Assembly: GCA_019634625.1 (NCBI GenBank)
Contig: JAHCBA010000008.1
Span: 62,001-126,000, forward strand
Direction of reading: 5' to 3'
Origin: Verrucomicrobiia bacterium
GTDB taxonomy: Bacteria; Verrucomicrobiota; Verrucomicrobiia; Limisphaerales; CAIMTB01
DNA length: 64,000 nucleotides
The position numbers and the translations under genes are program-made. Each line of letters opens with the position of its first letter. Position 1 is the first letter of the stretch. Below, piece by piece: positions 1 through 64,000 of this stretch. The notes under the pieces are model-generated. The model saw only the letters and a list, made by a program, of their open reading frames with translations. It had not been told where the DNA came from and searched no databases.

Positions 1-1557
1 GACCTCTGCGAAACCGTCCAGATCTCCGGCGCCGGCTTCCTCAATTTCCGCCTCCAACCCGCCGCCCTAGGCGCCGCCATGGCCGCCGCCGTCCGGGGGG
101 AACACCTCTTCTCACGCCCCGCCAGCCCGCCGCGGACGGTCGTCATCGACTTCAGCTCGCCCAACGTCGCCAAACCCCTCCACGTCGGCCACATCCGATC
201 CACGTTCCTCGGCGACTGCCTCGCCCGCGTTTTCCGCCACCTCGGTCACCACGTCATCACCGACAATCACATCGGCGACTGGGGCACCCAGTTCGGCATG
301 CTCCTCGTCGGCTGGAAACACCACCTCGACCGCCCAGCCCTCGAACGGGATCCCGTCGCCGAAATGGAGCGTCTCTACAAGGAGGTCCACCAGCGCAGCC
401 AGGCCGACTCCGCCGTCCTCGAACAGGCCCGCGCCGAACTGGTCCGGCTCCAGTCCGGCGATCCCGAAAACCTCGCCCTCTGGCGCGAAATGCAGCGCCT
501 CTCCCAGTCCCAGTTCGATGTCCTCTACACCCGCCTCGGCGTCCGCTTCGATGTCACCCTCGGCGAGAGCTTCTACAACCCCCGGCTCCCCGCCGTCGTC
601 GAACGCCTCCTCGCCCTCGGCCTCGCCCGCGAAAGCGATGGCGCCGTCGCCGTGTTCTCCGACGACTCCCTGCCCCCGAAGGAGGATCCCTGGCTGATCC
701 ACAAGGACGGCGCCTGGCAGCCCAACCCCTTCCTCATCCGCAAGTCCGACGGCGGCTTCAACTACGCCACCACCGACCTCGCCACCCTCGAATACCGGCT
801 CCACACCTGGAACCCCAGCGACATCCTCTACGTCACCGACGGCCGCCAGCAGCTCCACTTCCGTCAACTTTTCGCCACCTTCCGCCGCTGGCACCCCGAC
901 GCCACCGTCCGCCTCGATCACATCTGGTTCGGCACCATCCTCGGCGAAAACGGCAAGCCCTTCAAAACCCGCTCCGGCGATACGGTCAAACTCGCCGACC
1001 TCCTCGATGAAGCCGAGGAACGTGCCCTCCAGATCGTCGTCGCCAAGAATCCCGACCTGCCCCCCGACGAACAGCGCGCCATCGCCCGCGTCGTTGGCCT
1101 CGGTGCCGTCCGCTACGCCGACCTCCTCCCCAATCGCCAGAGCGATTACGTCTTCAGTTGGGACAAACTTCTCGCCCTCAACGGCAACACCGCCCCCTAT
1201 CTCCAGTACGCCTACACCCGCACCCGCAGCCTCCAGCGCAAAGGCGCCGCCCCCTCCCCCGCCGACATCCCGCCTGCCCTCCTCCTGGAAGCCCCCGAGG
1301 AACTCGCCCTCGCCCGCCACCTGGTCAACTTCGGTTATACCCTCGAGGCCGTTGCCGCCGATGCCCGGCCCAATTTCCTCTGCAATTATCTCTACGACCT
1401 CGCCGGCCGCTTTTCCCAGTTCTGGGAAAACTGCCCCGTCCTCAAGGCCGAAGACCCCGCCGTCCGCGCCTCCCGCGCCGCCCTCTGCGACGTCAGCGGT
1501 CGCGTCCTCCGCGAAGGTCTCCACCTCCTCGGGATCGAAACCCTCGAACGTATGTAG
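1..1557 (+). CDS. argS: Arginyl-tRNA synthetase (5' end outside window)
   Basis: Cytoplasmic class I aminoacyl-tRNA synthetase that charges tRNA-Arg. The reading frame is open from base 1, so the N-terminal additional domain and the true start lie upstream; 518 residues are visible. The class I signature appears as SSPNVAKPLHVGH, with HVGH as the HIGH box, followed by IGDWGTQFGM. The region GKPFKTRSGDTVKL stands where ArgRS usually has a degenerate KMSKS. The C-terminal part (VRYADLL, then TAPYLQYAYTR) matches the DALR anticodon-binding domain. The next gene starts 15 bp downstream on the same strand. The identification is secure. Confidence 0.97.
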   Translation, partial: DLCETVQISGAGFLNFRLQPAALGAAMAAAVRGEHLFSRPASPPRTVVIDFSSPNVAKPLHVGHIRSTFLGDCLARVFRHLGHHVITDNHIGDWGTQFGMLLVGWKHHLDRPALERDPVAEMERLYKEVHQRSQADSAVLEQARAELVRLQSGDPENLALWREMQRLSQSQFDVLYTRLGVRFDVTLGESFYNPRLPAVVERLLALGLARESDGAVAVFSDDSLPPKEDPWLIHKDGAWQPNPFLIRKSDGGFNYATTDLATLEYRLHTWNPSDILYVTDGRQQLHFRQLFATFRRWHPDATVRLDHIWFGTILGENGKPFKTRSGDTVKLADLLDEAEERALQIVVAKNPDLPPDEQRAIARVVGLGAVRYADLLPNRQSDYVFSWDKLLALNGNTAPYLQYAYTRTRSLQRKGAAPSPADIPPALLLEAPEELALARHLVNFGYTLEAVAADARPNFLCNYLYDLAGRFSQFWENCPVLKAEDPAVRASRAALCDVSGRVLREGLHLLGIETLERM

Positions 1558-1572
1558 CCCGGCCCGCGCTCC

Positions 1573-2361
1573 ATGCCGCGCCCCACCATACTCGTCACCC
1601 CCCATACCGAGGCCGCCGGCTCCGAGTTCCCCGATCCGGGCGTCAGCCTGTCCCATCGCTACACCCGCGCCCTCTTCGACGCCGGCGCCCTCCCTTGGAT
1701 CCTTCCCTGCCTCCCCGACCCCGCCGCCGTCCGCGACGCCGTCGCCCAGGCCGATGCCGTGATGCTCTCGGGTGGCGATGACATCCATCCCCACCTCCAT
1801 TCCAACCCGCTGCCGCCCCACCTCCAGGCCACCGTCGTCCCCGCCGAGGGCGGACGCGACCTCTTCGAAACGCTGGTCCTCCATGAGGTCTTCCGGCAGC
1901 GCAAACCGCTCCTCGCCATCTGCCGCGGCCTCCAGATGCTCAACGTCTTCCTGGGCGGCGATCTGATCGTCGATCTCCCCCTCCAACACCCCGGCGCACC
2001 CGGTCACAACCGCCAGGCGGAACGCTTCCAACCCGTCCACCCCGTCGACATTGAACCCGGTTCCCTCCTCGACCACGTGCTCGGCTGCCGGCGTCTCGAC
2101 GTCAACAGCACCCATCACCAGGCTGCCGGTCGCGTCGCCCCGCCCCTGCGCGTCTCGGCCCGCAGCCCCGACGGCGTGATCGAGGCCCTCGAGCTCGTGT
2201 CGGATGCCGCCGGTGCCCTGCCCTTCCTCCTCGCCGTCCAGTTCCACCCGGAACGCCTCTACGACCGATTCCCGGTCCACGCCCGCCTCTTCCTGCATTT
2301 TGTCCGGACCGCCACCGGAGACCGTCCGAAGCCCGGATCCATTGGCCATTCCGCTCCTTGA
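1573..2361 (+). CDS. Class I glutamine amidotransferase-like peptidase C26 (gamma-glutamyl-GABA hydrolase family)
   Basis: A 262-residue protein of the peptidase C26/PuuD-like family, which hydrolyses gamma-glutamyl amides; the substrate here is not known. The nucleophile cysteine lies in AICRGLQMLNVFLGG and the His-Glu partners in AVQFHPERL. The family motif MLSGGDDIHP is near residue 60. There is no signal peptide, so it should be cytoplasmic. It follows argS closely and may share its transcript. The start is the first ATG after the argS stop. Confidence 0.87.
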   Translation: MPRPTILVTPHTEAAGSEFPDPGVSLSHRYTRALFDAGALPWILPCLPDPAAVRDAVAQADAVMLSGGDDIHPHLHSNPLPPHLQATVVPAEGGRDLFETLVLHEVFRQRKPLLAICRGLQMLNVFLGGDLIVDLPLQHPGAPGHNRQAERFQPVHPVDIEPGSLLDHVLGCRRLDVNSTHHQAAGRVAPPLRVSARSPDGVIEALELVSDAAGALPFLLAVQFHPERLYDRFPVHARLFLHFVRTATGDRPKPGSIGHSAP

Positions 2362-2475
2362 AACGGCGCGTGGGCGAATCGCGCATCGGGGGCCCGGCTT
2401 GGCTCCTCAGAACGGACCCACTACTGACCCTACAGACCCGTTTGCGGGGGCCCATCCTTCGCCGGCATATAGATA

Positions 2476-2575
2476 GTCAGGCTCCCAGTTGTTGACACCC
2501 CGAACCGGCCCGCCCCTGATCTGCTGGGGGTGACATCGTCGCCGGTAGTCAACTTAGATTGCCGGGCTCATTGAC
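2476..2575. repeat. Family C intergenic motif, one clear and one degenerate copy
   Basis: The clear copy at 2476-2496 begins GTCAGGCT and ends TTGTTGAC, so its ends are inverted (GTCA...TGAC). A degenerate inverted copy follows at about 2546-2575, with the words CCGGGCTCATTGAC. The same motif recurs near 7.7, 17.7 and 44.3 kb, always between genes. The function is unknown. Confidence 0.6.
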
Positions 2576-2671
2576 TTGCCGGGCTGATTGAAGAATCCAA
2601 GGCAAGAACAAGTACAGAAGCCGTTCGCCGCCCCCCCCGATTCGGGAGGCCTTCCTCGTCCAGACGAAAGC

Positions 2672-2703
2672 AAAACCCCTCCCCACGGCACCGCAGGGAG
2701 GGG
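2672..2703 (-). terminator. Rho-independent terminator of the porin gene
   Basis: CCCTCCC and GGGAGGG form a GC-rich stem around a loop of about 12 nt. Read on the minus strand, the stem is followed by TTTTG. It lies 27 bp past the stop codon of the porin gene at 2730. Confidence 0.75.
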
Positions 2704-2729
2704 TCTGAAAAACTCGGGACGCTCTGGCC

Positions 2730-3926
2730 TTAGAACGCGTAAATCACGTTCGCACCCACCACGAACGCGCTGTCCTTCGGATCCGCCGTGTTCCCGAAGT
2801 TCTTCGAGCCGCCCTTGAGATCGTTGTCCCAACGGAACTCGAGCCGCGTGAGCACATTCGCCCACAGGCTGTAATCCACCGTGGTGGTCAGCCCGAAGAA
2901 TCGCTCCTTCATCGCGCTGGTCCCCGTCCAGGTGCCGGCCGTGCCCGCGGCGTACTCACCCCGCAGACCCAGCTTCAACTGCTGCGACATCTGGTAGGTC
3001 AGGTAACCGCCGATCGCCGTCGCCCACGCCTCGGCCCCAGGAGCCGGCTTGGTGGTGCGATAATCGACCGCGGCACCCACCGCGAGGTTCTCCACCGGGG
3101 TCGGAACCGTCAGACCCGCGTAGTACGAGGTCCGCGGCCGGTCGTCATCTCCGGTGCTGGTCAGGCCGTGCACAATGCCGCCGTACAGCGTCGAGCCTTC
3201 CAGGAAGCCGGACCCCTCGGGTGCCGTGATGGCCAGCGACCCCATGTAGGTCTGCAGCCCGAAACGGCGGTTTGCCCCCGAATCCACCCCCGGCGCGTTG
3301 ATGTGCGCATCGTAGGAATTGGCGATGCCGCCGTTGACCGACAGCCAGTCCGTCAGCGCGTAGCTCAACAGCAGCCCGGTGTGCTGCGTCGGTTCGATGA
3401 AGTACCCGTAGGAACGGCTGTAGTTCGGATTGCTCCCCGACTCGAACACCTCGTACCCGATGATGGTGTCGAACACACCCACCTTGGCGATCAGGTCGTT
3501 GCCCACCGGGGTCTGCAAGGTCACGTACGCCTGCTTGATCCCGAAATCGGTTCCCGTCGTCGAGGAACTCGATCCGCTCGGGAAGGAGGGTGACGTTCCG
3601 TAGGTGTTCGCATCCGCACCAAACAGCAGATCGACCTTGTAGCCGGCCGACCAGTCGCCTTCGTCCAGCGGCTTCTCGATGCTCAGCTTGACCACATCGA
3701 GGTTGATCTTGTTGAGCTTGTCCTCCGCATCGAACGAGCGGCCGGGCAGTCTCTCCCCCCGGTCGCCCAGGTTGTAGAACGTGGATGCACTGACATATCC
3801 ACTGATGGTCGTGGCGGTCAGGGCCGTCTCGACCGGGTTCATCCTCGCCTCCTCGGCGTGCCCGACGGAACCGGCGCTGACAATGCCGGCTGCCACCAGG
3901 GCCGCCGTGCGCAAATTGGTGTTCAT
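2730..3926 (-). CDS. Outer membrane beta-barrel porin (OmpL-like BBP2 type)
   Basis: A 398-residue secreted protein. The first residues, MNTNLRTAALVAAGIVSAG, are a signal peptide ending near VGHAEEA. The rest is rich in alternating hydrophobic strands with glycine and tyrosine and ends in a terminal phenylalanine (NVIYAF), the usual signal for outer-membrane barrel insertion. Words such as VYLTLQ-like strands, GYFIEPTQHTGLLLSY and LRGEYA fit the putative OmpL-like porin-2 family of Verrucomicrobia. It should allow diffusion of small solutes. The ATG at 3926 is chosen because a GGAGGA sequence lies 11 bp upstream and the signal peptide begins there; longer frames have no leader. Confidence 0.8.
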   Translation of the reverse strand: MNTNLRTAALVAAGIVSAGSVGHAEEARMNPVETALTATTISGYVSASTFYNLGDRGERLPGRSFDAEDKLNKINLDVVKLSIEKPLDEGDWSAGYKVDLLFGADANTYGTSPSFPSGSSSSTTGTDFGIKQAYVTLQTPVGNDLIAKVGVFDTIIGYEVFESGSNPNYSRSYGYFIEPTQHTGLLLSYALTDWLSVNGGIANSYDAHINAPGVDSGANRRFGLQTYMGSLAITAPEGSGFLEGSTLYGGIVHGLTSTGDDDRPRTSYYAGLTVPTPVENLAVGAAVDYRTTKPAPGAEAWATAIGGYLTYQMSQQLKLGLRGEYAAGTAGTWTGTSAMKERFFGLTTTVDYSLWANVLTRLEFRWDNDLKGGSKNFGNTADPKDSAFVVGANVIYAF

Positions 3927-4169
3927 ACCTATAAGATTCCTCCGATTGATACTGTGGTGTGTGTTGTGGCCGCCCATGGTTTGCGTCCGGCCCCCTGGCG
4001 ACCATGCGGGTGCTCGCACCGGACGGTGCATTAATCGCGCCGACACTAGGAAAGCCGCTTCGTCGGGACAACAGCTTTTTCTTGGCTTTTTTTGTCCGCC
4101 GCCTCCCCTTCTCCGCTGCTGCCAAGGGGTTGCCCCCGGAGCCCCCCCAACCCTGCTCGCTCACTCCGC

Positions 4170-5105
4170 TCAAAATACGTGGGGCATCCCCTCCTCAAGT
4201 ACCTGCACCCGGTCGGTCATGCCATGATGATGGGCCAATTCCGCCAGCCACCGCGGCGGTTCGTCCAGATCCTCAAACGACAGCTTGAACGTCCCGTAGT
4301 GCATGGGCACAAACCACGCCGCCCCCAGATCGTGGAAGGCCCGCACCGCCTCGTCCGGTCCCATGTGCACCTTCCTGAAGGTCTCCGGATGGTACGCACC
4401 GATCGGCAGCAGCGCGATCTGCGGAGCCAGTTGCCGCCCAATCTCCCGGAAGCCCTCGAAATACGCGCTGTCCCCCGCGTGATACACCGATCGCCCCTGG
4501 TGTTGCAGCACGAACCCCCCGTAGCCCCGGTGATGATCGTGCAGCGTCCGCGCCCCCCAATGGCGGCACGGTGTCAGCGTCACCTTCCAGTCCCCATGCC
4601 CGAAACTCTCCCACCACTGCAACTCGATGATCCTGTGAAATCCCAACCCCCGCGCCAGATCCCCCATCCCCCACGGCATCACCCCGATCCTGGGCTCCGG
4701 CAGGCGCCGCAACGTCGGCTTGTGGAAATGGTCGAAGTGCGCGTGCGTCAGCAGCACCAGGTCGATCGGCGGCAAATCCGAGATCTTCAATCCCGTCCGG
4801 CGCAGTCGCTTCAACAGGAACAGCCAGTTGGCAAAGTTCGGATCGATCAGGACGTTCAGATCCGTGAACTGCACCAGGAACGATGCGTGCCCGATCCACG
4901 TCACCGCCACCTGCCCGTGCTCCAACCGCGGAAACACCGGCTCCTTCGTCGTCCCCGTCCGCCGCGTCAGGAACGCCTTCCACACCATCTGGTGGAAGAA
5001 CGTCCGCGGGTTGAAGTGGTTGCTGGGAGTCAGTTCCTTGAAGGACCGCGGAAGACGTCGGCGCGGACGCTCCGGTTGGGCTCGGGACGAACTCGATTTG
5101 CTCAT
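4170..5105 (-). CDS. MBL-fold metal-dependent hydrolase (UlaG/NAPE-PLD-like)
   Basis: A 311-residue metallo-beta-lactamase-fold protein. The two-metal site is visible: LLTHAHFDHFH (HxHxDH), a later His in CRHWGART, YHAGDSAYF with the bridging Asp, and FVPMHYGTF near the C-terminus. The order WIGHASFLVQF, then DPNFANW, matches the lactonase/NAPE-phospholipase D-like branch annotated as UlaG-like. The substrate is unknown. No signal peptide is seen. The start at 5105 (MSKSSSSRAQ) is the best of several weak ones. The gene runs in the same direction as the porin, 243 bp away. Confidence 0.8.
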   Translation of the reverse strand: MSKSSSSRAQPERPRRRLPRSFKELTPSNHFNPRTFFHQMVWKAFLTRRTGTTKEPVFPRLEHGQVAVTWIGHASFLVQFTDLNVLIDPNFANWLFLLKRLRRTGLKISDLPPIDLVLLTHAHFDHFHKPTLRRLPEPRIGVMPWGMGDLARGLGFHRIIELQWWESFGHGDWKVTLTPCRHWGARTLHDHHRGYGGFVLQHQGRSVYHAGDSAYFEGFREIGRQLAPQIALLPIGAYHPETFRKVHMGPDEAVRAFHDLGAAWFVPMHYGTFKLSFEDLDEPPRWLAELAHHHGMTDRVQVLEEGMPHVF

Positions 5106-5209
5106 GCCAGGTGTCAACCGCCGGCCGGCGGAGTCGCCCCGCCGCACCCCGGCCTGAATACCGCAATTCATCCGGCGTCACAACCCGCGCAAAAAATCGG
5201 AAGAACGCC

Positions 5210-5686
5210 ATGAACACCAAAACCCTCGTCGGTCTCACCGTTCTCGCCCTCTCCACCGCTTCGATGACTTCCCGCGCCAGTTCCCGTGATGCCGCCTGGT
5301 GGGCCGTCGGCGGCCTCGTCGCCGGTGCCGTCGCCGGTGCCGCCATCGCCTCCGCGGCCGACCGGCCCGTGACCTACACCACCACCGTCGTCACCGCCCA
5401 ACCCCCGGTCACGGTCCCCGCCCCCGCCCCCGTGGTCGTCTATTCCGCCCCGCCCCCGCGCCGCCGCCACCGGCCCGTCGTCGTCTACCCCGCCCCGGTC
5501 GTCGTTCACGCTGCGCCCGTCGTCGTGCATCCAGCCCCGGTCGTGGTCACTCCTCCGCCAGTCTACGCCTGCCCGCCTCCCGTCGTGGTCCACCCCTTCC
5601 CGGTTGCCTATCCGCCTCCGGTCATCGTTCACCCGCATCCCCATCCCCATCCCAAGATCCACGTCGGCATCGGCGTCCGCTGGTAA
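5210..5686 (+). CDS. Secreted low-complexity protein rich in Pro, Val and His
   Basis: A 158-residue protein. An N-terminal signal segment (MNTKTLVGLTVLALSTASM) is followed by a glycine/alanine-rich hydrophobic stretch (WAVGGLVAGAVAGAAIASA). From residue 55 there are tandem degenerate repeats of the type PAPVVVHPAP, then PHPHPHPK and a last strand, IHVGIGVRW. The repeated valine-proline-histidine pattern suggests an extended envelope or metal-binding protein, but no function can be assigned. GGAAG lies 7 bp before the ATG. It diverges from the MBL-fold gene and ends just before the paired hairpins at 5717-5774. Confidence 0.75.
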   Translation: MNTKTLVGLTVLALSTASMTSRASSRDAAWWAVGGLVAGAVAGAAIASAADRPVTYTTTVVTAQPPVTVPAPAPVVVYSAPPPRRRHRPVVVYPAPVVVHAAPVVVHPAPVVVTPPPVYACPPPVVVHPFPVAYPPPVIVHPHPHPHPKIHVGIGVRW

Positions 5687-5716
5687 ACCCCCTTCCCCGA
5701 AACACCCACCCATCAA

Positions 5717-5774
5717 CCCGCGCCGCAAGGCGCGGGTTCTTCATTGCCGCCCGCGCCGCAAGGCGCGGGTTTTT
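5717..5774 (+). terminator. Tandem duplicated terminators with GCAA tetraloops
   Basis: Two identical hairpins, each with stem CCCGCGCC/GGCGCGGG closing a GCAA (GNRA) loop. The first (5717-5736) is followed by TTCTT, the second (5750-5769) by TTTTT. They end the transcript of the secreted protein at 5210-5686. The second T-run lies 39 bp before the next start codon, so they should insulate the carbonic anhydrase gene from read-through. Confidence 0.88.
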
Positions 5775-5812
5775 CGTTGGCGCCCGTGCCCCGCCGTCGT
5801 ACACCCCCGCCC

Positions 5813-6430
5813 ATGGACTCGCTTCGCGCCCAGCTCGAACGCCATCTCCGAAGCTCCCCGCGCCTCGGCCGCAATGTCTTCATCGCCCGCGGCGCCACCG
5901 TGGTCGGTGACGTGACCCTCGGCGATCACGCCAGCGTCTGGTATGGAGCCGTCCTCCGCGGAGACATCCACCGCATCGTCGTCGGCGAAGGTTCCAACAT
6001 CCAGGACAACGCGGTCGTCCACCTGGCTGACGACTACGGCGCCCTCATCGGCCGCTACGTCACCGTCGGCCATTCCGCCATCGTTCATGCCTGCACCATC
6101 GGCGACGAATGCCTCGTCGGCATGGGCGCCACCATTCTCGACGGCGCCGAGATCGGCGAACAATGCATCATCGGCGCCCACGCCCTGGTCACCCAACGAT
6201 CCCGCATCCCCCCGGGTTCCATGGTCCTCGGCGCCCCCGCCCGCGTCGTCCGCACGCTCACCGGCGAGGAACGTCGCGGCCTGCGCTATTGGGCGGAGAA
6301 ATACGTGGCCAATGCCGCCTATCACCTCGAACACGGCCTCCACCTCGGCGCCCCCCTGATGGACCCTGCGTTCAATCCAATTCCGCCAACGCCCCCAGGG
6401 CCCGCACCAACCGACGGTGGGCACTGCTGA
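5813..6430 (+). CDS. Gamma-class carbonic anhydrase-like hexapeptide protein
   Basis: A 205-residue left-handed beta-helix protein. Hexapeptide repeats run through most of the sequence (GATVVGDVTLGDHASVW, VGEGSNIQDN, IGRYVTVGH). The three zinc histidines of gamma carbonic anhydrases are in place: one in NAVVH, two in VGHSAIVHAC. The glutamine/asparagine positions (GSNIQDN) also fit. It probably hydrates CO2 or acts as a related transferase in the cytoplasm. ATG 5813 begins the family N-terminus. Its last 59 bases overlap the 3' end of mutY on the opposite strand. Confidence 0.9.
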   Translation: MDSLRAQLERHLRSSPRLGRNVFIARGATVVGDVTLGDHASVWYGAVLRGDIHRIVVGEGSNIQDNAVVHLADDYGALIGRYVTVGHSAIVHACTIGDECLVGMGATILDGAEIGEQCIIGAHALVTQRSRIPPGSMVLGAPARVVRTLTGEERRGLRYWAEKYVANAAYHLEHGLHLGAPLMDPAFNPIPPTPPGPAPTDGGHC

Positions 6431-7436
6431 ACGCCAAATCCCGCAACTCAGAATACCGTCGCCATTCCCCCCCGTTCGTACGGGCAGGAACCGCCGGCAG
6501 CTCAACCCGATACGCCCTCTGCGTCACCCGGTATCGCGTGATGGCATGCCGGACCACCATCCATTCGGACGCCCTTACCCGCCGCCCAAGTCCCGCTTCG
6601 GAGAGGAACCTTTCGGGTCCCGCCTCCGGATCCTCGACCTCGCCATTCGGAAACTCCCACAGACCCCCATTGACTTCTCCCGACGGACGCCGTCGCACCC
6701 AGTAGCGTCCCTCCGCCCGGACGATCAACACGACGTAATACCGCGCCGTCGTGGGCACCCTCACCGCACGCGTTGGATACCGTTCCGGCCGCCCCGCCTC
6801 CCTGCCCGCGCACCACGCTGCGACGGGACACCGCCCGCAATCCGGCGACTTCGGCGTGCAGACGATCGCCCCAAGCTCCATCAGGGCCTGGTTGAAATCC
6901 GAACACGCCCTTCGACGCCGCGTTCTTTGTGCCATCCGCACCAGCGCCTCCGCATCGGCCCACAATCGCTCCTGCACCGCCCGCTCCCGCGGATCCCCCG
7001 TCTCCGCCCGCAACCGCGTCAGCACCCGGATCACATTGCCGTCCACAATCGGATACGGCCGGTCGAAGGCGATGCTCCCCACCGCGCCCGCGGTATACCG
7101 TCCCACTCCAGGCAACGACCGCAGGGCCTCCAACTCACTGGGCACCGCCCCCCCGAATTCTTCCACCATGCGCCGGGCCGCGGACTGCAGGTGCCGGACC
7201 CGCCGGTAATAACCCAGGCCCTCCCATAACTTCAGCAACTGCGACTCCGCCGCCGCCGCCAGGCTCCGCACATCCGGCATCTCCCGCATCCAGCGTTGCC
7301 AGTACGGGATCACAGTCTTCACCTGCGTCTGCTGCAGCATCGCCTCCGAAATCCAGATCGCGTACGGATCCCGGCTCCCCCGCCACGGCAGATCCCGTCC
7401 CTCGACCGCGAACCAGTCCAGCAACCGCACGATCAT
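6372..7436 (-). CDS. mutY: A/G-specific adenine glycosylase
   Basis: A 354-residue DNA repair enzyme that removes adenine mispaired with 8-oxoguanine. The catalytic Glu is in SEAMLQQTQV. The helix-hairpin-helix is LPGVGRYTAGAV and the catalytic Asp is in YPIVDGNVIRV. The 4Fe-4S ligands appear as CTPKSPDCGRCPVAAWC (C-x6-C-x2-C-x5-C). The last ~120 residues form the NUDIX-like domain that reads 8-oxoG (YYVVLIVRAEGRYWVRRR). The ATG at 7436 is chosen for the GGGAG about 7 bp upstream; a TTG at 7490 would extend the frame without conserved sequence. It converges on and overlaps the carbonic anhydrase gene. Confidence 0.95.
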   Translation of the reverse strand: MIVRLLDWFAVEGRDLPWRGSRDPYAIWISEAMLQQTQVKTVIPYWQRWMREMPDVRSLAAAAESQLLKLWEGLGYYRRVRHLQSAARRMVEEFGGAVPSELEALRSLPGVGRYTAGAVGSIAFDRPYPIVDGNVIRVLTRLRAETGDPRERAVQERLWADAEALVRMAQRTRRRRACSDFNQALMELGAIVCTPKSPDCGRCPVAAWCAGREAGRPERYPTRAVRVPTTARYYVVLIVRAEGRYWVRRRPSGEVNGGLWEFPNGEVEDPEAGPERFLSEAGLGRRVRASEWMVVRHAITRYRVTQRAYRVELPAVPARTNGGEWRRYSELRDLAFSSAHRRLVRALGALAELD

Positions 7437-7898
7437 GTCCCGCTCCCAAGTCACCCGCCCACCCTCGCGGTCCCACCCCGTCGCCGCCAAGTCCCCTCCC
7501 TCCGCACCTCCGAGGCGTAACCTCCGGCCTCGCTCCTCAGTCGCCGTCCACCGGCTGGAGTAGATCCCGCAATGAACGGGGTATGAGGATCACCTGAACC
7601 GCCAAAATAGCAGGATAGCCGGCCAGGCCGCTATTGTTGCCAACCTGCTCCAACCCGCACTCCCCGCCTCCCAAAATAGTAGGTCAGACTTAACTTGTTG
7701 ACGATGTCTTCCAGCCCGCCCCTCTCGCCCAAGAAGTTCATCCAACCGCGCAGTTAAACATAAAGTCAGGCTTATATTGTTGACGCATCCAGCCGTGATG
7801 GATGCCTTGGTCGCCGGTCGGTCAACAATACATTGCCTGCCTAACTATTAAAAGAAGTATGGCTTGCAGCACGCTCCCCGCGGGTCAAAACCTCCCGC
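7437..7898. other. AT-richer intergenic region with a cluster of family C motifs
   Basis: This divergent intergenic region carries the start regions of mutY (minus) and the sulfatase (plus). It is visibly richer in A and T. No gene, RNA or canonical operator is recognised. At least three family C motifs and a degenerate one near 7610-7642 occupy its middle; some of the TTGTTGAC ends could also serve as -35-like sequence, but no matching -10 was established. Confidence 0.6.
7683..7841. repeat. Family C intergenic motif cluster (three copies)
   Basis: Copies lie at 7683-7702 (GTCAGACTTAACTTGTTGAC), 7765-7784 (GTCAGGCTTATATTGTTGAC) and, inverted, at 7821-7841. They share the pattern GTCAGRCTT-N-TTGTTGAC and match those at 2.5, 17.7 and 44.3 kb. 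The spacing between copies is irregular. Confidence 0.7.
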
Positions 7899-9422
7899 AT
7901 GCCCCGCCGGTCCAACGCCCTCAACGCCCTCCTGCGGCGCCTGTCACTCCTCGCGCTGCTCCTGCTTTGCCCCGGCACCTTCCCCGCTCCCGCCATCCCG
8001 GTCCCGCCGCCGCCCAACGTCCTGTTCATCGCCATCGATGACCTGAACGACTGGGTGGGTCCTCTGAAAGGCCACCCCCACGTCCGCACGCCTCACCTCG
8101 ACCGCCTCGCCGCCCGTGGCACGACCTTTCTCAACGCCCATTGCCAGGCTCCCCTGTGCAATCCGTCCCGCACCAGCCTCATGCTCGGGCTGCGGCCCAC
8201 CACCACCGGCGTGTACGGACTGGCCCCCTGGTTCCGATCCCTTCCGGAGTGGCGCGATCGCGTCACCCTCCCCCAGCACTTCCGAGCCAACGGCTACCGC
8301 ACCTACGCCGCTGGCAAGGTCTATCACGGTGGCGTCGGTGGACCGGAACAGCGCGCCCACGAATTCGATGTCTGGGGCCCGCCCGGAGGCATCGGGATCA
8401 CCCCGCCCTCCAAACTCATTCCGCCCACGCCCATGGGGAACCATCCCCTCATGGACTGGGGCGTCTTTCCGCACCGCGATGACGAAAAGCAGGATCACCG
8501 CGTCGCCTCATGGGCCATCGACCAACTCACCGCCCATGCCGCCGACCTCCCCTTCTTCCTCGCCGTCGGCTTCTTCCTGCCGCATGTCCCCTGCTACGCA
8601 ACCCAGTCCTGGTTCGACCTCTATCCCGACGACGATTCCCTCCTGCCGCTCATCCACGAGGGCGACCGCGCCGACACCCCGCCCTTCTCCTGGTATCTGC
8701 ACTGGCAACTCCCCGAACCCCGGCTCCGCTGGGTCCGCGACAACGGCCAGTGGCGCAACCTGGTCCGCTCCTACCTCGCCTGTGTCAGCTTCATCGATGC
8801 CCAGGTCGGACGACTCCTCGACGCGCTGGATGCCTCCCCCCACGCCGACCGCACCCTCCTCGTTCTCTGGAGCGACCACGGCTACCACCTCGGCGAAAAG
8901 GGCATCACCGGCAAGAACACCCTCTGGGAAAGGTCCACCCGCGTGCCCCTCCTGATCGCCGGCCCCGGTGTCCGCGCCAATTCCCGAACCTCACGCCCGG
9001 CCGAACTGCTCGATCTCTATCCCACCCTGATCGAACTGTGCCGACTCGATCCCCGCACCGATCTCGAAGGACTCAGCCTCGTCCCTCAACTGCGCGATCC
9101 CGACGCCCCGCGGTCCCGCCCGGCCATCACGTCCCACAACCAGGGCAATCATGCCGTCCGTTCGGAGCGCCACCGCTACATCCGTTACGCCGACGGCACC
9201 GAGGAGTTCTACGATGTCCAAGCCGATCCCGCCGAATGGACCAATCTCGCCTCCGACCCCCAATTCGCCGACCTTCTCGCCGCCCATCGCCGCTGGTTGC
9301 CGCGCCTCGACGCCCCGCCCGCCGAAGGCAGTGCCCATCGCATCCTCACCTACGATCCCAACCAGGACATCGCCATCTGGGAGGGACGCCCCATCCACCG
9401 AAACGATCCCGTCCCGGAATAA
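7899..9422 (+). CDS. Secreted sulfatase, iduronate-2-sulfatase-like
   Basis: A 507-residue exported sulfatase. The N-terminus has a positively charged start and a leucine-rich signal core (RLSLLALLLLCPG). The metal-binding Asp pair is in NVLFIAIDDLNDW. The formylglycine site is CNPSRTSLMLG, whose cysteine is oxidised by a formylglycine-generating enzyme not encoded here. LWSDHGYHLGEKG supplies further metal ligands. Length and the order of motifs match the iduronate-2-sulfatase/choline-sulfatase branch. It probably desulfates glycans in the periplasm or outside the cell. It converges with lipA, 17 bp apart. Confidence 0.93.
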   Translation: MPRRSNALNALLRRLSLLALLLLCPGTFPAPAIPVPPPPNVLFIAIDDLNDWVGPLKGHPHVRTPHLDRLAARGTTFLNAHCQAPLCNPSRTSLMLGLRPTTTGVYGLAPWFRSLPEWRDRVTLPQHFRANGYRTYAAGKVYHGGVGGPEQRAHEFDVWGPPGGIGITPPSKLIPPTPMGNHPLMDWGVFPHRDDEKQDHRVASWAIDQLTAHAADLPFFLAVGFFLPHVPCYATQSWFDLYPDDDSLLPLIHEGDRADTPPFSWYLHWQLPEPRLRWVRDNGQWRNLVRSYLACVSFIDAQVGRLLDALDASPHADRTLLVLWSDHGYHLGEKGITGKNTLWERSTRVPLLIAGPGVRANSRTSRPAELLDLYPTLIELCRLDPRTDLEGLSLVPQLRDPDAPRSRPAITSHNQGNHAVRSERHRYIRYADGTEEFYDVQADPAEWTNLASDPQFADLLAAHRRWLPRLDAPPAEGSAHRILTYDPNQDIAIWEGRPIHRNDPVPE

Positions 9423-9439
9423 CCCCTTCCCCGGCCCGC

Positions 9440-10354
9440 TCACGGCACTGCCCGCCTCTCCACGGGCTCCGCCCAAGGCAGCACCACGTCGCCCGCATGG
9501 TACGAACTGCGCACCATCGGTCCGCTGGCCACGTGCCGGAACCCCATCCCCTCGGCCATTTCCCGATACTGTTCGAACCGGGCCGGGGTCACGAACTCGA
9601 CCACCGGCAGATGCTCCCGCGTCGGCTGCAAATACTGCCCCAACGTCAACAGATCACATCCCGCCACGCGCAAATCCGACATCGCCGCCGCCACCTCGTC
9701 CTCGCTCTCGCCCAGCCCGAGCATCATGCCGGACTTGGTGAAGATCCTGTCTCCCGCCCGCTCCCGGACCTTTCGTAGCACGCTCAACGAACGATCATAA
9801 GTGGCCCGATGCCGCACCTGCGGCGTCAGACGGCGCACGGTCTCAAGATTGTGATTAAAAATGTCCGGCCGCGCCGCCAACACCCGGTCGATCGCGTCGT
9901 CCCGGTCCTGAAAATCCGGCGTCAATACCTCCACCACAATCCCCGGATTCTTCTCCCGCACCGCCTCAATGGTACGCCGGAAATGCTCCGCCCCGCCGTC
10001 GCCCAGATCATCCCGGGCCACCGCGGTGATCACCACATGGCGCAATCCCATCCGGTGCGTCGCCTCCGCCACACGGCGCGGTTCGTCCTCCTCCAGCGCC
10101 AGCGGCTTGGCCGTGTTCACCGCACAAAACCCGCACGCCCGGGTGCAACGGTCCCCCGCAATCATGAAGGTCGCCGTCCCCTGGCTCCAGCACTCCCAGT
10201 GGTTCGGACACTTCGCGCTCTCGCAAACCGTGTGCAACCGCAGGTCGTCCAGCAGATTCCGCGTCCGCGCAAACCGGCTCGAGGTGGGCAACCGGAGCCG
10301 CAGCCACTCCGGCAATCGGGGCCGGGCCGCCCCGCACGCTTCCAACGTCGTCAT
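9440..10354 (-). CDS. lipA: Lipoyl synthase
   Basis: A 304-residue radical SAM enzyme that inserts two sulfur atoms into octanoyl-protein to make the lipoyl cofactor. The auxiliary cluster motif is CESAKCPNHWEC (C-x4-C-x5-C) and the radical SAM motif is CTRACGFC (C-x3-C-x2-C). The conserved C-terminal RSSY is present as VRSSYHAGD. ATG 10354 gives the normal length. It lies 62 bp downstream of the histidine kinase gene on the same strand; no lipB is visible in the window. Confidence 0.97.
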   Translation of the reverse strand: MTTLEACGAARPRLPEWLRLRLPTSSRFARTRNLLDDLRLHTVCESAKCPNHWECWSQGTATFMIAGDRCTRACGFCAVNTAKPLALEEDEPRRVAEATHRMGLRHVVITAVARDDLGDGGAEHFRRTIEAVREKNPGIVVEVLTPDFQDRDDAIDRVLAARPDIFNHNLETVRRLTPQVRHRATYDRSLSVLRKVRERAGDRIFTKSGMMLGLGESEDEVAAAMSDLRVAGCDLLTLGQYLQPTREHLPVVEFVTPARFEQYREMAEGMGFRHVASGPMVRSSYHAGDVVLPWAEPVERRAVP

Positions 10355-10416
10355 CGCGCCGCCACCCTATCCCCAACCCCCTCCCCATCGCCAAACCATT
10401 CCCGCAACCCCTCCCC

Positions 10417-13278
10417 TCACGCCCCGGTCATCGCCTCGTGCACCGCGGCCAGGAGGGCCGGCGCCGTGTAGGGCTTCCTCAGGAATCGACGCACCCCGTT
10501 GCCCGAACCGAAGGCCGTGGGGCCCGGACCGCTCACGCCGCTCACCGCCACAACCCTCGCTTCAGGCTCGATCTCCAGCAGCGAACGGATCGCCGTCGTC
10601 CCATCCATCGTCGGCATCATCATGTCCATCAGCACCACCGCGATCTTTTCACGGCGACGCCGGAAGATCTCGACCGCCTCGGCCCCGTCCGACGCCAGCA
10701 GCACCCGGTACCCGAACGCTTCGAGCGTCTGGCGGGTGATCTGCCGGATCGCCGCCTCGTCGTCCGCCACCAGCACCCATTCCCCGCTGCCCCGGGGGCT
10801 TGGCGTCAGACCTGCCCCGGCTTGGGCATCCGACGACGCTCCCAGTGCCGGTAGATCGATCCGAAACCGCGCGCCCTTGCCCGCCCCGCCAAACGCCCGG
10901 AGCACGCCGCCATGGCTGCGGATGATGGACAGGGAGGTGGACAACCCCAGGCCGGTGCCCTTCCCGACCTCCTTGGTGGTGAAGAAGGGATCGAAGATCT
11001 TGTCCAGAATCTCCCCCGGAATCCCCGAACCCGTGTCCTCCACCTCGATCCGAACATGCGGTCCCGGCCGCAAATCCAGACTCATCGCGGCGTCGCGCTC
11101 ATCCACCATCACGTTCTCCGCTGAGATCAGGATCTGCCCCCCTTCCGGCATCGCGTCCCGCGCGTTGACGCACAGGTTGATCAACACCTGGTGAAGCTGG
11201 GTCGGTTCCGCCTGGACCGACCACAGGTCCGAGGCCAGCCGGTCGAGGGTCCGGATGCTCTTCGGAAAGGTGTCCCGGACGATCCGGATGACATCGTGGA
11301 TGACCTGGGCGGGCCGCACCTCGACCCGTTGGGACTCCATCCCCCGCGCGAAGGTCAGCACCTGCCGAACCATCGCCGCCCCGCGCTCAGCGCTCCGCCC
11401 GATGGTGGACAGAATCTCCCGGCATTCCGGGTCGGTCACCAGCAGCTTGAGCAGATCGATCGACATCATGATCGGCGCCAGAACGTTGTTCAGGTCGTGC
11501 GCGATGCCCCCGGCCAGCGTCCCGATGCTCTCGAGGCGCTGTGCCCGCAGAAACTGCGCCTCGAGCCGCTTGCGCTGGGTGACGTCGGTGTTGATCGCCA
11601 GGATGCACTTGGGCTTTCCCTCATCGTCGCGCACCAGCGTCCATCGCCCCTCCACCGTCAGCGACTCCCCCTCCCGCGTGCGCTGTTCCAATTCGCCAAT
11701 CCATTCCCCGTCCCGTCGGGTGGCCGCGACCACCGCCCGGTATGCCTCCGGGTCCTGAAAGAGCAACTCCTCCACCGACCGTCCGAGGATCTCCTCGACG
11801 GGCCATCCATACAGGCGTTCGGCGCTCTTGTTCCAATACAGCACCCGGTGCTCCAGGTCCCGCACAACGATCGCATCCTGCGCCTTGTCCAGGAGTTCCG
11901 CCTGCGCCCGCAGCGCCTCCCGGTTGCGCCGCTGCTCCGTCACTTCCCGGAAATACACCGCCAGCCCGTCAGGCGATGGATACGCCTTCACATCAAACCA
12001 CTTCTCCAGCGTCGGGTAATGGGCCTCGACGGCCACCGTCACACCCTCCGCCACCGCCCGCCGGTACTCCGTTTCGAACCGCGTCCCCACCACCTCGGGA
12101 AACGCTTCCCAGATGGAAACGCCCAACACCTGCGCCCGGGCCCGTTCCATCAACCTCTCGGCCTCCGCGTTCAGGTAGGTGAACCGCCACTGGGCATCCA
12201 GGGTGAACAGCGCGTCGCTGATCCGCTCCAGGGTCGCCGTCAACCGCCGCCCCAGCCGGGCCGCCTCCGCCTCCGCCGTCCGCTGCTGCGTGATGTCCTC
12301 CGCCACCACCACCATCCGCACCGGCCGCCCCTTCGAATCCCTCTGTGGTGCCACGCTCACCCGAATCCACACCGCACCGCCGCCCACCCGAACAGCCCGC
12401 TTCTCCGTCACCAACCGCTCACGATAACCCCCAATCAGTTCCGTCCACCACGCCCAGAAGTGCTCCCGATCCCCCGGGTGCGTCAGGGCCGTGATGTCCG
12501 TCGCCCGCAACGCCTCCTCATCGCGCCCCAGCATCGTCCGGTAGGCCGGGTTGGTCTCTATGAACCTCCCCTCCAGCGTGGTGATGGCCAGTCCGACCGC
12601 GGCGTCGTCGAACACCCGCCGAAACCGCTCCTCACTGGCCCGCAACTCGGCCTCCTTCCGGTCCCGCTCCACCGCAATCCCCACCAGATGCGCCGTGCGC
12701 CGGATCAGCTCCAGTTCCTCCGGCCTCGGGACGCGGGATTCCCGGTAGTACAGGGCAAACGTCGCCAGCACCGCGCCCGTCGCCCCGATCACCGGCATCG
12801 ACCAGCAGGCCCTCAGCCCGTTCGACAATGCCCATTCCCGGGCGTTCTCCCACAGGGGATCCGTCGCGATGTCCATCGCGATCACCGCCTCCCGTCGATA
12901 AGCCGCCGTCCCGCACGAGCCCGCCCGGGGCCCGATCGGCACGCCGTCCAGTTCGGCCGGGTGCATCTCCAGCAGCGTCGGCGCCACTCCCGGCCGCAAC
13001 CGCGCACCATCCTCGTCCACCAGCAGAATCGAAGCCAGCGCCGGCGGGATCATCTCCTCCACACCCCGCGCCAGGCACATCAGCACCTCATGCAGCGCCT
13101 TCCCCTCCGAAATGCCCTCGAGGACCCGCGATTCCCAAGCCTGACGCCGCAACAGGCCCGCCACCTCTGCCATCCCGCCAGACGTTCCCATACCCGATCC
13201 CACCCCCCCCGTGTCGCCGCCCCCCGATCCTCCCCGGACTCCGCCCAGTGCATTCCCTTCCCCGGATCGTTCATTCAT
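10417..13278 (-). CDS. Hybrid sensor histidine kinase with GAF, three PAS and receiver domains
   Basis: A 953-residue soluble signalling protein. In order: a GAF domain (about 50-210), PAS 1 (about 213-335), PAS 2 (about 350-455), PAS 3 (about 465-585), the dimerisation/phosphoacceptor domain with the H-box GGIAHDLNNVLAP, an HATPase domain with NLCVNARDAM, DTGSGIP and GKGTGLGLS, and a C-terminal receiver domain (phosphoacceptor Asp in VLMDMMMPTMDG, conserved Lys in RKPYT). No membrane segment is seen, so it senses a cytoplasmic signal. No partner regulator is adjacent. The start at 13278 is uncertain: the first 35 residues are low-complexity Gly/Ser and no clear ribosome site is seen. Confidence 0.92.
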   Translation of the reverse strand: MNERSGEGNALGGVRGGSGGGDTGGVGSGMGTSGGMAEVAGLLRRQAWESRVLEGISEGKALHEVLMCLARGVEEMIPPALASILLVDEDGARLRPGVAPTLLEMHPAELDGVPIGPRAGSCGTAAYRREAVIAMDIATDPLWENAREWALSNGLRACWSMPVIGATGAVLATFALYYRESRVPRPEELELIRRTAHLVGIAVERDRKEAELRASEERFRRVFDDAAVGLAITTLEGRFIETNPAYRTMLGRDEEALRATDITALTHPGDREHFWAWWTELIGGYRERLVTEKRAVRVGGGAVWIRVSVAPQRDSKGRPVRMVVVAEDITQQRTAEAEAARLGRRLTATLERISDALFTLDAQWRFTYLNAEAERLMERARAQVLGVSIWEAFPEVVGTRFETEYRRAVAEGVTVAVEAHYPTLEKWFDVKAYPSPDGLAVYFREVTEQRRNREALRAQAELLDKAQDAIVVRDLEHRVLYWNKSAERLYGWPVEEILGRSVEELLFQDPEAYRAVVAATRRDGEWIGELEQRTREGESLTVEGRWTLVRDDEGKPKCILAINTDVTQRKRLEAQFLRAQRLESIGTLAGGIAHDLNNVLAPIMMSIDLLKLLVTDPECREILSTIGRSAERGAAMVRQVLTFARGMESQRVEVRPAQVIHDVIRIVRDTFPKSIRTLDRLASDLWSVQAEPTQLHQVLINLCVNARDAMPEGGQILISAENVMVDERDAAMSLDLRPGPHVRIEVEDTGSGIPGEILDKIFDPFFTTKEVGKGTGLGLSTSLSIIRSHGGVLRAFGGAGKGARFRIDLPALGASSDAQAGAGLTPSPRGSGEWVLVADDEAAIRQITRQTLEAFGYRVLLASDGAEAVEIFRRRREKIAVVLMDMMMPTMDGTTAIRSLLEIEPEARVVAVSGVSGPGPTAFGSGNGVRRFLRKPYTAPALLAAVHEAMTGA

Positions 13279-13434
13279 GGTCTGGTCGCGTCGCCGTTGG
13301 TGGACCCCGAAGACTCCCCACTCCTGCCGCGCTTCCGCAATCCCCCTAAAGGGTGAAGACCTGCCTTCACCATCAGGCACCCGACCTGCCCCTCGTGGCT
13401 TCCCCCGGCCCGATCCATCCTTCAACCTCCCCTC

Positions 13435-13728
13435 ATGACCCGCCCTGAAGCCTCCACCCCGTCACCCCTCCAAACCCGCCGCATCCCGTCCGACTTCGCG
13501 CCCGGGTTCCTGCCCCTCATCCTGGTCGGCGTCCTCCTGACCTTTGCCGGGTGCGCCGGGAACTCCCGTTGCTGCACCCGCCCGACAGCCGTCCCGGATC
13601 CCCAGGACCGTGCCGTCCTTGAACCCGCCGCGAATTCATGGGCCACCTACCCTTCCCCCTGGGAACGGGAACGACGGCACCAGGAGAAACGCCTCGAACA
13701 GGATCGCGCCGATTTCCAACGCCGCTGA
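13435..13728 (+). CDS. Small putative lipoprotein
   Basis: A 97-residue protein with a hydrophobic segment, FLPLILVGVLLTFAGC, whose end fits a lipobox (FAGC), followed by a hydrophilic tail ending in a charged helix (ERERRHQEKRLEQDRADFQ). It diverges from the histidine kinase gene. No family is recognised. The lipobox and the charged tail support a real gene, but the leader before the hydrophobic core is long (about 25 residues), so the true start may be internal. Confidence 0.5.
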   Translation: MTRPEASTPSPLQTRRIPSDFAPGFLPLILVGVLLTFAGCAGNSRCCTRPTAVPDPQDRAVLEPAANSWATYPSPWERERRHQEKRLEQDRADFQRR

Positions 13729-13835
13729 CCGCAATCCGGCACCGCCCGCCACCGCCCGCGTCCGGCCCCAACACGTCCGGCAACCCACACCCCTCCCAAG
13801 GCGTGTGGGTCACCGGCGAGGGCGACGCCATCCAG

Positions 13836-16655
13836 TCACTGGGCCAGCCGGAAATACCCGGCCGCACCCTCCGCGGACACGGTGACCACCCAGTCGCCAC
13901 CCTCCTGCGTCGCCGTTTCCGCCACCGCCGTCCACCCCCCGCCAAGCGCGCCCGTCCGTTGCAGCGCGAAGCCGGCGGCTTCCACAGGCCATCGCAATTG
14001 TACCCCCCCCGCCACCCGCACCGCCCGCAACATCGGTGGCTCCGATCCCGCTTCCACCGTCACCACCGCCACCTCGCTGCCCACCGTCCCCAACCCGTCG
14101 CTGACCAGTACCGTGTAATTCCCGGCGTCGGCCGCCATCACCCCGGTAATCCGCAGCGTCGCGGTCCTCGCCCCCGCAATCCGCCCGCCGTCGATCAACG
14201 CAACCCCATTGAGGCGCCACTGGTACCGAAGGTCTGTCCCGCTCGCCGCCGTGCTCAGTTCGAGTGTGGCGCCCGCCGCCACCTCCTGCCCCGCCGGATC
14301 CAGCGTCACCACCGGAGGCGTCCGTTCCCCGTGCACCACATGCACATCGTCCAGCAGCAATGATACGTCGCCGCCCGCCGGCCCCGTCACTTCAAACCGG
14401 ATGGTCCCCTCGCTCGCCGAAGCCGTGAACGGCAGGTATAGCGCCCGGAACGGCTGCCGCCCGCCCGCCGGAAGAATCTCCTCTTCCAACAACACCTCCC
14501 CATCCACCGACACCGCCGCCGTCGGAACCCCGGAGCAGCAGTTTCGCGCGTTGATCGCCACCACCAGCGTGTAGCGCTGCCCCGGCGTCAGCCCGTGCAC
14601 CGTCTGCGCCAGGTACGATCCCACATTCTGCAGAAATGCCGCCCGGTCCTGGTCCGGGGACGCCCCGTTGTCCGTGAACGGCCCCGCCCCATCCACGTTC
14701 ACCCCGCGCCCGCCCGAGCCCCCTTCCCATCCGGCCATCCGGTACGGCTGCAGATATCCCACACCGGGAGGCGATCCGCTCGCCTCGAAGCTCGGATTCC
14801 ATACCGGCATCTCGTCCGCCCGACGGGCCACAATGGTCACCCCATCCAGCACCACCGACGCATCCCCGCTGGCCACCTCATGCACGAATTCCAGCAGACC
14901 GGAACTTGCCTGCGCCGTGAACGGCAGGTGCGCCGCGAAGTAATCCACCTCCCCCAGCACCGCCGCCGGCAGCAGGTCCGGGAACTCCGCCAGCACCTCG
15001 CCCGCAAACCGCACCGTCAGCCCGTGCGACCTCTCCCCGCAACAGTCCCGTGCATTGTAATGAAACTGGAGCCAGTACCGCTGGCCCGGCTCCAATCCGA
15101 CGATCTCCTGATGCAACCGCCCGTTCCCCTGGATGAACGCCACCTGCTCCCGGTCGGGCACCACCCCGTTGTCCCCAAACGGACCCGCCGGATCGTTCGG
15201 TCCACCCGCCCGGTTCAAGCCCGTCCCACCCTCGGCACCCCAGCCCAGGATCTCCCCATACCCCGGAAACGCCCCCGCCACGTTGCTCTCGAACGAGGCG
15301 TTCTTCACCAGCGACATCACCACCTGCACCGATGGCGCAAACAACAGCGGGATCCCCGCCGCCTCCACCACGTTGATCGCCGCGCTCCCACGCCCCACCG
15401 CCTCCACCTCGAACGTCCGCTGGGTGACCGCCGCCTCCCCGCCCATCGCCGGCGTGAACCGCAGGGTCAGCGTCCCATCCACCGACGCCCCAACCAGCCG
15501 CGCCACATTCGCATTTCCGCTCGCCAACCGGACCTCCACCGGCCCCCCTTCCAACGCCCGCACCGGGATCGTCAGCGTATGCGCCATCACCTGGCCCGGT
15601 CCCACCTCCGAAACCACCGGCGCAAAGTCCATCGGCGGCAGCGGCTCGGACGTCGCCCCCAGCACCCGCACATCATCCAGCAATACCGTGTCCGAACCCT
15701 CCCGCGTCTGCGCCAGCACCAGCGTCACCGCAGTCTCCGCCGCCGTGAACGTGCCGCTCACCTCCTGGAACGACCCCGACGGCACATCTCGTGCCACCAC
15801 CACCGTCTCCCCCGCGCGCACCTCCAGACGCGGCGCGGTCCCGCTCCTCGCATTGGCCCGCAACACCACCCGGTATTCCGTCCCCACCACCAACCCCCGC
15901 AGCGTCTGCGACAACGATCCCGACCCCTCGATGAACCCGACCAGGTCCTGGTCCGGCGCCACCCCATTGTCAAAGATCCCCCCCGACCCGTCGTCCGCTC
16001 CCGCCGTCCCCTCGATCTCCCAACCCGCCATCGCCGTCAGATACCCCGTCTCCGGCAGCACCCCGCTCGCCTCGAAACTCGGATTCCGCACCACCACATC
16101 CTCCGCCGTTCGCGCCACCACCGTCACCCCGTCCAGCAGGAGCGTTCGGTCCCCCGACACAATGTGATGAATCCGGATCGTCCCGAAATCGTTCTCCGGG
16201 ACGAACGGCGCGTTCATGAAGTAGTATCCGGTGTCCGACGGCCGGATGTTTGGGTCCCGACCGATCTCCTCGTCATCGAAATACACGATCATCGACTGCG
16301 CCGCCCCGCCGCCCCGCCGCCCATCATAAAAGAACTGCAGCCAGTACCGGCTCCCGGGATCGAGCCCGTAAATCTCCTGCGTGACATCTCCGCCCCCCTG
16401 TTTGAACCCCACCCGCACCCGGTCCGGCACCGGCGTCCCCGCGTTGTGAAACGGCCCGCCCGCATCGATCACCACATCGTTCACCCCGCTCGCCCCGGGC
16501 CACTCGTCCACCGCCCCGTAATAGGGCCACAGCTCCGGGAAGTTGCTTTCGAAGCTCGGGTTCCGGACGAACGCGGTCTGCGCCGACGACGCCGGGCCGC
16601 CCAGCAGGACGCCAAGCGCGGCACCGGCCACAAGGAAATGCAATGGGAGACTCAT
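13836..16655 (-). CDS. Large secreted surface protein with NPSFE repeats and an Ig-like domain
   Basis: A 939-residue exported protein with signal peptide [20 protein letters not shown]. Four modules of about 160-180 residues each begin with a variant of [RN]NPSFE or NASFE and contain the words RYWLQF(F/H)Y or RYTLVV and LLLDGV or LLLDDV; this resembles carbohydrate-binding beta-sandwich modules. A spacer with Calx-beta-like character lies between modules 2 and 3. An Ig-like domain ([27 protein letters not shown]) and a short C-terminal domain ending GYFRLAQ close the protein. Its ATG overlaps the stop of the pseudopilin gene (ATGA), so the two are translationally coupled. The function is probably adhesion or glycan binding. 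Confidence 0.82.
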
Positions 16656-17440
16656 GGTTGGGTTGGCTTGAAATTCAGAATCACGTCGTTGGTCTGCCGC
16701 CGGTTCCTCGAAGACACGTGGTAGTCGAAAAACAAAATCGTCGCTGTCCCGTTTGGATGCCCATTGCCGTGCCGGTAGCCGATGTCGTGCATCCCGTCCG
16801 GCCCCCGCCCGGCCCGGATCACCGCCGGATGATTCAACTCCAGCGAAACGTCCACCCCGCCCAGCGTCTCGCTCGGACGCGGCACCGCCGCCAGTCTCTC
16901 CGTACGGGGACTCGTCACCGCCGGCGGGAACCCGGCCAGCGTGTGCTGATTCAACGCGTAGCTGATCTTCCACGGATTGCCCGGTACGCCCGGTCGGTAT
17001 TCACGGTAGGTCCGGTAGTGGTTCTCCCGCATTCGCTCCGGACACGGATACACCAGGGTCGCAAAGTCGCTGTTGGTCGTCCGCGTGCCCGACCGGAACG
17101 CCGCGGCCCGCAGATACGGCTGCAGCAGATGATGGAAATTGTTCACGTCTGCCGAGTCGTTCCCCGCGTTGTACCACCAGGCGTAAGGCAGGTGCCCGTC
17201 GTGATCGTCCACGTACATCGCCATTGCCAGCCCGATCTGCTTCAGGTGATTCCGGCACTTCGTCGTCATCGCCTGCTGCTTCGCCTTCGCCAGCGCCGGC
17301 AGCAGCATGCCCGCCAGAATCGCGATGATCGCGATGACCACCAGCAACTCGATCAGTGTGAAGCCGCCACGCCGTGGGCCGCTCGACGATGCCCAAGGCA
17401 CCACGCCCCCTGCCATGCGCTGCCGCTCTTCAATCTCCAT
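16652..17440 (-). CDS. Type II secretion-type pseudopilin (prepilin-like, N-methylation motif)
   Basis: A 262-residue protein. The prepilin motif is [31 protein letters not shown] cleavage site, Glu at +5, long hydrophobic helix. The body is the verrucomicrobial H-X9-DG type ([12 protein letters not shown]; later [13 protein letters not shown] and [11 protein letters not shown]). It is probably cleaved by a prepilin peptidase and built into a pseudopilus. The start at 17440 is preferred; ATG 17416 is an alternative. A still longer frame runs into the MITE-like repeat at 17521-17620 and is rejected. Its stop overlaps the start of the large surface protein by 4 bp. Confidence 0.88.
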
Positions 17441-17520
17441 AAACCGGGAATCCCAGCACCCTGCCCCCACGCCCTCCCCCTTGCCAACCGCAAATCCCCC
17501 CCCCCTCCCGGCTGCCGTCG

Positions 17521-17620
17521 GCACCTCCAAGTTGCGGGTAAGGAGACAGCGAATCGGCCGAGCTCCGCGAGTCCTCAATCCAACGCCCCACACCGTTGCG
17601 GCCTCGTGGAACTCGGCCCC
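17521..17620 (-). mobile_element. MITE-like family A element, truncated copy
   Basis: About 100 bp matching the family A core: GAGCTCCGCGAGTCCTCAA, then CCACACCGTTGCGGCCTCG and GGAACTCGGCCC. One end (CACCTCCAAGTTGCGGG) resembles the terminal inverted repeat; the other third, including the second terminal repeat, is missing at about 17620. Family C motifs start 11 bp further on. Confidence 0.75.
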
Positions 17621-17630
17621 AAGATATCAA

Positions 17631-17797
17631 GTCGGACTTTAAGTTGCTGACACCACTCCAGCCAAGAGCCAGGTACCCCATGGGAATCCAATCCGGCCGG
17701 GGTGGATGATTCTGTCGCACGTCGTCAACAATACAAAGTCGGTCAATAATAAAGCGTCAGTCTTACTATAGGAATTCGTCAACATTAGCCTGCCAGC
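17631..17797. repeat. Family C intergenic motif cluster
   Basis: Copies: 17631-17651 (GTCGGACTTTAAGTTGCTGA then C), 17725-17745 inverted (on the minus strand GACCGACTTTG...TGTTGAC), and a weaker inverted copy at 17779-17797. The copy at 17725 matches that at 44225 in 19 of 21 positions, although they are 26 kb apart. Confidence 0.7.
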
Positions 17798-17973
17798 CTC
17801 TTTGTTTTGGCCTCCCAGCCGCTCGCATCCTCTACGGTTTGATCCCAATCGGCCTTTCGATGGCGCCGTTGCCTTCGTGTCCTTCGTGGTTTCTTGGGCG
17901 CCGATTTGGGTCCTCCGGCTTCGGTCCTCCGGCTTCGGTTGCATCCGCCCGGGATCCTGTGAAATTGTCACCC

Positions 17974-20900
17974 ATGCGCCCCGCGCCCGTGTCCATCGCC
18001 GCCTGGTTCTTTGGAATCGTCCTCGCCTCCGGCGGTGCCATCCCCCTCCCCTCCCCGGGGACCGACACCGTCCAGTTTAATCGCGACATCCGCCCAATCC
18101 TCTCCGACAACTGCTTCGCCTGCCACGGCTTCGATCCCAATACCCGCAAGTCCCGCCTGCGCCTCGACACTCCGGAAGGCGCCTTCGGCACCGGACGCAG
18201 TGGTGAAGTCGCCATCCGCCCAGGAGACCCCCAGGGCAGCGAGGTCTGGCTCCGCATCGCCACCGATAATCCCAACGACATCATGCCGCCCCCGGACTCC
18301 CACAAGTCCCTCACGGCGGAACAACGGGAACTCGTGCGCCGCTGGATCGAACAGGGCGCCCGCTATCAGCAGCATTGGGCCTTCGAATCCCCGTCCGCCA
18401 CCCCCCCCCCGGCCGATCTCACTGCCACCCATCCCATCGACCGTTTCATCGTTGCCGACCTCCGCACCCGGAACCTCAGCCTCCAACCCGAGGCCGACCG
18501 CCCCACCCTGCTGCGCCGCCTCTCCTTCGACCTCATCGGCCTTCCTCCAACCCCCGCGGAAGTCGAGGCCTTCCTCGCCGATACCGCCCCCGGCGCCTAC
18601 GAACGCGTGGTCGATCGCCTCCTCAACTCCCCCCATTACGGCGAACAGATGGCACGCCACTGGCTCGATGTCGCCCGCTACGCCGACACCCACGGCCTCC
18701 ACCTGGACAACGAACGCTCCATCTGGCCGTACCGAGACTGGGTCGTGAACGCCTTCAATCGCAATCTCCCCTTCGACCAGTTCACCATCGAGCAGCTCGC
18801 CGGCGATCTCCTCCCCGATCCCACCCTCGACCAGCTCGTCGCCACCGGCTTCAACCGCAATAACGTCACCACCAGCGAAGGCGGTTCCATCGACGCCGAA
18901 TTCATCTTCCGCTACGCCGTCGATCGCGCAGCCACCACCGCCCAGGCCTGGATGGGCCTTACCGCCGGTTGCGCGGTCTGCCACGACCACAAGTTCGACC
19001 CCATCTCCGCCAGGGAGTTCTATTCCCTGTACGCCTTCTTCCATAGCTCCGCCGACCCCGCCATGGACGGCAATATCCGCCTCACCAAGCCGTTCCTCCG
19101 CCTCAAATCCCCCGAAGACGAAGCCCGGCTCGCCGAATACGACGAACTCATCGCCGCCGCCCGGTCCCGCGTCGCTGCCGCCCTCGAAACCATTGCCTAC
19201 ACCGATCCCGCCACCCTCGATCCCGCCCCGCCCGCCCTCGACGTCGAAAACGTCTGGGCCGACGATGCCATCCCCGAAGGCTGGAAAATCTCAGCCAGCC
19301 CCGGCGCCCCGCCCAACTTCATCACCGCCTCCGACAGCCCCGTCCGCCCCTTCCGCGGCGATCGCGCCCTGCGCCGCCAGGACACCGGCCGCGCCCAGGA
19401 CGTCATCGAGGCCGGCCCCGCCCCACTCGAGATTCCTGCCGATGCCCGCCTCTTCGCCCATGTGTATCTCGATCCTAACGACCTTCCCCAGGCCATCATG
19501 CTCCAATACCGCACCGGCGAATGGAAGCATCGCGCCATCTGGGGCGACTACGATGCCATCGACTGGGGCGCCGCCAATACCACCGAACGCGTCCACCAGG
19601 GCCCCCTCCCCGAGGCCGGCATCTGGGTCCGACTCGAAGTCGATGCCTCAACCCTCGGCCTCCATCGCGGCGACCGCGTCAACGGCTTCGCCCTCACCCA
19701 GCAGGGCGGTACCGTGTACTGGGACTACATCGGCGTCGCCGGCCGTATCGACCCGGCCACCGACCCCACCCGCTCCTTTCTGGTCTGGACCCGCCAGTTC
19801 GAAGGCAAGGCCCCCAGGGACCTCCCGGAGAATGTTCGTGCCATTTTCAAGGATACCCCCGCCGACCAGCGCACCGAGGAGCAGCAGCGCACCCTTCTCC
19901 ATCACTTCCTCTCCCGCGTCTCCGCCGACGCCCGGCCCACCTTCGAACCCCTCCTCGCCGCGGTTGCCGATACCCGCAAGAAGCGCGAAACCTTCGAGGA
20001 GTCCCTCCCAGCAACCCTCGTCTGGAGCGACCTCGAAGACCCCCGCGAAAGCTTCGTCATGGAACGGGGCGCCTACGATCGCCCGGCGGAAAAGGTTGAA
20101 CCCGGCGTCCCCGCCTTCCTCCCGCCACTTGCCCCCGCAGGTTCCCGTCCCACCCGCCTCGACCTCGCCCGCTGGCTCGTTCGAGACGACCACCCCCTCA
20201 CCGCCCGCGTGACCGTCAACCGCTTCTGGCAGCAGTTCTTTGGGGCCGGCCTGGTGCGCACCCCCGATGACTTCGGTTCCCAGGGCGAACTCCCCAGTCA
20301 CCCCGAGCTGCTCGATTGGCTGGCAGTCCACTTCCCCCAATCCGGCTGGGACGTCAAAGCCCTCGTCCGCCTCTTCGTCACTTCCGATGCCTACCGCCAG
20401 TCGTCCCGGGTCACCCCGGAACTTCTCCAGCGCGACCCCGAAAACCGATGGCTCGCCCGCGGCCCCCGCTTCCGCCTCGACGCCGAGCAACTCCGCGACA
20501 ACGCCCTCTTCGTGAGCGGACTCCTCGTCCCCGACATGGGCGGCCCCGGCGTCAAACCCTACCAACCACCCAACATCTGGGAACCCGTCGGCTTCGTCGG
20601 TTCCAATACCCGCGAATACCGCCAGGATACCGGGCCCGCCCTCTACCGGCGCAGCCTCTACACCTTCTTCAAACGCACCGCCCCGCCCCCGTTCATGGCC
20701 GCCTTCGATGCGCCCAACCGGGAACAGTCCTGCAGCGGCCGCGAACGCAGCAACACCCCCCTCCAGGCGCTCCAGTTGATGAACGACGTCCAGCACTTCG
20801 AAGCCGCCCGCGCCCTCGCCGAACGGATGCTCGTCGAAGGCGGTTCCACACCCTCCGATCGCCTCGCTTTCGCCTACCGCGTCGTCCTCGCCCGCCCCCC

Positions 20901-21102
20901 GGCCCCCGAGGAACTCGAAATCGTCCAACACGCCCTCACCACCCACCTCCACCGCTATTCCCTCGATCCGGAAACCGCCAGCCGCGTGATCCACGCCGGC
21001 GAATCCCAACCCCGCCCCGACCTCCCCGTCCACGAACTCGCCGCCTACACCCTCACCGCCAACCTCCTCCTCAACCTCGACGAAACCCTCACCCGCAACT
21101 GA
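17974..21102 (+). CDS. Planctomycete-type cytochrome c / DUF1549 / DUF1553 protein (PSD1)
   Basis: A 1042-residue exported protein. The signal peptide ([16 protein letters not shown]) is followed by a cytochrome c-like domain with a CXXCH heme site (NCFACHGF) and the phrase [10 protein letters not shown]. The DUF1549 domain covers about residues 150-360, with the second site [12 protein letters not shown] concanavalin-like middle region (about 400-600) precedes the DUF1553 domain (from about 730), with [23 protein letters not shown] and [14 protein letters not shown]. Such proteins are abundant in Planctomycetes and Verrucomicrobia and always pair with DUF1501 proteins, as here; they are thought to act in polysaccharide use, with no proven reaction. 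ATG 17974 is chosen for the signal peptide. Confidence 0.93.
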
Positions 21103-21134
21103 CCCGCCCCCGAGGTCTTTCCCTCCTCCACGCC

Positions 21135-22616
<1,482 letters not shown>

Positions 22617-22646
22617 AGTATCCAAACCCGCTTCCCGGAAGACCGA

Positions 22647-22731
22647 TGGTGCGCCCGGCAGGACTTGAACCTGCACGGTGTTACCCACTAGAACCTGAAT
22701 CTAGCGCGTCTGCCAATTCCGCCACGGGCGC
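22647..22731 (-). tRNA. tRNA-Leu (anticodon CAG)
   Basis: Acceptor stem GCGCCCG pairs with CGGGCGC, followed by A73 and an encoded CCA. The D arm is GGCGGAATTGGCAGACGC, the anticodon stem-loop is CTAGA-TTCAGGT-TCTAG with anticodon CAG, the long variable arm is typical of class II tRNAs, and the T arm is GCAGGTTCAAGTCCTGC. It reads CUG codons. Confidence 0.97.
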
Positions 22732-22863
22732 ATCGCCATCTCGCCATCTCGCGTCGAACCTGCCTCGAACGGGATCTCTTGCCTCCAGTTCCGGCCGCTC
22801 AACCCCGCCGGCACCCTGCGATGCCCGCGACGCCCCTTGGTTAATCGTCCGCCGACTTCGCCG

Positions 22864-23023
22864 CAAGCCGAATCTCGGAGTGGTGGGGAAAGCTGCGAAC
22901 TTCGGCAGGCATCGCTCCGGAGGGCCGGGTTCCACGAGGCCGCAACGGTGTGGAGCGTTGGGTTGAGGACTCGCGGAGCTCGTCCCTCCGATTCCCTGCC
23001 TCCTCACCCACAACGCCGGGATG
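22864..23023 (+). mobile_element. MITE-like family A element
   Basis: About 160 bp. The core reads GTTCCACGAGGCCGCAACG, GTGTGGAGCGTTGGGTTGAG and GACTCGCGGAGCTCGTCCC. The right end, CACAACGCCGGGATGC, matches the inverted terminal repeat seen in the copy at 27011-27169; the left end (TCTCGGAGTGGTGGGG) is degenerate. It fills the gap between tRNA-Leu and the oxidoreductase gene; the rest of 22732-23055 holds nothing recognisable. Confidence 0.8.
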
Positions 23024-23055
23024 CCCCCAACCCCACCCCACCTTCAATCCCCCGC

Positions 23056-24405
23056 TCACAACGTCCATCCCGCCCGGTACGGCGGATTCACCCACGCATT
23101 CGCCTCGTCGTGATTCGTGAACCGCATCGCCGCGCTGTCCCACTCCAGTCGTACCCCGGGAAACTTGATGGCGATCACCCCCAGCAGCCCCACTTCCGTC
23201 AACGGACCCCCGTACGCAAAATCCGATCCGGCACGCGTCCCACCCCGGATCGCCCGCAACCAGTCCTGTTGATGCCCCCCCGGCACCCGCGCCAGTGTCC
23301 GCTCCGGTCGCCGGAAGGTTTCCATCCGGCTCTCCGGCACCAACCGCACCCCGCCCGCCCCGTGTGACCCGTACACAATCGTTCCCCGGTCGCCCATCAC
23401 CACCGCACCGGTCCCAATTCCCCGTTCCTCCCCCTCCATCTCAGGCGGCTTCGGAATCCGCTCCGTCCCGCTGTGCCAGCGCAGGGTCACCGGCCCACGA
23501 TCCCCCCGGGCCGGAAACTCGAACGTGATGATCTCCCCCTTGGGAAATGCCGCCCCCTGCGTCCTGGGATCATAGCCCTTCACCTCCGCCACCACCGAGG
23601 TCGGTGCCCCCAGATCCAACGCCCAGAACACCGGGTCCACCACATGGCAAATCCAATCCCCCACCGTGCCATTCCCGTACGGCACCCATCCCCGCCAACT
23701 CCCGGGCAGGTACGCCGGATGATACGGCCGCTCCAGCGCCGGCCCCTGCCAGAGATCCCAGTTCAACCCGTCCGGCACCGGATGCCGCTCCACCAGCCTG
23801 GGCAACTGGTCGATCCCCGAGTTCACCGCCTCGCACCCCGCGTGGATGGTATGCACCTTCCCGATCGTCCCCGCCCAGATCCACTCGCAGAAGTCCCGGA
23901 TCGAATCGAACGAATGCCCCTGGTTCCCCAGTTGCGTCACCACCCCGTGCTCCTTCGCCGCCCCCATCAACGCCCGTATCTCATGGACCGAATGCGCCAG
24001 CGGCTTCTCGCAATACACGTGCTTCCCCCGCCGTATCGCCGCCATCGCCGCCACCGCATGCGTGTGGTCCGGCGTGGCCACCACCACCGCGTCGATCTCC
24101 TGCTCCATCGCATCGAACATCCGCCGGAAATCCTCGAAAAACCGCGCGTCCGGATGCTGCCGGACCGTCCCCGCCGCCCGCCGCCCATCCACATCGCACA
24201 ACGCCACAATCCGGTTCCCCGGCGCCACCGCCGCAATGTCCCCTGCCCCCATCCCCCCCACGCCAATCGCCGCAATGTTCAAGGGCTCCACCCGCTCCGC
24301 CGCCCGCGCCCGCCCCGCCCAGCGCGGCACCATCGCCCCCGTCGCCACCACCGCACCCTGTCGGAGAAACTGCCGTCGTGAGGAACCTCGAAGAATGGGC
24401 TTCAT
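23056..24405 (-). CDS. Gfo/Idh/MocA family oxidoreductase (Tat exported)
   Basis: A 449-residue NAD(P)-dependent sugar oxidoreductase. A Tat signal (SSRRQFLRQGAVVATGAM) precedes the Rossmann motif NIAAIGVGGMG. The substrate-site lysine lies in HVYCEKPLAHS and the TPDHTHA motif is typical. Export to the periplasm is common for this group in Planctomycetes and Verrucomicrobia. It probably acts on a sugar or inositol derivative, but the substrate cannot be read from sequence. It stands alone; no dehydratase or transporter flanks it. Confidence 0.92.
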   Translation of the reverse strand: MKPILRGSSRRQFLRQGAVVATGAMVPRWAGRARAAERVEPLNIAAIGVGGMGAGDIAAVAPGNRIVALCDVDGRRAAGTVRQHPDARFFEDFRRMFDAMEQEIDAVVVATPDHTHAVAAMAAIRRGKHVYCEKPLAHSVHEIRALMGAAKEHGVVTQLGNQGHSFDSIRDFCEWIWAGTIGKVHTIHAGCEAVNSGIDQLPRLVERHPVPDGLNWDLWQGPALERPYHPAYLPGSWRGWVPYGNGTVGDWICHVVDPVFWALDLGAPTSVVAEVKGYDPRTQGAAFPKGEIITFEFPARGDRGPVTLRWHSGTERIPKPPEMEGEERGIGTGAVVMGDRGTIVYGSHGAGGVRLVPESRMETFRRPERTLARVPGGHQQDWLRAIRGGTRAGSDFAYGGPLTEVGLLGVIAIKFPGVRLEWDSAAMRFTNHDEANAWVNPPYRAGWTL

Positions 24406-24590
24406 GGGGAATCAGCGGTTGGGGAACGTCTCCCCAAACCGTGCCCGTCACCCCCAATCCAGGTCAAGCGACCTGCCGGAACCCAAATCGCCGCGCAAGC
24501 GGCGAAGAGAAGGACGGGGGACCCTCGGAATGGCGCTGGAAACCTGACCAGCCTATCCGCATCCGGCCAGCGCACCCCAGCCCTCCTGCC

Positions 24591-24962
24591 CTAAGGCCCT
24601 TTCACAGGCGGGATGAGGAATCCTTCGAAGCTGATGCTGATATCCTGAGTCGTTCCAGAGACGAGATACAGCGCGACCAACCCGTCCTTGCTGTAAGGGA
24701 CCTTGGCATCCGACGAATGCTTCTCCCCAAGCTCCGCGTGAACTCTGGGCCAGATAATGGCACCTTCCGTGAACAATTCGGGATACTTGGCAAGGTCGAT
24801 GGTATCCTTGTCCCCGATCTTGACCCAATCCCGAGATGGGGTCGCAACAACGTTGCCATTGGGAAGCCGGGTCTCAACCTTCCAACTGAATATGAAAATG
24901 CCCTTGCTGAGCACGGTCACCGCGCGGGCACCCTTGATGTCAACCGTTTGAGTCGCGTTCAT
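24591..24962 (-). CDS. Hypothetical protein, low-GC orphan
   Basis: A 123-residue protein with no signal peptide and no membrane segment. It looks like a compact beta-rich protein (ARAVTVLSKGIFIFSWKVE, LVALYLVSGTTQDISISFEG). I do not recognise the family. A good ribosome site (AAAAGGAACAAG) precedes ATG 24962. Sampled GC is about 52-54%, against 65-70% for its neighbours, and codon use is more even, which suggests recent acquisition. It is flanked by unrelated genes on both sides. Confidence 0.7.
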   Translation of the reverse strand: MNATQTVDIKGARAVTVLSKGIFIFSWKVETRLPNGNVVATPSRDWVKIGDKDTIDLAKYPELFTEGAIIWPRVHAELGEKHSSDAKVPYSKDGLVALYLVSGTTQDISISFEGFLIPPVKGP

Positions 24963-25212
24963 TTCTTGTTCCTTTTCAGTTCGTGGTGACCTTCCGCCTG
25001 CCACCACAGGGTAACGCGCCCTTTTGAACGGAATTGGGCCAACCACAGTGTGGTCCCTTCCGGGTTCAATGGGCGGGCCCCGGACAACCGCAGCGAAGAC
25101 CGCGCCCCGGAGGCTGTCCGCCATCTCCCACCCGAACCCGCCGTGTCCGCTTCCCGCGGGGACGGCGTACCGCTACCGTGCCTCGACTTTCCGCTCCGAA
25201 CCCCCACCCGCC

Positions 25213-27000
25213 ATGCCCCAGCGCCTCCTGCTCACCCTCGCGACCCTCGTCGCCGTCAACCTCGCCATGGCCAACCCCCTCCCGACTCCGGTCATCGTCT
25301 CCGCCTATCAGGGGCCATCTCACCAGCACGATGCCGCCGCCAACCTCCAGATCGCCCGCAATGTCATCGCCCAGGCTCTGGCCCGCGGAAGCCGGTTCCT
25401 CGTCTTCCCGGAAAGGTTCCTCTCCGGTCCGGCCTCTCCCAACGCCCCCCTCAGCAGCGCCCGCTCTCCCGATGACCCCGCGCTCCAGGCCTTCATCGCC
25501 GACTCCACCGCCCACGACCTGGTGGTGGTCCTCGGCCTCGTCCGGCAGTCCGGAGCCCAACGCTTCAACAGCGCCCTGGTCCTCCATCGAGGTCACGTCC
25601 TCGGCTGGCACGACAAAATCCTCCTCACCCCGTCCGAACGGGCGGACCAGCGCCTGGTCGCGGGAACCCAGGTGCCCGTCTTCGAAGCGCATGGGATCCG
25701 CTTCGCAACTCCCGTCGGAGCCGACGCTGCCCATCTCCCGATCGGCCTTGCCGCCCGCCTCCAAGGCGCCCGCCTCCTGCTCACCCCTCACGCCGACACC
25801 CGAAGCCCCGAGCCGGCCGGGGGACTTGATCGCCGGATCCGCAGCACCCACCCCGGACTCGCCACCCACCTGAACGTCGCGATCGCCCGCGCCAGCACGC
25901 CCGCCACGGATTCCCCGAACGCACCCACGCACAGCGACACCTTCATCCTCAGTCCCCAGGGTTCGCCCCTCGCCGAAGCGAACCCCACCCAAACCACCCT
26001 CCTCCACGCCACTCTGACGCCGGACCTTTTCCACCCGCCCATCCCCTCGGCCGCCTGGGAGGCCACCCCGACCTGGCTTCGCGACCAACTGGGTGACCTG
26101 TTCCAGTCCCATCGACGTCCCCGCGACGACGCCGACCTCCGCTCGTGGCTGGTCAACATGCGTCTGCTCCACAACTACACCGACCACGAAATCGCCGCCG
26201 CCACCGGCATGCCCCTCGACGAAATCGCCGCCTCCCTTCACTCCCTCACTGACGCCGCCGCGACACTCGCACCTCCGTCCCCGGGTGAACCGATCCGGGT
26301 CGCTCCGTACCCGGGCGGACGCCATCCCCGGCGTGGATTCTTCGACGGGGCCGTCGCCCCGCAACGCGAGACCAAGATCAGCGTCTTCCCGCCCTGGAAG
26401 GATGGCGGCTACGTCGTCGTGGACGTCCCCGAGGCGATCTTCTCCAACCTGGGTCTCACCTACCTCGCCCACACCCACATTCCCACCCTCTGGGACCGCC
26501 AGGGCATCACCCTCGAACGACGCGAATGGGAACCCGATGGCTCCGGCGGATGGAGCGCCGAACGTACCCTCCCCAACCGGATCGCCTTCGGCACCCGTGT
26601 TTCACCCCGGCCCGACGGTGTCCGCATGGAATTGTGGCTCCGCAACGGCACCGCCGAACCTCTCACCGGCCTGCGCGTCCAGAATTGCGTCATGCTCGGC
26701 CACGCCACCGGGTTCGGGGAACAGACCCTCACCAACAAGGTCTTCGACCCCCCGTTCGCCGCGGTGAAATCCCCGGACGGAAACCGCTGGATCCTCACCG
26801 CCTGGCAACGATGCGGTCGCGCCTGGGGCAACGTGCTGGTCCCCTGCCTCCACTCCGACCCGGTCTTCCCCGATTGCCCACCAGGAGCCACCGTGCGCCT
26901 CCAAGGCTGGCTCTCCTTCTACGAAGGACCGGATCCGGAACCGGAGTTCCTTCGTCTCCTCAAGGCCGGCATCCTCAACGCCGAACCGGACTCGCCTTGA
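25213..27000 (+). CDS. Secreted nitrilase-like protein lacking the catalytic cysteine, with a C-terminal unknown domain
   Basis: A 595-residue exported protein (signal MPQRLLLTLATLVAVNLAMA). Residues 27-270 follow the carbon-nitrogen hydrolase fold: the catalytic Glu is in FLVFPERFLSG and the Lys in WHDKILLTPSE. At the position of the nucleophile (normally ...CYD.RFPE) the sequence is FATPVGADAAHLP, with no cysteine, so ordinary amidase chemistry is unlikely. A helical linker (about 280-360) leads to a ~220-residue C-terminal domain (KISVFPPWKDGGYVVVDVPE, RVQNCVMLGHATGFGEQT) of unknown type. ATG 25213 begins the signal peptide. Its stop codon lies in the direct repeat flanking the family A element downstream. 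Confidence 0.75.
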   Translation: MPQRLLLTLATLVAVNLAMANPLPTPVIVSAYQGPSHQHDAAANLQIARNVIAQALARGSRFLVFPERFLSGPASPNAPLSSARSPDDPALQAFIADSTAHDLVVVLGLVRQSGAQRFNSALVLHRGHVLGWHDKILLTPSERADQRLVAGTQVPVFEAHGIRFATPVGADAAHLPIGLAARLQGARLLLTPHADTRSPEPAGGLDRRIRSTHPGLATHLNVAIARASTPATDSPNAPTHSDTFILSPQGSPLAEANPTQTTLLHATLTPDLFHPPIPSAAWEATPTWLRDQLGDLFQSHRRPRDDADLRSWLVNMRLLHNYTDHEIAAATGMPLDEIAASLHSLTDAAATLAPPSPGEPIRVAPYPGGRHPRRGFFDGAVAPQRETKISVFPPWKDGGYVVVDVPEAIFSNLGLTYLAHTHIPTLWDRQGITLERREWEPDGSGGWSAERTLPNRIAFGTRVSPRPDGVRMELWLRNGTAEPLTGLRVQNCVMLGHATGFGEQTLTNKVFDPPFAAVKSPDGNRWILTAWQRCGRAWGNVLVPCLHSDPVFPDCPPGATVRLQGWLSFYEGPDPEPEFLRLLKAGILNAEPDSP

Positions 27001-27010
27001 AGGCACGCCG

Positions 27011-27169
27011 GTGCATCCCCAAGTTGTCGGTACCGAGCCAGCGAACCGGAGGGACGAGCTCCGCGAGTCCTCAACCCAACGCTCCACACCCTTGCGGCCT
27101 CGTGGAACTCGGCCCTCCGAAGCGCCGCTTGGCGGAGTTCGCACCTCTTCCGACAACTCCGGGATGCAC
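27011..27169 (-). mobile_element. MITE-like family A element, most complete copy with flanking direct repeats
   Basis: A 159-bp element. It begins GTGCATCCCCAAGTTGTCGG and ends CCGACAACTCCGGGATGCAC: terminal inverted repeats of 20 bp with two mismatches. The core carries the same words as the copies at 17.5, 22.9 and 32.4 kb. The 12-bp sequence TGAAGGCACGCC stands on both sides (26998-27009 and 27170-27181), like a target-site duplication; the left one contains the stop codon of the preceding gene. No protein is encoded. The whole interval 27001-27444 holds only elements A and B. Confidence 0.85.
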
Positions 27170-27181
27170 TGAAGGCACGCC

Positions 27182-27423
27182 AATGGCGGATGGAAGACTC
27201 GCGAAGCTCGTCCCCAAGCCGTATCCATGCAGTAAGGTGGAAAGCGATGGCGCCGCAGATTTTCGGGCAAGGCGAGGAGTGAGCGAGGCGCGCATCGGAA
27301 CGCAGAGACGCAACGAGCGAACGACGAAGCGCCTGCCCGAAAAGTTCAAGCCAGCGCGCCCGACCTGACTGCATGGCTACGGCTAAGATGCGCTGCCTCC
27401 TCACCCACAACCCGGGGATGCAC
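27182..27423 (+). mobile_element. Second, truncated family A copy, split by element B
   Basis: The left part (GGAAGACTCGCGAAGCTCGT, from about 27191) and the right part (TGCCTCCTCACCCACAACCC then GGGGATGCAC, to 27423) line up with the continuous copy at 22864-23023. Between them sits the unrelated 174-bp element B. The orientation is opposite to the complete copy just upstream. Confidence 0.7.
27214..27387. mobile_element. Element B: 174-bp inverted-repeat element inserted in a family A copy
   Basis: The ends are imperfect inverted repeats of 24 bp (20 of 24 match): AAGCCGTATCCATGCAGTAA on the left against the complement of CTGACTGCATGGCTACGGCT on the right. A second, inner inverted pair is TTTTCGGGCAAGGCG and CGCCTGCCCGAAAA. 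Between them is a run of GAGCGA/ACGACG words. It encodes nothing. The transcript could fold as one long hairpin. Confidence 0.75.
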
Positions 27424-27444
27424 CGACTGCATGCCCCCCTGCCC

Positions 27445-27855
27445 TCACACCCGCCCCTGACCTGCCTTCGGCACCGTCATCCGAAACGCCGGAATGCGTG
27501 TGAACACCCGGCGCCCGTCCGCATCCACCCCGAGGTACGCCCCCTCGGCCACCGCCGATTCCGTCTGCATCAGGTGGAAGCTGTTGTAGGAGAACTGATC
27601 CCCCGGCAGGACCAGGGGCGTCTTGCCGACCACCCCGTCTCCTTCCAGCGCCGCAATCTGCCCGTCGTCCCCCCGCACCACCCATTTGCGTCCCACGATC
27701 GTCACCGGCGTCTCCGAGTCGTTGTGAATGGTGATGAAGTACACGAAGCAATGCGGACGGTCCGCCGGAGTCTGCGCCTCGGCATGATACAACACCCGGT
27801 CCACGGTCACCCGCAGGCCCGGCAATTCAATCGGTGGATTCGAAGCTTCTTCCAT
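27445..27855 (-). CDS. apaG: ApaG-like (DUF525) protein
   Basis: A 136-residue ApaG domain protein, an Ig-like beta-sandwich whose cellular role is unsettled (linked to divalent-metal resistance and Ap4A level in enterics). The family core is visible: HCFVYFITIHNDSETPVTIVGRKWVV, VVGKTPLVLPGDQFSYNSF (the PxxxPGxxFxY signature) and GAYLGVDADG. The length is normal. The start is the ATG at 27855 (MEEASNPPIE); the longer frame upstream is a shadow of yceI. It lies 104 bp behind yceI. Confidence 0.9.
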   Translation of the reverse strand: MEEASNPPIELPGLRVTVDRVLYHAEAQTPADRPHCFVYFITIHNDSETPVTIVGRKWVVRGDDGQIAALEGDGVVGKTPLVLPGDQFSYNSFHLMQTESAVAEGAYLGVDADGRRVFTRIPAFRMTVPKAGQGRV

Positions 27856-27959
27856 CGCGCACTCCAACTCTCCCCTCTCCCCGTCGGTGTCCAGCCCGGA
27901 GCAGCCATCAGCTCCCGGGCTCTCGCATCGTCCAGGCTCCGCAAACCCGTCGGCCCCCA

Positions 27960-28586
27960 TCAACCCGCCCGTGGCGCCGCCCCCGCCACGCTCAAGGACA
28001 ACTCGACCTCCTCCGAGACCTTGTCCGTGGGTGCCTTCGGATTGATTCCGAAATCGCTCCGCTGAATCGTGAAGCTGGCCCGTACCACGAGCAGATCCCC
28101 CTGCATCCGCCCATTGCTTCGCGCCCCCAGACGATCCTTCAGATACGTCAGCCGAACCGGAATCGTCACCGTCTTGCTGACCCCCTTGATCGTGAGCTTG
28201 CCGGTCGCATCGGCGGTCGTCACTTCGCCCGAGGTCTTCACGTTGGCCAGCGATTCCACCTCGAAGCTCAACGTCGGGTGCGTCGCCACATCCATCCAGT
28301 CCTTCGCATGCATATGCTCCTTCATTGTCGGATTCGGCACATGCATGGTGGCCGTCTCCACAACGATCCGTCCCCGGGTGGCACCAGGATTGGCCGGATC
28401 GAACCGGACCTCTCCCGAGACACCGTTGGCGGAACCGCTGATGGCCTCCAGCGGGGCGTCCAGGTTGAACGTCACAGTGTTCACCCCCTTGGCATCCTTG
28501 AAGTCGAACGTCAACGGCGCCGCCTGGCCCGCCCAGGCCATCAGCACCACCATCCCGATTCCCATCCGCTTCCAGCAGGTCTTCAT
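27960..28586 (-). CDS. YceI family secreted lipid-binding-like protein
   Basis: A 208-residue protein with a signal peptide (MGIGMVVLMAWAGQAAP). The YceI lipocalin-like barrel is seen in HAKDWMDVATHPTLSFEVES, GKLTIKGVSKTVTIPVRL and FTIQRSDFGIN. YceI proteins bind isoprenoid-like lipids in the periplasm; the ligand here is unknown. It begins 9 bp after the small membrane protein gene and is probably on the hflKC transcript. Confidence 0.9.
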   Translation of the reverse strand: MKTCWKRMGIGMVVLMAWAGQAAPLTFDFKDAKGVNTVTFNLDAPLEAISGSANGVSGEVRFDPANPGATRGRIVVETATMHVPNPTMKEHMHAKDWMDVATHPTLSFEVESLANVKTSGEVTTADATGKLTIKGVSKTVTIPVRLTYLKDRLGARSNGRMQGDLLVVRASFTIQRSDFGINPKAPTDKVSEEVELSLSVAGAAPRAG

Positions 28587-28595
28587 ATTCGGTAA

Positions 28596-28859
28596 CTACA
28601 ATTGAGGTTGTGTCGGTCGATGTCGTGCCAGCCAGGAGAGTCCGAAGACCACCCCGGCGGCGGCCAGAAACCCTCCCAGAAAATCCACTCCCGGAATGAA
28701 GTTCTTCTCCCACTCGATATACTCGATCTCCGTGATCGGATCGAACTTCGCCACCGGGACCGTCGTCTTCGTCCATCCAAAGTGGGGCCCCCCAAAAAAC
28801 CAGAAGGCGACCCCGACCACCAGGATCGCCAATGCCGCCAGCCTGAGCCCCGTTCGCAT
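28596..28859 (-). CDS. Small inner-membrane protein
   Basis: An 87-residue protein with two membrane segments: LAALAILVVGVAFWFFGG near the N-terminus and FLGGFLAAAGVVFGLSWLA near the C-terminus, joined by an acidic loop (DPITEIEYIEWEKNF). No family is recognised. Its place between hflC and yceI, with gaps of 53 and 9 bp, suggests it belongs to that operon. Confidence 0.7.
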   Translation of the reverse strand: MRTGLRLAALAILVVGVAFWFFGGPHFGWTKTTVPVAKFDPITEIEYIEWEKNFIPGVDFLGGFLAAAGVVFGLSWLARHRPTQPQL

Positions 28860-28912
28860 GCGCCCGGACCTTTCGCCTGACCTTCGCCCCTGGCAACCCG
28901 TCCCGCCCCACC

Positions 28913-29788
28913 TCAGCGGTTCGCCCCCCCCGGTGTTCCCAGATAACGGAACAGGTCCGAATCCGCCGGCAGCAGCAGCGTGCTCCGCGTTCCCATGAAC
29001 TTCTCATACGCCTGAAGACTCCGGGTGAACCCGTAAAACTCCGGGTCCTGTCCGTAGGCTTCCGCGTAAATCCGGGTCGCCGCCCCATCCCCTTCGCCGC
29101 GCAACTGCGACGCCCTCTGCTGCGCCGTCGCCAGCAGAATGGTCTTCTCCTTGTCCGTCTCCGCGCGCAGCTTGGCCGACTCCTCCTCCCCTTCGCTCCG
29201 GTATCGCTTCGCCTCCCGCTCGCGCTCCGCCTGCATCCGCTGGTACACGCTCATCTGCACCTCCTGCGGCAGGTCGGCCCGCTTGATCCGCACATCCACC
29301 ACTTCGATCCCGAACTCCCGCGCCTTCTCCCGGGCCGTCCTCGCCACATTGTCCATGATCGTCTCCCGCTTCGGCCCGATCACCACATCGAACGTGTGGC
29401 TCGCCACCTCCCGGCGCAGCTCCGAAAACACCAGGTCGTCCAGTCGCGCCCGTGCCCCGGACTCGTCCCGGACGGTCTTGAAGAACAACAGCGGATTGTC
29501 GATCCGCCAGCGCGTCACCGGGTCCGCCACAAGGCGCTTCTTGTCCTGCGTCAGGTACTCCGCCTTCGGCGCGTCGCTCGAAAGGATCCGCCGGTCAAAC
29601 CGGTTCACCAACTGGATGAATGGCACCTTGGTCGCCAATCCCGGCTCGCGAATGGTCCGCTTGTACTCGCCAAACTGCGTGATGATCACCTGGTCCGGCT
29701 CGTCCACCGTGAAAAACACCTGCCGCCCCAGCACGACGCCAAGAAAGACCACCACCAACCCGCCCAATCCCAAAATGCGATGCTTCAT
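28913..29788 (-). CDS. hflC: Protease modulator HflC (SPFH/prohibitin family)
   Basis: A 291-residue membrane protein. One N-terminal membrane segment (LGLGGLVVVFLGVVLGRQVFF) is followed by the SPFH domain (QVIITQFGEYKRTIREPGL) and a long coiled coil (MQAEREREAKRYRSEGEEES). With HflK it forms the large ring that encloses the FtsH protease and controls its access to membrane substrates. It starts 19 bp after hflK. Confidence 0.94.
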   Translation of the reverse strand: MKHRILGLGGLVVVFLGVVLGRQVFFTVDEPDQVIITQFGEYKRTIREPGLATKVPFIQLVNRFDRRILSSDAPKAEYLTQDKKRLVADPVTRWRIDNPLLFFKTVRDESGARARLDDLVFSELRREVASHTFDVVIGPKRETIMDNVARTAREKAREFGIEVVDVRIKRADLPQEVQMSVYQRMQAEREREAKRYRSEGEEESAKLRAETDKEKTILLATAQQRASQLRGEGDGAATRIYAEAYGQDPEFYGFTRSLQAYEKFMGTRSTLLLPADSDLFRYLGTPGGANR

Positions 29789-29807
29789 GTTCAGTCTCCG
29801 TTCTCGT

Positions 29808-30863
29808 TCAACGCGGCCGTAGTACCGTCACGGCTTCCCCGATCCCCGGCACTCCCGTCCCCATCCCCGCCGCCGCCGGCTGGATCGGCAGCAACGGCAG
29901 CACCCGCTGCTGCGTCTCCGATCCCATGATCACCTTGTCGATGTTCGGCAGGATCTTCTCAACGGTCTCCAGATGCAGCCGCTCCCGGGTCACATCCTTC
30001 GCCTTCGAATACTCGTCCAGCACACTCAGAAACCGCGCCGACTCGCCCCGCGCCAGCAGCACACGCTCCTCCCGGTACCCCTCCGCCTCCCGCAGGATCC
30101 GCTCCGCCTCGCCGCGCGCCTTCGGCAGCACGTCCGCCTGGTACCCCATCGCCTGGTTGATCAAGCGCTCCTTGTCCTCCCGGGCCCGCACCACATCATG
30201 AAACGCGTCCCGCACCTGGTCCGGCGGATCCGCCGCCTGCAACCGCACCTCCGTAATGCTCAATCCCGATTCGTAATTGTCCATCAACCGTTGGATGAAC
30301 GACCGCGCATCCTCCTGCACCCGCGCCCGCTCCTCGATCATCACCTGGTCAATGGTCATCCCCCCCACCACGCTCCGCAAGGACACCTCGGTCGCCGTCC
30401 GCAAGGCCCCCTCGGGATCCCGCAACCGGAACAAATACCGCGAAGGATCCGCAATCCGGTACTGCACCACCATCTGCGCCTCCACGATGTTCTCGTCCCC
30501 CGTCAGCATCATCGCCTCCTCGTGGATGCGCTGGCCGCCGCGAAAGCCCACCTCCACCCGCCGGATCTGCTCGACGCTCACCACGTCCACCCGCTGCACC
30601 GGCCACGGCACCCGGTAGTTCAACCCGGGCTCCGTGCGGGCCGTCTCCTTCCCGAAGGTCCGTACCACCCCCACATGCCCCGGCTCGACAATGTACGCCC
30701 CCGACGCCAGCCACAGCACCACCACGGCCGCCCCTGCCAGCGCCAGCAACCCGGTCAACTGGCGCCCAGGTAGGTTCCGCCGCAGCCATTCCTGGCCCTG
30801 TTCGAGTATCTGCCCCAGTTGCTGATCCAACGGGGGTTCCTTGTCGTTGTACTTGTAACTCAT
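29808..30863 (-). CDS. hflK: Protease modulator HflK (SPFH/prohibitin family)
   Basis: A 351-residue partner of HflC. The cytoplasmic N-terminus contains LDQQLGQILEQGQEWLRR; the membrane segment is LTGLLALAGAAVVVLWLASG, then the SPFH domain (GVVRTFGKETARTEPGLNY) and a coiled coil rich in AEGYREERVLLARGE. The C-terminal tail is proline/glycine-rich. The start is ATG 30863 (MSYKYNDKEP); the longer frame upstream has no family match. Confidence 0.94.
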   Translation of the reverse strand: MSYKYNDKEPPLDQQLGQILEQGQEWLRRNLPGRQLTGLLALAGAAVVVLWLASGAYIVEPGHVGVVRTFGKETARTEPGLNYRVPWPVQRVDVVSVEQIRRVEVGFRGGQRIHEEAMMLTGDENIVEAQMVVQYRIADPSRYLFRLRDPEGALRTATEVSLRSVVGGMTIDQVMIEERARVQEDARSFIQRLMDNYESGLSITEVRLQAADPPDQVRDAFHDVVRAREDKERLINQAMGYQADVLPKARGEAERILREAEGYREERVLLARGESARFLSVLDEYSKAKDVTRERLHLETVEKILPNIDKVIMGSETQQRVLPLLPIQPAAAGMGTGVPGIGEAVTVLRPR

Positions 30864-30999
30864 GGTCGTCGATCCAGCCCATAATGGCTGCCCCGAAGGG
30901 ACTGCCAGAGCGGAGCCCAAAGTGGGTCGGACATCCGATCTGTTCAAGCGCGAACGGATCCCGTCCGCCGTTTCCTTCCCCCCGCCACCCCACTCCACC

Positions 31000-31290
31000 C
31001 TAGCTCACCGGCACCAACGAGACGCGTTCGCCCCGGTCGTTCCGCGTCACTCCCTGCGCCCGCGGATCCAACGTCAATTGCCCGTCCACCCAGAACGCAT
31101 ATCGATGGTGCCCGTGCCGCAATGCCACCGTGGCCGCCCATGCCCCGTCCGGCGTCTGCGTCATCGGATTCGCCCCCGGCTCCCACTCGTTGAAATCCCC
31201 GACCACGCTCACGGCCGTCGCCGTCTCTGCCACGCAGAAGAACCGCACCTCCCGCAGGTTCCGGTGCGCGCCATACCGTCCGGAGGTCAC
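31000..31290 (-). CDS. Small stand-alone CBM48/AMPK glycogen-binding domain protein
   Basis: A 96-residue protein that is almost wholly a CBM48 (isoamylase N-terminal / AMPK-beta) domain: VRFFCVAETATAVSVVGDFN then EWEPGANPM, GAWAATVALRHGHHRYAFWVDG and LDPRAQGVTRNDRGE. The tryptophan and lysine/arginine positions that contact glucan are partly kept. It starts with GTG, which overlaps the TGA of the gene before it (GTGA), so translation is coupled. It may target its partner to glycogen. Confidence 0.85.
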   Translation of the reverse strand: MTSGRYGAHRNLREVRFFCVAETATAVSVVGDFNEWEPGANPMTQTPDGAWAATVALRHGHHRYAFWVDGQLTLDPRAQGVTRNDRGERVSLVPVS

Positions 31291-32297
31291 GATTTTCCTC
31301 CCCGGATCACCGCCACGACCGGTCCTCCCGATCGCCGTTTCCGCCGCGGTTCAGACCCCAGCACGTTCTCGAGCACCGTCAGGGCCGCCTTGCGCACATG
31401 CTCGGACTGCTCCTCCAGGCGCCGGTACTGCTCACTCCATGCCGTCCTTGCCCCGTGCCGCTCCCGCCACAAACTCTTGAGCACCCGCTCCGTCCTCTCC
31501 ACCTGCTGGATCGCCGAGGTCAGGCTCTCCCGCCCCTCCGGCAGATCCGAAAGGTTGCCCACCGAAAACCGGGTGATGCGCCGCCCCCCGAACACCGCAT
31601 GCAGCAGCATCACCATGGTCTGCTCATACGCATACCATCGCCGCTTCAGCATCTCCCCCAGGAAGGCGTGTCCCACCGCGAAGAACTCCGACCGCGGCCG
31701 CTCGGTGTAACTCCGGATCTCCCGCGCCTCCCCCGGAAACCACGTGTACAGCAGCCCGAAGGTCCCGTGCCCGTCGATCAACTGCTTCGGATGACTCGGC
31801 TCCGTCTCGATCTCCCCGATGCACAGGTCCTGCCCCAGCTCGCAACAGATCTCCGGAAGCTCGTGCAACCGCCCCAGCACATGCCCCCCCACCGGACTCC
31901 CATAGTCGAAGTCCCCCGGAATCAACCAGTACACATCCCTCCCCCCACCCCGCTCCCACGCCATCCCCAGCCCCGCGTACCACATCTGACACGTGTCCAC
32001 AAACCACCCGTCCAGGATGTCCGAATGCGCCGCCACCACATCTCTCCGGAACGCCTCAAACCGACGGTCCCCCGCCATCCGGTGAAACGTCTTCCGATCC
32101 ATCACCGTGATCGGCCGCTGATACGTCTCCCGGTTCGCGTCCAGCCCCTCGATCATTTCGTACAACGCCTCCAGATCGCGGAAGTCCTCCCCCTGACGGT
32201 ACGGGTAGATCACCACCGGATGAATCCGCGCCGCTCCCGCCCGACGACGACCCTTCGCATCCATGGCAGTGGCCGGTTCCACCTTCGAGGAGTTCAT
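31287..32297 (-). CDS. Conserved-looking hypothetical protein coupled to a CBM48 protein
   Basis: A 336-residue cytoplasmic protein that I do not recognise. The body has an alpha/beta look: VVIYPYRQGEDFRDLEALYE, DVYWLIPGDFDYGSPVG (an acidic D-x-D-like patch), and SHPKQLIDGHGTFGLLYTWF. The C-terminal ~70 residues form a probable coiled coil (SAIQQVERTERVLKSLWRER) with a basic tail. A nucleotide-sugar or glycan enzyme is possible from the D-x-D and the CBM48 partner, but this is inference. It appears to be the first gene of the hflKC-yceI-apaG run. Confidence 0.75.
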   Translation of the reverse strand: MNSSKVEPATAMDAKGRRRAGAARIHPVVIYPYRQGEDFRDLEALYEMIEGLDANRETYQRPITVMDRKTFHRMAGDRRFEAFRRDVVAAHSDILDGWFVDTCQMWYAGLGMAWERGGGRDVYWLIPGDFDYGSPVGGHVLGRLHELPEICCELGQDLCIGEIETEPSHPKQLIDGHGTFGLLYTWFPGEAREIRSYTERPRSEFFAVGHAFLGEMLKRRWYAYEQTMVMLLHAVFGGRRITRFSVGNLSDLPEGRESLTSAIQQVERTERVLKSLWRERHGARTAWSEQYRRLEEQSEHVRKAALTVLENVLGSEPRRKRRSGGPVVAVIRGGKS

Positions 32298-32361
32298 GCG
32301 CCGAAGCTGCTCCCGTCCACCCGCACTTCCAAGCCGGATTCAAAGTCAGGTTCGAAGTGCC

Positions 32362-32490
32362 GTGCATCCCGGAGTTGTGGGGAGAGGTGCGAACTTCGCC
32401 AGGCGTCACTTCGGAGAGCCGAGTTCCACGAGGCCGCAACAGTGTGGAGCGTTGGGTTGAGGACTCGCGGAGCTCGTCCCTCCGATTCGC
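32362..32490 (+). mobile_element. MITE-like family A element, right end lost
   Basis: It begins with the full left terminal repeat GTGCATCCCGGAGTTGTGGG and continues through the core (TTCCACGAGGCCGCAACAG, GACTCGCGGAGCTCGTCCC). After CTCCGATTCGC it changes into short direct repeats of CCACTCGCCATTCC (32497-32530), so the right end is missing. It lies upstream of the gene at 31287-32297 and behind the LamG gene; the rest of 32298-32624 is unremarkable except for the terminator. Confidence 0.8.
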
Positions 32491-32560
32491 GTCTCGCCAC
32501 TCGCCATTCCCCACTCGCCATTCCCCTCTCCCCTCCTGGCAGGCGCACCCGTGGAGAATA

Positions 32561-32600
32561 AAGAAAGACCGCGGACCGGGCCCCGTGGCCCGATCCGCGG
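32561..32600 (-). terminator. Strong rho-independent terminator of the LamG gene
   Basis: A 14-bp stem, CCGCGGATCGGGCC against GGCCCGGTCCGCGG (one G-T pair), closes an ACGG loop and is followed on the minus strand by TCTTTCTTTATT. It lies 24 bp past the stop codon at 32625. Confidence 0.88.
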
Positions 32601-32624
32601 CATGGGATCTGCACCAACTCCCGC

Positions 32625-35600
32625 TCAGCGCCGCACGGCGCGCAGGAAGGTCGTCGAGTCCCCGATGGTCACGGTCAGCGGCGTCGTCGCGCCGGTCTGC
32701 ACCGTCCACGGACCGCCCACCGCCGGCGCCGTTTCCAGCACGAAGCCTTCAGGCAGCGGTTGCGGATCGGAGGTGACCGTCAGGCTGTTCCCCACCCGCG
32801 TGACGGTCAGTTTCGGGCCTTCCACCGGCTCCGCCGGGGCATCGTTGAAGTTCCAGTAGGCGACCAACCCGGCCGCGGCCGGCAGCGCCGACGGCAGGGT
32901 CCCGCCCGCCAACTGGGCCACATGGGCCGGCGTCAGCGCCGTCCGGAATACCGCGAAGTCATCCACCACCCCGCGCATCGTTGCATTGTCGGCCGGATTG
33001 AAACCGACCCACATCTGCGTGAAGTCGGTCGGCAGCGGACTGGTGTTGTACCCTTCGAGGAAGAGTTCGCCATCGATCCAGATCTGCTTCACCTCGCCCT
33101 GCTTCTGGAAAACGATGTGTCGCCATTCCTGCCACCAGGTCTGCTCCCCGCTGTAATCCGGAAATGCGTCGATCCCCTGGTTGATCCGCTGGGTCGTCCC
33201 GTCGCAGCAACCCGCCGTGTCAAAGTACAGGATGTTGTTGCTCCACGGCGCGTGCGACGAAAAACCCCGTCCTCCGCCCGAAGAGGACGGCGAAGAGGCC
33301 CAGAACAGTGCGGAGTCGGAGATCATGTACAGCTTCTGCCACGCGGCGAACGCCAGTTCATCCTGGGCTGTCGCCGCGTTCAGGAAACTCGCGTCCAGCA
33401 CATGCACCGACTGCTGCGCATTCACCATCCCAAGGTCAATGCCGAGGTCCCCGGCCTGCCCCGTCCGACCTCCTCCGGCCTCGGTGAACCGCGCCGGACC
33501 CGTCAGGAGGCCGATGCGACCCTCGATCGTATCCCGCGTGTAAGCACCCACGGTGAAACTCCAGTCCCGGGTGAGCATCTGTCCGTCCGGTCCCGGATAC
33601 GCCAGGCTCGCGGTGTGCGTCGAGCGCGCCGCGAAGATCGGGTTGGGCACGTAACGCACCGTCACCACGCCCCCTTCGAGTTGCACCGAGGCGTCCACCG
33701 GCGCCCCGTCGATGCGCAGACTGACCTGCGCCAGATTCCACGCAGCCGTTCCCTGCACGTGCGTCACCTGCACCAGATTCGGCGCCGCGGTCTGGCTGCC
33801 CGGAGCCGGCAGGATCGTCCCGAAGATCCCACCCGTTGGCATGTCATTGAAGTCCCACGCCGCCAGCACCTGCGGACTTCCCGGCAGCGCCGAGGGTGCC
33901 GACCCCTGCGCCAGGGCCCGGATCTGCGCCTCGTTGAGCGCCACCCCGAAGATCGCGAAATCATCCATCAACCCCGCCATCCGGTTGTCCGCCACCCCGG
34001 GCCCGCCACCCAGAATGAGACTGGTGAAATCCGACGGCAAAGGATCGCCCCAACCCGAATGGAACAGCTCGCCATCGATCCAGATCTCCTTGGCCTCCTT
34101 GTTCTTCACAAACACGTAGTGCCGCCAGGTCTGCCACCAGGTGGCGTCCTCATACCCCGACACCGTGTCCGCGTTCACATTCAAATTGATCCGCGTCACA
34201 TCCCCATCGCAGCACCCGGCGCTGTCGAAGTAGATCGTCTGATCCCCCCACGGCGAATGCGCCTGGAACCCTCGCGAACTGCTCGGGCTCGAGGGCGACA
34301 ACGCCCAGAACGCCGAGGCGTTCCGAACCGTGTGCAGCCTCTGCCAGAATGAGAAGGTCAGCGTGTCCTCGGCCCCCGCCCCGTTGAGGAACGTCGCATC
34401 CCCCACGCGCACCGACCCCGCCGGCGCAGTCGGGAAGTTCATCGCGAAATCCCCCGCCTGACCGCTCCGCCCCTGACCGCCCGGTGTGAACTGCGCTCCG
34501 CCCTGCAAGGTCCCCACACGCGACGCCACCTGGTCCTTGATGTACAACCCGACCGTGAACTCCCAGTCGCTGGTGGTCGGCGCCCCGCCCGCCCCGGGAT
34601 AGGTGATCGACGCCGTGTACGTCGTCAGCGGATCCAGCAGCGGACTCGGCACATACCGCAGTGTGGCCGTGCTTCCATCCATCGTCACGGTCGGTGTCAC
34701 CGCCACGCCGTTCAGCCGCAGGCTCACGTTGGATTCGCTCCAGGCCGTTCCACTGCCCAGGTTCACCACCTCGATCAGGTCCGGTCCCGCCCCCGTCGAG
34801 CCCGGCGCCGGTGTCACCCGCGTGAACTGCCCGCCCGCCGGCACGTCGTTGAAATCCCAGAAGGCCAGCAACCCCGCCGCCGCCGGAAGCGCCGACGGCG
34901 CCGTGCCGCCGTACAACTGCCCGATCTGCGCCTCCGTCAACGCACTCCCGAAGATCGCGAAGTCGTCCACCAACCCGTGGTACAATCCGCCCCCCGCGCC
35001 GTCCGACCCGATGTTCAGGTTCACGAAGTCGGTCGGCAGCGGTCCCGCCTCGTACCCCTCGAAGAAGAGCTGCCCGTTGATCCAGATCTGCTTCACCTCC
35101 GCGTTCTTCACGAAGACGAAATGGTTCCAGGTGTCCGTCCACCAGGTCGTGTCGCCGGTGTACTCCGCGAAGAACTCGACCGATTCATCGATCCGCTGCG
35201 ACACCTCGCAGCATCCCGCCGTGTCGAAGTAGATCCGGTTGTTGCTCCACGGCAGATGCACCTGCGCCCCCCGCTGCCCGTTGTTGCTCGACGGCGAGTT
35301 CGCCCAGAACACCGAACTGGCCGCGATGTCGTACTTCTTCGCCCACAGGGCGAACGTCATCCTGTCCTCCGCCGCCGCCGCGTTCAGAAACGCCGCGTCC
35401 GCCACATGCACCGGACCCGTCCCCATCCCGAAATCCACCGCGTGATCCCCCGACTGTCCCGTCCGGCCACCCCCCGAAGGCGTGAACACCGAGCCGCCTC
35501 GAAACTCGCCGATGCGTCCGGCCACCCGGTCCTGCGTCTCCAATACGAGCTGCCCCTGGGCCAACATGGAGAGGCCGGTCGCGGAAGCCGCCAAGGCGGC

Positions 35601-35651
35601 CGCCATGACCCACCTCCCCGTACAACGAAGAATGCGCTGTCGATGATACAT
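32625..35651 (-). CDS. Secreted protein with three tandem LamG (concanavalin-like) modules
   Basis: A 1008-residue exported protein; the signal core is WVMAAALAASATGLSMLAQG. Three modules of about 310 residues begin with DRVAGRIGEFRGG, DQVASRVGTLQGG and DTIEGRIGLLTGP. Each contains FLN[AG]A[AT]A.[ED], a tryptophan-rich strand, the phrase YFD[TS]AGCC[ED], the strand KQIW or KEIW with I[ND]G[QE]LF, and the end L.AFWDFND or LVAYWNFND. The adjacent Cys pair in each module may form a vicinal disulfide. A short C-terminal domain ends FLRAVRR. It probably binds polysaccharide or other surfaces. The start is ATG 35651; no neighbour is linked to it. Confidence 0.85.
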   Translation of the reverse strand: MYHRQRILRCTGRWVMAAALAASATGLSMLAQGQLVLETQDRVAGRIGEFRGGSVFTPSGGGRTGQSGDHAVDFGMGTGPVHVADAAFLNAAAAEDRMTFALWAKKYDIAASSVFWANSPSSNNGQRGAQVHLPWSNNRIYFDTAGCCEVSQRIDESVEFFAEYTGDTTWWTDTWNHFVFVKNAEVKQIWINGQLFFEGYEAGPLPTDFVNLNIGSDGAGGGLYHGLVDDFAIFGSALTEAQIGQLYGGTAPSALPAAAGLLAFWDFNDVPAGGQFTRVTPAPGSTGAGPDLIEVVNLGSGTAWSESNVSLRLNGVAVTPTVTMDGSTATLRYVPSPLLDPLTTYTASITYPGAGGAPTTSDWEFTVGLYIKDQVASRVGTLQGGAQFTPGGQGRSGQAGDFAMNFPTAPAGSVRVGDATFLNGAGAEDTLTFSFWQRLHTVRNASAFWALSPSSPSSSRGFQAHSPWGDQTIYFDSAGCCDGDVTRINLNVNADTVSGYEDATWWQTWRHYVFVKNKEAKEIWIDGELFHSGWGDPLPSDFTSLILGGGPGVADNRMAGLMDDFAIFGVALNEAQIRALAQGSAPSALPGSPQVLAAWDFNDMPTGGIFGTILPAPGSQTAAPNLVQVTHVQGTAAWNLAQVSLRIDGAPVDASVQLEGGVVTVRYVPNPIFAARSTHTASLAYPGPDGQMLTRDWSFTVGAYTRDTIEGRIGLLTGPARFTEAGGGRTGQAGDLGIDLGMVNAQQSVHVLDASFLNAATAQDELAFAAWQKLYMISDSALFWASSPSSSGGGRGFSSHAPWSNNILYFDTAGCCDGTTQRINQGIDAFPDYSGEQTWWQEWRHIVFQKQGEVKQIWIDGELFLEGYNTSPLPTDFTQMWVGFNPADNATMRGVVDDFAVFRTALTPAHVAQLAGGTLPSALPAAAGLVAYWNFNDAPAEPVEGPKLTVTRVGNSLTVTSDPQPLPEGFVLETAPAVGGPWTVQTGATTPLTVTIGDSTTFLRAVRR

Positions 35652-36318
35652 GGTTGTCTTGCTTGTCTGTGGTTGTGTTGCGTCGCGCCGCCCATCCCCC
35701 GGACGACCTGTCGTCCGCGGCGAAACCTCGGTCGCAGGCAAAGGAATAACCCTCCGCATGAGCGGAGCAGTCCCGGATGTCTGGCGAGGCACTCAACCTA
35801 GAGAAGCAACGCGACTCGGGGCAATAAGATTGCGAACCTCTGAGCGTCCCCGCCCATGGCCTCCTGGTGGAGATTTCCAACTCGTCCAGGAGTGGAGGGT
35901 TGGCGAACTTGATAAGCGGAATCGGCCCGAAAGCCCATTCTTGCCAGGTGCGTTGGAGTTGCTGGCTGCGCCGCAACGGCCCGAGGCGTGCCAGGAAGGC
36001 CTCGCCTCACACGCGGGCGAGCACATTGCGGTCCGATCCAGGCCGTTGGGTTCCCTCTCTGAGACTCTCCAAAGGATCCCGGATTCCCGCAGCCGCAAAG
36101 CACGCCGGTTTCCGCTGGGAGCCGTGTCGAGCCTGGTCGTTCTGGGACTGCTCCGGGGCCATGTGCACCTCCATCCCGTCGTGCGCCAGGCGACACGACT
36201 CAACCAGCAACATCGCCCAGCCGTGCCGCGCGATCGGCGAGTCCATGCGGTGGGGTGATCCGCACCGGCTGAGGCGAAGGCATCGGATTCCTCTACCTGT
36301 CCGGTGACCCACCGTTCG

Positions 36319-36388
36319 GCGTCCCGGCTTCAGTCGGCCACGGCCCTGCCCCACCTTCCAAACCCTCACACGCCAAAGGGTGGACACC
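36319..36388 (+). repeat. Solitary REP-like palindrome (family D)
   Basis: It contains GTCCCGGCTTCAGTCGGCC, a near-palindrome centred on CTTCAG, then a GC-rich linker with CTGCCCCACCTTCC, and ends ACACGCCAAAGGGTGGACAC. The same words occur at 44598-44690. The plan (GGCGTCCC, CTTCAG centre, inverted second part) resembles a diverged single unit of the array at 40.1-40.75 kb. Confidence 0.6.
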
Positions 36389-36390
36389 CT

Positions 36391-36434
36391 GCCGCCATCA
36401 CCCATTCCCGGATTGCTGGAATGGCTCCGGCGGC
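36391..36434 (-). other. Stable two-part hairpin downstream of nuoI
   Basis: CCATTCC pairs with GGAATGG around a 9-nt loop, and GCCGCC pairs with GGCGGC outside it. It lies 35 bp past the nuoI stop on the minus strand. There is no T-run, so it may protect the 3' end of the nuo transcript rather than terminate it. Confidence 0.45.
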
Positions 36435-36468
36435 AGGACGGCGCCAGAGGAGCAAATCCAGCCCAGCC

Positions 36469-37023
36469 CTACCCATCCCTGGCCTTCGCCTTGGCCGCCG
36501 CCTTCGCCCGTTCGGCCTCCCGCTGCGCATCGATCTCCCCGGCTTCTGTCGGGCGGATCTTCCCGAAATAGACGTTCGACCGCGCCAGCTGATGCTTGTC
36601 GTAGAGCAGGCCCCCGAACCGGTCGGTTGTGCTCAATTCAAACTCCTGATCCATCTTGATGGCCTCGAACGGGCACACCTCGACACAGATCTGGCAGCTC
36701 ATGCAGACCGAGACATCGATGTTGAACACCGCCGGATAAAACTGGGGCTTGCCCAGGTGATCCGGCTTCTTGTCCTTGCTCTTCTCGATGTAGATGCACT
36801 GCGGCGGACACTCCTTCTCGCAGATCTGGCACGCCACACACCGCAGACCCGCCGCCTCGTCCTCCCCGTCATACACGAGAAACGGAAACTGACGGAACCG
36901 CTCCCGCAACGGCACCCGTTCCTCCGGGTACTGCACCGTCGTCAACCGGTCCCGGTCGAAATACGAGCCCACAAAATTTCGCCCCGTCACCGTCAGGCCC
37001 TTGAGCAGTCCGAGTCCTAGCAT
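36469..37023 (-). CDS. nuoI: NADH-quinone oxidoreductase subunit I
   Basis: A 184-residue ferredoxin-like subunit of respiratory complex I that carries clusters N6a and N6b between the NADH arm and quinone. Both 4Fe-4S motifs are complete: CVACQICEKECP and CMSCQICVEVCP. The charged tail (AQREAERAKAAAKAKARDG) is an extension. The start is ATG 37023 (MLGLGLLKGL), 22 bp after the nuoD stop. Confidence 0.95.
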   Translation of the reverse strand: MLGLGLLKGLTVTGRNFVGSYFDRDRLTTVQYPEERVPLRERFRQFPFLVYDGEDEAAGLRCVACQICEKECPPQCIYIEKSKDKKPDHLGKPQFYPAVFNIDVSVCMSCQICVEVCPFEAIKMDQEFELSTTDRFGGLLYDKHQLARSNVYFGKIRPTEAGEIDAQREAERAKAAAKAKARDG

Positions 37024-37045
37024 GGTGTCTCGATCGGTTGGGTTC

Positions 37046-38230
37046 TCAGCGGTCCACTTCCCCAAGGACAATATCAATGCTGCCCAGGATGATCACGGTA
37101 TCCGCCACGTTGTGTCCCAGACAGAGATCCTCGAGGACCGTCAGGTTGATCAGGCTCGGTGGCCGCACCCGGTACCGGTACGGATTCGGCCCGCCATCGC
37201 TGATCAGATAGAAACCCAGCTCCCCCTTGGGCGCCTCAATCCGGCCGTACGCCTCGCCCGCCTTGGGGCGGAATCCGCGCAGCTTGGCCTTCGGATCCAT
37301 CACCGGCCCGTCCGGAATGCCATCGAGCGCCTGGCGCAGGATCGACAGCGACTCCCGCATCTCCAGGATCCGCATCATGTAGCGGTCGTACGTGTCCCCG
37401 TGGTCACCCAACGGCACCCGGAACTCGAACCGCGGATAGATGCCGTACCCGTCCACCTTGCGCAGATCGTAATCCACCCCCGTGGCCCGCAGCATCGGAC
37501 CCGTGATGCCCGCGCTGACCGCCAGTTCGGGCGACAGCACGCCCACCTGCTGGGTTCGCGCCATCAGAATCTCGTTGCCCGTCAACAAAGCCTCGAACTC
37601 GTCCAGAAACCGCGGATACCCGTCCACCACCTGCCGCACCTCCTCGATCCACCCGGACGGCACATCGCACCGGCATCCGCCGAATCGCATGTAGTTGCAC
37701 ATCATCCGCGCCCCGGTGAGGGCCTCGAACAGGTCCAGGATCCGTTCCCGCTCCCGGAAGCCGTACATCAGCGGCGTTCCCGAAGCGCCCATGTCCTGCA
37801 TCAGGAAACCCGCCAGACAGGTGTGATTCTGCAACCGCGTCAATTCTGCGGTGATGACCCGCAAATACTCCGCCCGCTCGGGCACCGCCAGCCCCGCCAG
37901 CTTCTCGACCGCCAGCGCGTACGCCCAGTTGTTGGTCAGCGAACAGAAGTAGTCGAGCCGGTCGGTGTACGGCATCGACCCCAGATACGAGGTCGATTCC
38001 GCGATCTTCTCGTGGTTCCGATGCAGATACCCGAAGACCGGCTTCAGCTTCACCACGGTCTCCCCGTCCAGCACCACATCCATCCGGAACACCCCGTGCG
38101 TCGAGGGATGCTGCGGCCCCATCGAAATCTCGATCCACGATTCGCTCCCCTCCCCCCCGCCGTCATGGACCGTCAGCAGACCGCTTCCACCCGACGTCAG
38201 GGCCTCCGAAAGCGGCGCCGATTCCCTCAC
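37046..38230 (-). CDS. nuoD: NADH-quinone oxidoreductase subunit D
   Basis: A 394-residue 49-kDa-type subunit that forms the quinone pocket with NuoB. Family words: [31 protein letters not shown] and [11 protein letters not shown]-like [14 protein letters not shown], and a C-terminus ending [12 protein letters not shown]. It starts with GTG, which overlaps the nuoC stop (GTGA, 38227-38230). NuoC and NuoD are separate proteins here, not fused. Confidence 0.96.
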
Positions 38231-38853
38231 GGCCGCTCCTTTCCGGCGCGATGCGCCAGGGCCCGTTCGCGCACCTGGTCATGCGCCGTCGGCTCGTACT
38301 CGTAGTCGTCCGGCTCAACGTAGTCCTTCCGCATCGGATGATCTTCGAATCCCTCCCACATCAGCAACCGCCGCAAATCCGGATGCCCTTCGAACTGGAC
38401 CCCGAAAAGATCGAACACCTCCCGCTCCTGCAGCTCGCAACTCCGCCAAACCGGGGTCATCGAAGGCAGCCGGGTGTCCGTCGTCCGGTCCGGCGTCCGA
38501 ACCCGCACCACCACCGGGCCCTGCTTCCCCGCCATCGAATAGAGGTGATACACCACCTCCAGACAGCCCGGCTCCGTGCGGCTTTCCTCCACCTCCCTGG
38601 CGTCCTCCCCTTCCCCGTGCCGCACCTTCACCTTCACCGTCCGATCCAGCCAGTCCACCCCCGTCACATTCGAACAGTAGTCCAGCCGCCACCCCGGATC
38701 GTCCCGCAGAAACCGCGCCAGGCGCGGCCAATCGTCTCGCGCCACCCGCAAACTGTGCTGAGCCGACGGCGCCGGATTCGGCATGGGCTCGACCTGAATT
38801 CCAGGCAGCGCCTCCTGCAACGCCGCCACCATCGCCTCCGCATTCCCCATCAT
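38227..38853 (-). CDS. nuoC: NADH-quinone oxidoreductase subunit C
   Basis: A 208-residue 30-kDa-type subunit of the peripheral arm. The signature is [20 protein letters not shown] followed by [18 protein letters not shown] short charged insertion ([16 protein letters not shown]) interrupts the first beta sheet. The start is ATG 38853 (MMGNAEAM), overlapping the nuoB stop by 4 bp. A longer frame reads through nuoB and is rejected. Confidence 0.95.
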
Positions 38854-39524
38854 CGTCCCCCTCCCGCACCTGGCTCCGTCGTGCCCCCCCCGCCGGCAGC
38901 AGCTCCAGGCGCACCCGAAGGCGCGCTCCAGACCTCCGGATTGCAGGGGGGTTCGATGTCGTGCTTCCCATGGACCGGGATGGCAAATTCGCTGGGCGCC
39001 TCGGCCCGCAGATGGCGGGGCCGATCCTCGCCAGTCAACCGCTGCGACCCGATCTTCTCCTGCAAGGTCATCAACGCGTGCAACAGCGCCTCCGGTCGGG
39101 GCGGACATCCGGGAATATGCACATCCACCGGAATGTACCGATCAATCCCTTTCAGCACGTTGTACCCCTGCTTGAATGGACCGCCGGAAATCGCGCACGC
39201 CCCCATGGCCACCACATACTTCGGCTCCGCCATCTGGTTGTAGAGCCGCACGATCTGCGGGACCATCTTCTTGGTCACCGTCCCCGAAACAATCATCAGG
39301 TCGGCCTGGCGTGGCGACGGACGAAACACCTCCGACCCAAACCGCGCCATGTCGAAGCGGGCCATCGTCGTGGCAATCATCTCAATGGCGCAACAGGCCA
39401 ATCCGAACTGCAACGGCCACACCGAGTTCCGACGACCCCAGTTGTAGAGATCCTCCAGCGACGTGACGATCACCCCCTGCGCACGGAGCGCATCGTTGGG
39501 GACAGGCTGAGGTTGCGGCTCCAT
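38850..39524 (-). CDS. nuoB: NADH-quinone oxidoreductase subunit B
   Basis: A 224-residue 20-kDa-type subunit that carries cluster N2. The cluster ligands appear as GLACCAIEM, then MGACAISGG and [18 protein letters not shown]. The C-terminal ~50 residues are a Gly/Ala-rich extension not needed by the family. ATG 39524 is chosen; a GTG at 39530 is also possible. It lies 22 bp behind nuoA. Confidence 0.96.
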
Positions 39525-39546
39525 GTTCACGTGCGACGTCCGGGGA

Positions 39547-39927
39547 TCAATGCCAGCTCAGAATGCCCTTGAGCCACGCCCAGACCAAGCCTTCGGCCAG
39601 CAAAAGCAGAAACACCGCCATCGCCACCACCGCCCCCAGGGGCAAGCCGCTGTACGCCGCCGCAAAGGGGATCAGGAAGACGCTCTCCACGTCGAAAACC
39701 AGAAAAACGATGGCGTAGAGATAGTAATCCACGCTCTGGTGGCTTCCCGGATTCCCCGCCGATTCCAGACCGCACTCGTAATTGGCCGTCTTCACCGGCC
39801 CGCCCTTGGCTGGCGAAAAGACCCGCGCCCACCACCACGCCAGAACCAGCGGCACCACCCCCATGGCGATCGCCATCGCGGTGAAGGTCACCACGACATG
39901 AAACGGAAACGCGGATGGCGGTTCCAT
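39547..39927 (-). CDS. nuoA: NADH-quinone oxidoreductase subunit A
   Basis: A 126-residue membrane subunit of complex I with three membrane helices. The conserved loop is [12 protein letters not shown] and the second helix is [18 protein letters not shown]. First gene of the nuoABCDI run. Start ATG 39927; the alternative TTG at 39933 adds two residues. The palindromic repeat array begins about 155 bp upstream. Confidence 0.95.
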
Positions 39928-40083
39928 GGCCAAGACCTAGCAAGCGGGGCTCCAGATGGGAAGCCAATCGTCATCGTGTCGCGCGGAAGCGCTGCACAGC
40001 CCAACAGCGCCGTCCACGACGATGGTCCCTTTGGCATTCCCCTTTCTTCTCCGTGCCTTTGTGCCTCCGTGAGAGGCATCATT

Positions 40084-40754
40084 CGTTGGGTGTCCACGCT
40101 TCAGCGTGTCGGGGTGCTTGGGGGGCTCACGCTGAAGCGTGTACATCCAGCCGTCCTGGCGGAACGAGGACGTGGGGGCTCAGGGTTGGCCGCCCTTCGT
40201 TGGGTGTACACGCTTTAGCGTGTCGGGGTCGTTTGGGAAGCTCACGCTGAAGCGTGTACACCCAGCCGTCCTGGCGGAACGAGGACGTGGGGGCTCAGGG
40301 TTGGCCGCCCTTCGTTGGGTGTACACGCTTTAGCGTGTCGGGGTGGCTGGGGGGCTCACGTTGAAGCGTGTACATCCGGCCGTCCTGACGGAACGAGGAC
40401 GTGGGGGCTCAGGGTTGGCCGCCCTTCGTTGGGTGTACACGCTTTAGCGTGTCGGGGTCGTTTGGGAAGCTCACGCTGAAGCGTGTACACCCATCCTTGG
40501 CGGTGCGAGAACGTGGGGGCTCAGGGTTGGCCGCCCTTCGTTGGGTGTACACGCTTCAGCGTGTCGGGGTCGTTTGGGAAGCTCACGCTGAAGCGTGTAC
40601 ACCCAACCGTCGTTGGCGGTGCGAGGACGTGGGGGCTCAGGGTTGGCCGCCCTTCGTTGGGTGTACACGCTTTAGCGTGTCGGGGTGGTTGGGGGGCTCA
40701 CGTTGAAGCGTGTACATCCGGCCGTCCTGACGGAACGAGGACGTGGGGGCTCAG
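40084..40754. repeat. BIME-like tandem array of REP palindromes (six units)
   Basis: Unit starts (CGTTGGGTG) lie at 40084, 40198, 40313, 40427, 40539 and 40655, so units are 112-116 bp. Each has a left palindrome (ACACGCTTTAGCGTGT or close), a 17-21 nt linker and an inverted second palindrome (CACGCTGAAGCGTGTACACC), so a unit can also fold as one ~60-nt hairpin. Two linker types, TCGTTTGGGAAGCT and TGGTTGGGGGGCT-like, alternate (B-A-B-A-A-B). The rest of each unit is CGGAACGAGGACGTGGGGGC then TCAGGGTTGGCCGCCCTTCG. Frames through it repeat the same nonsense peptide. The interval 39928-40083 before it holds only the nuoA upstream region. Confidence 0.9.
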
Positions 40755-40780
40755 AATACCCTCTTCCTGCCCCCGCCCCA

Positions 40781-40936
40781 CAATTCTGGCAGCCCGACTA
40801 CTTCGACCGCACCATCCGCAATCAGGACCACTTTCGGCGGATCGTGCGCTATATCGGGAACAACCGGGTGAAATCCGGCCTGGTATGCACCGCGCAGGAG
40901 TGGGCGACGAGCAGCGCTCGCTACCGTGGCTGCCAT
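40781..40936 (+). pseudogene. C-terminal remnant of a REP-associated tyrosine transposase (RAYT, IS200-like)
   Basis: About 52 codons read QFWQPDYFDRTIRNQDHFRR, then IVRYIGNNRVKSGLVCTAQE and WATSSARYRGCH. This is the typical C-terminal end of RAYT/Y1 transposases ([FW]W[QE]..YFDR.IR[DN]..H....RYI..NPVKAGL...). The N-terminal catalytic part, with its HUH and Tyr motifs, is absent: the frame begins where the repeat array ends (40754). It cannot be functional. Array and remnant together suggest that the transposase gene was once next to the repeats it mobilised. Confidence 0.85.
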
Positions 40937-41029
40937 GACTCCCACAAGTTGCCCCAGATCCCCCGGTGCCAATCCTAGCCGGATCCCACCTGTCCCCCCT
41001 TCCGCTCTCCCCCCCCTCCGACCCGCACC

Positions 41030-41327
41030 CCGCGGACAAGGCTGTCCGCGCTCCGAACACCTGCGATCACCCCCACTCGCAATAGCGAGCCCCACTCCCC
41101 ATACCCCGCCTCCCCTCGCAATGCTCCCCACTCCATGCGGGAGCGCGGACAGCCCTGTCCGCCCTTCCCACCTCCAACCCGCACCCCGCGGACAAGGCTG
41201 TCCGCGCTCCGAACTCCTGCGATCACCCCCGTTCCCATTAGCGAGCCCCACTCCCCCCACCCCGCCTCCCCTCGCACTGCTCCCCACTCCATGCCGCACC
41301 CCGCGGACAAGGCTGTCCGCGCTCCGT
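41030..41327. repeat. Second REP-like class: GCGGACA-AGGC-TGTCCGC palindromes in two ~155-bp repeats
   Basis: Direct copies of CCGCGGACAAGGCTGTCCGC lie near 41031, 41187 and 41302; an inverted copy (GAGCGCGGACAGCCCTGTCC) is at 41141. Each palindrome is followed by GCTCCG. The spacers between them are also repeated: CTGCGATCACCCCC, AGCGAGCCCCACTCC, CCCCGCCTCCCCTCGCA and CTCCCCACTCCATGC occur twice in the same order. No protein is encoded. Confidence 0.85.
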
Positions 41328-41336
41328 AAAAGCGAA

Positions 41337-41360
41337 AAGGCCGCCCGGAAGGGCGGCCTT
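41337..41360 (-). terminator. Rho-independent terminator of the PEP-CTERM gene
   Basis: A perfect 10-bp stem, AAGGCCGCCC/GGGCGGCCTT, with a 4-nt loop, followed on the minus strand by TTCGCTTTTA. It lies 23 bp past the stop at 41383. Confidence 0.85.
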
Positions 41361-41382
41361 GATTCGACACATCAGCAACACA

Positions 41383-41928
41383 TTACTTCTTGCGACGAAC
41401 GAGCAGCAAGCCCGCGCCGAGAAGACCAAGAGCGGCGATGGAAGGCTCGGGGATGACTTGAGAAACCTCAAAGCCTGTCATTCCGGTAAGAACAGCCGGA
41501 AGGCTTGGAGGAGTACCCGCACCGCCCGTCGCCACGGTCACTGTCGCGGATTGACCGACACCACCCAGATCGAGGGCTTGAGCCGCTTCCCAACTCGTCA
41601 CGCCCAGATCGGCGTGCCAGACGCGAAGCACGACATCCGCTTGGGAACCCGGTGCCACGCCCGCAACCACCGTATCGGGCACAGCCAAGGTGAAGCCGGC
41701 ATTCGCGCCGCTACGGAAGTTGACCGGCGCACCAATGGCCGTCAACGCACCCCCGGCAGGACCCGCATAGTACTGAGCCCACGCTGCAGTACCGGCAATG
41801 CGCTCACCGTTGTAGGTCACCGGCGCCTCGAACACGCCCACCGAACGGTTGGCGAAGTTCACCGTTCCCTGGCCATAAGCAGCGGCACCCGCCAGCAGCG
41901 TAGCCACAATAATCGCAGTGTTTTTCAT
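41383..41928 (-). CDS. PEP-CTERM sorting domain protein
   Basis: A 181-residue exported protein. Signal MKNTAIIVATLLAGAAAYGQ; body rich in Gly/Ala with beta strands (GTVNFANRSVGVFEAP, ADVVLRVWHADLG); C-terminal PEP-CTERM: PEPS, a membrane helix (IAALGLLGAGLLLV) and RRKK. It is probably processed by an exosortase (not in this window) and sorted to the surface or matrix. AAGGAG lies 12 bp before the ATG. GC is lower than in housekeeping genes. The short N-terminal words GTVNFAN are common in this group of Verrucomicrobia. Confidence 0.88.
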   Translation of the reverse strand: MKNTAIIVATLLAGAAAYGQGTVNFANRSVGVFEAPVTYNGERIAGTAAWAQYYAGPAGGALTAIGAPVNFRSGANAGFTLAVPDTVVAGVAPGSQADVVLRVWHADLGVTSWEAAQALDLGGVGQSATVTVATGGAGTPPSLPAVLTGMTGFEVSQVIPEPSIAALGLLGAGLLLVRRKK

Positions 41929-42015
41929 TTGTTTGGAGTTCTCCTTCGAGTAAGCCGTCGATTTTGGTTTTGGTTCCTTTGACCGACTGTTTCTCAGGAA
42001 AAGGGGATTGATTCC

Positions 42016-42645
42016 TCAGTTCACACTGAACGTGCGGGTCCAGCTTCCGGCGGCCGATTTCGACACCCAGAACCCTTGACCCACGGCGATGCTCGGATCA
42101 CCGAAATCCCAGCCGTCACCCGCAAAGTAGGAGTTGCCGGAATAGGCCGTCCCATTCCACGTGTACACCGTGTCGCCGTCCGCAGGCACGAAACCCAGCA
42201 CCGCCTGCAAGCCACCCGCCTGGGGAACCTGCGAAGCCACCAGATTCAAACCGGCCAGCAAAGGCGTGGTCAGAGTACCCTGCGGAACTTCACCCACGAA
42301 CGTCAGCGTGATCGGGTTGGCCGTCGGGTTCTGAACGAAGAACGCAGAGCCAGGAGCCACCGAGGCGCTGGGAGCATCCCATCCGTCCCCGTCGAAGTAC
42401 GAGTTCGGCGCGAAGCCGCCCGCCTGCGAGTAACGGTAGATGGTCGTCCCGTCCGCCACCGACGGAAGAACTTCCGCGATGGTGTTGCCACCGTTGTTCA
42501 ACTGGTTCGCGATCAACGCCAGGCCGTTCGCCGGGACGGTGATGTTGATGTATCCAACCGCGTTGACCGAGTACACTTGGGCATAGGCCCCAAGGGAGCT
42601 CGCCACGCCGAGGGCTGCTGTCGTGAGGATGAGTTTGGTTCTCAT
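42016..42645 (-). CDS. Secreted protein with an internal duplication (verrucomicrobial VYSVNAVGY type)
   Basis: A 209-residue exported protein; signal MRTKLILTTAALGVASSLGAYA. The mature start VYSVNAVGYINI is followed by two similar halves of about 75 residues: LALIANQLNNGGNTI...YFDGDGWD...AFFVQNP and LNLVASQVPQAGGLQ...YFAGDGWD...GFWVSKS. The NSYF.GDGWD core is the repeat mark. No domain name or function is known to me. It is transcribed toward the PEP-CTERM gene, 87 bp away, and may share its export route though it lacks a PEP-CTERM tail. Confidence 0.82.
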   Translation of the reverse strand: MRTKLILTTAALGVASSLGAYAQVYSVNAVGYINITVPANGLALIANQLNNGGNTIAEVLPSVADGTTIYRYSQAGGFAPNSYFDGDGWDAPSASVAPGSAFFVQNPTANPITLTFVGEVPQGTLTTPLLAGLNLVASQVPQAGGLQAVLGFVPADGDTVYTWNGTAYSGNSYFAGDGWDFGDPSIAVGQGFWVSKSAAGSWTRTFSVN

Positions 42646-42897
42646 TTGTGTTGCTGCTCGTGTTTCCGTGTGTGCGAGAGACGCTTACAGACCCCCCCAA
42701 ACCTGTCAAAACTTTTTTGTGCCCGGCAGGGGCTCTCTCACCACCCCACGTAATCCGCTGCCATCCAAGCCGTTGTCCGGTCCTCAATGCAACCTTTTTC
42801 GCTCCCCGCCGCCGGGAATCGGTGCCGTGGGAGTCCCCTTTGCCCTTCGCCACCCGCTCCTCCGCCAGTCCGACGCCCCGCTTCCGGCCTTTCCAGC

Positions 42898-44157
42898 TCA
42901 CGGCAACAGGCGCCGGCGAAGCGCATCCAAGGCGTGCTGGGTGGTCACTTGCTTGAACGTCTCCCGGTCGTACGGATGCAACCGCTGCAGCACTTCGGTG
43001 CACCGACCCGCCTGAGCCAAGCCGATGTACACGGTTCCCACAGGCTTTTCCGGTGAACCGCCCGAGGGCCCCGCAATGCCGGTGATCGCCACGGCATGCG
43101 TGGCGCCGGCACGGGCCAGGGCGCCTTCCGCCATGGCCGCCGCGCACGCCTCGCTCACCGCGCCCTGTTCCCGCAACAATGCCGCATCGACCCCGAGCAA
43201 TCCCTGCTTGGCCTGGTTGTCGTAGGCGATCCAACCGCCCCAAAACACCGCGGACGCCCCGGGCACGTTGGTCAGGCGATGGGCCAGCAGGCCGCCCGTG
43301 CAGGACTCGGCGACGGTCAGCCTGGCACCGCGATTCGCCGCGAGGGCAATGACCGCCGATTCGATCGCTTCGTCGCCGGTCCCGTAAACTGCGGGACCCA
43401 GCTGCTCCCGCACCATGACAGCCGCGCCGCCCACCAGGGCCGCACCCTCCGCGCCTCGCGCCACCAACCGAACATCCACCTCGCCCGTGCGCGCGCAGTA
43501 GCCGATCTCGAGGCCCCGCTCCCTCCAGGATGCGAGATGGGGATCCAACTGCTCTTCCACCCACGACTCGCCCAACCCGGTGGTCCGCAACGTCACGCAA
43601 TGAAACGGCACGGACGGCGGCAGCACCTGTGGCAGCAGCGGAAGAACCTGCCCGTCGAACATGGGGTACAGTTCCCGCGGCGGCCCGGGCAGCATGATCA
43701 ACCACGCGGCATGCGGACCGAACCGTCCCTCCTCCACCCCGATGGCCAGTCCGGGAGCCGTCCCGTTGGCATTGGGCAGGACCGTCGCCCCTTCGGGAAC
43801 CAACGCCTGCACCAGCACCCGATCCGGCACCGCCCGTCCCCGCGCGGCGAAGAACGCCAGGATGCCCGCCCTCGCGTCCGCGTTCTCCACCAACCGCCGC
43901 CCCAGCAACCCGGCCACCCGCTCGCGGGTCACGTCATCCGCCGTCGGACCCAAGCCCCCCGTGGTGATCACCAGTTCCGCCCGCCTCAATCCTTCCGACA
44001 CGGCATCGCCAATGGCCACGGCGGTGTCGGCAACGGCCACCTGGCGCGTGACCGGGCGACCGATGTCGGCAAGGCGCCGGCAAAGCCAGCGTTGATGGCT
44101 GTTGAGGACACGGCCGAGCATCAGCTCGGACCCGGTGTTGATCAGTTCGACATTCAC
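42898..44157 (-). CDS. cinA: CinA family nicotinamide mononucleotide deamidase-related protein
   Basis: A 420-residue cytoplasmic protein. The N-terminal MoCF-like domain contains NTGSELMLGRVLNSHQRWL and TTGGLGPTADDVTRE; the C-terminal amidohydrolase domain contains LTVAESCTGGLLAHRLTNVPGAS and AITGIAGPSGG. In other bacteria the latter deamidates NMN in pyridine-nucleotide salvage, and the N-terminal domain can act as ADP-ribose pyrophosphatase. The GTG at 44157 gives the family start VELINTGSEL; a TTG 42 bp upstream adds unrelated sequence. Confidence 0.94.
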   Translation of the reverse strand: MNVELINTGSELMLGRVLNSHQRWLCRRLADIGRPVTRQVAVADTAVAIGDAVSEGLRRAELVITTGGLGPTADDVTRERVAGLLGRRLVENADARAGILAFFAARGRAVPDRVLVQALVPEGATVLPNANGTAPGLAIGVEEGRFGPHAAWLIMLPGPPRELYPMFDGQVLPLLPQVLPPSVPFHCVTLRTTGLGESWVEEQLDPHLASWRERGLEIGYCARTGEVDVRLVARGAEGAALVGGAAVMVREQLGPAVYGTGDEAIESAVIALAANRGARLTVAESCTGGLLAHRLTNVPGASAVFWGGWIAYDNQAKQGLLGVDAALLREQGAVSEACAAAMAEGALARAGATHAVAITGIAGPSGGSPEKPVGTVYIGLAQAGRCTEVLQRLHPYDRETFKQVTTQHALDALRRRLLP

Positions 44158-44224
44158 GGCTCGGCGCGCGCCCAAGGCTGAGGGGACGCGTTCGACCAAA
44201 CCAGCACGGGTTTCAGTATAATGG

Positions 44225-44394
44225 GACTGACTTTGTACTGTTGACTTAATGGGCCTGGCTCATTACCGTTGACAATTGCGGACAAATTCATCCCCAGCGG
44301 CCGGCAGGGATTGCTTGTCGATCGCGGGGGGAGGCGTCGCCGAAAAATCTTGCCTGACTTATTCTTGTTTATCGTCAGCAAGATTCTGCCTGAC
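44225..44394. repeat. Family C intergenic motif cluster
   Basis: 44225-44245 reads GACTGACTTTG...TGTTGAC; 44253-44273 is a weaker copy (GCCTGGCTCATTACCGTTGA then C); 44374-44394 is inverted (minus strand GTCAGGCAGAATCTTGCTGA then C). The first is nearly identical to the inverted copy at 17725-17745. Confidence 0.7.
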
Positions 44395-44597
44395 TTATTT
44401 TGCTCTTGGGCGGCGGAGGTGAACCGGCGAGTCGGGGAGGATCCGGACGCGATCCGGGCAGGACGAGCGCGGCGGGGGCAACTGCGGCCGGACCAGATCC
44501 CGCGGTGCAGGTGCAGATCAGTCCATCACGAACGGGGTGTTCCCGGGGGCGAAGGAGCCTGCGGACCCGGTTTTGGGGCGCGCGTCTCTCCCGCGGG

Positions 44598-44690
44598 GTG
44601 TCCCGGCTTCAGCCGGCCGCAACCATGCCCCACATTCCTGCTCCAATTCCCAATCCCAAGCGCCGGCACGCCAAAGCAGTTTGGACCTCC
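44598..44690 (+). repeat. Solitary REP-like palindrome (family D)
   Basis: GGTGTCCCGGCTTCAGCCGG has a perfect CCGGCT-TC-AGCCGG palindrome. It continues CATGCCCCACATTCC, a linker, then GGCACGCCAAAGCAG. It shares its order of words with 36319-36388. Confidence 0.6.
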
Positions 44691-44765
44691 GGAATAACGC
44701 CTGTGGACCCATGGAGCCCGGCCCGCCGGATGCTGCACATCCGCCTCAGCGAGCCAGCCCTCCGA

Positions 44766-46199
44766 TCACCGCAGATCGCGCCGCTCCAGCTCGTGGTCAA
44801 GACCGGCCGCCCGGAGCAGCCGGGCCCAGGCAACCAGATAATCGCGGCGGCCGAGGTTCTGCGTCGTTCGGGCCTCGGTGAGTGCGGTCTGGGCGCTGAG
44901 GACATCAAGCTGGGTGCCGCTGCCGGCCTCGGCGCGGGCGGTGGCCAGGCGGAGTGCCTCGGTGGCCTGCTCGACGACCCGCTCCTGCGACGCGAGCACC
45001 TCCCCGGCCTCGCTGAAATTCGCGTGGGCGGTGCGCACTTCGACCGAGATCTGCCGGTCGGCGTTCTCCAGGTCGATCCCGGCCTGGTCCAGGCGGGCGG
45101 CAGCTTCGATGACGCGCCCCCGCGTCAGACGGCCATCGAAAAGGTTCCACTGGGCCTGCACGCCGACGTTCCATCCGTGCCGTTCCGAATCCAGCCGCTC
45201 GCCAAACTGCGAGCGTCGCACTCCATAGCCGGCGAAGGCCTGCAGGCTTGGCCGATGTCCCGAGCGCGCCACCACCACGCCCTGCCGCCGGAGTTCCTCC
45301 GTCGCGCGCAAGGCCTTGAGTTCAGTCCGACGCGATTGCGCCAGGGCCAGGGCCTGACCCAGGTCCACCTCGAACGGCGGCGCCTCGAGGCGGTCGGCGA
45401 GCCGCAGCGGCACGTCTCCGGTGATGTCATCGGGCACCCGGTGGCCGAGCAGATGGGCCAGATGGGTCCGGGCATTGCGCCAGGCGTTGCGGGCGCGAAT
45501 CAGCCGGGGCCGGGCGCTGGCCAGTTCCACCTCCGCGCGCAGTACATTGAAACGGGGCACGCTTCCGGCATCGAAGCGGCGCTGGTTGTCCAGCAACTCC
45601 CGTTCGAGAAGGGTCACCGAGGCCTCCTGGACAACGATCTGTTCCTGGGCCAGCAGCGCGTCGTAGTAGGCCACCCGCACTTCGAGGAGGGTGTCGAGGA
45701 CGACGGTCTGAAACCTCTGGATGGCGGCCTCGCGCGTGTGCCGGGCCGAACGCACGGCGGCCGCCAGGCGCCCCCCCTCGTAGATCGACTGCACCAGCCG
45801 CACCCCGACCTCCCAGGTCTCGGTCTGCCCGAAATTGAAGCGCCCGAACGGGGTCTCGGCCACCTCCAATGCCGACTCGTCCACGGCCGAGAACTCCCCG
45901 CCGAGCCGCACGGTGGGAAAGATCACCGCCCGCGTCTGAATGACAATCCCCTCGGCAGCCTCGAGCTCCTTCCTCGCCGCCGCCACGGTCCCGTTTCCCG
46001 CCTCCGCCAGATTGAGGCAGTCCAACAGCGTGAGAGGTCGATCCGGCCAGGGCAGAGCCATGCCATTCTCCGTCCCCGGTTCGGCCCCGCACACGTGGCC
46101 CCCGATCCAGCCCATCATCGCCAGGATGACTGCAGCCGCCCAACCTCCCCGCCATGCGGAGCGGCAGGCATCGGTGAGGGGACGGACGCAGCCCTGCAT
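44766..46199 (-). CDS. TolC-like outer membrane efflux protein
   Basis: A 477-residue outer-membrane factor. A signal-like segment (GWAAAVILAMMGWIGGHVCG) precedes two homologous OEP domains of long helices and short barrel strands; words such as SIYEGGRLAAAVRSARHTRE, LRAEVELASARPRLIRARNA and GTQLDVLSAQTALTEART are typical. It forms the outer-membrane channel of a tripartite pump or type I secretion system; no pump partner is visible. The ATG is 11 bp after the ftsZ stop (a TTG at 46214 would overlap it as TTGA), so it is the last gene of the dcw run. Confidence 0.9.
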   Translation of the reverse strand: MQGCVRPLTDACRSAWRGGWAAAVILAMMGWIGGHVCGAEPGTENGMALPWPDRPLTLLDCLNLAEAGNGTVAAARKELEAAEGIVIQTRAVIFPTVRLGGEFSAVDESALEVAETPFGRFNFGQTETWEVGVRLVQSIYEGGRLAAAVRSARHTREAAIQRFQTVVLDTLLEVRVAYYDALLAQEQIVVQEASVTLLERELLDNQRRFDAGSVPRFNVLRAEVELASARPRLIRARNAWRNARTHLAHLLGHRVPDDITGDVPLRLADRLEAPPFEVDLGQALALAQSRRTELKALRATEELRRQGVVVARSGHRPSLQAFAGYGVRRSQFGERLDSERHGWNVGVQAQWNLFDGRLTRGRVIEAAARLDQAGIDLENADRQISVEVRTAHANFSEAGEVLASQERVVEQATEALRLATARAEAGSGTQLDVLSAQTALTEARTTQNLGRRDYLVAWARLLRAAGLDHELERRDLR

Positions 46200-46210
46200 G
46201 ACGCGAGCAC

Positions 46211-47500
46211 TCAATTCAAGGGCACACCCCGCCGCAGGTAGGTGGGCTGGTCAAGGTTATTGCCGCGGCGAACCGTCGGTTCGCACTTCTCGAACCGCCC
46301 CTTGGTGATCACCTCGAACGGAAGCTGGACCTGTTGCGGCTTCTTGCGGCGACCCCGTCCGGCCCCGCCCCCTTGCGCCATGACCTGCCGCGCCAGGTCC
46401 GGTGTCAATTCCGGCGCCGGCGGCACCAGGTGGCGCATCGGACCGGAACCCTCCCCCTCCCGCGGCGCACCAATGGCGGCCGGCAGGGACACCGTGCGGA
46501 TGGGATCCTCGGCCGTCTCGTGGATCACCAACTGCCGCGTCGAGGCAAGGACCGACAAGGTGAGCCGGTCTGATTCGGTCTCGGTCAGGGAGGCCCCCAC
46601 GACCACCCTCGCGCCTTCGGCCTGCCGGTTGAGTTCATCCATGATGCGCCGGATCTCCGCCATCCCGAGGTCCGCACCGGCATCGAAGCTGACCAGGAGC
46701 GATTCCGCCCGGCGGAGGGTCTCCCCACGGGCCAGAAGCGGATGGGCCATCAATCCTTCGAGGGCGCGCTCCGCACGTTCCGGCCCCCCGGCCGTCACCC
46801 GGGCGAAGGCGCTCTCGAGGTTGGGTCCGCGCAGAACCGAACACAGGTCGGCATAGGACACATTGAGCAGCCCCGGACGGGTCAGCAGGTTCCAGACGCA
46901 GAGCACGGCGTCCCGGATGTGCTCGCGACTGGCCTCGAAGGCCCCGAGCAGCGTGGTGCGATCGTCCGACAACGCCAGCAGCTTCTCGGCGGGCAGACAC
47001 AACACGCCATCCGCGACGGTCTTCAACCGGTACAGCCCGGCCAGCGCCTGCTGCTGGCGGCGGGAACCCTCGCAGGCGAAGGGAAGCGAGACGAAGGCGA
47101 ACACCGAGGCGCCCGTCTCGCGAGCCACCCGTGCCACCACCGGCGCAATCCCGGTACCGCTTCCCCCACCCAGCCCGGCGAGGAGAAAGACCAGCCCGTG
47201 CCCGTCGCACAACGCCCGCAGGGCCGGCACCTCATCGTCGGCCGCCGCCCGCGCCAGATCCGGATCGCCGCCCGCCCCGAAGCCCCGCGTCAACCGCGCC
47301 CCGACAAAGACCTTGTCCTCCCACGGGAGCTGCTCCACCGCGACGGCATCGCCATCCAGCGCCGCGAACGAGAACCCGGGATCGCCCGCGGCCTGAAGCG
47401 CGGCCGCCATTTCGGCCCCGGCCCGACCGATGGCGACCACCCGGGCCGAGGCGAAGGGAGTGGCGGACGTGGACGGGATCGGGCGGGGGCCGGGATTCAT
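46211..47500 (-). CDS. ftsZ: Cell division protein FtsZ, divergent
   Basis: A 429-residue tubulin-like GTPase that builds the division ring. The G-box is GLGGGSGTG in place of the usual GGGTGTG; RGFGAGGDPDLARAAADDE matches the T3 region; the T7 loop reads NVSYADL, which keeps the second catalytic Asp. The glycine-rich N-terminal GVGGGG nucleotide loop is altered to IGRAGAEM. The C-terminal peptide DQPTYLRRG fits the FtsA-binding tail (D-x-P-x-[FY]-L-R). A basic linker (GRGRRKKPQQVQ) precedes it. Position after ftsQ-ftsA confirms the call. Confidence 0.92.
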   Translation of the reverse strand: MNPGPRPIPSTSATPFASARVVAIGRAGAEMAAALQAAGDPGFSFAALDGDAVAVEQLPWEDKVFVGARLTRGFGAGGDPDLARAAADDEVPALRALCDGHGLVFLLAGLGGGSGTGIAPVVARVARETGASVFAFVSLPFACEGSRRQQQALAGLYRLKTVADGVLCLPAEKLLALSDDRTTLLGAFEASREHIRDAVLCVWNLLTRPGLLNVSYADLCSVLRGPNLESAFARVTAGGPERAERALEGLMAHPLLARGETLRRAESLLVSFDAGADLGMAEIRRIMDELNRQAEGARVVVGASLTETESDRLTLSVLASTRQLVIHETAEDPIRTVSLPAAIGAPREGEGSGPMRHLVPPAPELTPDLARQVMAQGGGAGRGRRKKPQQVQLPFEVITKGRFEKCEPTVRRGNNLDQPTYLRRGVPLN

Positions 47501-47522
47501 GGGACCGGGACGGGTTGGGGTT

Positions 47523-48764
47523 CTAGACGAGGTTGGACATGAACCGGGTGGGCGACCACTGGGCGAGCCGTCGCAGGCGGCTGCGCTCGCCTTTGCGCCG
47601 CACCTGTCCGGCTCCGAACTTCAGCAGACCGATGGCGGTGGCGAACTCGGGCTGGTCGAGGGCGGAAGCCAGCCCGCTGATGCCGCGCGCGCTGCCGGGA
47701 AACGCCGGCAGCTCGAACACCCTCTCGGCCATTTCGACAATCCGCGGAATCCGGGCGCCCCCGCCGCAGAGATACACCCCGGACCGCAGATGGTTCATCC
47801 AGCCGGCCTGCTCGACCTCCTCCCGGATGATCTCGAAGGTCTCCTGCAACCGGAGGGACATGATGCAGCGGAGGTTCTCGATGTTGAGCGGGCGTTCGGG
47901 CAGCCCGAGTTCATTGTGCGGCGTGAACGTCAGGCCCCGCGCCGTCTCGTCAAACAGCGCGTCGCCGTGGTCGAGCTTCAGTTTCTCGGCCCGTCCCTGG
48001 GCCACCTTCAGCCCCAGCGCAATGTCCTGGGCGACGTGATCCCCGCCCACCGCCAGCACTCCCGTGTGCTTCACCACCCCGCGCGAATACACGACGTACT
48101 CGGTGGCGCCCGCCCCAAGGTCGATCACCAGGGAACCGAGTTCCTTCTGCTCCGCCGTCAGCACCGCCAGCGAACTCGCCAGCCCCGTGAACACGATGTC
48201 CTCCACGTCGAGATGCATCCCCTTCACCATCCGGATCGCGTTCTGAAACCGGTTCGTCCGCCCGTGAACCACATGCATCTCCACCTCCAGACGCCCCCCG
48301 ATCATCCCCGTCGGATCCCGGATCTCGTCCTGGTCGTCCACGCTGAAATGCTGCCGGATGGCATGCACCACGTAGTGCTCGGACGGGATGTTGATGGCCT
48401 TGGCGTTGCGGATGACGTCGTTGACATCGTCCTCCGCAATCTCGCGATCCCGGGACACGATCGGCTGGACGCCGCGATTGTTGAACCCGATGACGTGACC
48501 GCCCGAGACGCCGAGATACACCGAGCGGATCTCGACGTCGGCGGAATGCTCGGCCTCGGCGAGCGCCTGGCGCACATCCTCCTCCGCCAGGTGCGGCTCG
48601 ACGATCTCGGCCTTTCGCACACCGCGGGACGGGCTCTGGCCGATGCCGATGACGTTCAGGACGCCCTCGGAATTGATCTCGCCAACGATGGCGCAGACCT
48701 TGGCCGTGCCGATTTCGAGCCCGACGATGAGCGGGCGCCGTTCGAGGAAGCGGAAGTCAAACAT
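47523..48764 (-). CDS. ftsA: Cell division protein FtsA
   Basis: A 413-residue actin-like protein that tethers FtsZ to the membrane. Motifs: IVGLEIGTAKVCAIVGE (phosphate 1), SLVIDLGAGATEYVVYSRG (phosphate 2), LRSGVYLCGGGARIPRI (adenosine). The last residues (RLAQWSPTRFMSNLV) can form the membrane-targeting amphipathic helix. ATG 48764 overlaps the ftsQ end by 8 bp; the ftsZ gene follows after 22 bp. Confidence 0.96.
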   Translation of the reverse strand: MFDFRFLERRPLIVGLEIGTAKVCAIVGEINSEGVLNVIGIGQSPSRGVRKAEIVEPHLAEEDVRQALAEAEHSADVEIRSVYLGVSGGHVIGFNNRGVQPIVSRDREIAEDDVNDVIRNAKAINIPSEHYVVHAIRQHFSVDDQDEIRDPTGMIGGRLEVEMHVVHGRTNRFQNAIRMVKGMHLDVEDIVFTGLASSLAVLTAEQKELGSLVIDLGAGATEYVVYSRGVVKHTGVLAVGGDHVAQDIALGLKVAQGRAEKLKLDHGDALFDETARGLTFTPHNELGLPERPLNIENLRCIMSLRLQETFEIIREEVEQAGWMNHLRSGVYLCGGGARIPRIVEMAERVFELPAFPGSARGISGLASALDQPEFATAIGLLKFGAGQVRRKGERSRLRRLAQWSPTRFMSNLV

Positions 48765-49722
48765 GGCGGGGCGGGGACCTCTTGGGTTTGGCCGGGCGGG
48801 GTGGGGGCGATTCGGGAGAAACCGCGTTCGTGCGCCACCGCACGGGCAGGTTGTTGGTGATCGACAGATCGAGCGACGCAGCGACCAGGCCATGACGCTC
48901 TCCGTAGTCGTGAATGCTGCGCCAGTGCCTCATCTGGCGCTCGAAATCGAACGTGGCGAAGGTCACTTCCGTGCCCTGGCGCAACATCCCCGTCAGCAGG
49001 TGCGATCCGCTGACATCCACGCGATCAAGGTCCACCAGGGGATACAGGGAGGACCATTCGTAGGCGCGGATCAATTCCAGCGCGGCATGCGCCATCCGGT
49101 GCCGCAGAACCTGGCCCGGAATCACCGGGTACCCGTCCAACCCCACCAGTTGCGGCAGAAAACTGAAGTCGATCGACTCCCCCGGCTTGACCCACTCGCG
49201 CCTCAGCGGCGGCAGGACGAATCCCGCGGCGTCGAGGTAGTTGGTCTCCGGCCACGCCCGGCCATCCCCGACGCTGAACCGCCACACCACCACCTGCGCC
49301 ACCGGCTCCCGTTCCCAGACCGTCAGGCGGATGCCGTCCGGCCGATGGGCCTCGACATCCGCCCAGGCAATCCACGGGTTCAACTCGAGGTCGTACCGCA
49401 CGCGGTCAAGATCGAGCGCCAGCAGGTTCTGCCCCGGATGGACGTTGGCCCATTGCCGGATCTGATCCGGTCGCAACCGTCCTTCATGGCGCAGTTCCAG
49501 GCGCCGGATGGCATACGCCTCGTTGCTGTAAACGAACCGGTCCAGAGCCCACTGATACCCCTGCCACAGCAACACCCCGCCAGTTGCCGTCCCGGCCACC
49601 ACGCTCACGGCGGTGGTCAATGCCCGCATCCGCCCGCGACGGGCGTCCCGGGACCGCATCTTCACTTCAAGGACCGCCTCCCGCCCGACCCGGCGGTTCC
49701 TGCCTTTGCGCTTAAACCACAC
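48757..49722 (-). CDS. ftsQ: Cell division protein FtsQ/DivIB
   Basis: A 321-residue bitopic divisome protein. A basic cytoplasmic N-terminus precedes one membrane segment (LTTAVSVVAGTATGGVLLW), then a POTRA domain (IRRLELRHEGRLRPDQIRQW), the beta domain (LNPWIAWADVEAHRPDGI) and a Pro/Lys-rich tail. The GTG at 49722 is chosen because AGGAAGGGGG lies directly upstream; a GTG at 49740 lacks that spacing. Both starts lie near the ddl stop (49712), so the genes overlap. Confidence 0.88.
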   Translation of the reverse strand: MWFKRKGRNRRVGREAVLEVKMRSRDARRGRMRALTTAVSVVAGTATGGVLLWQGYQWALDRFVYSNEAYAIRRLELRHEGRLRPDQIRQWANVHPGQNLLALDLDRVRYDLELNPWIAWADVEAHRPDGIRLTVWEREPVAQVVVWRFSVGDGRAWPETNYLDAAGFVLPPLRREWVKPGESIDFSFLPQLVGLDGYPVIPGQVLRHRMAHAALELIRAYEWSSLYPLVDLDRVDVSGSHLLTGMLRQGTEVTFATFDFERQMRHWRSIHDYGERHGLVAASLDLSITNNLPVRWRTNAVSPESPPPRPAKPKRSPPRHV

Positions 49723-50635
49723 GCGCCCCCCCTTCCTCACGACGTCGCCACGCGAACTCCACCATCCTCCGGCAAAGGTCCGCGAAACCTATCCCCGCCG
49801 CCGCCGCCGCCTTGGGCAGCAGACTCGTCTCCGTCATGCCCGGCAGCGTGTTCACCTCCAGAACGACCGGCTCCCCGCCAGGCCGCACCATGGCGTCGAT
49901 CCGGCCGTAGTCCCGTCCCCCCACCGCCCGGAAGGCACCCAGCGCCGCCTCCTGGAGGCGCTGGGTCGTCCCGTCATCGAACGGCGCCGGACACAAGTAC
50001 CCGGTCGCGCCCGGCGTGTACTTGTTCCGGTAATCGTAAACCCCCTCGTTCGGCCGGATCTCCACCACCGGCAGGGCCCGGTCCCCGAGTATCCCCACGG
50101 TGATCTCGCGACCGCCAATCCGCTCTTCCACCAGAGCCTCGGTGTCGTGCTCCAGGCACGCGGCCAGCGCCGCCGGCCACTCGTTCTCCCGATCCACAAA
50201 CCTCAGCCCGACACTCGATCCCTGCCGCACCGGCTTGAGGACCACCGGGGGACGCCACCCCGCCGGCCACGGCGCACGGGAGTCGGTGACGGTCAAAAAC
50301 GGCGCGGTGGGCACGCCCGCCTCCTGGAGCCGCCGCTTGGTCAGGACCTTGTCGAACGCCACCCGGCTGGCGTCCGCCCCGCACCCCGTGTAGGCCATGC
50401 CCTGCGCATCCAGGACCGCCTGGACCGTGCCGTCCTCCCCCCAGGTCCCGTGCAGGGCCAGGAACACCACCTCCGTCCCCGCCGGAATCCGCCAGTCGCC
50501 CACCGGATCCACCTCGGTCACCGTGAACCCCGCCGACCGCAGCGCTCCGGCCACCGCCGCCCCCGACCGAAGCGACACCTCGCGTTCCGAAGAGGGTCCT
50601 CCCAGCAAGACACAGATGTTTCGCGGCTCGCTCAT
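49712..50635 (-). CDS. ddl: D-alanine--D-alanine ligase
   Basis: A 307-residue ATP-grasp ligase that makes the D-Ala-D-Ala dipeptide. Motifs: LLGGPSSEREVSLRSG, ALHGTWGEDGTVQ, VLKPVRQGSSVGL and LEVNTLPGMTETSLLP, with the metal-binding Glu and Asn. Its ATG overlaps the murB stop as ATGA (50632-50635). Confidence 0.97.
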   Translation of the reverse strand: MSEPRNICVLLGGPSSEREVSLRSGAAVAGALRSAGFTVTEVDPVGDWRIPAGTEVVFLALHGTWGEDGTVQAVLDAQGMAYTGCGADASRVAFDKVLTKRRLQEAGVPTAPFLTVTDSRAPWPAGWRPPVVLKPVRQGSSVGLRFVDRENEWPAALAACLEHDTEALVEERIGGREITVGILGDRALPVVEIRPNEGVYDYRNKYTPGATGYLCPAPFDDGTTQRLQEAALGAFRAVGGRDYGRIDAMVRPGGEPVVLEVNTLPGMTETSLLPKAAAAAGIGFADLCRRMVEFAWRRREEGGARVV

Positions 50636-51594
50636 TCGCCCAGAATCTCCACCTCCGTCTGCAGTTCGATGCCCCGTTCCTCCCGCGCCCGGCAACGAAT
50701 CCGGTCGATCAGCGCCAGCACATCCGCCGCCGTGGCGCCGCCTTCGTTGATGATGAAGTTCCCGTGCACGGTCGAGACCGACGCCCCGCCAATCCGTGTC
50801 CCCTTGAGGCCCAGTTCATCGATCAACCGGCCGGCCGGGATCCCCGCCGGGTTCTTGAAGATGCATCCCGCACTCGATTGCGGTGGCTGGCTGGCCCACC
50901 GCCGCTCGTTCAACTCCCGCATCCGCCCCGCCACCGCCTCCGGCGATGACGGTTCCCCCCGAAAAACAGCCCCGACAGCAATGCACTCCCGAAACAGGTC
51001 GCACCGGCGGTAGGCCGCGGGAACCTCCGAGGCCGGCCGGTCTTCAAACCGCCCCTCCCGATGGAGAACCCGGATCGACTCGACGCATCGGAAGGTGTCC
51101 GACTCCCACGCTCCGGCATTCATCCGCAACGCCCCACCCACGCTCCCCGGGATGCCTCCCAGAAACTCCAGCCCCGCCAACCCGGCCCGCTGGGCCGCAC
51201 CGGCCAGATCCTTGAGGCGCACTCCCGCCCCCGCCACCAAGCGGCGTTCCTCGACACGGATCTCCGCAAAGGCCGGCCGGCACAGATTCAGCACCAACCC
51301 CCGCACCCCGCCGTCGCGAACCAGCAGATTCGATCCACGCCCGATCACGCGCCACGGAACCCCCAGTCGGTCCGCCTCGCCCACCGCATACGCCAGATCC
51401 GCCTCACCCCCCGGTTCCACCAGCACGTCGGCCACCCCGCCCACCCGCATGGTGGTCCGCCGGGCCAGCGGTTCGTCCGTCCACATCCCGGCCGCCGCCG
51501 TCAATCCGGCCCTCAGCCGGGCCGCCAGCGCTTCCGTCGCCGATCGAACAGCCACCCCGCAGTCTGGAATTGGGATCGGAGCGGAAGTCGTCAT
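50632..51594 (-). CDS. murB: UDP-N-acetylmuramate dehydrogenase
   Basis: A 320-residue FAD enzyme that reduces UDP-GlcNAc-enolpyruvate to UDP-MurNAc. FAD-site words: RTTMRVGGVADVLVEPGGE, VIGRGSNLLVRDGG and LEFLGGIPGSVGGALRMNAG. The proton-donor Ser region is SAGCIFKNPAG and the C-terminal Glu region is VSTVHGNFIIN. The ATG overlaps the murG stop (ATGA, 51591-51594). Usually murC precedes murB in this cluster; it does not here. Confidence 0.96.
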   Translation of the reverse strand: MTTSAPIPIPDCGVAVRSATEALAARLRAGLTAAAGMWTDEPLARRTTMRVGGVADVLVEPGGEADLAYAVGEADRLGVPWRVIGRGSNLLVRDGGVRGLVLNLCRPAFAEIRVEERRLVAGAGVRLKDLAGAAQRAGLAGLEFLGGIPGSVGGALRMNAGAWESDTFRCVESIRVLHREGRFEDRPASEVPAAYRRCDLFRECIAVGAVFRGEPSSPEAVAGRMRELNERRWASQPPQSSAGCIFKNPAGIPAGRLIDELGLKGTRIGGASVSTVHGNFIINEGGATAADVLALIDRIRCRAREERGIELQTEVEILGE

Positions 51595-52772
51595 GCAGGG
51601 GTCGGATGTCGATCCAGTACCGTCGCCGGAAGCTCGGGAGCGCCCCGGCCGGAATCCGATTCGCACGCCCACTCGTACAGGTCGTTGGCCAGGTGCAGGT
51701 CGGCATCCGGACGGTGCCACGCCGCCACGCCATCCCGCAGGCCGGCGCGTCCCCGGGCATCCTCGAACCACCGGACAATCTCGGCCCCCAGCCGGTCCGG
51801 AGTCGCCGCCGATTCGTCGAGCCAGACCGCCCCGCCGCTGCGCGCCACCGCCCGCGCGTTGGCCCGCTGGTGATCGTCGGCGGCATGCGGATACGGCAGC
51901 AGAATGGCCGGCACCCGCAACGCGGCAAACTCCGCCAGCGACGACGCCCCGGCCCGGGACACCGCCAGATCCGCCGCGCCCAATGCCAGGTCCATCTCGG
52001 TGAGAAAGGCCCGCACCACCGCCCGCGCACCCATCGTCCGGCAGGCCTCGCGAACCGTCGCCTCATCCCGCGCCCCGGTGAGGTGCAGGACCTGGAGATC
52101 GGGCAACCGCGAGAGAACCCGCGGCAGCGCCGCCACCACCCGGCGGTTGATCCCCGACGCCCCCTGGCTCCCGCCCATCACCAGCAATACCGGCGCATCC
52201 GCCAGCAGGCCCAAGGCCGACCGGCAGGCGCCAGGATCCAGGTCCGGATTCCGAAATGCCTCGCGAACCGGCATGCCCACCACCCGGGCCTCGCCCGGAC
52301 CCGGCAGACGTTCCAGGGCTTCCGGAAAGAAGACATACCGTCGGTGGGCCCAGCGGGACACCCAGCGGTTCGCGCGTCCCGGAATGGCATTCGCCTCATG
52401 CAACGCGACACGGATGCCCAACCGCTGCCCGGCCAGCGCCGGAGGCGCCCCGGTGAAACTCCCCATCGACAGCACCGCCCGCGGCGGCGTCTGCCGGAAC
52501 TCCGCCCGGGCACGGCGGTAAGAACCGCGGAACCGCAGCGCGAAGGTCAGCACACCGCGCAGGGAGAAACCCACCCCCGGCAGCGTCACCACCCGGAACC
52601 GCCGGTCATACTCGACCGCCCGCCGGTCCACCGCCTTGTCCGCCACCAGCAGCGTCACCTCGGCCCCCCGCTCCAGCAGCCGTTCCCCGACCGCCAGACC
52701 CGGGTACAAGTGCCCGCCGGTTCCACCGCAGGCGATCGCGATCCGGCATGGCGCTGGTCCGTTCCTGTTCAC
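51591..52772 (-). CDS. murG: Undecaprenyl-PP-MurNAc-pentapeptide GlcNAc transferase
   Basis: A 393-residue GT28 glycosyltransferase that turns lipid I into lipid II at the inner membrane face. The N-terminal glycine loop IACGGTGGHLYPG, the second loop VMGGSQGASGINR and the donor site SRAGASSLAEFAAL are present. It starts with GTG inside a GTGA overlap with the ftsW stop (52769-52772). The C-terminal tail is somewhat longer than usual. Confidence 0.96.
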   Translation of the reverse strand: MNRNGPAPCRIAIACGGTGGHLYPGLAVGERLLERGAEVTLLVADKAVDRRAVEYDRRFRVVTLPGVGFSLRGVLTFALRFRGSYRRARAEFRQTPPRAVLSMGSFTGAPPALAGQRLGIRVALHEANAIPGRANRWVSRWAHRRYVFFPEALERLPGPGEARVVGMPVREAFRNPDLDPGACRSALGLLADAPVLLVMGGSQGASGINRRVVAALPRVLSRLPDLQVLHLTGARDEATVREACRTMGARAVVRAFLTEMDLALGAADLAVSRAGASSLAEFAALRVPAILLPYPHAADDHQRANARAVARSGGAVWLDESAATPDRLGAEIVRWFEDARGRAGLRDGVAAWHRPDADLHLANDLYEWACESDSGRGAPELPATVLDRHPTPA

Positions 52773-53905
52773 GCGTTTTGCAGGGCGGACGCCTCGCGGT
52801 CCTCCGATTGAGGCAGGAACTCGGCCCCCTCCTCGCGGGCGGCCCTCAGGGCCACGTTGATGAGAAGACCCACCAGGGCCAGCATCGTGACCAGACACGA
52901 ACCGCCATAGCTGACAAAGGGAAGCGCCAGGCCCTTGTTGGGAATCGAGCCGGTGGTCACCGCAATGTTGAACGCCGCCTGCATCCCCACCAACACCGCG
53001 ATCCCGTACGCAATCATCGACCCGTAAAAGTCCGGCGCCCGCCGGGCAATGCTCAGCGCCGCCAGGGAAAACGCCAGATAGGCCGCCAGGATCGGCAGCG
53101 TCACCCGCAACCCCAGCTCCTCCCCGATCACCGAGAAGATGAAGTCCGTCGGCTGCTCAGGCACAAACCCCGCCTTGTGAATCCCATTCCCCAGTCCGCG
53201 CCCCACCGTCCCCCCCGACCCGATCGCCACCTTCGATTGCTCGGACTGATGGGCCAGCGTCTCGGCAAAGCGTTCCGGGTGAAAATGCGCCTCGAATCGC
53301 CGCCACCGAACCGGGTCCGTCACCAGGTAGGCCCCCAGCAGCACCACCACGATGATCCCGGCCGGCACCAGATGCCGGAGCCGCGTCCCCGCCGCAAACA
53401 ACATCGCCGTCGCCAACCCCGCCAGCAGCGCCGTCGTCCCCAGATCCTTGCCCAACAGCACCAGGCCCAGGATCAGACTGATGACCACACCCGGCACCAG
53501 CAGGCCATACTGCAGTTCCGCCATGCGCCGGCGGCACGAGTGGGCATACGAGGCGATGGCCAGGATCAACGCCACCTTGGCCAGTTCCGACGGCTGCACC
53601 GTCACCGGACCCACCTGCAACCAGCGCCAGGCGCCCTTGATCGGCTCCCCCACCCCGGGCGTGCGCGCCAACACCAGCAATACCGCCACCACGCCCAGCA
53701 GCCCGTACGAGAGCAGCCGCGTCCGCCGGTAATCCACCGCCGCCGCCACGGCGCACACCCCCAGACCGATCAGCAGCCACCAGCCTTGCTGGTAAAAGAA
53801 ATGAAGCCCCTTGGGATGATGCATCCCGATGCTGTGAAGCATGGTGAGCCCCAGGATCACCAGCAGTCCCACGACAACCGTCACGGTTCCGATGGCCAGG
53901 CGCAT
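52769..53905 (-). CDS. ftsW: Peptidoglycan glycosyltransferase FtsW (SEDS family)
   Basis: A 378-residue polytopic membrane enzyme that polymerises lipid II at the septum with the FtsI transpeptidase. SEDS words: VQPSELAKVALILA, EQPTDFIFSVIGEELGL and NKGLALPFVSYGGSCLV. About ten membrane helices are predicted by eye. The ATG at 53905 begins a membrane helix. It lies 37 bp after the LysM gene. Confidence 0.96.
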   Translation of the reverse strand: MRLAIGTVTVVVGLLVILGLTMLHSIGMHHPKGLHFFYQQGWWLLIGLGVCAVAAAVDYRRTRLLSYGLLGVVAVLLVLARTPGVGEPIKGAWRWLQVGPVTVQPSELAKVALILAIASYAHSCRRRMAELQYGLLVPGVVISLILGLVLLGKDLGTTALLAGLATAMLFAAGTRLRHLVPAGIIVVVLLGAYLVTDPVRWRRFEAHFHPERFAETLAHQSEQSKVAIGSGGTVGRGLGNGIHKAGFVPEQPTDFIFSVIGEELGLRVTLPILAAYLAFSLAALSIARRAPDFYGSMIAYGIAVLVGMQAAFNIAVTTGSIPNKGLALPFVSYGGSCLVTMLALVGLLINVALRAAREEGAEFLPQSEDREASALQNA

Positions 53906-53942
53906 GATCAGGCGAAACGAGGGATCCGAAGACCCAAGGCGA

Positions 53943-54758
53943 CTAGTAAGACCTCCCGCCCCCCGAGGTCCCCGATGTCGTCGGGGCCTTGGGCGGGATG
54001 ATCAGCCGCTGGTTGGGAAGGATCCGGTCCCCCCGGATGTTGTTCGCAGTCCGGAGGGCGTTCACGGTCACCCCGTGCTTCGAGGCGATACGGGACAGCG
54101 TGTCCCCCGACCTCACCACGTACTCCGACCCCCCGGGCGGCACCGGGGGCGCAGCGGGCGCGGACGCGCGAGGGGCGCTGGGCGGCGCCGCCGGCGGAAT
54201 CTTCAGACGGTCGTCGATCTTCAGAGCCCGCGGCTGCACCCCGGGATTCGCATCCATGATCGCCTTCTCCGAAACGCCGTACTTCCTCGCCAGCGCTCCG
54301 ATGGTGTCACCCCTCTGGATCACATGCTCGGTGGCCGGGATGGTCGGAGGCGGAAGGATCGACGGCGGCGGGATCCGCAGCGGCGGCGGCTCCGAGTAGG
54401 ACGGGATCGAAGGCGGCACTTCGACGGCAGGAGGAATCGCGGGAGGCACCTGGCTGTACGACGGCGGGCGGTACGGTTCCGGGTCGATCGGCGGAGGCGG
54501 GCTGCCGGCCCCCAGGGTGTCGCCGGGGAAACTCGAGAAATAGTTGGTGTCATGCAGCGGCGGCAGGGTGGTCACCCGGTTCGTCGGAGAATCGCCCGCA
54601 CCCGACCCGGTGTTGTTGTTGCAGCCTTGCAGCAACAGCCCGCCAATGAAGACGACGTGCAGGATCAGGATGGTGAGAATGGTGAAGCGGATCCGCGACT
54701 TGGGCGCGGAGGCGCCTTCCAGGGCGTCCTGGGGAACCAGTGGGTTCGGGGTGCTCAT
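53943..54758 (-). CDS. LysM-domain lipoprotein inserted in the dcw cluster
   Basis: A 271-residue envelope protein. Residues 22-47 form a membrane-like signal (RFTILTILILHVVFIGGLLL) ending in the lipobox-like LQGC. A proline-rich spacer (about 70-150) leads to LysM 1 (EHVIQRGDTIGALARKYGVS) and LysM 2 (EYVVRSGDTLSRIASKHGVT), joined by a Pro/Ala linker. LysM binds peptidoglycan glycan strands, so it may link septal synthesis enzymes to the wall. It sits between murD and ftsW, where no gene is usual. Confidence 0.87.
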   Translation of the reverse strand: MSTPNPLVPQDALEGASAPKSRIRFTILTILILHVVFIGGLLLQGCNNNTGSGAGDSPTNRVTTLPPLHDTNYFSSFPGDTLGAGSPPPPIDPEPYRPPSYSQVPPAIPPAVEVPPSIPSYSEPPPLRIPPPSILPPPTIPATEHVIQRGDTIGALARKYGVSEKAIMDANPGVQPRALKIDDRLKIPPAAPPSAPRASAPAAPPVPPGGSEYVVRSGDTLSRIASKHGVTVNALRTANNIRGDRILPNQRLIIPPKAPTTSGTSGGGRSY

Positions 54759-54838
54759 GTTCGGGGTGCGATGATCAGGGTTGGATCCGGGCTCGGTGGC
54801 AAGAAGTTCGGGATGCACGCTCGTGGTTTCAGTGGCTT

Positions 54839-56182
54839 TCACTGGTCGGGTCCTCCCTTCGACCGTCCCAAATGGCGATCGGCCACTCGGCGGAACGCCC
54901 CTCTCTCGGAGGACGGATACTCCGGTCCCTCCGGACGAGGACAGGCGGGGGAAAACAGGATGGTGTCGCCCCGGGTGGCCTGCTCGAGCACCCGGTTCGC
55001 CGCATCTAACAATGAGGGCACCGGGCTGCAAGGCGTAAATAGACTCCACGCCGCCCGCATCGCCTGGGCCGCCTCGCCGTACACCAACGCCTGCTTCACC
55101 CGGGGCGATAACAGGGGACCCAAATCGTAAAACTGCCGCCCCGCCAGGGCACCCCCGGCGATCAACCAGATGTTCGGCGTCTCCGGAGGCGCCGGTGCCA
55201 GCGTCAACAGCGCCTTGGCCAGCGCATCCAGATGCGCCGACCTCCCGTCATCCACCCACCGCACCCCGTCGGCACTCCCCAGAATCTCACAGCAGCCCGC
55301 CGCCGGACGATACCCGTCCAGCGCATGCGTCATCTCGTCGAGCGTCAGGCGCAGGACGCGCCCGACCGCCAGGGCCGCCAGGGCGTCCTCGGCCAGGTGG
55401 GGTCCCTGCAGTTGACCCCGCCCCATGTCCCACAACCGACCCGCCCAACCCTCCCACCGGCTCACCAGCAGGCCGCGCTCGACCCCAAGGTCCGCCTGCC
55501 GGCTCGCGGCACTGAACGTGATGACCTTGCCCGGCAGCTCGATCCCCAATGCCTTCAACTGCGCCAGCGCTTCGGTCTGGATCACCGCCCAGTCAAACGG
55601 CTGCTGCCGGGCGAACAGCCGGGAAACCCGCCGCAATGCCGCATCCCGACCTTCGCCCGCCTCCGGATACTCCGCCGGCGCATTCAGCAACACCGCCACC
55701 ACCGGCCGGAAATAGTCCAGATGCTCGAATTCGCAGGCCTCCACCCGGTGCACCATCAAATCGAGATCCCGCGTCCCTTCCGCCAGGGCGGACGCCGGAG
55801 CCTCAGCCCCTCCCGCCACCGCCACACGACGGCCGGCATCCTGGAGGAGTCGCGCGATCAGGTTCACCGTGGTGCTCTTGCCCCCGGCCCCGGCCACCGC
55901 CACATGCAGGCAATAGCTCTCCCGGAACGCCAGTTCCCTCTCCCCGATCACCGGCACTCCCCGCTCCTTCCAAAACCGCGCCAAAGGGGGCAGGCCAACG
56001 GTCGCGGTGCCCAACACCACCAACTCCGGTCCTTCCCCTCCCGCAGCTTCCCCTCCCGCAGACGTCTCGCCGCCATCCGCCCGGCGCACCACCACCCCGC
56101 GCCGCTCCAGCAGCGCCGCCGCCGCGTCCGCGCCGGAGTCCCGACCCACCACCAGTGCCCGGCTTCCGGGTAGCATCTTCAT
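54839..56182 (-). CDS. murD: MurD-like UDP-MurNAc-alanine--D-glutamate ligase, divergent
   Basis: A 447-residue Mur-ligase-fold protein in the place of murD, just after mraY. The P-loop reads VAVAGAGGKSTTVNLIAR instead of GTNGK[ST]T; RDLDLMVHRVEACEFEHLDY matches the ELSSFQL region loosely; WVDDGRSAHLDALAKAL stands for DSKATNxDA, and NIWLIAGGALAGRQF for ILGG.DKG. The order of domains fits MurD, but several substrate residues differ. It probably adds D-Glu to UDP-MurNAc-L-Ala; a changed substrate cannot be excluded. It starts 10 bp after mraY. Confidence 0.8.
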   Translation of the reverse strand: MKMLPGSRALVVGRDSGADAAAALLERRGVVVRRADGGETSAGGEAAGGEGPELVVLGTATVGLPPLARFWKERGVPVIGERELAFRESYCLHVAVAGAGGKSTTVNLIARLLQDAGRRVAVAGGAEAPASALAEGTRDLDLMVHRVEACEFEHLDYFRPVVAVLLNAPAEYPEAGEGRDAALRRVSRLFARQQPFDWAVIQTEALAQLKALGIELPGKVITFSAASRQADLGVERGLLVSRWEGWAGRLWDMGRGQLQGPHLAEDALAALAVGRVLRLTLDEMTHALDGYRPAAGCCEILGSADGVRWVDDGRSAHLDALAKALLTLAPAPPETPNIWLIAGGALAGRQFYDLGPLLSPRVKQALVYGEAAQAMRAAWSLFTPCSPVPSLLDAANRVLEQATRGDTILFSPACPRPEGPEYPSSERGAFRRVADRHLGRSKGGPDQ

Positions 56183-56192
56183 GCGCGTGCCC

Positions 56193-57341
56193 TCACCGGA
56201 GCTTGATGGTGCTCAGCGCCACCAGGGCGCAGAGAATCGACAGGATGTAGAACCGGATGGTCACCTTCGATTCGTGCCATCCCCGCTTCATGAAATGGTA
56301 GTGAAGCGGCGCCATGAGAAACACCCGCCGCCCGGTGCCGGTCCGCAACCGCGTGTACTTGAACCACCCCCGCTGGAGGGCCACCGACATCCCCTCCGCC
56401 ACAAACACCCCGCCCGCGATCAACAGGATGAACGGTTGGTGTATCAATACCGCCACAATCCCCAACGCCCCCCCCAGCGCCAGCGCCCCCGTGTCCCCCA
56501 TGAACACCTGCGCGGGATGGCAGTTGAACCATAGAAACCCGAGACCTGCCCCCACCAGCGCCGCCGTGAACACCACCAGCTCGCCCGCCCCGTCCACATA
56601 CGGCAGCAGCAACTGCGTCGCGAAATTCCGGTTGCTCACCAGGTAGGCAAATACCATCAACACCGACGACGCGATCACCGTGCACCCGATGGCCAGTCCG
56701 TCCAGCCCGTCGGTCAGATTCACCGCGTTCGAACTCCCCACGATCGCCAGGACGGTGATCAGGATCCCCACCGCCGCCGCCCCGCTGAGCACCGGTTCCT
56801 TGAAAAAGGGCACCATGATGTCCGTCACCAGCGGCCGGGTGTCGAGATTCCACCAGAGATAGCCCCCGATGAAGGCTGCCAGCCCAAACTGCACCGCCAG
56901 CTTCACCCGTTCCGTCGCCCCCGCCTCCCGCCGTTGACGGCTGATCTTGGCGTAGTCGTCGTAAAACCCCAGCCCCGCCAGCACCACCACCGAGAGGAGC
57001 GTCAGTTGCAGCAGCGTGTTCCAGCGCCCCCATAGCACCGCCGAAATGTCCAGCGTGAGCACAATCAGCAGGCCCCCCATGGTCGGCACCCCGATCTTCC
57101 GGGCCGCTTCCGTCGTCAATCCCGCCTGCGCACCCGGATCCGCGTACTGCTGGCCGAACCGCCATCGAACCAGTTCCCGAAAGAAACGCGGCCCCAGCGT
57201 CAGCGACAACAGCAGCGCCGTCAGCGCCGCCCCCGCGCTCCGAAAGGTCACATAGTCGAAGACCCGCAGGGGCCCCACCCAATCGGCCCATTCGGTGCCT
57301 TCCGCCCAGCGGCGCACCCAGACACTGAGATAGTAGAGCAT
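56193..57341 (-). CDS. mraY: Phospho-MurNAc-pentapeptide transferase
   Basis: A 382-residue polytopic enzyme that moves phospho-MurNAc-pentapeptide onto undecaprenyl phosphate, giving lipid I. Motifs: IGVPTMGGLLIV, GFYDDYAKISRQ (the Asp pair), SNAVNLTDGLDGLAIG, MGDTGALALGG and APLHYHFMKRGW. It begins 3 bp after the murF stop, so the two are tightly coupled. Confidence 0.97.
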   Translation of the reverse strand: MLYYLSVWVRRWAEGTEWADWVGPLRVFDYVTFRSAGAALTALLLSLTLGPRFFRELVRWRFGQQYADPGAQAGLTTEAARKIGVPTMGGLLIVLTLDISAVLWGRWNTLLQLTLLSVVVLAGLGFYDDYAKISRQRREAGATERVKLAVQFGLAAFIGGYLWWNLDTRPLVTDIMVPFFKEPVLSGAAAVGILITVLAIVGSSNAVNLTDGLDGLAIGCTVIASSVLMVFAYLVSNRNFATQLLLPYVDGAGELVVFTAALVGAGLGFLWFNCHPAQVFMGDTGALALGGALGIVAVLIHQPFILLIAGGVFVAEGMSVALQRGWFKYTRLRTGTGRRVFLMAPLHYHFMKRGWHESKVTIRFYILSILCALVALSTIKLR

Positions 57342-57344
57342 CGT

Positions 57345-58742
57345 TCACGCGGCATGTTGCAGGGGCAACCGCTCCCGCAGGAGATCGCCCAACCGTTCCA
57401 GATGCGCCGAGCGCGAACCCTTGATCAACAGACAATCCCCCGGTCGCAACACCGCCCGCAGATGCTCCGCCGCCTCCCCGATGTCCGCCACCTCGATCGC
57501 CTGCGCCAGGCCCGCCGCCGCCGCCGCCCGCGCCGACATCGCCGCCACCGGCCCCACGGTGATCAACCGGTCGATCCCCAGTTCCGCCGCCCGACGGCCG
57601 GCCACCCCATGAGCCCGGGCGGTATGGCCGCCCAACTCGGCCATACCACCCAGGACGACCACACGGCGGCCCGCACACGGAAACGAGCGCACCGTCTCCA
57701 GGGCCGCCAGCGTGGAATCCAGATTCGCGTTGTAGCAGTCGTCGATCACTTCCACCCCGTCCCATTGCCACCGGTGCATCCGCCATCGCGCCGGGCGGCA
57801 GGCCGCCAATCCCCGGCGGATCTCCTCCCGCCCCAACCCAAACTCCGCCCCGACCGCCGCCGCCAGCACCGCATGCGTCACCTGGTGCCCGCCCAGCAGG
57901 TTCACCCGGTACTCCCCGCTCAGTCCGTGCTTCGGCGCCCGCACCGAAAAGGTCGTCCCGTCCGCGTCGGCCTCCGTCTCGAGAATCCGCCAGTCGTGCG
58001 AAGCCTCGAACCCAACCCTCACCACCCGCGCCCGCCCCCGTCCGAGGATCGCTTCCGCACCGGCCACCGCCCCCGGCAAAATCAACGTGCCGTCGGGCGG
58101 CAACAACTCCGCGATCCAGCCCTCCTCTTCAATCACCCCCGCCAGACTGCCGAAATACTCGAGGTGCTCCTCGCCCACCTGGGTGAGCACCCCGACCTTC
58201 GGCTGCGCCATCCGCAGCAGCGGCGCCAGTTCCCCGGGATGGTTCGTCCCCACCTCGATCACCGCCGCCACATGCCGATCCTCCAGCCCCAGCAGCGTGG
58301 CCGGCACCCCCACGTCGTTGTTGAAGCTCTCCGGACTCCGCAGGGTCTCGAAACACCCGCCCAGCACCGAACCGATCAGATCCTTCGTCGTCGTCTTGCC
58401 GTTCGACCCCGCCACCGCCACCACCGGCAACACAAATCCCGCCCGGTAGGCCGCCGCCATCGCCCCGTAGGCCGTGCGCGTGTCCCCCACCACCAGCACA
58501 GGCCGTCCCGCCCATTCCTCCGCCCGGTCCCGCGCCACCACCACCGCCACCGCCCCCCGCCGCAAGGCCTCACCCGCAAACGCGTGCCCGTCGAACCGAT
58601 CCCCCCGCAGCGCCACAAACAAATCCCCGGCCTGCACCGCCCGCGAATCCGTCACCACCCGACGAACCCGCTCGTCCGGCCGCACCGACCGCAGTTCCCC
58701 GCGGCAGGCCTCGGCAAGAAAGACGATGGGGCGCATCTCCAT
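57345..58742 (-). CDS. murF: UDP-MurNAc-tripeptide--D-alanyl-D-alanine ligase
   Basis: A 465-residue Mur ligase that adds D-Ala-D-Ala to the precursor. Motifs: DSRAVQAGDLFVALRGDRFD, VAVAGSNGKTTTKDLI (P-loop), SFNNDVGVPATLL, VIEVGTNHPGEL and DDCYNANLDSTLAAL. The start ATG 58742 (MEMRPIV) lies 8 bp after ftsI. murE, which normally stands between ftsI and murF, is absent. Confidence 0.95.
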   Translation of the reverse strand: MEMRPIVFLAEACRGELRSVRPDERVRRVVTDSRAVQAGDLFVALRGDRFDGHAFAGEALRRGAVAVVVARDRAEEWAGRPVLVVGDTRTAYGAMAAAYRAGFVLPVVAVAGSNGKTTTKDLIGSVLGGCFETLRSPESFNNDVGVPATLLGLEDRHVAAVIEVGTNHPGELAPLLRMAQPKVGVLTQVGEEHLEYFGSLAGVIEEEGWIAELLPPDGTLILPGAVAGAEAILGRGRARVVRVGFEASHDWRILETEADADGTTFSVRAPKHGLSGEYRVNLLGGHQVTHAVLAAAVGAEFGLGREEIRRGLAACRPARWRMHRWQWDGVEVIDDCYNANLDSTLAALETVRSFPCAGRRVVVLGGMAELGGHTARAHGVAGRRAAELGIDRLITVGPVAAMSARAAAAAGLAQAIEVADIGEAAEHLRAVLRPGDCLLIKGSRSAHLERLGDLLRERLPLQHAA

Positions 58743-58750
58743 GGCAGGCG

Positions 58751-60634
58751 TCAGGGTCGGCTCCGGGCCGAGGTCAATACCCGTGCCGCTTCCTCCATCG
58801 AGTCCGGCGACGGAAGATCGGGCACAATCCCAAGGTAGTCCGCCGCCCGCTCCGCAATGTTCCGAAAGGCGGGGCCGGCCACTCTCCCGCCATAATACCC
58901 AATCCGCGGATTGGGATCCTCCACCAGCACGACAATGCACAACTCCGCCCGCTCCGTCGGAAAGAATCCCACGAAACTCGAATGGTATCGCGCCGCCCGG
59001 TATGGCGCGATGCGCGCCGTCCCCGTCTTCCCCGCCACCGAATACCGCCCCATCTTCACCAGCGAGCCCGTGCCGTCCTCCACCACCTCCCGCAACGCCT
59101 GCCGCACCTTCGCCGCCGTCTCGGGTCGGCACACCTCGCGAACCACCTCGGCCTCCGGCTGGACCAGCACCGTGCCGTCCGGAGCCACGATCCGGTCAAT
59201 GATCTGCGGCCGCATGAGCCTCCCGTCGTTGGCCAGCGCGCTCATCGCCATGGCCAGTTGCAGTGGGGTGATGGCCACGGTGTACCCCATCGAAATCCGC
59301 GAGAAATCGGTCATCGACCAGCGGGAAACCGGACGCAGCAGCCCGGCCTCCTCCAGCGGCAGCCGGATGCCCGACTTCTGATGGAAACCGAACCGGTACA
59401 GATAGTCCCCGTACCGCTGCTTCCCCAGACCCAGGGCGAGCTGAAACGTCCCGATGTTCGACGACTTGGCAATCACCCGCTCCAGCGGAACGAACCGGTC
59501 CTTCATCGGATGGTCGTCCTTCAACTGCACCCGCTCCCGGCCAAACTGCTGCTGCCACCGCCCCTGGTCCCCGCAGAAGATCGTGTCGTGCAGATCGAAC
59601 AGCCCCTCGTTCATGGCCGCCGTCGCCGCCACCAGCTTGAAGGTCGATCCCGGTTCGAACGTGTGCGACACCGCCCAGTTTCGCCGCCGCACCTCATCCC
59701 CAGGCCCCAGCGGCGGCCGGTTGGGGTCGTAGCCCGGATGATTCGCCATCGCCAGGATTCGCCCCGTCCGCGGATCCACCGCCACCACGCAGCCACCGGA
59801 CGCCTGAAACCGCCGGACCGTCGCGGCCAGTTCCTGCTCCGCAATCAACTGCAGCCTCGCATCCAGCGTCAGGTACACGTCCCGCCCGTGTTCCGGCGGT
59901 ATCTGAATCTCCCGGGCCCGCCGCACCTCCCGCCCACGCTCCGTCCGACCGGTCTTGATGTAGCCGTCCACACCCTCCAGCGAGGAGTTCAGAAATCCCT
60001 CCAGCCCCTCCAGCCCCCGGCCTTCAATGTCCGTGAATCCCAAAACCGGACCGGCCAGACGGCCGTTCGGATACGCCCGGATCTCGTCCTCTTCGCGGTC
60101 GCTGAACACCCCCCGCCGCACCTGCCGGATCTCCGCCCGCCGCTCCGCAGCCATTCCGAAGGTCTCGCCATCCAGCGCGGCCTCGATCCGGCGCCAGTCC
60201 TCGTCCGACACCCGCCGGCTCAGCCGGACATACCGGTTGGTCATCGGCCGCCCGCGGGCGTCCAGAAGCACGCCACCCTCGTCATTCAAACGGACCCGGG
60301 GACGCAACGCCTCCCGCAAACCGGCCTCCTCCCGTTCCAGCAGGGGCGCCAGCACCCGCGCCACCTCGGCGTAATGGAGGCCCAGCAGCCCCGGATCGGC
60401 ACAAATGCTGTGCGCCCGCAGGCTGCTGGCCAGAATCTCCCCGCGCCGGTCCCGGATCGCGCCACGATGTCCCTTGATCTTGATCTGCAGCGCATGGGTC
60501 CGGTTGGCCTCGCTCAGGAAGGCCTCGTGTCGCACCACCTGCAGATCCACCAGCCGGTACCCCAGCGCCAGAAATGCGAGCACCAGCAACACGCCCATCC
60601 AGAAAAACCGGGTTCGCTGTCGGGTCCGTTCCAC
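58751..60634 (-). CDS. ftsI: Septal penicillin-binding protein FtsI (PBP3 type)
   Basis: A 627-residue bitopic transpeptidase that cross-links septal peptidoglycan. One membrane segment (FFWMGVLLVLAFLALGYRL) precedes the dimerisation domain (RGAIRDRRGEILASS). The penicillin-binding motifs are PGSTFK (SxxK), KSSN (SxN) and GKTGTA (KTG). No PASTA domains. It starts with GTG, preceded by AGGAG 5 bp upstream (60640-60644), a strong ribosome site. Confidence 0.96.
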   Translation of the reverse strand: MERTRQRTRFFWMGVLLVLAFLALGYRLVDLQVVRHEAFLSEANRTHALQIKIKGHRGAIRDRRGEILASSLRAHSICADPGLLGLHYAEVARVLAPLLEREEAGLREALRPRVRLNDEGGVLLDARGRPMTNRYVRLSRRVSDEDWRRIEAALDGETFGMAAERRAEIRQVRRGVFSDREEDEIRAYPNGRLAGPVLGFTDIEGRGLEGLEGFLNSSLEGVDGYIKTGRTERGREVRRAREIQIPPEHGRDVYLTLDARLQLIAEQELAATVRRFQASGGCVVAVDPRTGRILAMANHPGYDPNRPPLGPGDEVRRRNWAVSHTFEPGSTFKLVAATAAMNEGLFDLHDTIFCGDQGRWQQQFGRERVQLKDDHPMKDRFVPLERVIAKSSNIGTFQLALGLGKQRYGDYLYRFGFHQKSGIRLPLEEAGLLRPVSRWSMTDFSRISMGYTVAITPLQLAMAMSALANDGRLMRPQIIDRIVAPDGTVLVQPEAEVVREVCRPETAAKVRQALREVVEDGTGSLVKMGRYSVAGKTGTARIAPYRAARYHSSFVGFFPTERAELCIVVLVEDPNPRIGYYGGRVAGPAFRNIAERAADYLGIVPDLPSPDSMEEAARVLTSARSRP

Positions 60635-60646
60635 AAGGTCTCCTGA

Positions 60647-61075
60647 TTAGTGGGTTCCCCCGTGCGGCGACCTCTCGCTCCGCCCCATCGCCAGTTCCTC
60701 GCGGCGCGACCAACCCCTTTCCACGCCGCGCCCGGACGCCGGAACCGGCAGTTCCCGCGGCGGCTCCGGCAACACCACCCGCGCACTCTCCCCAGGCGTC
60801 ACCAGGTTCAGCCGCATCGCCCGCACCCGCTGGTCCAGCCCGGCCGACGACACCATCGTCTCGTAGTCCAGATGCAACCGCTCGTGATCCCGCTTCAGGC
60901 GCGCCATGGTCCGGTCCAGATTCCCCAGCTCCGTCTCCATCCGGTGCAGATCCCCCTTCAACCGGATATAACCCAGCAACGCCACCGCCACCGCAAAACA
61001 CACCAGCAGGCCCGAGGTCACCGTGGACGCATACCCCACCGTCCTCTTCGCTCCGCGATTACGTGTCCGCGCCAT
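60647..61075 (-). CDS. ftsL: FtsL-like cell division protein
   Basis: A 142-residue bitopic protein. A basic N-terminus (MARTRNRGAKR), one membrane segment (VTSGLLVCFAVAVALLGYI), a short coiled coil (METELGNLDRTMARLKRDHE) and a proline-rich tail. Sequence is weakly conserved in this family; the call rests on its place between rsmH and ftsI, its size and topology. ATG 61075 overlaps the rsmH end by 17 bp. Confidence 0.8.
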   Translation of the reverse strand: MARTRNRGAKRTVGYASTVTSGLLVCFAVAVALLGYIRLKGDLHRMETELGNLDRTMARLKRDHERLHLDYETMVSSAGLDQRVRAMRLNLVTPGESARVVLPEPPRELPVPASGRGVERGWSRREELAMGRSERSPHGGTH

Positions 61076-62003
61076 GTCCCCTCCTCTCCAGCACGCGAAG
61101 TTGTGCACTGCGCGCCCTCACGTTGTTCTCCAGTTCCCACCGCCCGGGCGTGACCGCCCGCCGATGCACCCACGCCAGCTCCGGCTCCCGCGGCCGCCTC
61201 AATTCCGGTACGTCCACCTCCCCGTCATAGGTGTAGTCCCGGGTCCGCTCCACCCCGAACCGCTTCACCTCCCGGGCTTCAATCCCCTGAAAGCTGATCA
61301 CCGCCAGACGCCCCCCCGGCGCCAACGCCCTCGCCGCCACCTCCAGCCCGCGCCGCAATTGGCCCAGCTCGTCGTTGACCACCATCCGCAACGCCTGAAA
61401 CACACGGGTCGCCGGATGCAGCCGCCCCCCCCGGGGCGCCACCCGTTCGATCAATGTCGCCAGTTGTCCGGTCGTCCTCAGCGGTTGCATGCGTCGCTCC
61501 TCGTCGATCCGTCTCGCCAGCCGCCGGGCCCTCGGTTCCTCCCCCAGCGTCGCCAGCATCCGCTCCAACTCCTCCACCGGCGCCGTGTTCACCACCGTCG
61601 CCGCCGTCAGCGCCTGGTCCGGGTCCATCCGCATATCCAATGGCCCGTCGGCCTGGAAACTGAACCCGCGCGCCGCCACATCCAACTGGGGGGAACTCAC
61701 CCCCAAATCCATCAACACCCCGTCCAAACTCCCTTCCGTCACCCACTCCAGCAGCCGGTCGTACGTCCCCCACCTCAACTCAAACCGTCCGCCGAAGGGC
61801 GCCAATCGCTCTTCCGCCGCCTTCAAGGCGGCTCCATCGCGATCGACCCCCAGCAGCCAGCCCGCTCCCCCCGTCGCCTTCAGGATCGCGAAGGCGTGCC
61901 CACCCCCACCGATGGTGAGGTCCCCATAACGACCCCCCGGACGCGGTCGCAATGCCTCCACCACCTCGGCCACCAGGACCGGGATGTGCGTGTATGCACT
62001 CAC
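61059..62003 (-). CDS. rsmH: 16S rRNA (cytosine(1402)-N(4))-methyltransferase
   Basis: A 314-residue SAM-dependent enzyme that methylates C1402 in the ribosomal P site. Motifs: HIPVLVAEVVEAL, DLTIGGGGHAFAIL, VLMDLGVSSPQLDVAARGFS then FQADGPLDMRMD, and ARALAPGGRLAVISFQGIE. GTG start at 62003. Usual member of the dcw cluster (formerly mraW). Confidence 0.96.
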   Translation of the reverse strand: MSAYTHIPVLVAEVVEALRPRPGGRYGDLTIGGGGHAFAILKATGGAGWLLGVDRDGAALKAAEERLAPFGGRFELRWGTYDRLLEWVTEGSLDGVLMDLGVSSPQLDVAARGFSFQADGPLDMRMDPDQALTAATVVNTAPVEELERMLATLGEEPRARRLARRIDEERRMQPLRTTGQLATLIERVAPRGGRLHPATRVFQALRMVVNDELGQLRRGLEVAARALAPGGRLAVISFQGIEAREVKRFGVERTRDYTYDGEVDVPELRRPREPELAWVHRRAVTPGRWELENNVRARSAQLRVLERRGHGADT

Positions 62004-62020
62004 CTGCTCGCTTCACGTAG

Positions 62021-62491
62021 CTAAAACAAGGCGTTCCCTATCCGCCGTATCCGTCGCATCCCCTGCTCCCACCAGAGCCGCAACACACGGCCCCGGCACG
62101 CCGGACTCAGCCCCGGCCGGCCCGACCCCTCGGGACGCACCACCACCTCCATGTCCGCCGTCTCCAAATCGTTCCGTACCACCTTCACCAACCGCAGATC
62201 CAACTCCCCCTGCACCTCGCGCGTCCCCCGTCGCCGGTTCCCCGGACGCAGTACCGCCAACACCAACTGCTCCACCCACAACGGCAACCGCCGTCCCGAC
62301 CGCGCCCGCCCCCGGCCCACGCCCTCGCCCTCGCGCCCCGCCGCCCGCCCGGGCGCCACCCCCGCCGATGTGCCCGCCGATGCCGTGTCCAACCGCGGCA
62401 GTGCCCCGGGTTCCGGCGGGCGATACCGCCCCGGACGCCCCTCGCTCGGCGTGAAACTCCGCCCCAGCGGCAGCAAGCTCTTGAAACTCAT
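62021..62491 (-). CDS. Unrecognised protein between mraZ and rsmH
   Basis: A 156-residue protein of a family I do not recognise. The first ~75 residues are Gly/Arg/Pro-rich and probably disordered; the C-terminal half looks folded (LPLWVEQLVLAVLRPGNRRR, LRLVKVVRNDLETADMEVVV, RVLRLWWEQGMRRIRRIGNA) and very basic. No signal peptide or membrane segment. ATG 62491 has AGGAG 6 bp upstream, and the gene fills the space between mraZ and rsmH (gaps 21 and 17 bp), so it is surely expressed with them. It may be a nucleic-acid-binding or divisome accessory protein. Confidence 0.8.
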   Translation of the reverse strand: MSFKSLLPLGRSFTPSEGRPGRYRPPEPGALPRLDTASAGTSAGVAPGRAAGREGEGVGRGRARSGRRLPLWVEQLVLAVLRPGNRRRGTREVQGELDLRLVKVVRNDLETADMEVVVRPEGSGRPGLSPACRGRVLRLWWEQGMRRIRRIGNALF

Positions 62492-62512
62492 CGCTCTCTC
62501 TCCTCACCGTCG

Positions 62513-63001
62513 TCACACCAGATCGAACGCCTCGGTCACCCGCTCGTCATCCCCCGCCTCCACCTGGGCGTACCGCTCCGGACTCCAGATCTCAAACCAG
62601 TCCAGCATCCCCGCCAAAACCACCCGCTCCTTCACGTCCACCGCCTTCGTCGCATCATCCGGCAGGCAGATCCGCCCCGCGCTGTCCGTCTCCACCTCGC
62701 TGGCGCGCGTCGCCAGCAACCGCCTCAACGAATCCGCCCGGTCATCCGAAATCTTCATCGTCCGCAATTCCGCCACCGTCCGCATAAACCGCTCCGGCGG
62801 CATCACCACCAGACACGCCGGTCGCCAGTTCCGCTTCGGCACCGGCAACAGGAGGAATCGCAACCCTCCCGTCTGCCCGCGCCGCCACACACTCGGTATC
62901 TGCACCCGCCGCTTCTCATCGACCTTGTTCTCGAAGCGCGAAACGTACAGCGGAGAGGCCTGCTCCCGTTCGCCGCCGTTGCTGGATTCGATCGCCGCCA
63001 T
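62513..63001 (-). CDS. mraZ: Transcriptional regulator MraZ
   Basis: A 162-residue AbrB-fold regulator, first gene of the dcw cluster. Two SpoVT/AbrB-type half motifs are seen: VDEKRRVQIPSVWR and DSAGRICLPDDATK, each in the family DxxGRxxxP setting (the first is degenerate). MraZ binds tandem repeats in front of its own gene and represses the cluster in other bacteria. ATG 63001 is chosen; an upstream frame reads through the operator region. Confidence 0.93.
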   Translation of the reverse strand: MAAIESSNGGEREQASPLYVSRFENKVDEKRRVQIPSVWRRGQTGGLRFLLLPVPKRNWRPACLVVMPPERFMRTVAELRTMKISDDRADSLRRLLATRASEVETDSAGRICLPDDATKAVDVKERVVLAGMLDWFEIWSPERYAQVEAGDDERVTEAFDLV

Positions 63002-63021
63002 GGCTTCGGACCGATGGGATT

Positions 63022-63072
63022 CGAGCCCCCATCCGCCCCACACCGCCACACTTTGCTACACTTTGCCCCACC
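63022..63072 (-). promoter_or_regulatory. Probable MraZ operator: five 10-bp direct repeats
   Basis: Read toward mraZ, successive 10-mers are TGGGGCAAAG, TGTAGCAAAG, TGTGGCGGTG, TGGGGCGGAT and GGGGGCTCGA, all in the same 10-bp phase. MraZ boxes known elsewhere are three or four TGGGN words at 10-bp steps, so pattern and place fit. They lie 20-70 bp before the mraZ start and may also touch the divergent queA promoter. Confidence 0.78.
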
Positions 63073-63249
63073 ATGACAACGAAGAAACGCGCCGCACCGG
63101 CGCAGAGTTGTTCGCGGAGTGGCCAGCCTCGGTGAACAACATGTGAATAAGTGCATGACGACGGCCCCGCGACGCAAGCCGAATCGCTCCCCGAATTGCT
63201 CCCCATCTCCAGCCTCGCCTCCCCTCCCGCCCCAAGGCACAAGTCCCCC

Positions 63250-64000
63250 ATGCGCGCCGACGATTTCGATTATCCCCTCCCCGTGGAGCGCATCGCCCAG
63301 CATCCCCCACCCCTCCGCACCCACGCCCGCCTCCTCGTCGTCCATCGCTCCACCGGCACCTTCGACCATTCCCGCATCGACCGCCTCCCCCTCCACCTCC
63401 AACCCGGTGACCTCCTCGTCCGCAACGACTCCCGCGTGTTCCCAGCCCGCCTCCGCGGTCACAAGCCCGACACCCATGGCCGAATCGAAATCCTTCTCCT
63501 CGAACCGGTCGGCCCCGACGCCTGGCGCGCCCTGCTCCGCCCCGGCAAAAGGGTCCGCCCCGGCACCCCTCTGGCCTTCGGTACCGATCACGACCCCCTC
63601 CATGCCCGGGTCCGCGAAAAGGATCCCGAGGGCGTCTGCGTCCTCGAATTCCCTCCCGGCACCGACGTCATCGCCTTCGCCGAACGCCACGGCGAGGTCC
63701 CTCTTCCCCCCTACATCCACCGGGACTCCCCGGCCCCCGCAGACCGCGATCGTTACCAGACCGTGTATGCCCGTACCCCGGGCTCCGTCGCGGCACCCAC
63801 CGCCGGACTCCACTTCACCCCGGAACTCCTCGCCGAACTGGAAACGGCCGGCGTAACCCACTGCGATGTCACACTCCATGTCGGGGCGGGAACGTTTGCG
63901 CCGGTCAAGACCGACCGGATCGAGGATCATGTGATGCATGCCGAACGTTATCGAATCGGCACCGAGGCCGCCGCCGCCATCGAGACCGCCCGCCGGGAAG
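63250..64000 (+). CDS. queA: S-adenosylmethionine:tRNA ribosyltransferase-isomerase (3' end outside window)
   Basis: The first 250 residues of QueA, which transfers and rearranges the ribosyl group of SAM to make epoxyqueuosine in tRNA. Start MRADDFDYPLPVERIAQHP; family words LLVRNDSRVFPARLRGHK, LPPYIHR, RYQTVYARTPGSVAAPTAGL and THCDVTLHVGAGTFAPVK. The gene diverges from mraZ over a 248-bp gap. No stop occurs before the window end. Confidence 0.96.
   Translation, partial: MRADDFDYPLPVERIAQHPPPLRTHARLLVVHRSTGTFDHSRIDRLPLHLQPGDLLVRNDSRVFPARLRGHKPDTHGRIEILLLEPVGPDAWRALLRPGKRVRPGTPLAFGTDHDPLHARVREKDPEGVCVLEFPPGTDVIAFAERHGEVPLPPYIHRDSPAPADRDRYQTVYARTPGSVAAPTAGLHFTPELLAELETAGVTHCDVTLHVGAGTFAPVKTDRIEDHVMHAERYRIGTEAAAAIETARRE

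Follow-up and report, generated by a model that had tools for sequence, protein, structure and literature searches.

The window, meaning the whole stretch of 64,000 nucleotides analysed here, covers positions 62001-126000 of contig C8 in a draft genome of 6.74 Mb (88 contigs, 97% complete). Within it, the roughly 1.4 kb between nuoA (NADH-quinone oxidoreductase chain 3; 39550..39933, minus strand) and a PEP-CTERM-like gene (41383..41928, minus strand) forms a repeat island composed of an array of palindromes, here termed P1, a fragment of a REP-associated tyrosine transposase (RAYT) and a cluster of a second palindrome, P2. The array lies upstream of nuoA, separated from its start by about 150 bp, and on the opposite flank the PEP-CTERM-like gene is followed by a terminator-like hairpin at 41337-41360. 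The closest named public contigs for the nuoA protein are Verrucomicrobiales MAGs, at 76%, 71% and 58% identity. Because one relative (L258) has the matching gene order on both sides and none of P1, P2 or RAYT in between, the island is best regarded as a lineage-specific gain; a second relative (L259) also lacks P1 at its nuoA site.

The P1 array (40082..40754, plus strand) is BIME-2-like, with six units of 112-116 bp that each contain two inverted CACGCTTYAGCGTG palindromes, and Tandem Repeats Finder describes it as 5.9 copies of a 115-bp period with 90% matches. Its twelve 14-bp P1-type palindromes make six inverted pairs, the partners lying 33-34 bp apart and the units 112-116 bp apart, while the whole window holds 14 P1 matches with up to two mismatches, against 3.1 expected, a number reached in none of 100 shuffles. 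The sequence-only reading that preceded this work was therefore right about the six units, their inverted palindromes and the end of the array at 40754; of the two alternating linker types that it also described, the two types stand but the strict alternation does not, the inner spacers running in the order A-B-A-B-B-A. A representative P1 BIME is that of unit 2 (40199..40264, plus strand), consisting of a GTTGGGTGTA tag, a palindrome, a 20-nt spacer and the inverted palindrome with its tag, which is able to form a long hairpin (DNA fold -24.8 kcal/mol, z -7.7); for the array as RNA, the predicted fold has a z of -15.4.

P1 is far from confined to this locus, its core CACGCTNNAGCGTG occurring at 154 sites on many contigs of the window's own 6.7-Mb genome, with 0 for a reversed-pattern control. 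Conservation extends past the palindrome (5' GTTGGGTGT in this genome), and a GGTGT tag stands outside it in 98-100% of 51 own-genome copies and in 94-100% of the copies at the P1-flanked RAYTs of other genomes described below; the tag is positioned as in REPs, with letters other than the GTAG of the type families. Many other loci carry the 115-bp unit together with its outer linker, either as a lone inverted pair or in arrays of 2-7, long matches to it being 73-88% identical. BIMEs are 93.5% identical within arrays and 86.8% between loci, which fits a process in which single BIMEs spread and arrays then grow locally. Across the order the distribution is patchy: other families have up to about 60 sites, and the four congeners (G001-G004) have 0 or 1 loose match each, the form CACGCTTYAGCGTG being absent from all four. 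Inverted pairs, dispersed copies, a tag and RAYT partners elsewhere all bear out the earlier proposal that the array units are REP/BIME elements, and the palindrome does differ, as proposed, from the enterobacterial REP.

Beyond the array lies a 26-bp junction (40755..40780, plus strand) in which no similarity to RAYT or REP was seen, and then the RAYT remnant itself (40781..40978, plus strand, stop codon included; FWQPDYFDRTIRN...SARYRG...). That a RAYT C-terminus begins at 40781 had been recognised by eye, and its frame indeed aligns to NF047646 (REP-associated tyrosine transposase) over that model's C-terminal positions 103-144 with an E-value of 1.9e-10, the score of 40.8 bits falling below the 80-bit cut-off because only a fragment remains. 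The predicted catalytic-tyrosine region is retained, while the HUH half (PNHVH in the related L199) is missing, and since just the C-terminal part is present we regard the remnant as a pseudogene fragment. We take its RYIGNN segment to hold the catalytic tyrosine, from the alignment of a relative to TnpAREP and from general knowledge of these enzymes. An intact relative (G050:C180) matches TnpAREP (PDB 4er8) at E 5e-9, and G050 encodes a 279-aa RAYT whose C-terminus shares 61-62% identity with the remnant and whose gene is surrounded by five P2 palindromes. More generally, its best matches include P2-flanked RAYTs within the first five (62%, 56% and 54% identity), and there is no P1-clade member among the best 60 matches listed. 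An open frame at 40685-40978 connects the last array unit to the RAYT C-terminus with no stop in between, and is probably a chance product of GC-rich DNA.

On the far side of the remnant is a P2 cluster that the earlier note did not contain (41011..41325, plus strand), in which four GCGGACANNNNTGTCCGC palindromes (at 41032, 41145, 41188 and 41303) carry GGAGC tags and lie inside a 156-bp unit that is repeated 1.8 times. Four P2 palindromes at 41032-41320 compare with 0.09 expected, and the first lies 54 bp past the remnant's stop codon. P2 is also dispersed, with 48 sites in the genome at up to one mismatch, and GGAG is common to the window copies and those of the remnant's RAYT clade. In a quick tree of 59 RAYT rows, which carries a long-branch warning for L062 and L142 and in which the short remnant fills 26% of columns, the remnant groups at 99% SH-aLRT with exactly four others (L199, L200, L201 and L208), all of them P2-flanked, and the REP-class labels need 4 changes on the tree against a mean of 13.3 when shuffled. 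By position and phylogeny, P2 is the REP that goes with the RAYT clade of the remnant. The remnant is flanked by P2 on its 3' side, as are its relatives, and has lost its 5' side; remnant and P2 cluster together make up what is left, at the 3' half, of a P2/RAYT unit that has decayed.

P1 has its partners elsewhere. When 320 genomes of the order were searched with a RAYT from G028, about 20 full-length relatives were recovered at approximately 48-71% identity, and the search for full-length RAYTs beside the palindrome was successful at five loci in other genera (L230, L231, L234, L235 and L236, in genomes G075, G095, G100, G285 and G068). Neither of the two outcomes that the earlier note named as counting against it, a palindrome limited to one locus or no full-length RAYT next to it in any relative, was therefore obtained. 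P1 lies on both sides of the gene in four of the five, with flanking copies in inverted orientation at L230, L234, L235 and L236, and at L234 and L236 no more than about 20-25 bp separate the start codon from the nearest copy; G068 and G285 have four P1 sites each, all at the RAYT locus. The five genes constitute one clade with 100% SH-aLRT, whose family alignment matches E. coli TnpAREP (PDB 4er8) at E 2e-7 and of which the two members tested score 71-72 bits against NF047646, just below the cut-off of 80. Because P1 adjoins a clade of full-length RAYTs in five genomes, it is, as judged from sequence, a true RAYT-paired REP, and the array in the window consists of BIMEs of this class, the REP of a RAYT clade different from that of the remnant and found in other genera of the order.

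A P1-clade RAYT was not found in the window's own draft assembly (88 contigs, 97% complete), in which P1 has nonetheless spread to about 150 palindromes. The gene there that comes closest lies on C13, a RAYT with an E-value of 1.5e-20 against the profile and 34% identity to the protein from G028; a repeat other than P1 surrounds it, and P1 is near none of the other RAYT-like genes of this genome at any locus, the intact RAYTs on C13 and C31 included. These two (L061 and L062), the best own-genome RAYTs against NF047646, each lie within long arrays of a distinct repeat, which brings the REP-like families of the genome to at least four. A set of more than 20 similar Y1 transposases of about 340 aa (L031-L060 and L065-L078), many ending at contig ends, was rejected as P1's RAYT; no P1 or P2 was found near these copies, which seem to belong to an IS200/IS605-like insertion sequence present in many copies and breaking up the assembly. 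A P1 site about 900 bp from a RAYT in G020 (L142) was likewise judged a chance association, with an estimated probability of about 9% given 24 P1 sites and six RAYTs in 5 Mb. A sister RAYT, L150 (G028:C46), is flanked by a related REP class, noted there and among the P1 sites of G028 and G013, with a GTTGGAGTT tag and several hairpin stems of the CACGCT, AAGCTT and CAACCT types; this suggests that stems were switched under a conserved tag.

We consider it very likely that two unrelated REP/RAYT systems have come to be juxtaposed in one intergenic space. The sequence-only reading had instead taken the array and the adjoining remnant for a single REP/RAYT pair, the array having either taken the place of the N-terminal half of its own transposase or extended into it. 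The direct abutment across 26 bp, the open frame that joins the last unit to the RAYT C-terminus and the published occurrence of RAYT 3' ends in BIMEs (PMC2817692) would all suit such a pair, but in every case seen the clade of the remnant is flanked by P2 and never by P1, P2 stands on the remnant's other side, and the partners of P1 form a different clade, which together largely refute this account. More room can be given to the possibility that a P1 BIME inserted into the P2 RAYT and that amplification or deletion then removed the 5' half, an order of events that is compatible with juxtaposition and adds to it. Just 26 bp lie between the end of the array and the point of truncation, and REPs inside genes are known (PMC3733652), but both the 5' half of the RAYT and P2 are absent from the array's far side, so a simple insertion is not what is seen and a deletion would also be needed, and no intermediate strain was seen; we hold this sequence of events to be conceivable, with the balance somewhat against it.

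The position of the array about 150 bp upstream of nuoA, the strong folds of the BIME as DNA (z -7.7) and of the array as RNA (z -15.4) and the binding of gyrase and IHF to enterobacterial BIMEs (cited in PMC2817692) might alternatively point to a host element retained for an effect on nuo transcription or chromosome structure. This is improbable, however, as the site is not conserved (both L258 and L259 lack P1), P1 units occur at many other loci, palindromes alone account for strong folding and a search of the region gave no promoter-like match; an effect of the array on nuo was set aside on the first of these grounds. What does speak against juxtaposition by mere chance is that only 26 bp separate the end of the P1 array from the remnant, a closeness with a probability of about 1e-3, or 1e-2 if REPs are only intergenic (a rough estimate from some 75 P1 clusters in 6.7 Mb), and this low value leaves room for a mechanistic link such as insertion near another REP or capture. 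Horizontal gain of P1 is suggested by the finding of its RAYT carriers in other genera while four congeners lack both REP and RAYT. An extension of this idea, to which we give little credence, is that P1 multiplied and built arrays without a RAYT of its own after such a gain, mobilised in trans by, for example, the distant C13 RAYT, and that it inserts preferentially in or beside other REP/RAYT units, thereby silencing a competitor.

RAYTs cut tagged single-stranded hairpins, an activity that we carry over from the literature to the P1 and P2 classes. Under the juxtaposition of two systems, a P2/RAYT unit would have inserted in the space that separates nuoA from the PEP-CTERM-like gene and then lost its 5' half, and a P1 BIME would have landed beside it, transposed as a single strand by a RAYT of the P1 clade that acted in trans. 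Local amplification to six units could have followed through RAYT-driven rolling-circle copying or through slippage and unequal recombination, and the P1 RAYT may later have been lost, or may lie within an assembly gap. The island would then be non-autonomous selfish DNA.

The juxtaposition seen in the window is a new case of a published type of system. Inverted REPs on either side of RAYT genes, BIMEs that have incorporated the 3' end of a RAYT and hybrid BIMEs that combine the REPs of two RAYTs have all been described (Nunvar 2010, PMC2817692), and the BIME-2 and REP/REPIN systems with RAYTs (PMC2817692; Bertels and Rainey 2011, PMC3116915) share with P1 inverted REP pairs, tandem units, high copy number, a conserved tag outside the palindrome and a matching RAYT flanked by inverted copies. 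They differ in having a GTAG tag, in place of GGTG (P1) or GGAG (P2), whereas here the units are long (112-116 bp) with a common outer linker, the RAYT fragment next to the array is one of the other REP class and the RAYT of P1 was not found in the assembly. Within the phylum, REP enrichment is described for Opitutus terrae in a study that sorts REPs by GTAG and CGTC tags (Di Nocera 2013, PMC3733652); its GTAG REPs, in O. terrae and other PVC bacteria, resemble the present ones as verrucomicrobial REP families with some RAYT-containing units ('REPtrons'). REP classes that are overabundant without a cognate RAYT are known from pseudomonads and stenotrophomonads (Nunvar 2013, PMC3686654), being likewise present in many copies in genomes whose relatives have the RAYT; here, in contrast, the RAYT carriers are in other genera of the order and four congeners lack REP and RAYT alike. 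Neither P1 nor P2 was found named in the main texts of the literature consulted.

Position and phylogeny thus link two REP classes to two RAYT clades in a verrucomicrobial order that has been little studied. The locus also carries a caution, namely that contact between a RAYT fragment and a REP array does not make the two partners. This genome has about 150 P1 palindromes, no P1-clade RAYT was found in it and its congeners have neither, which makes it a usable case for studying how long REPs persist beyond their transposase.
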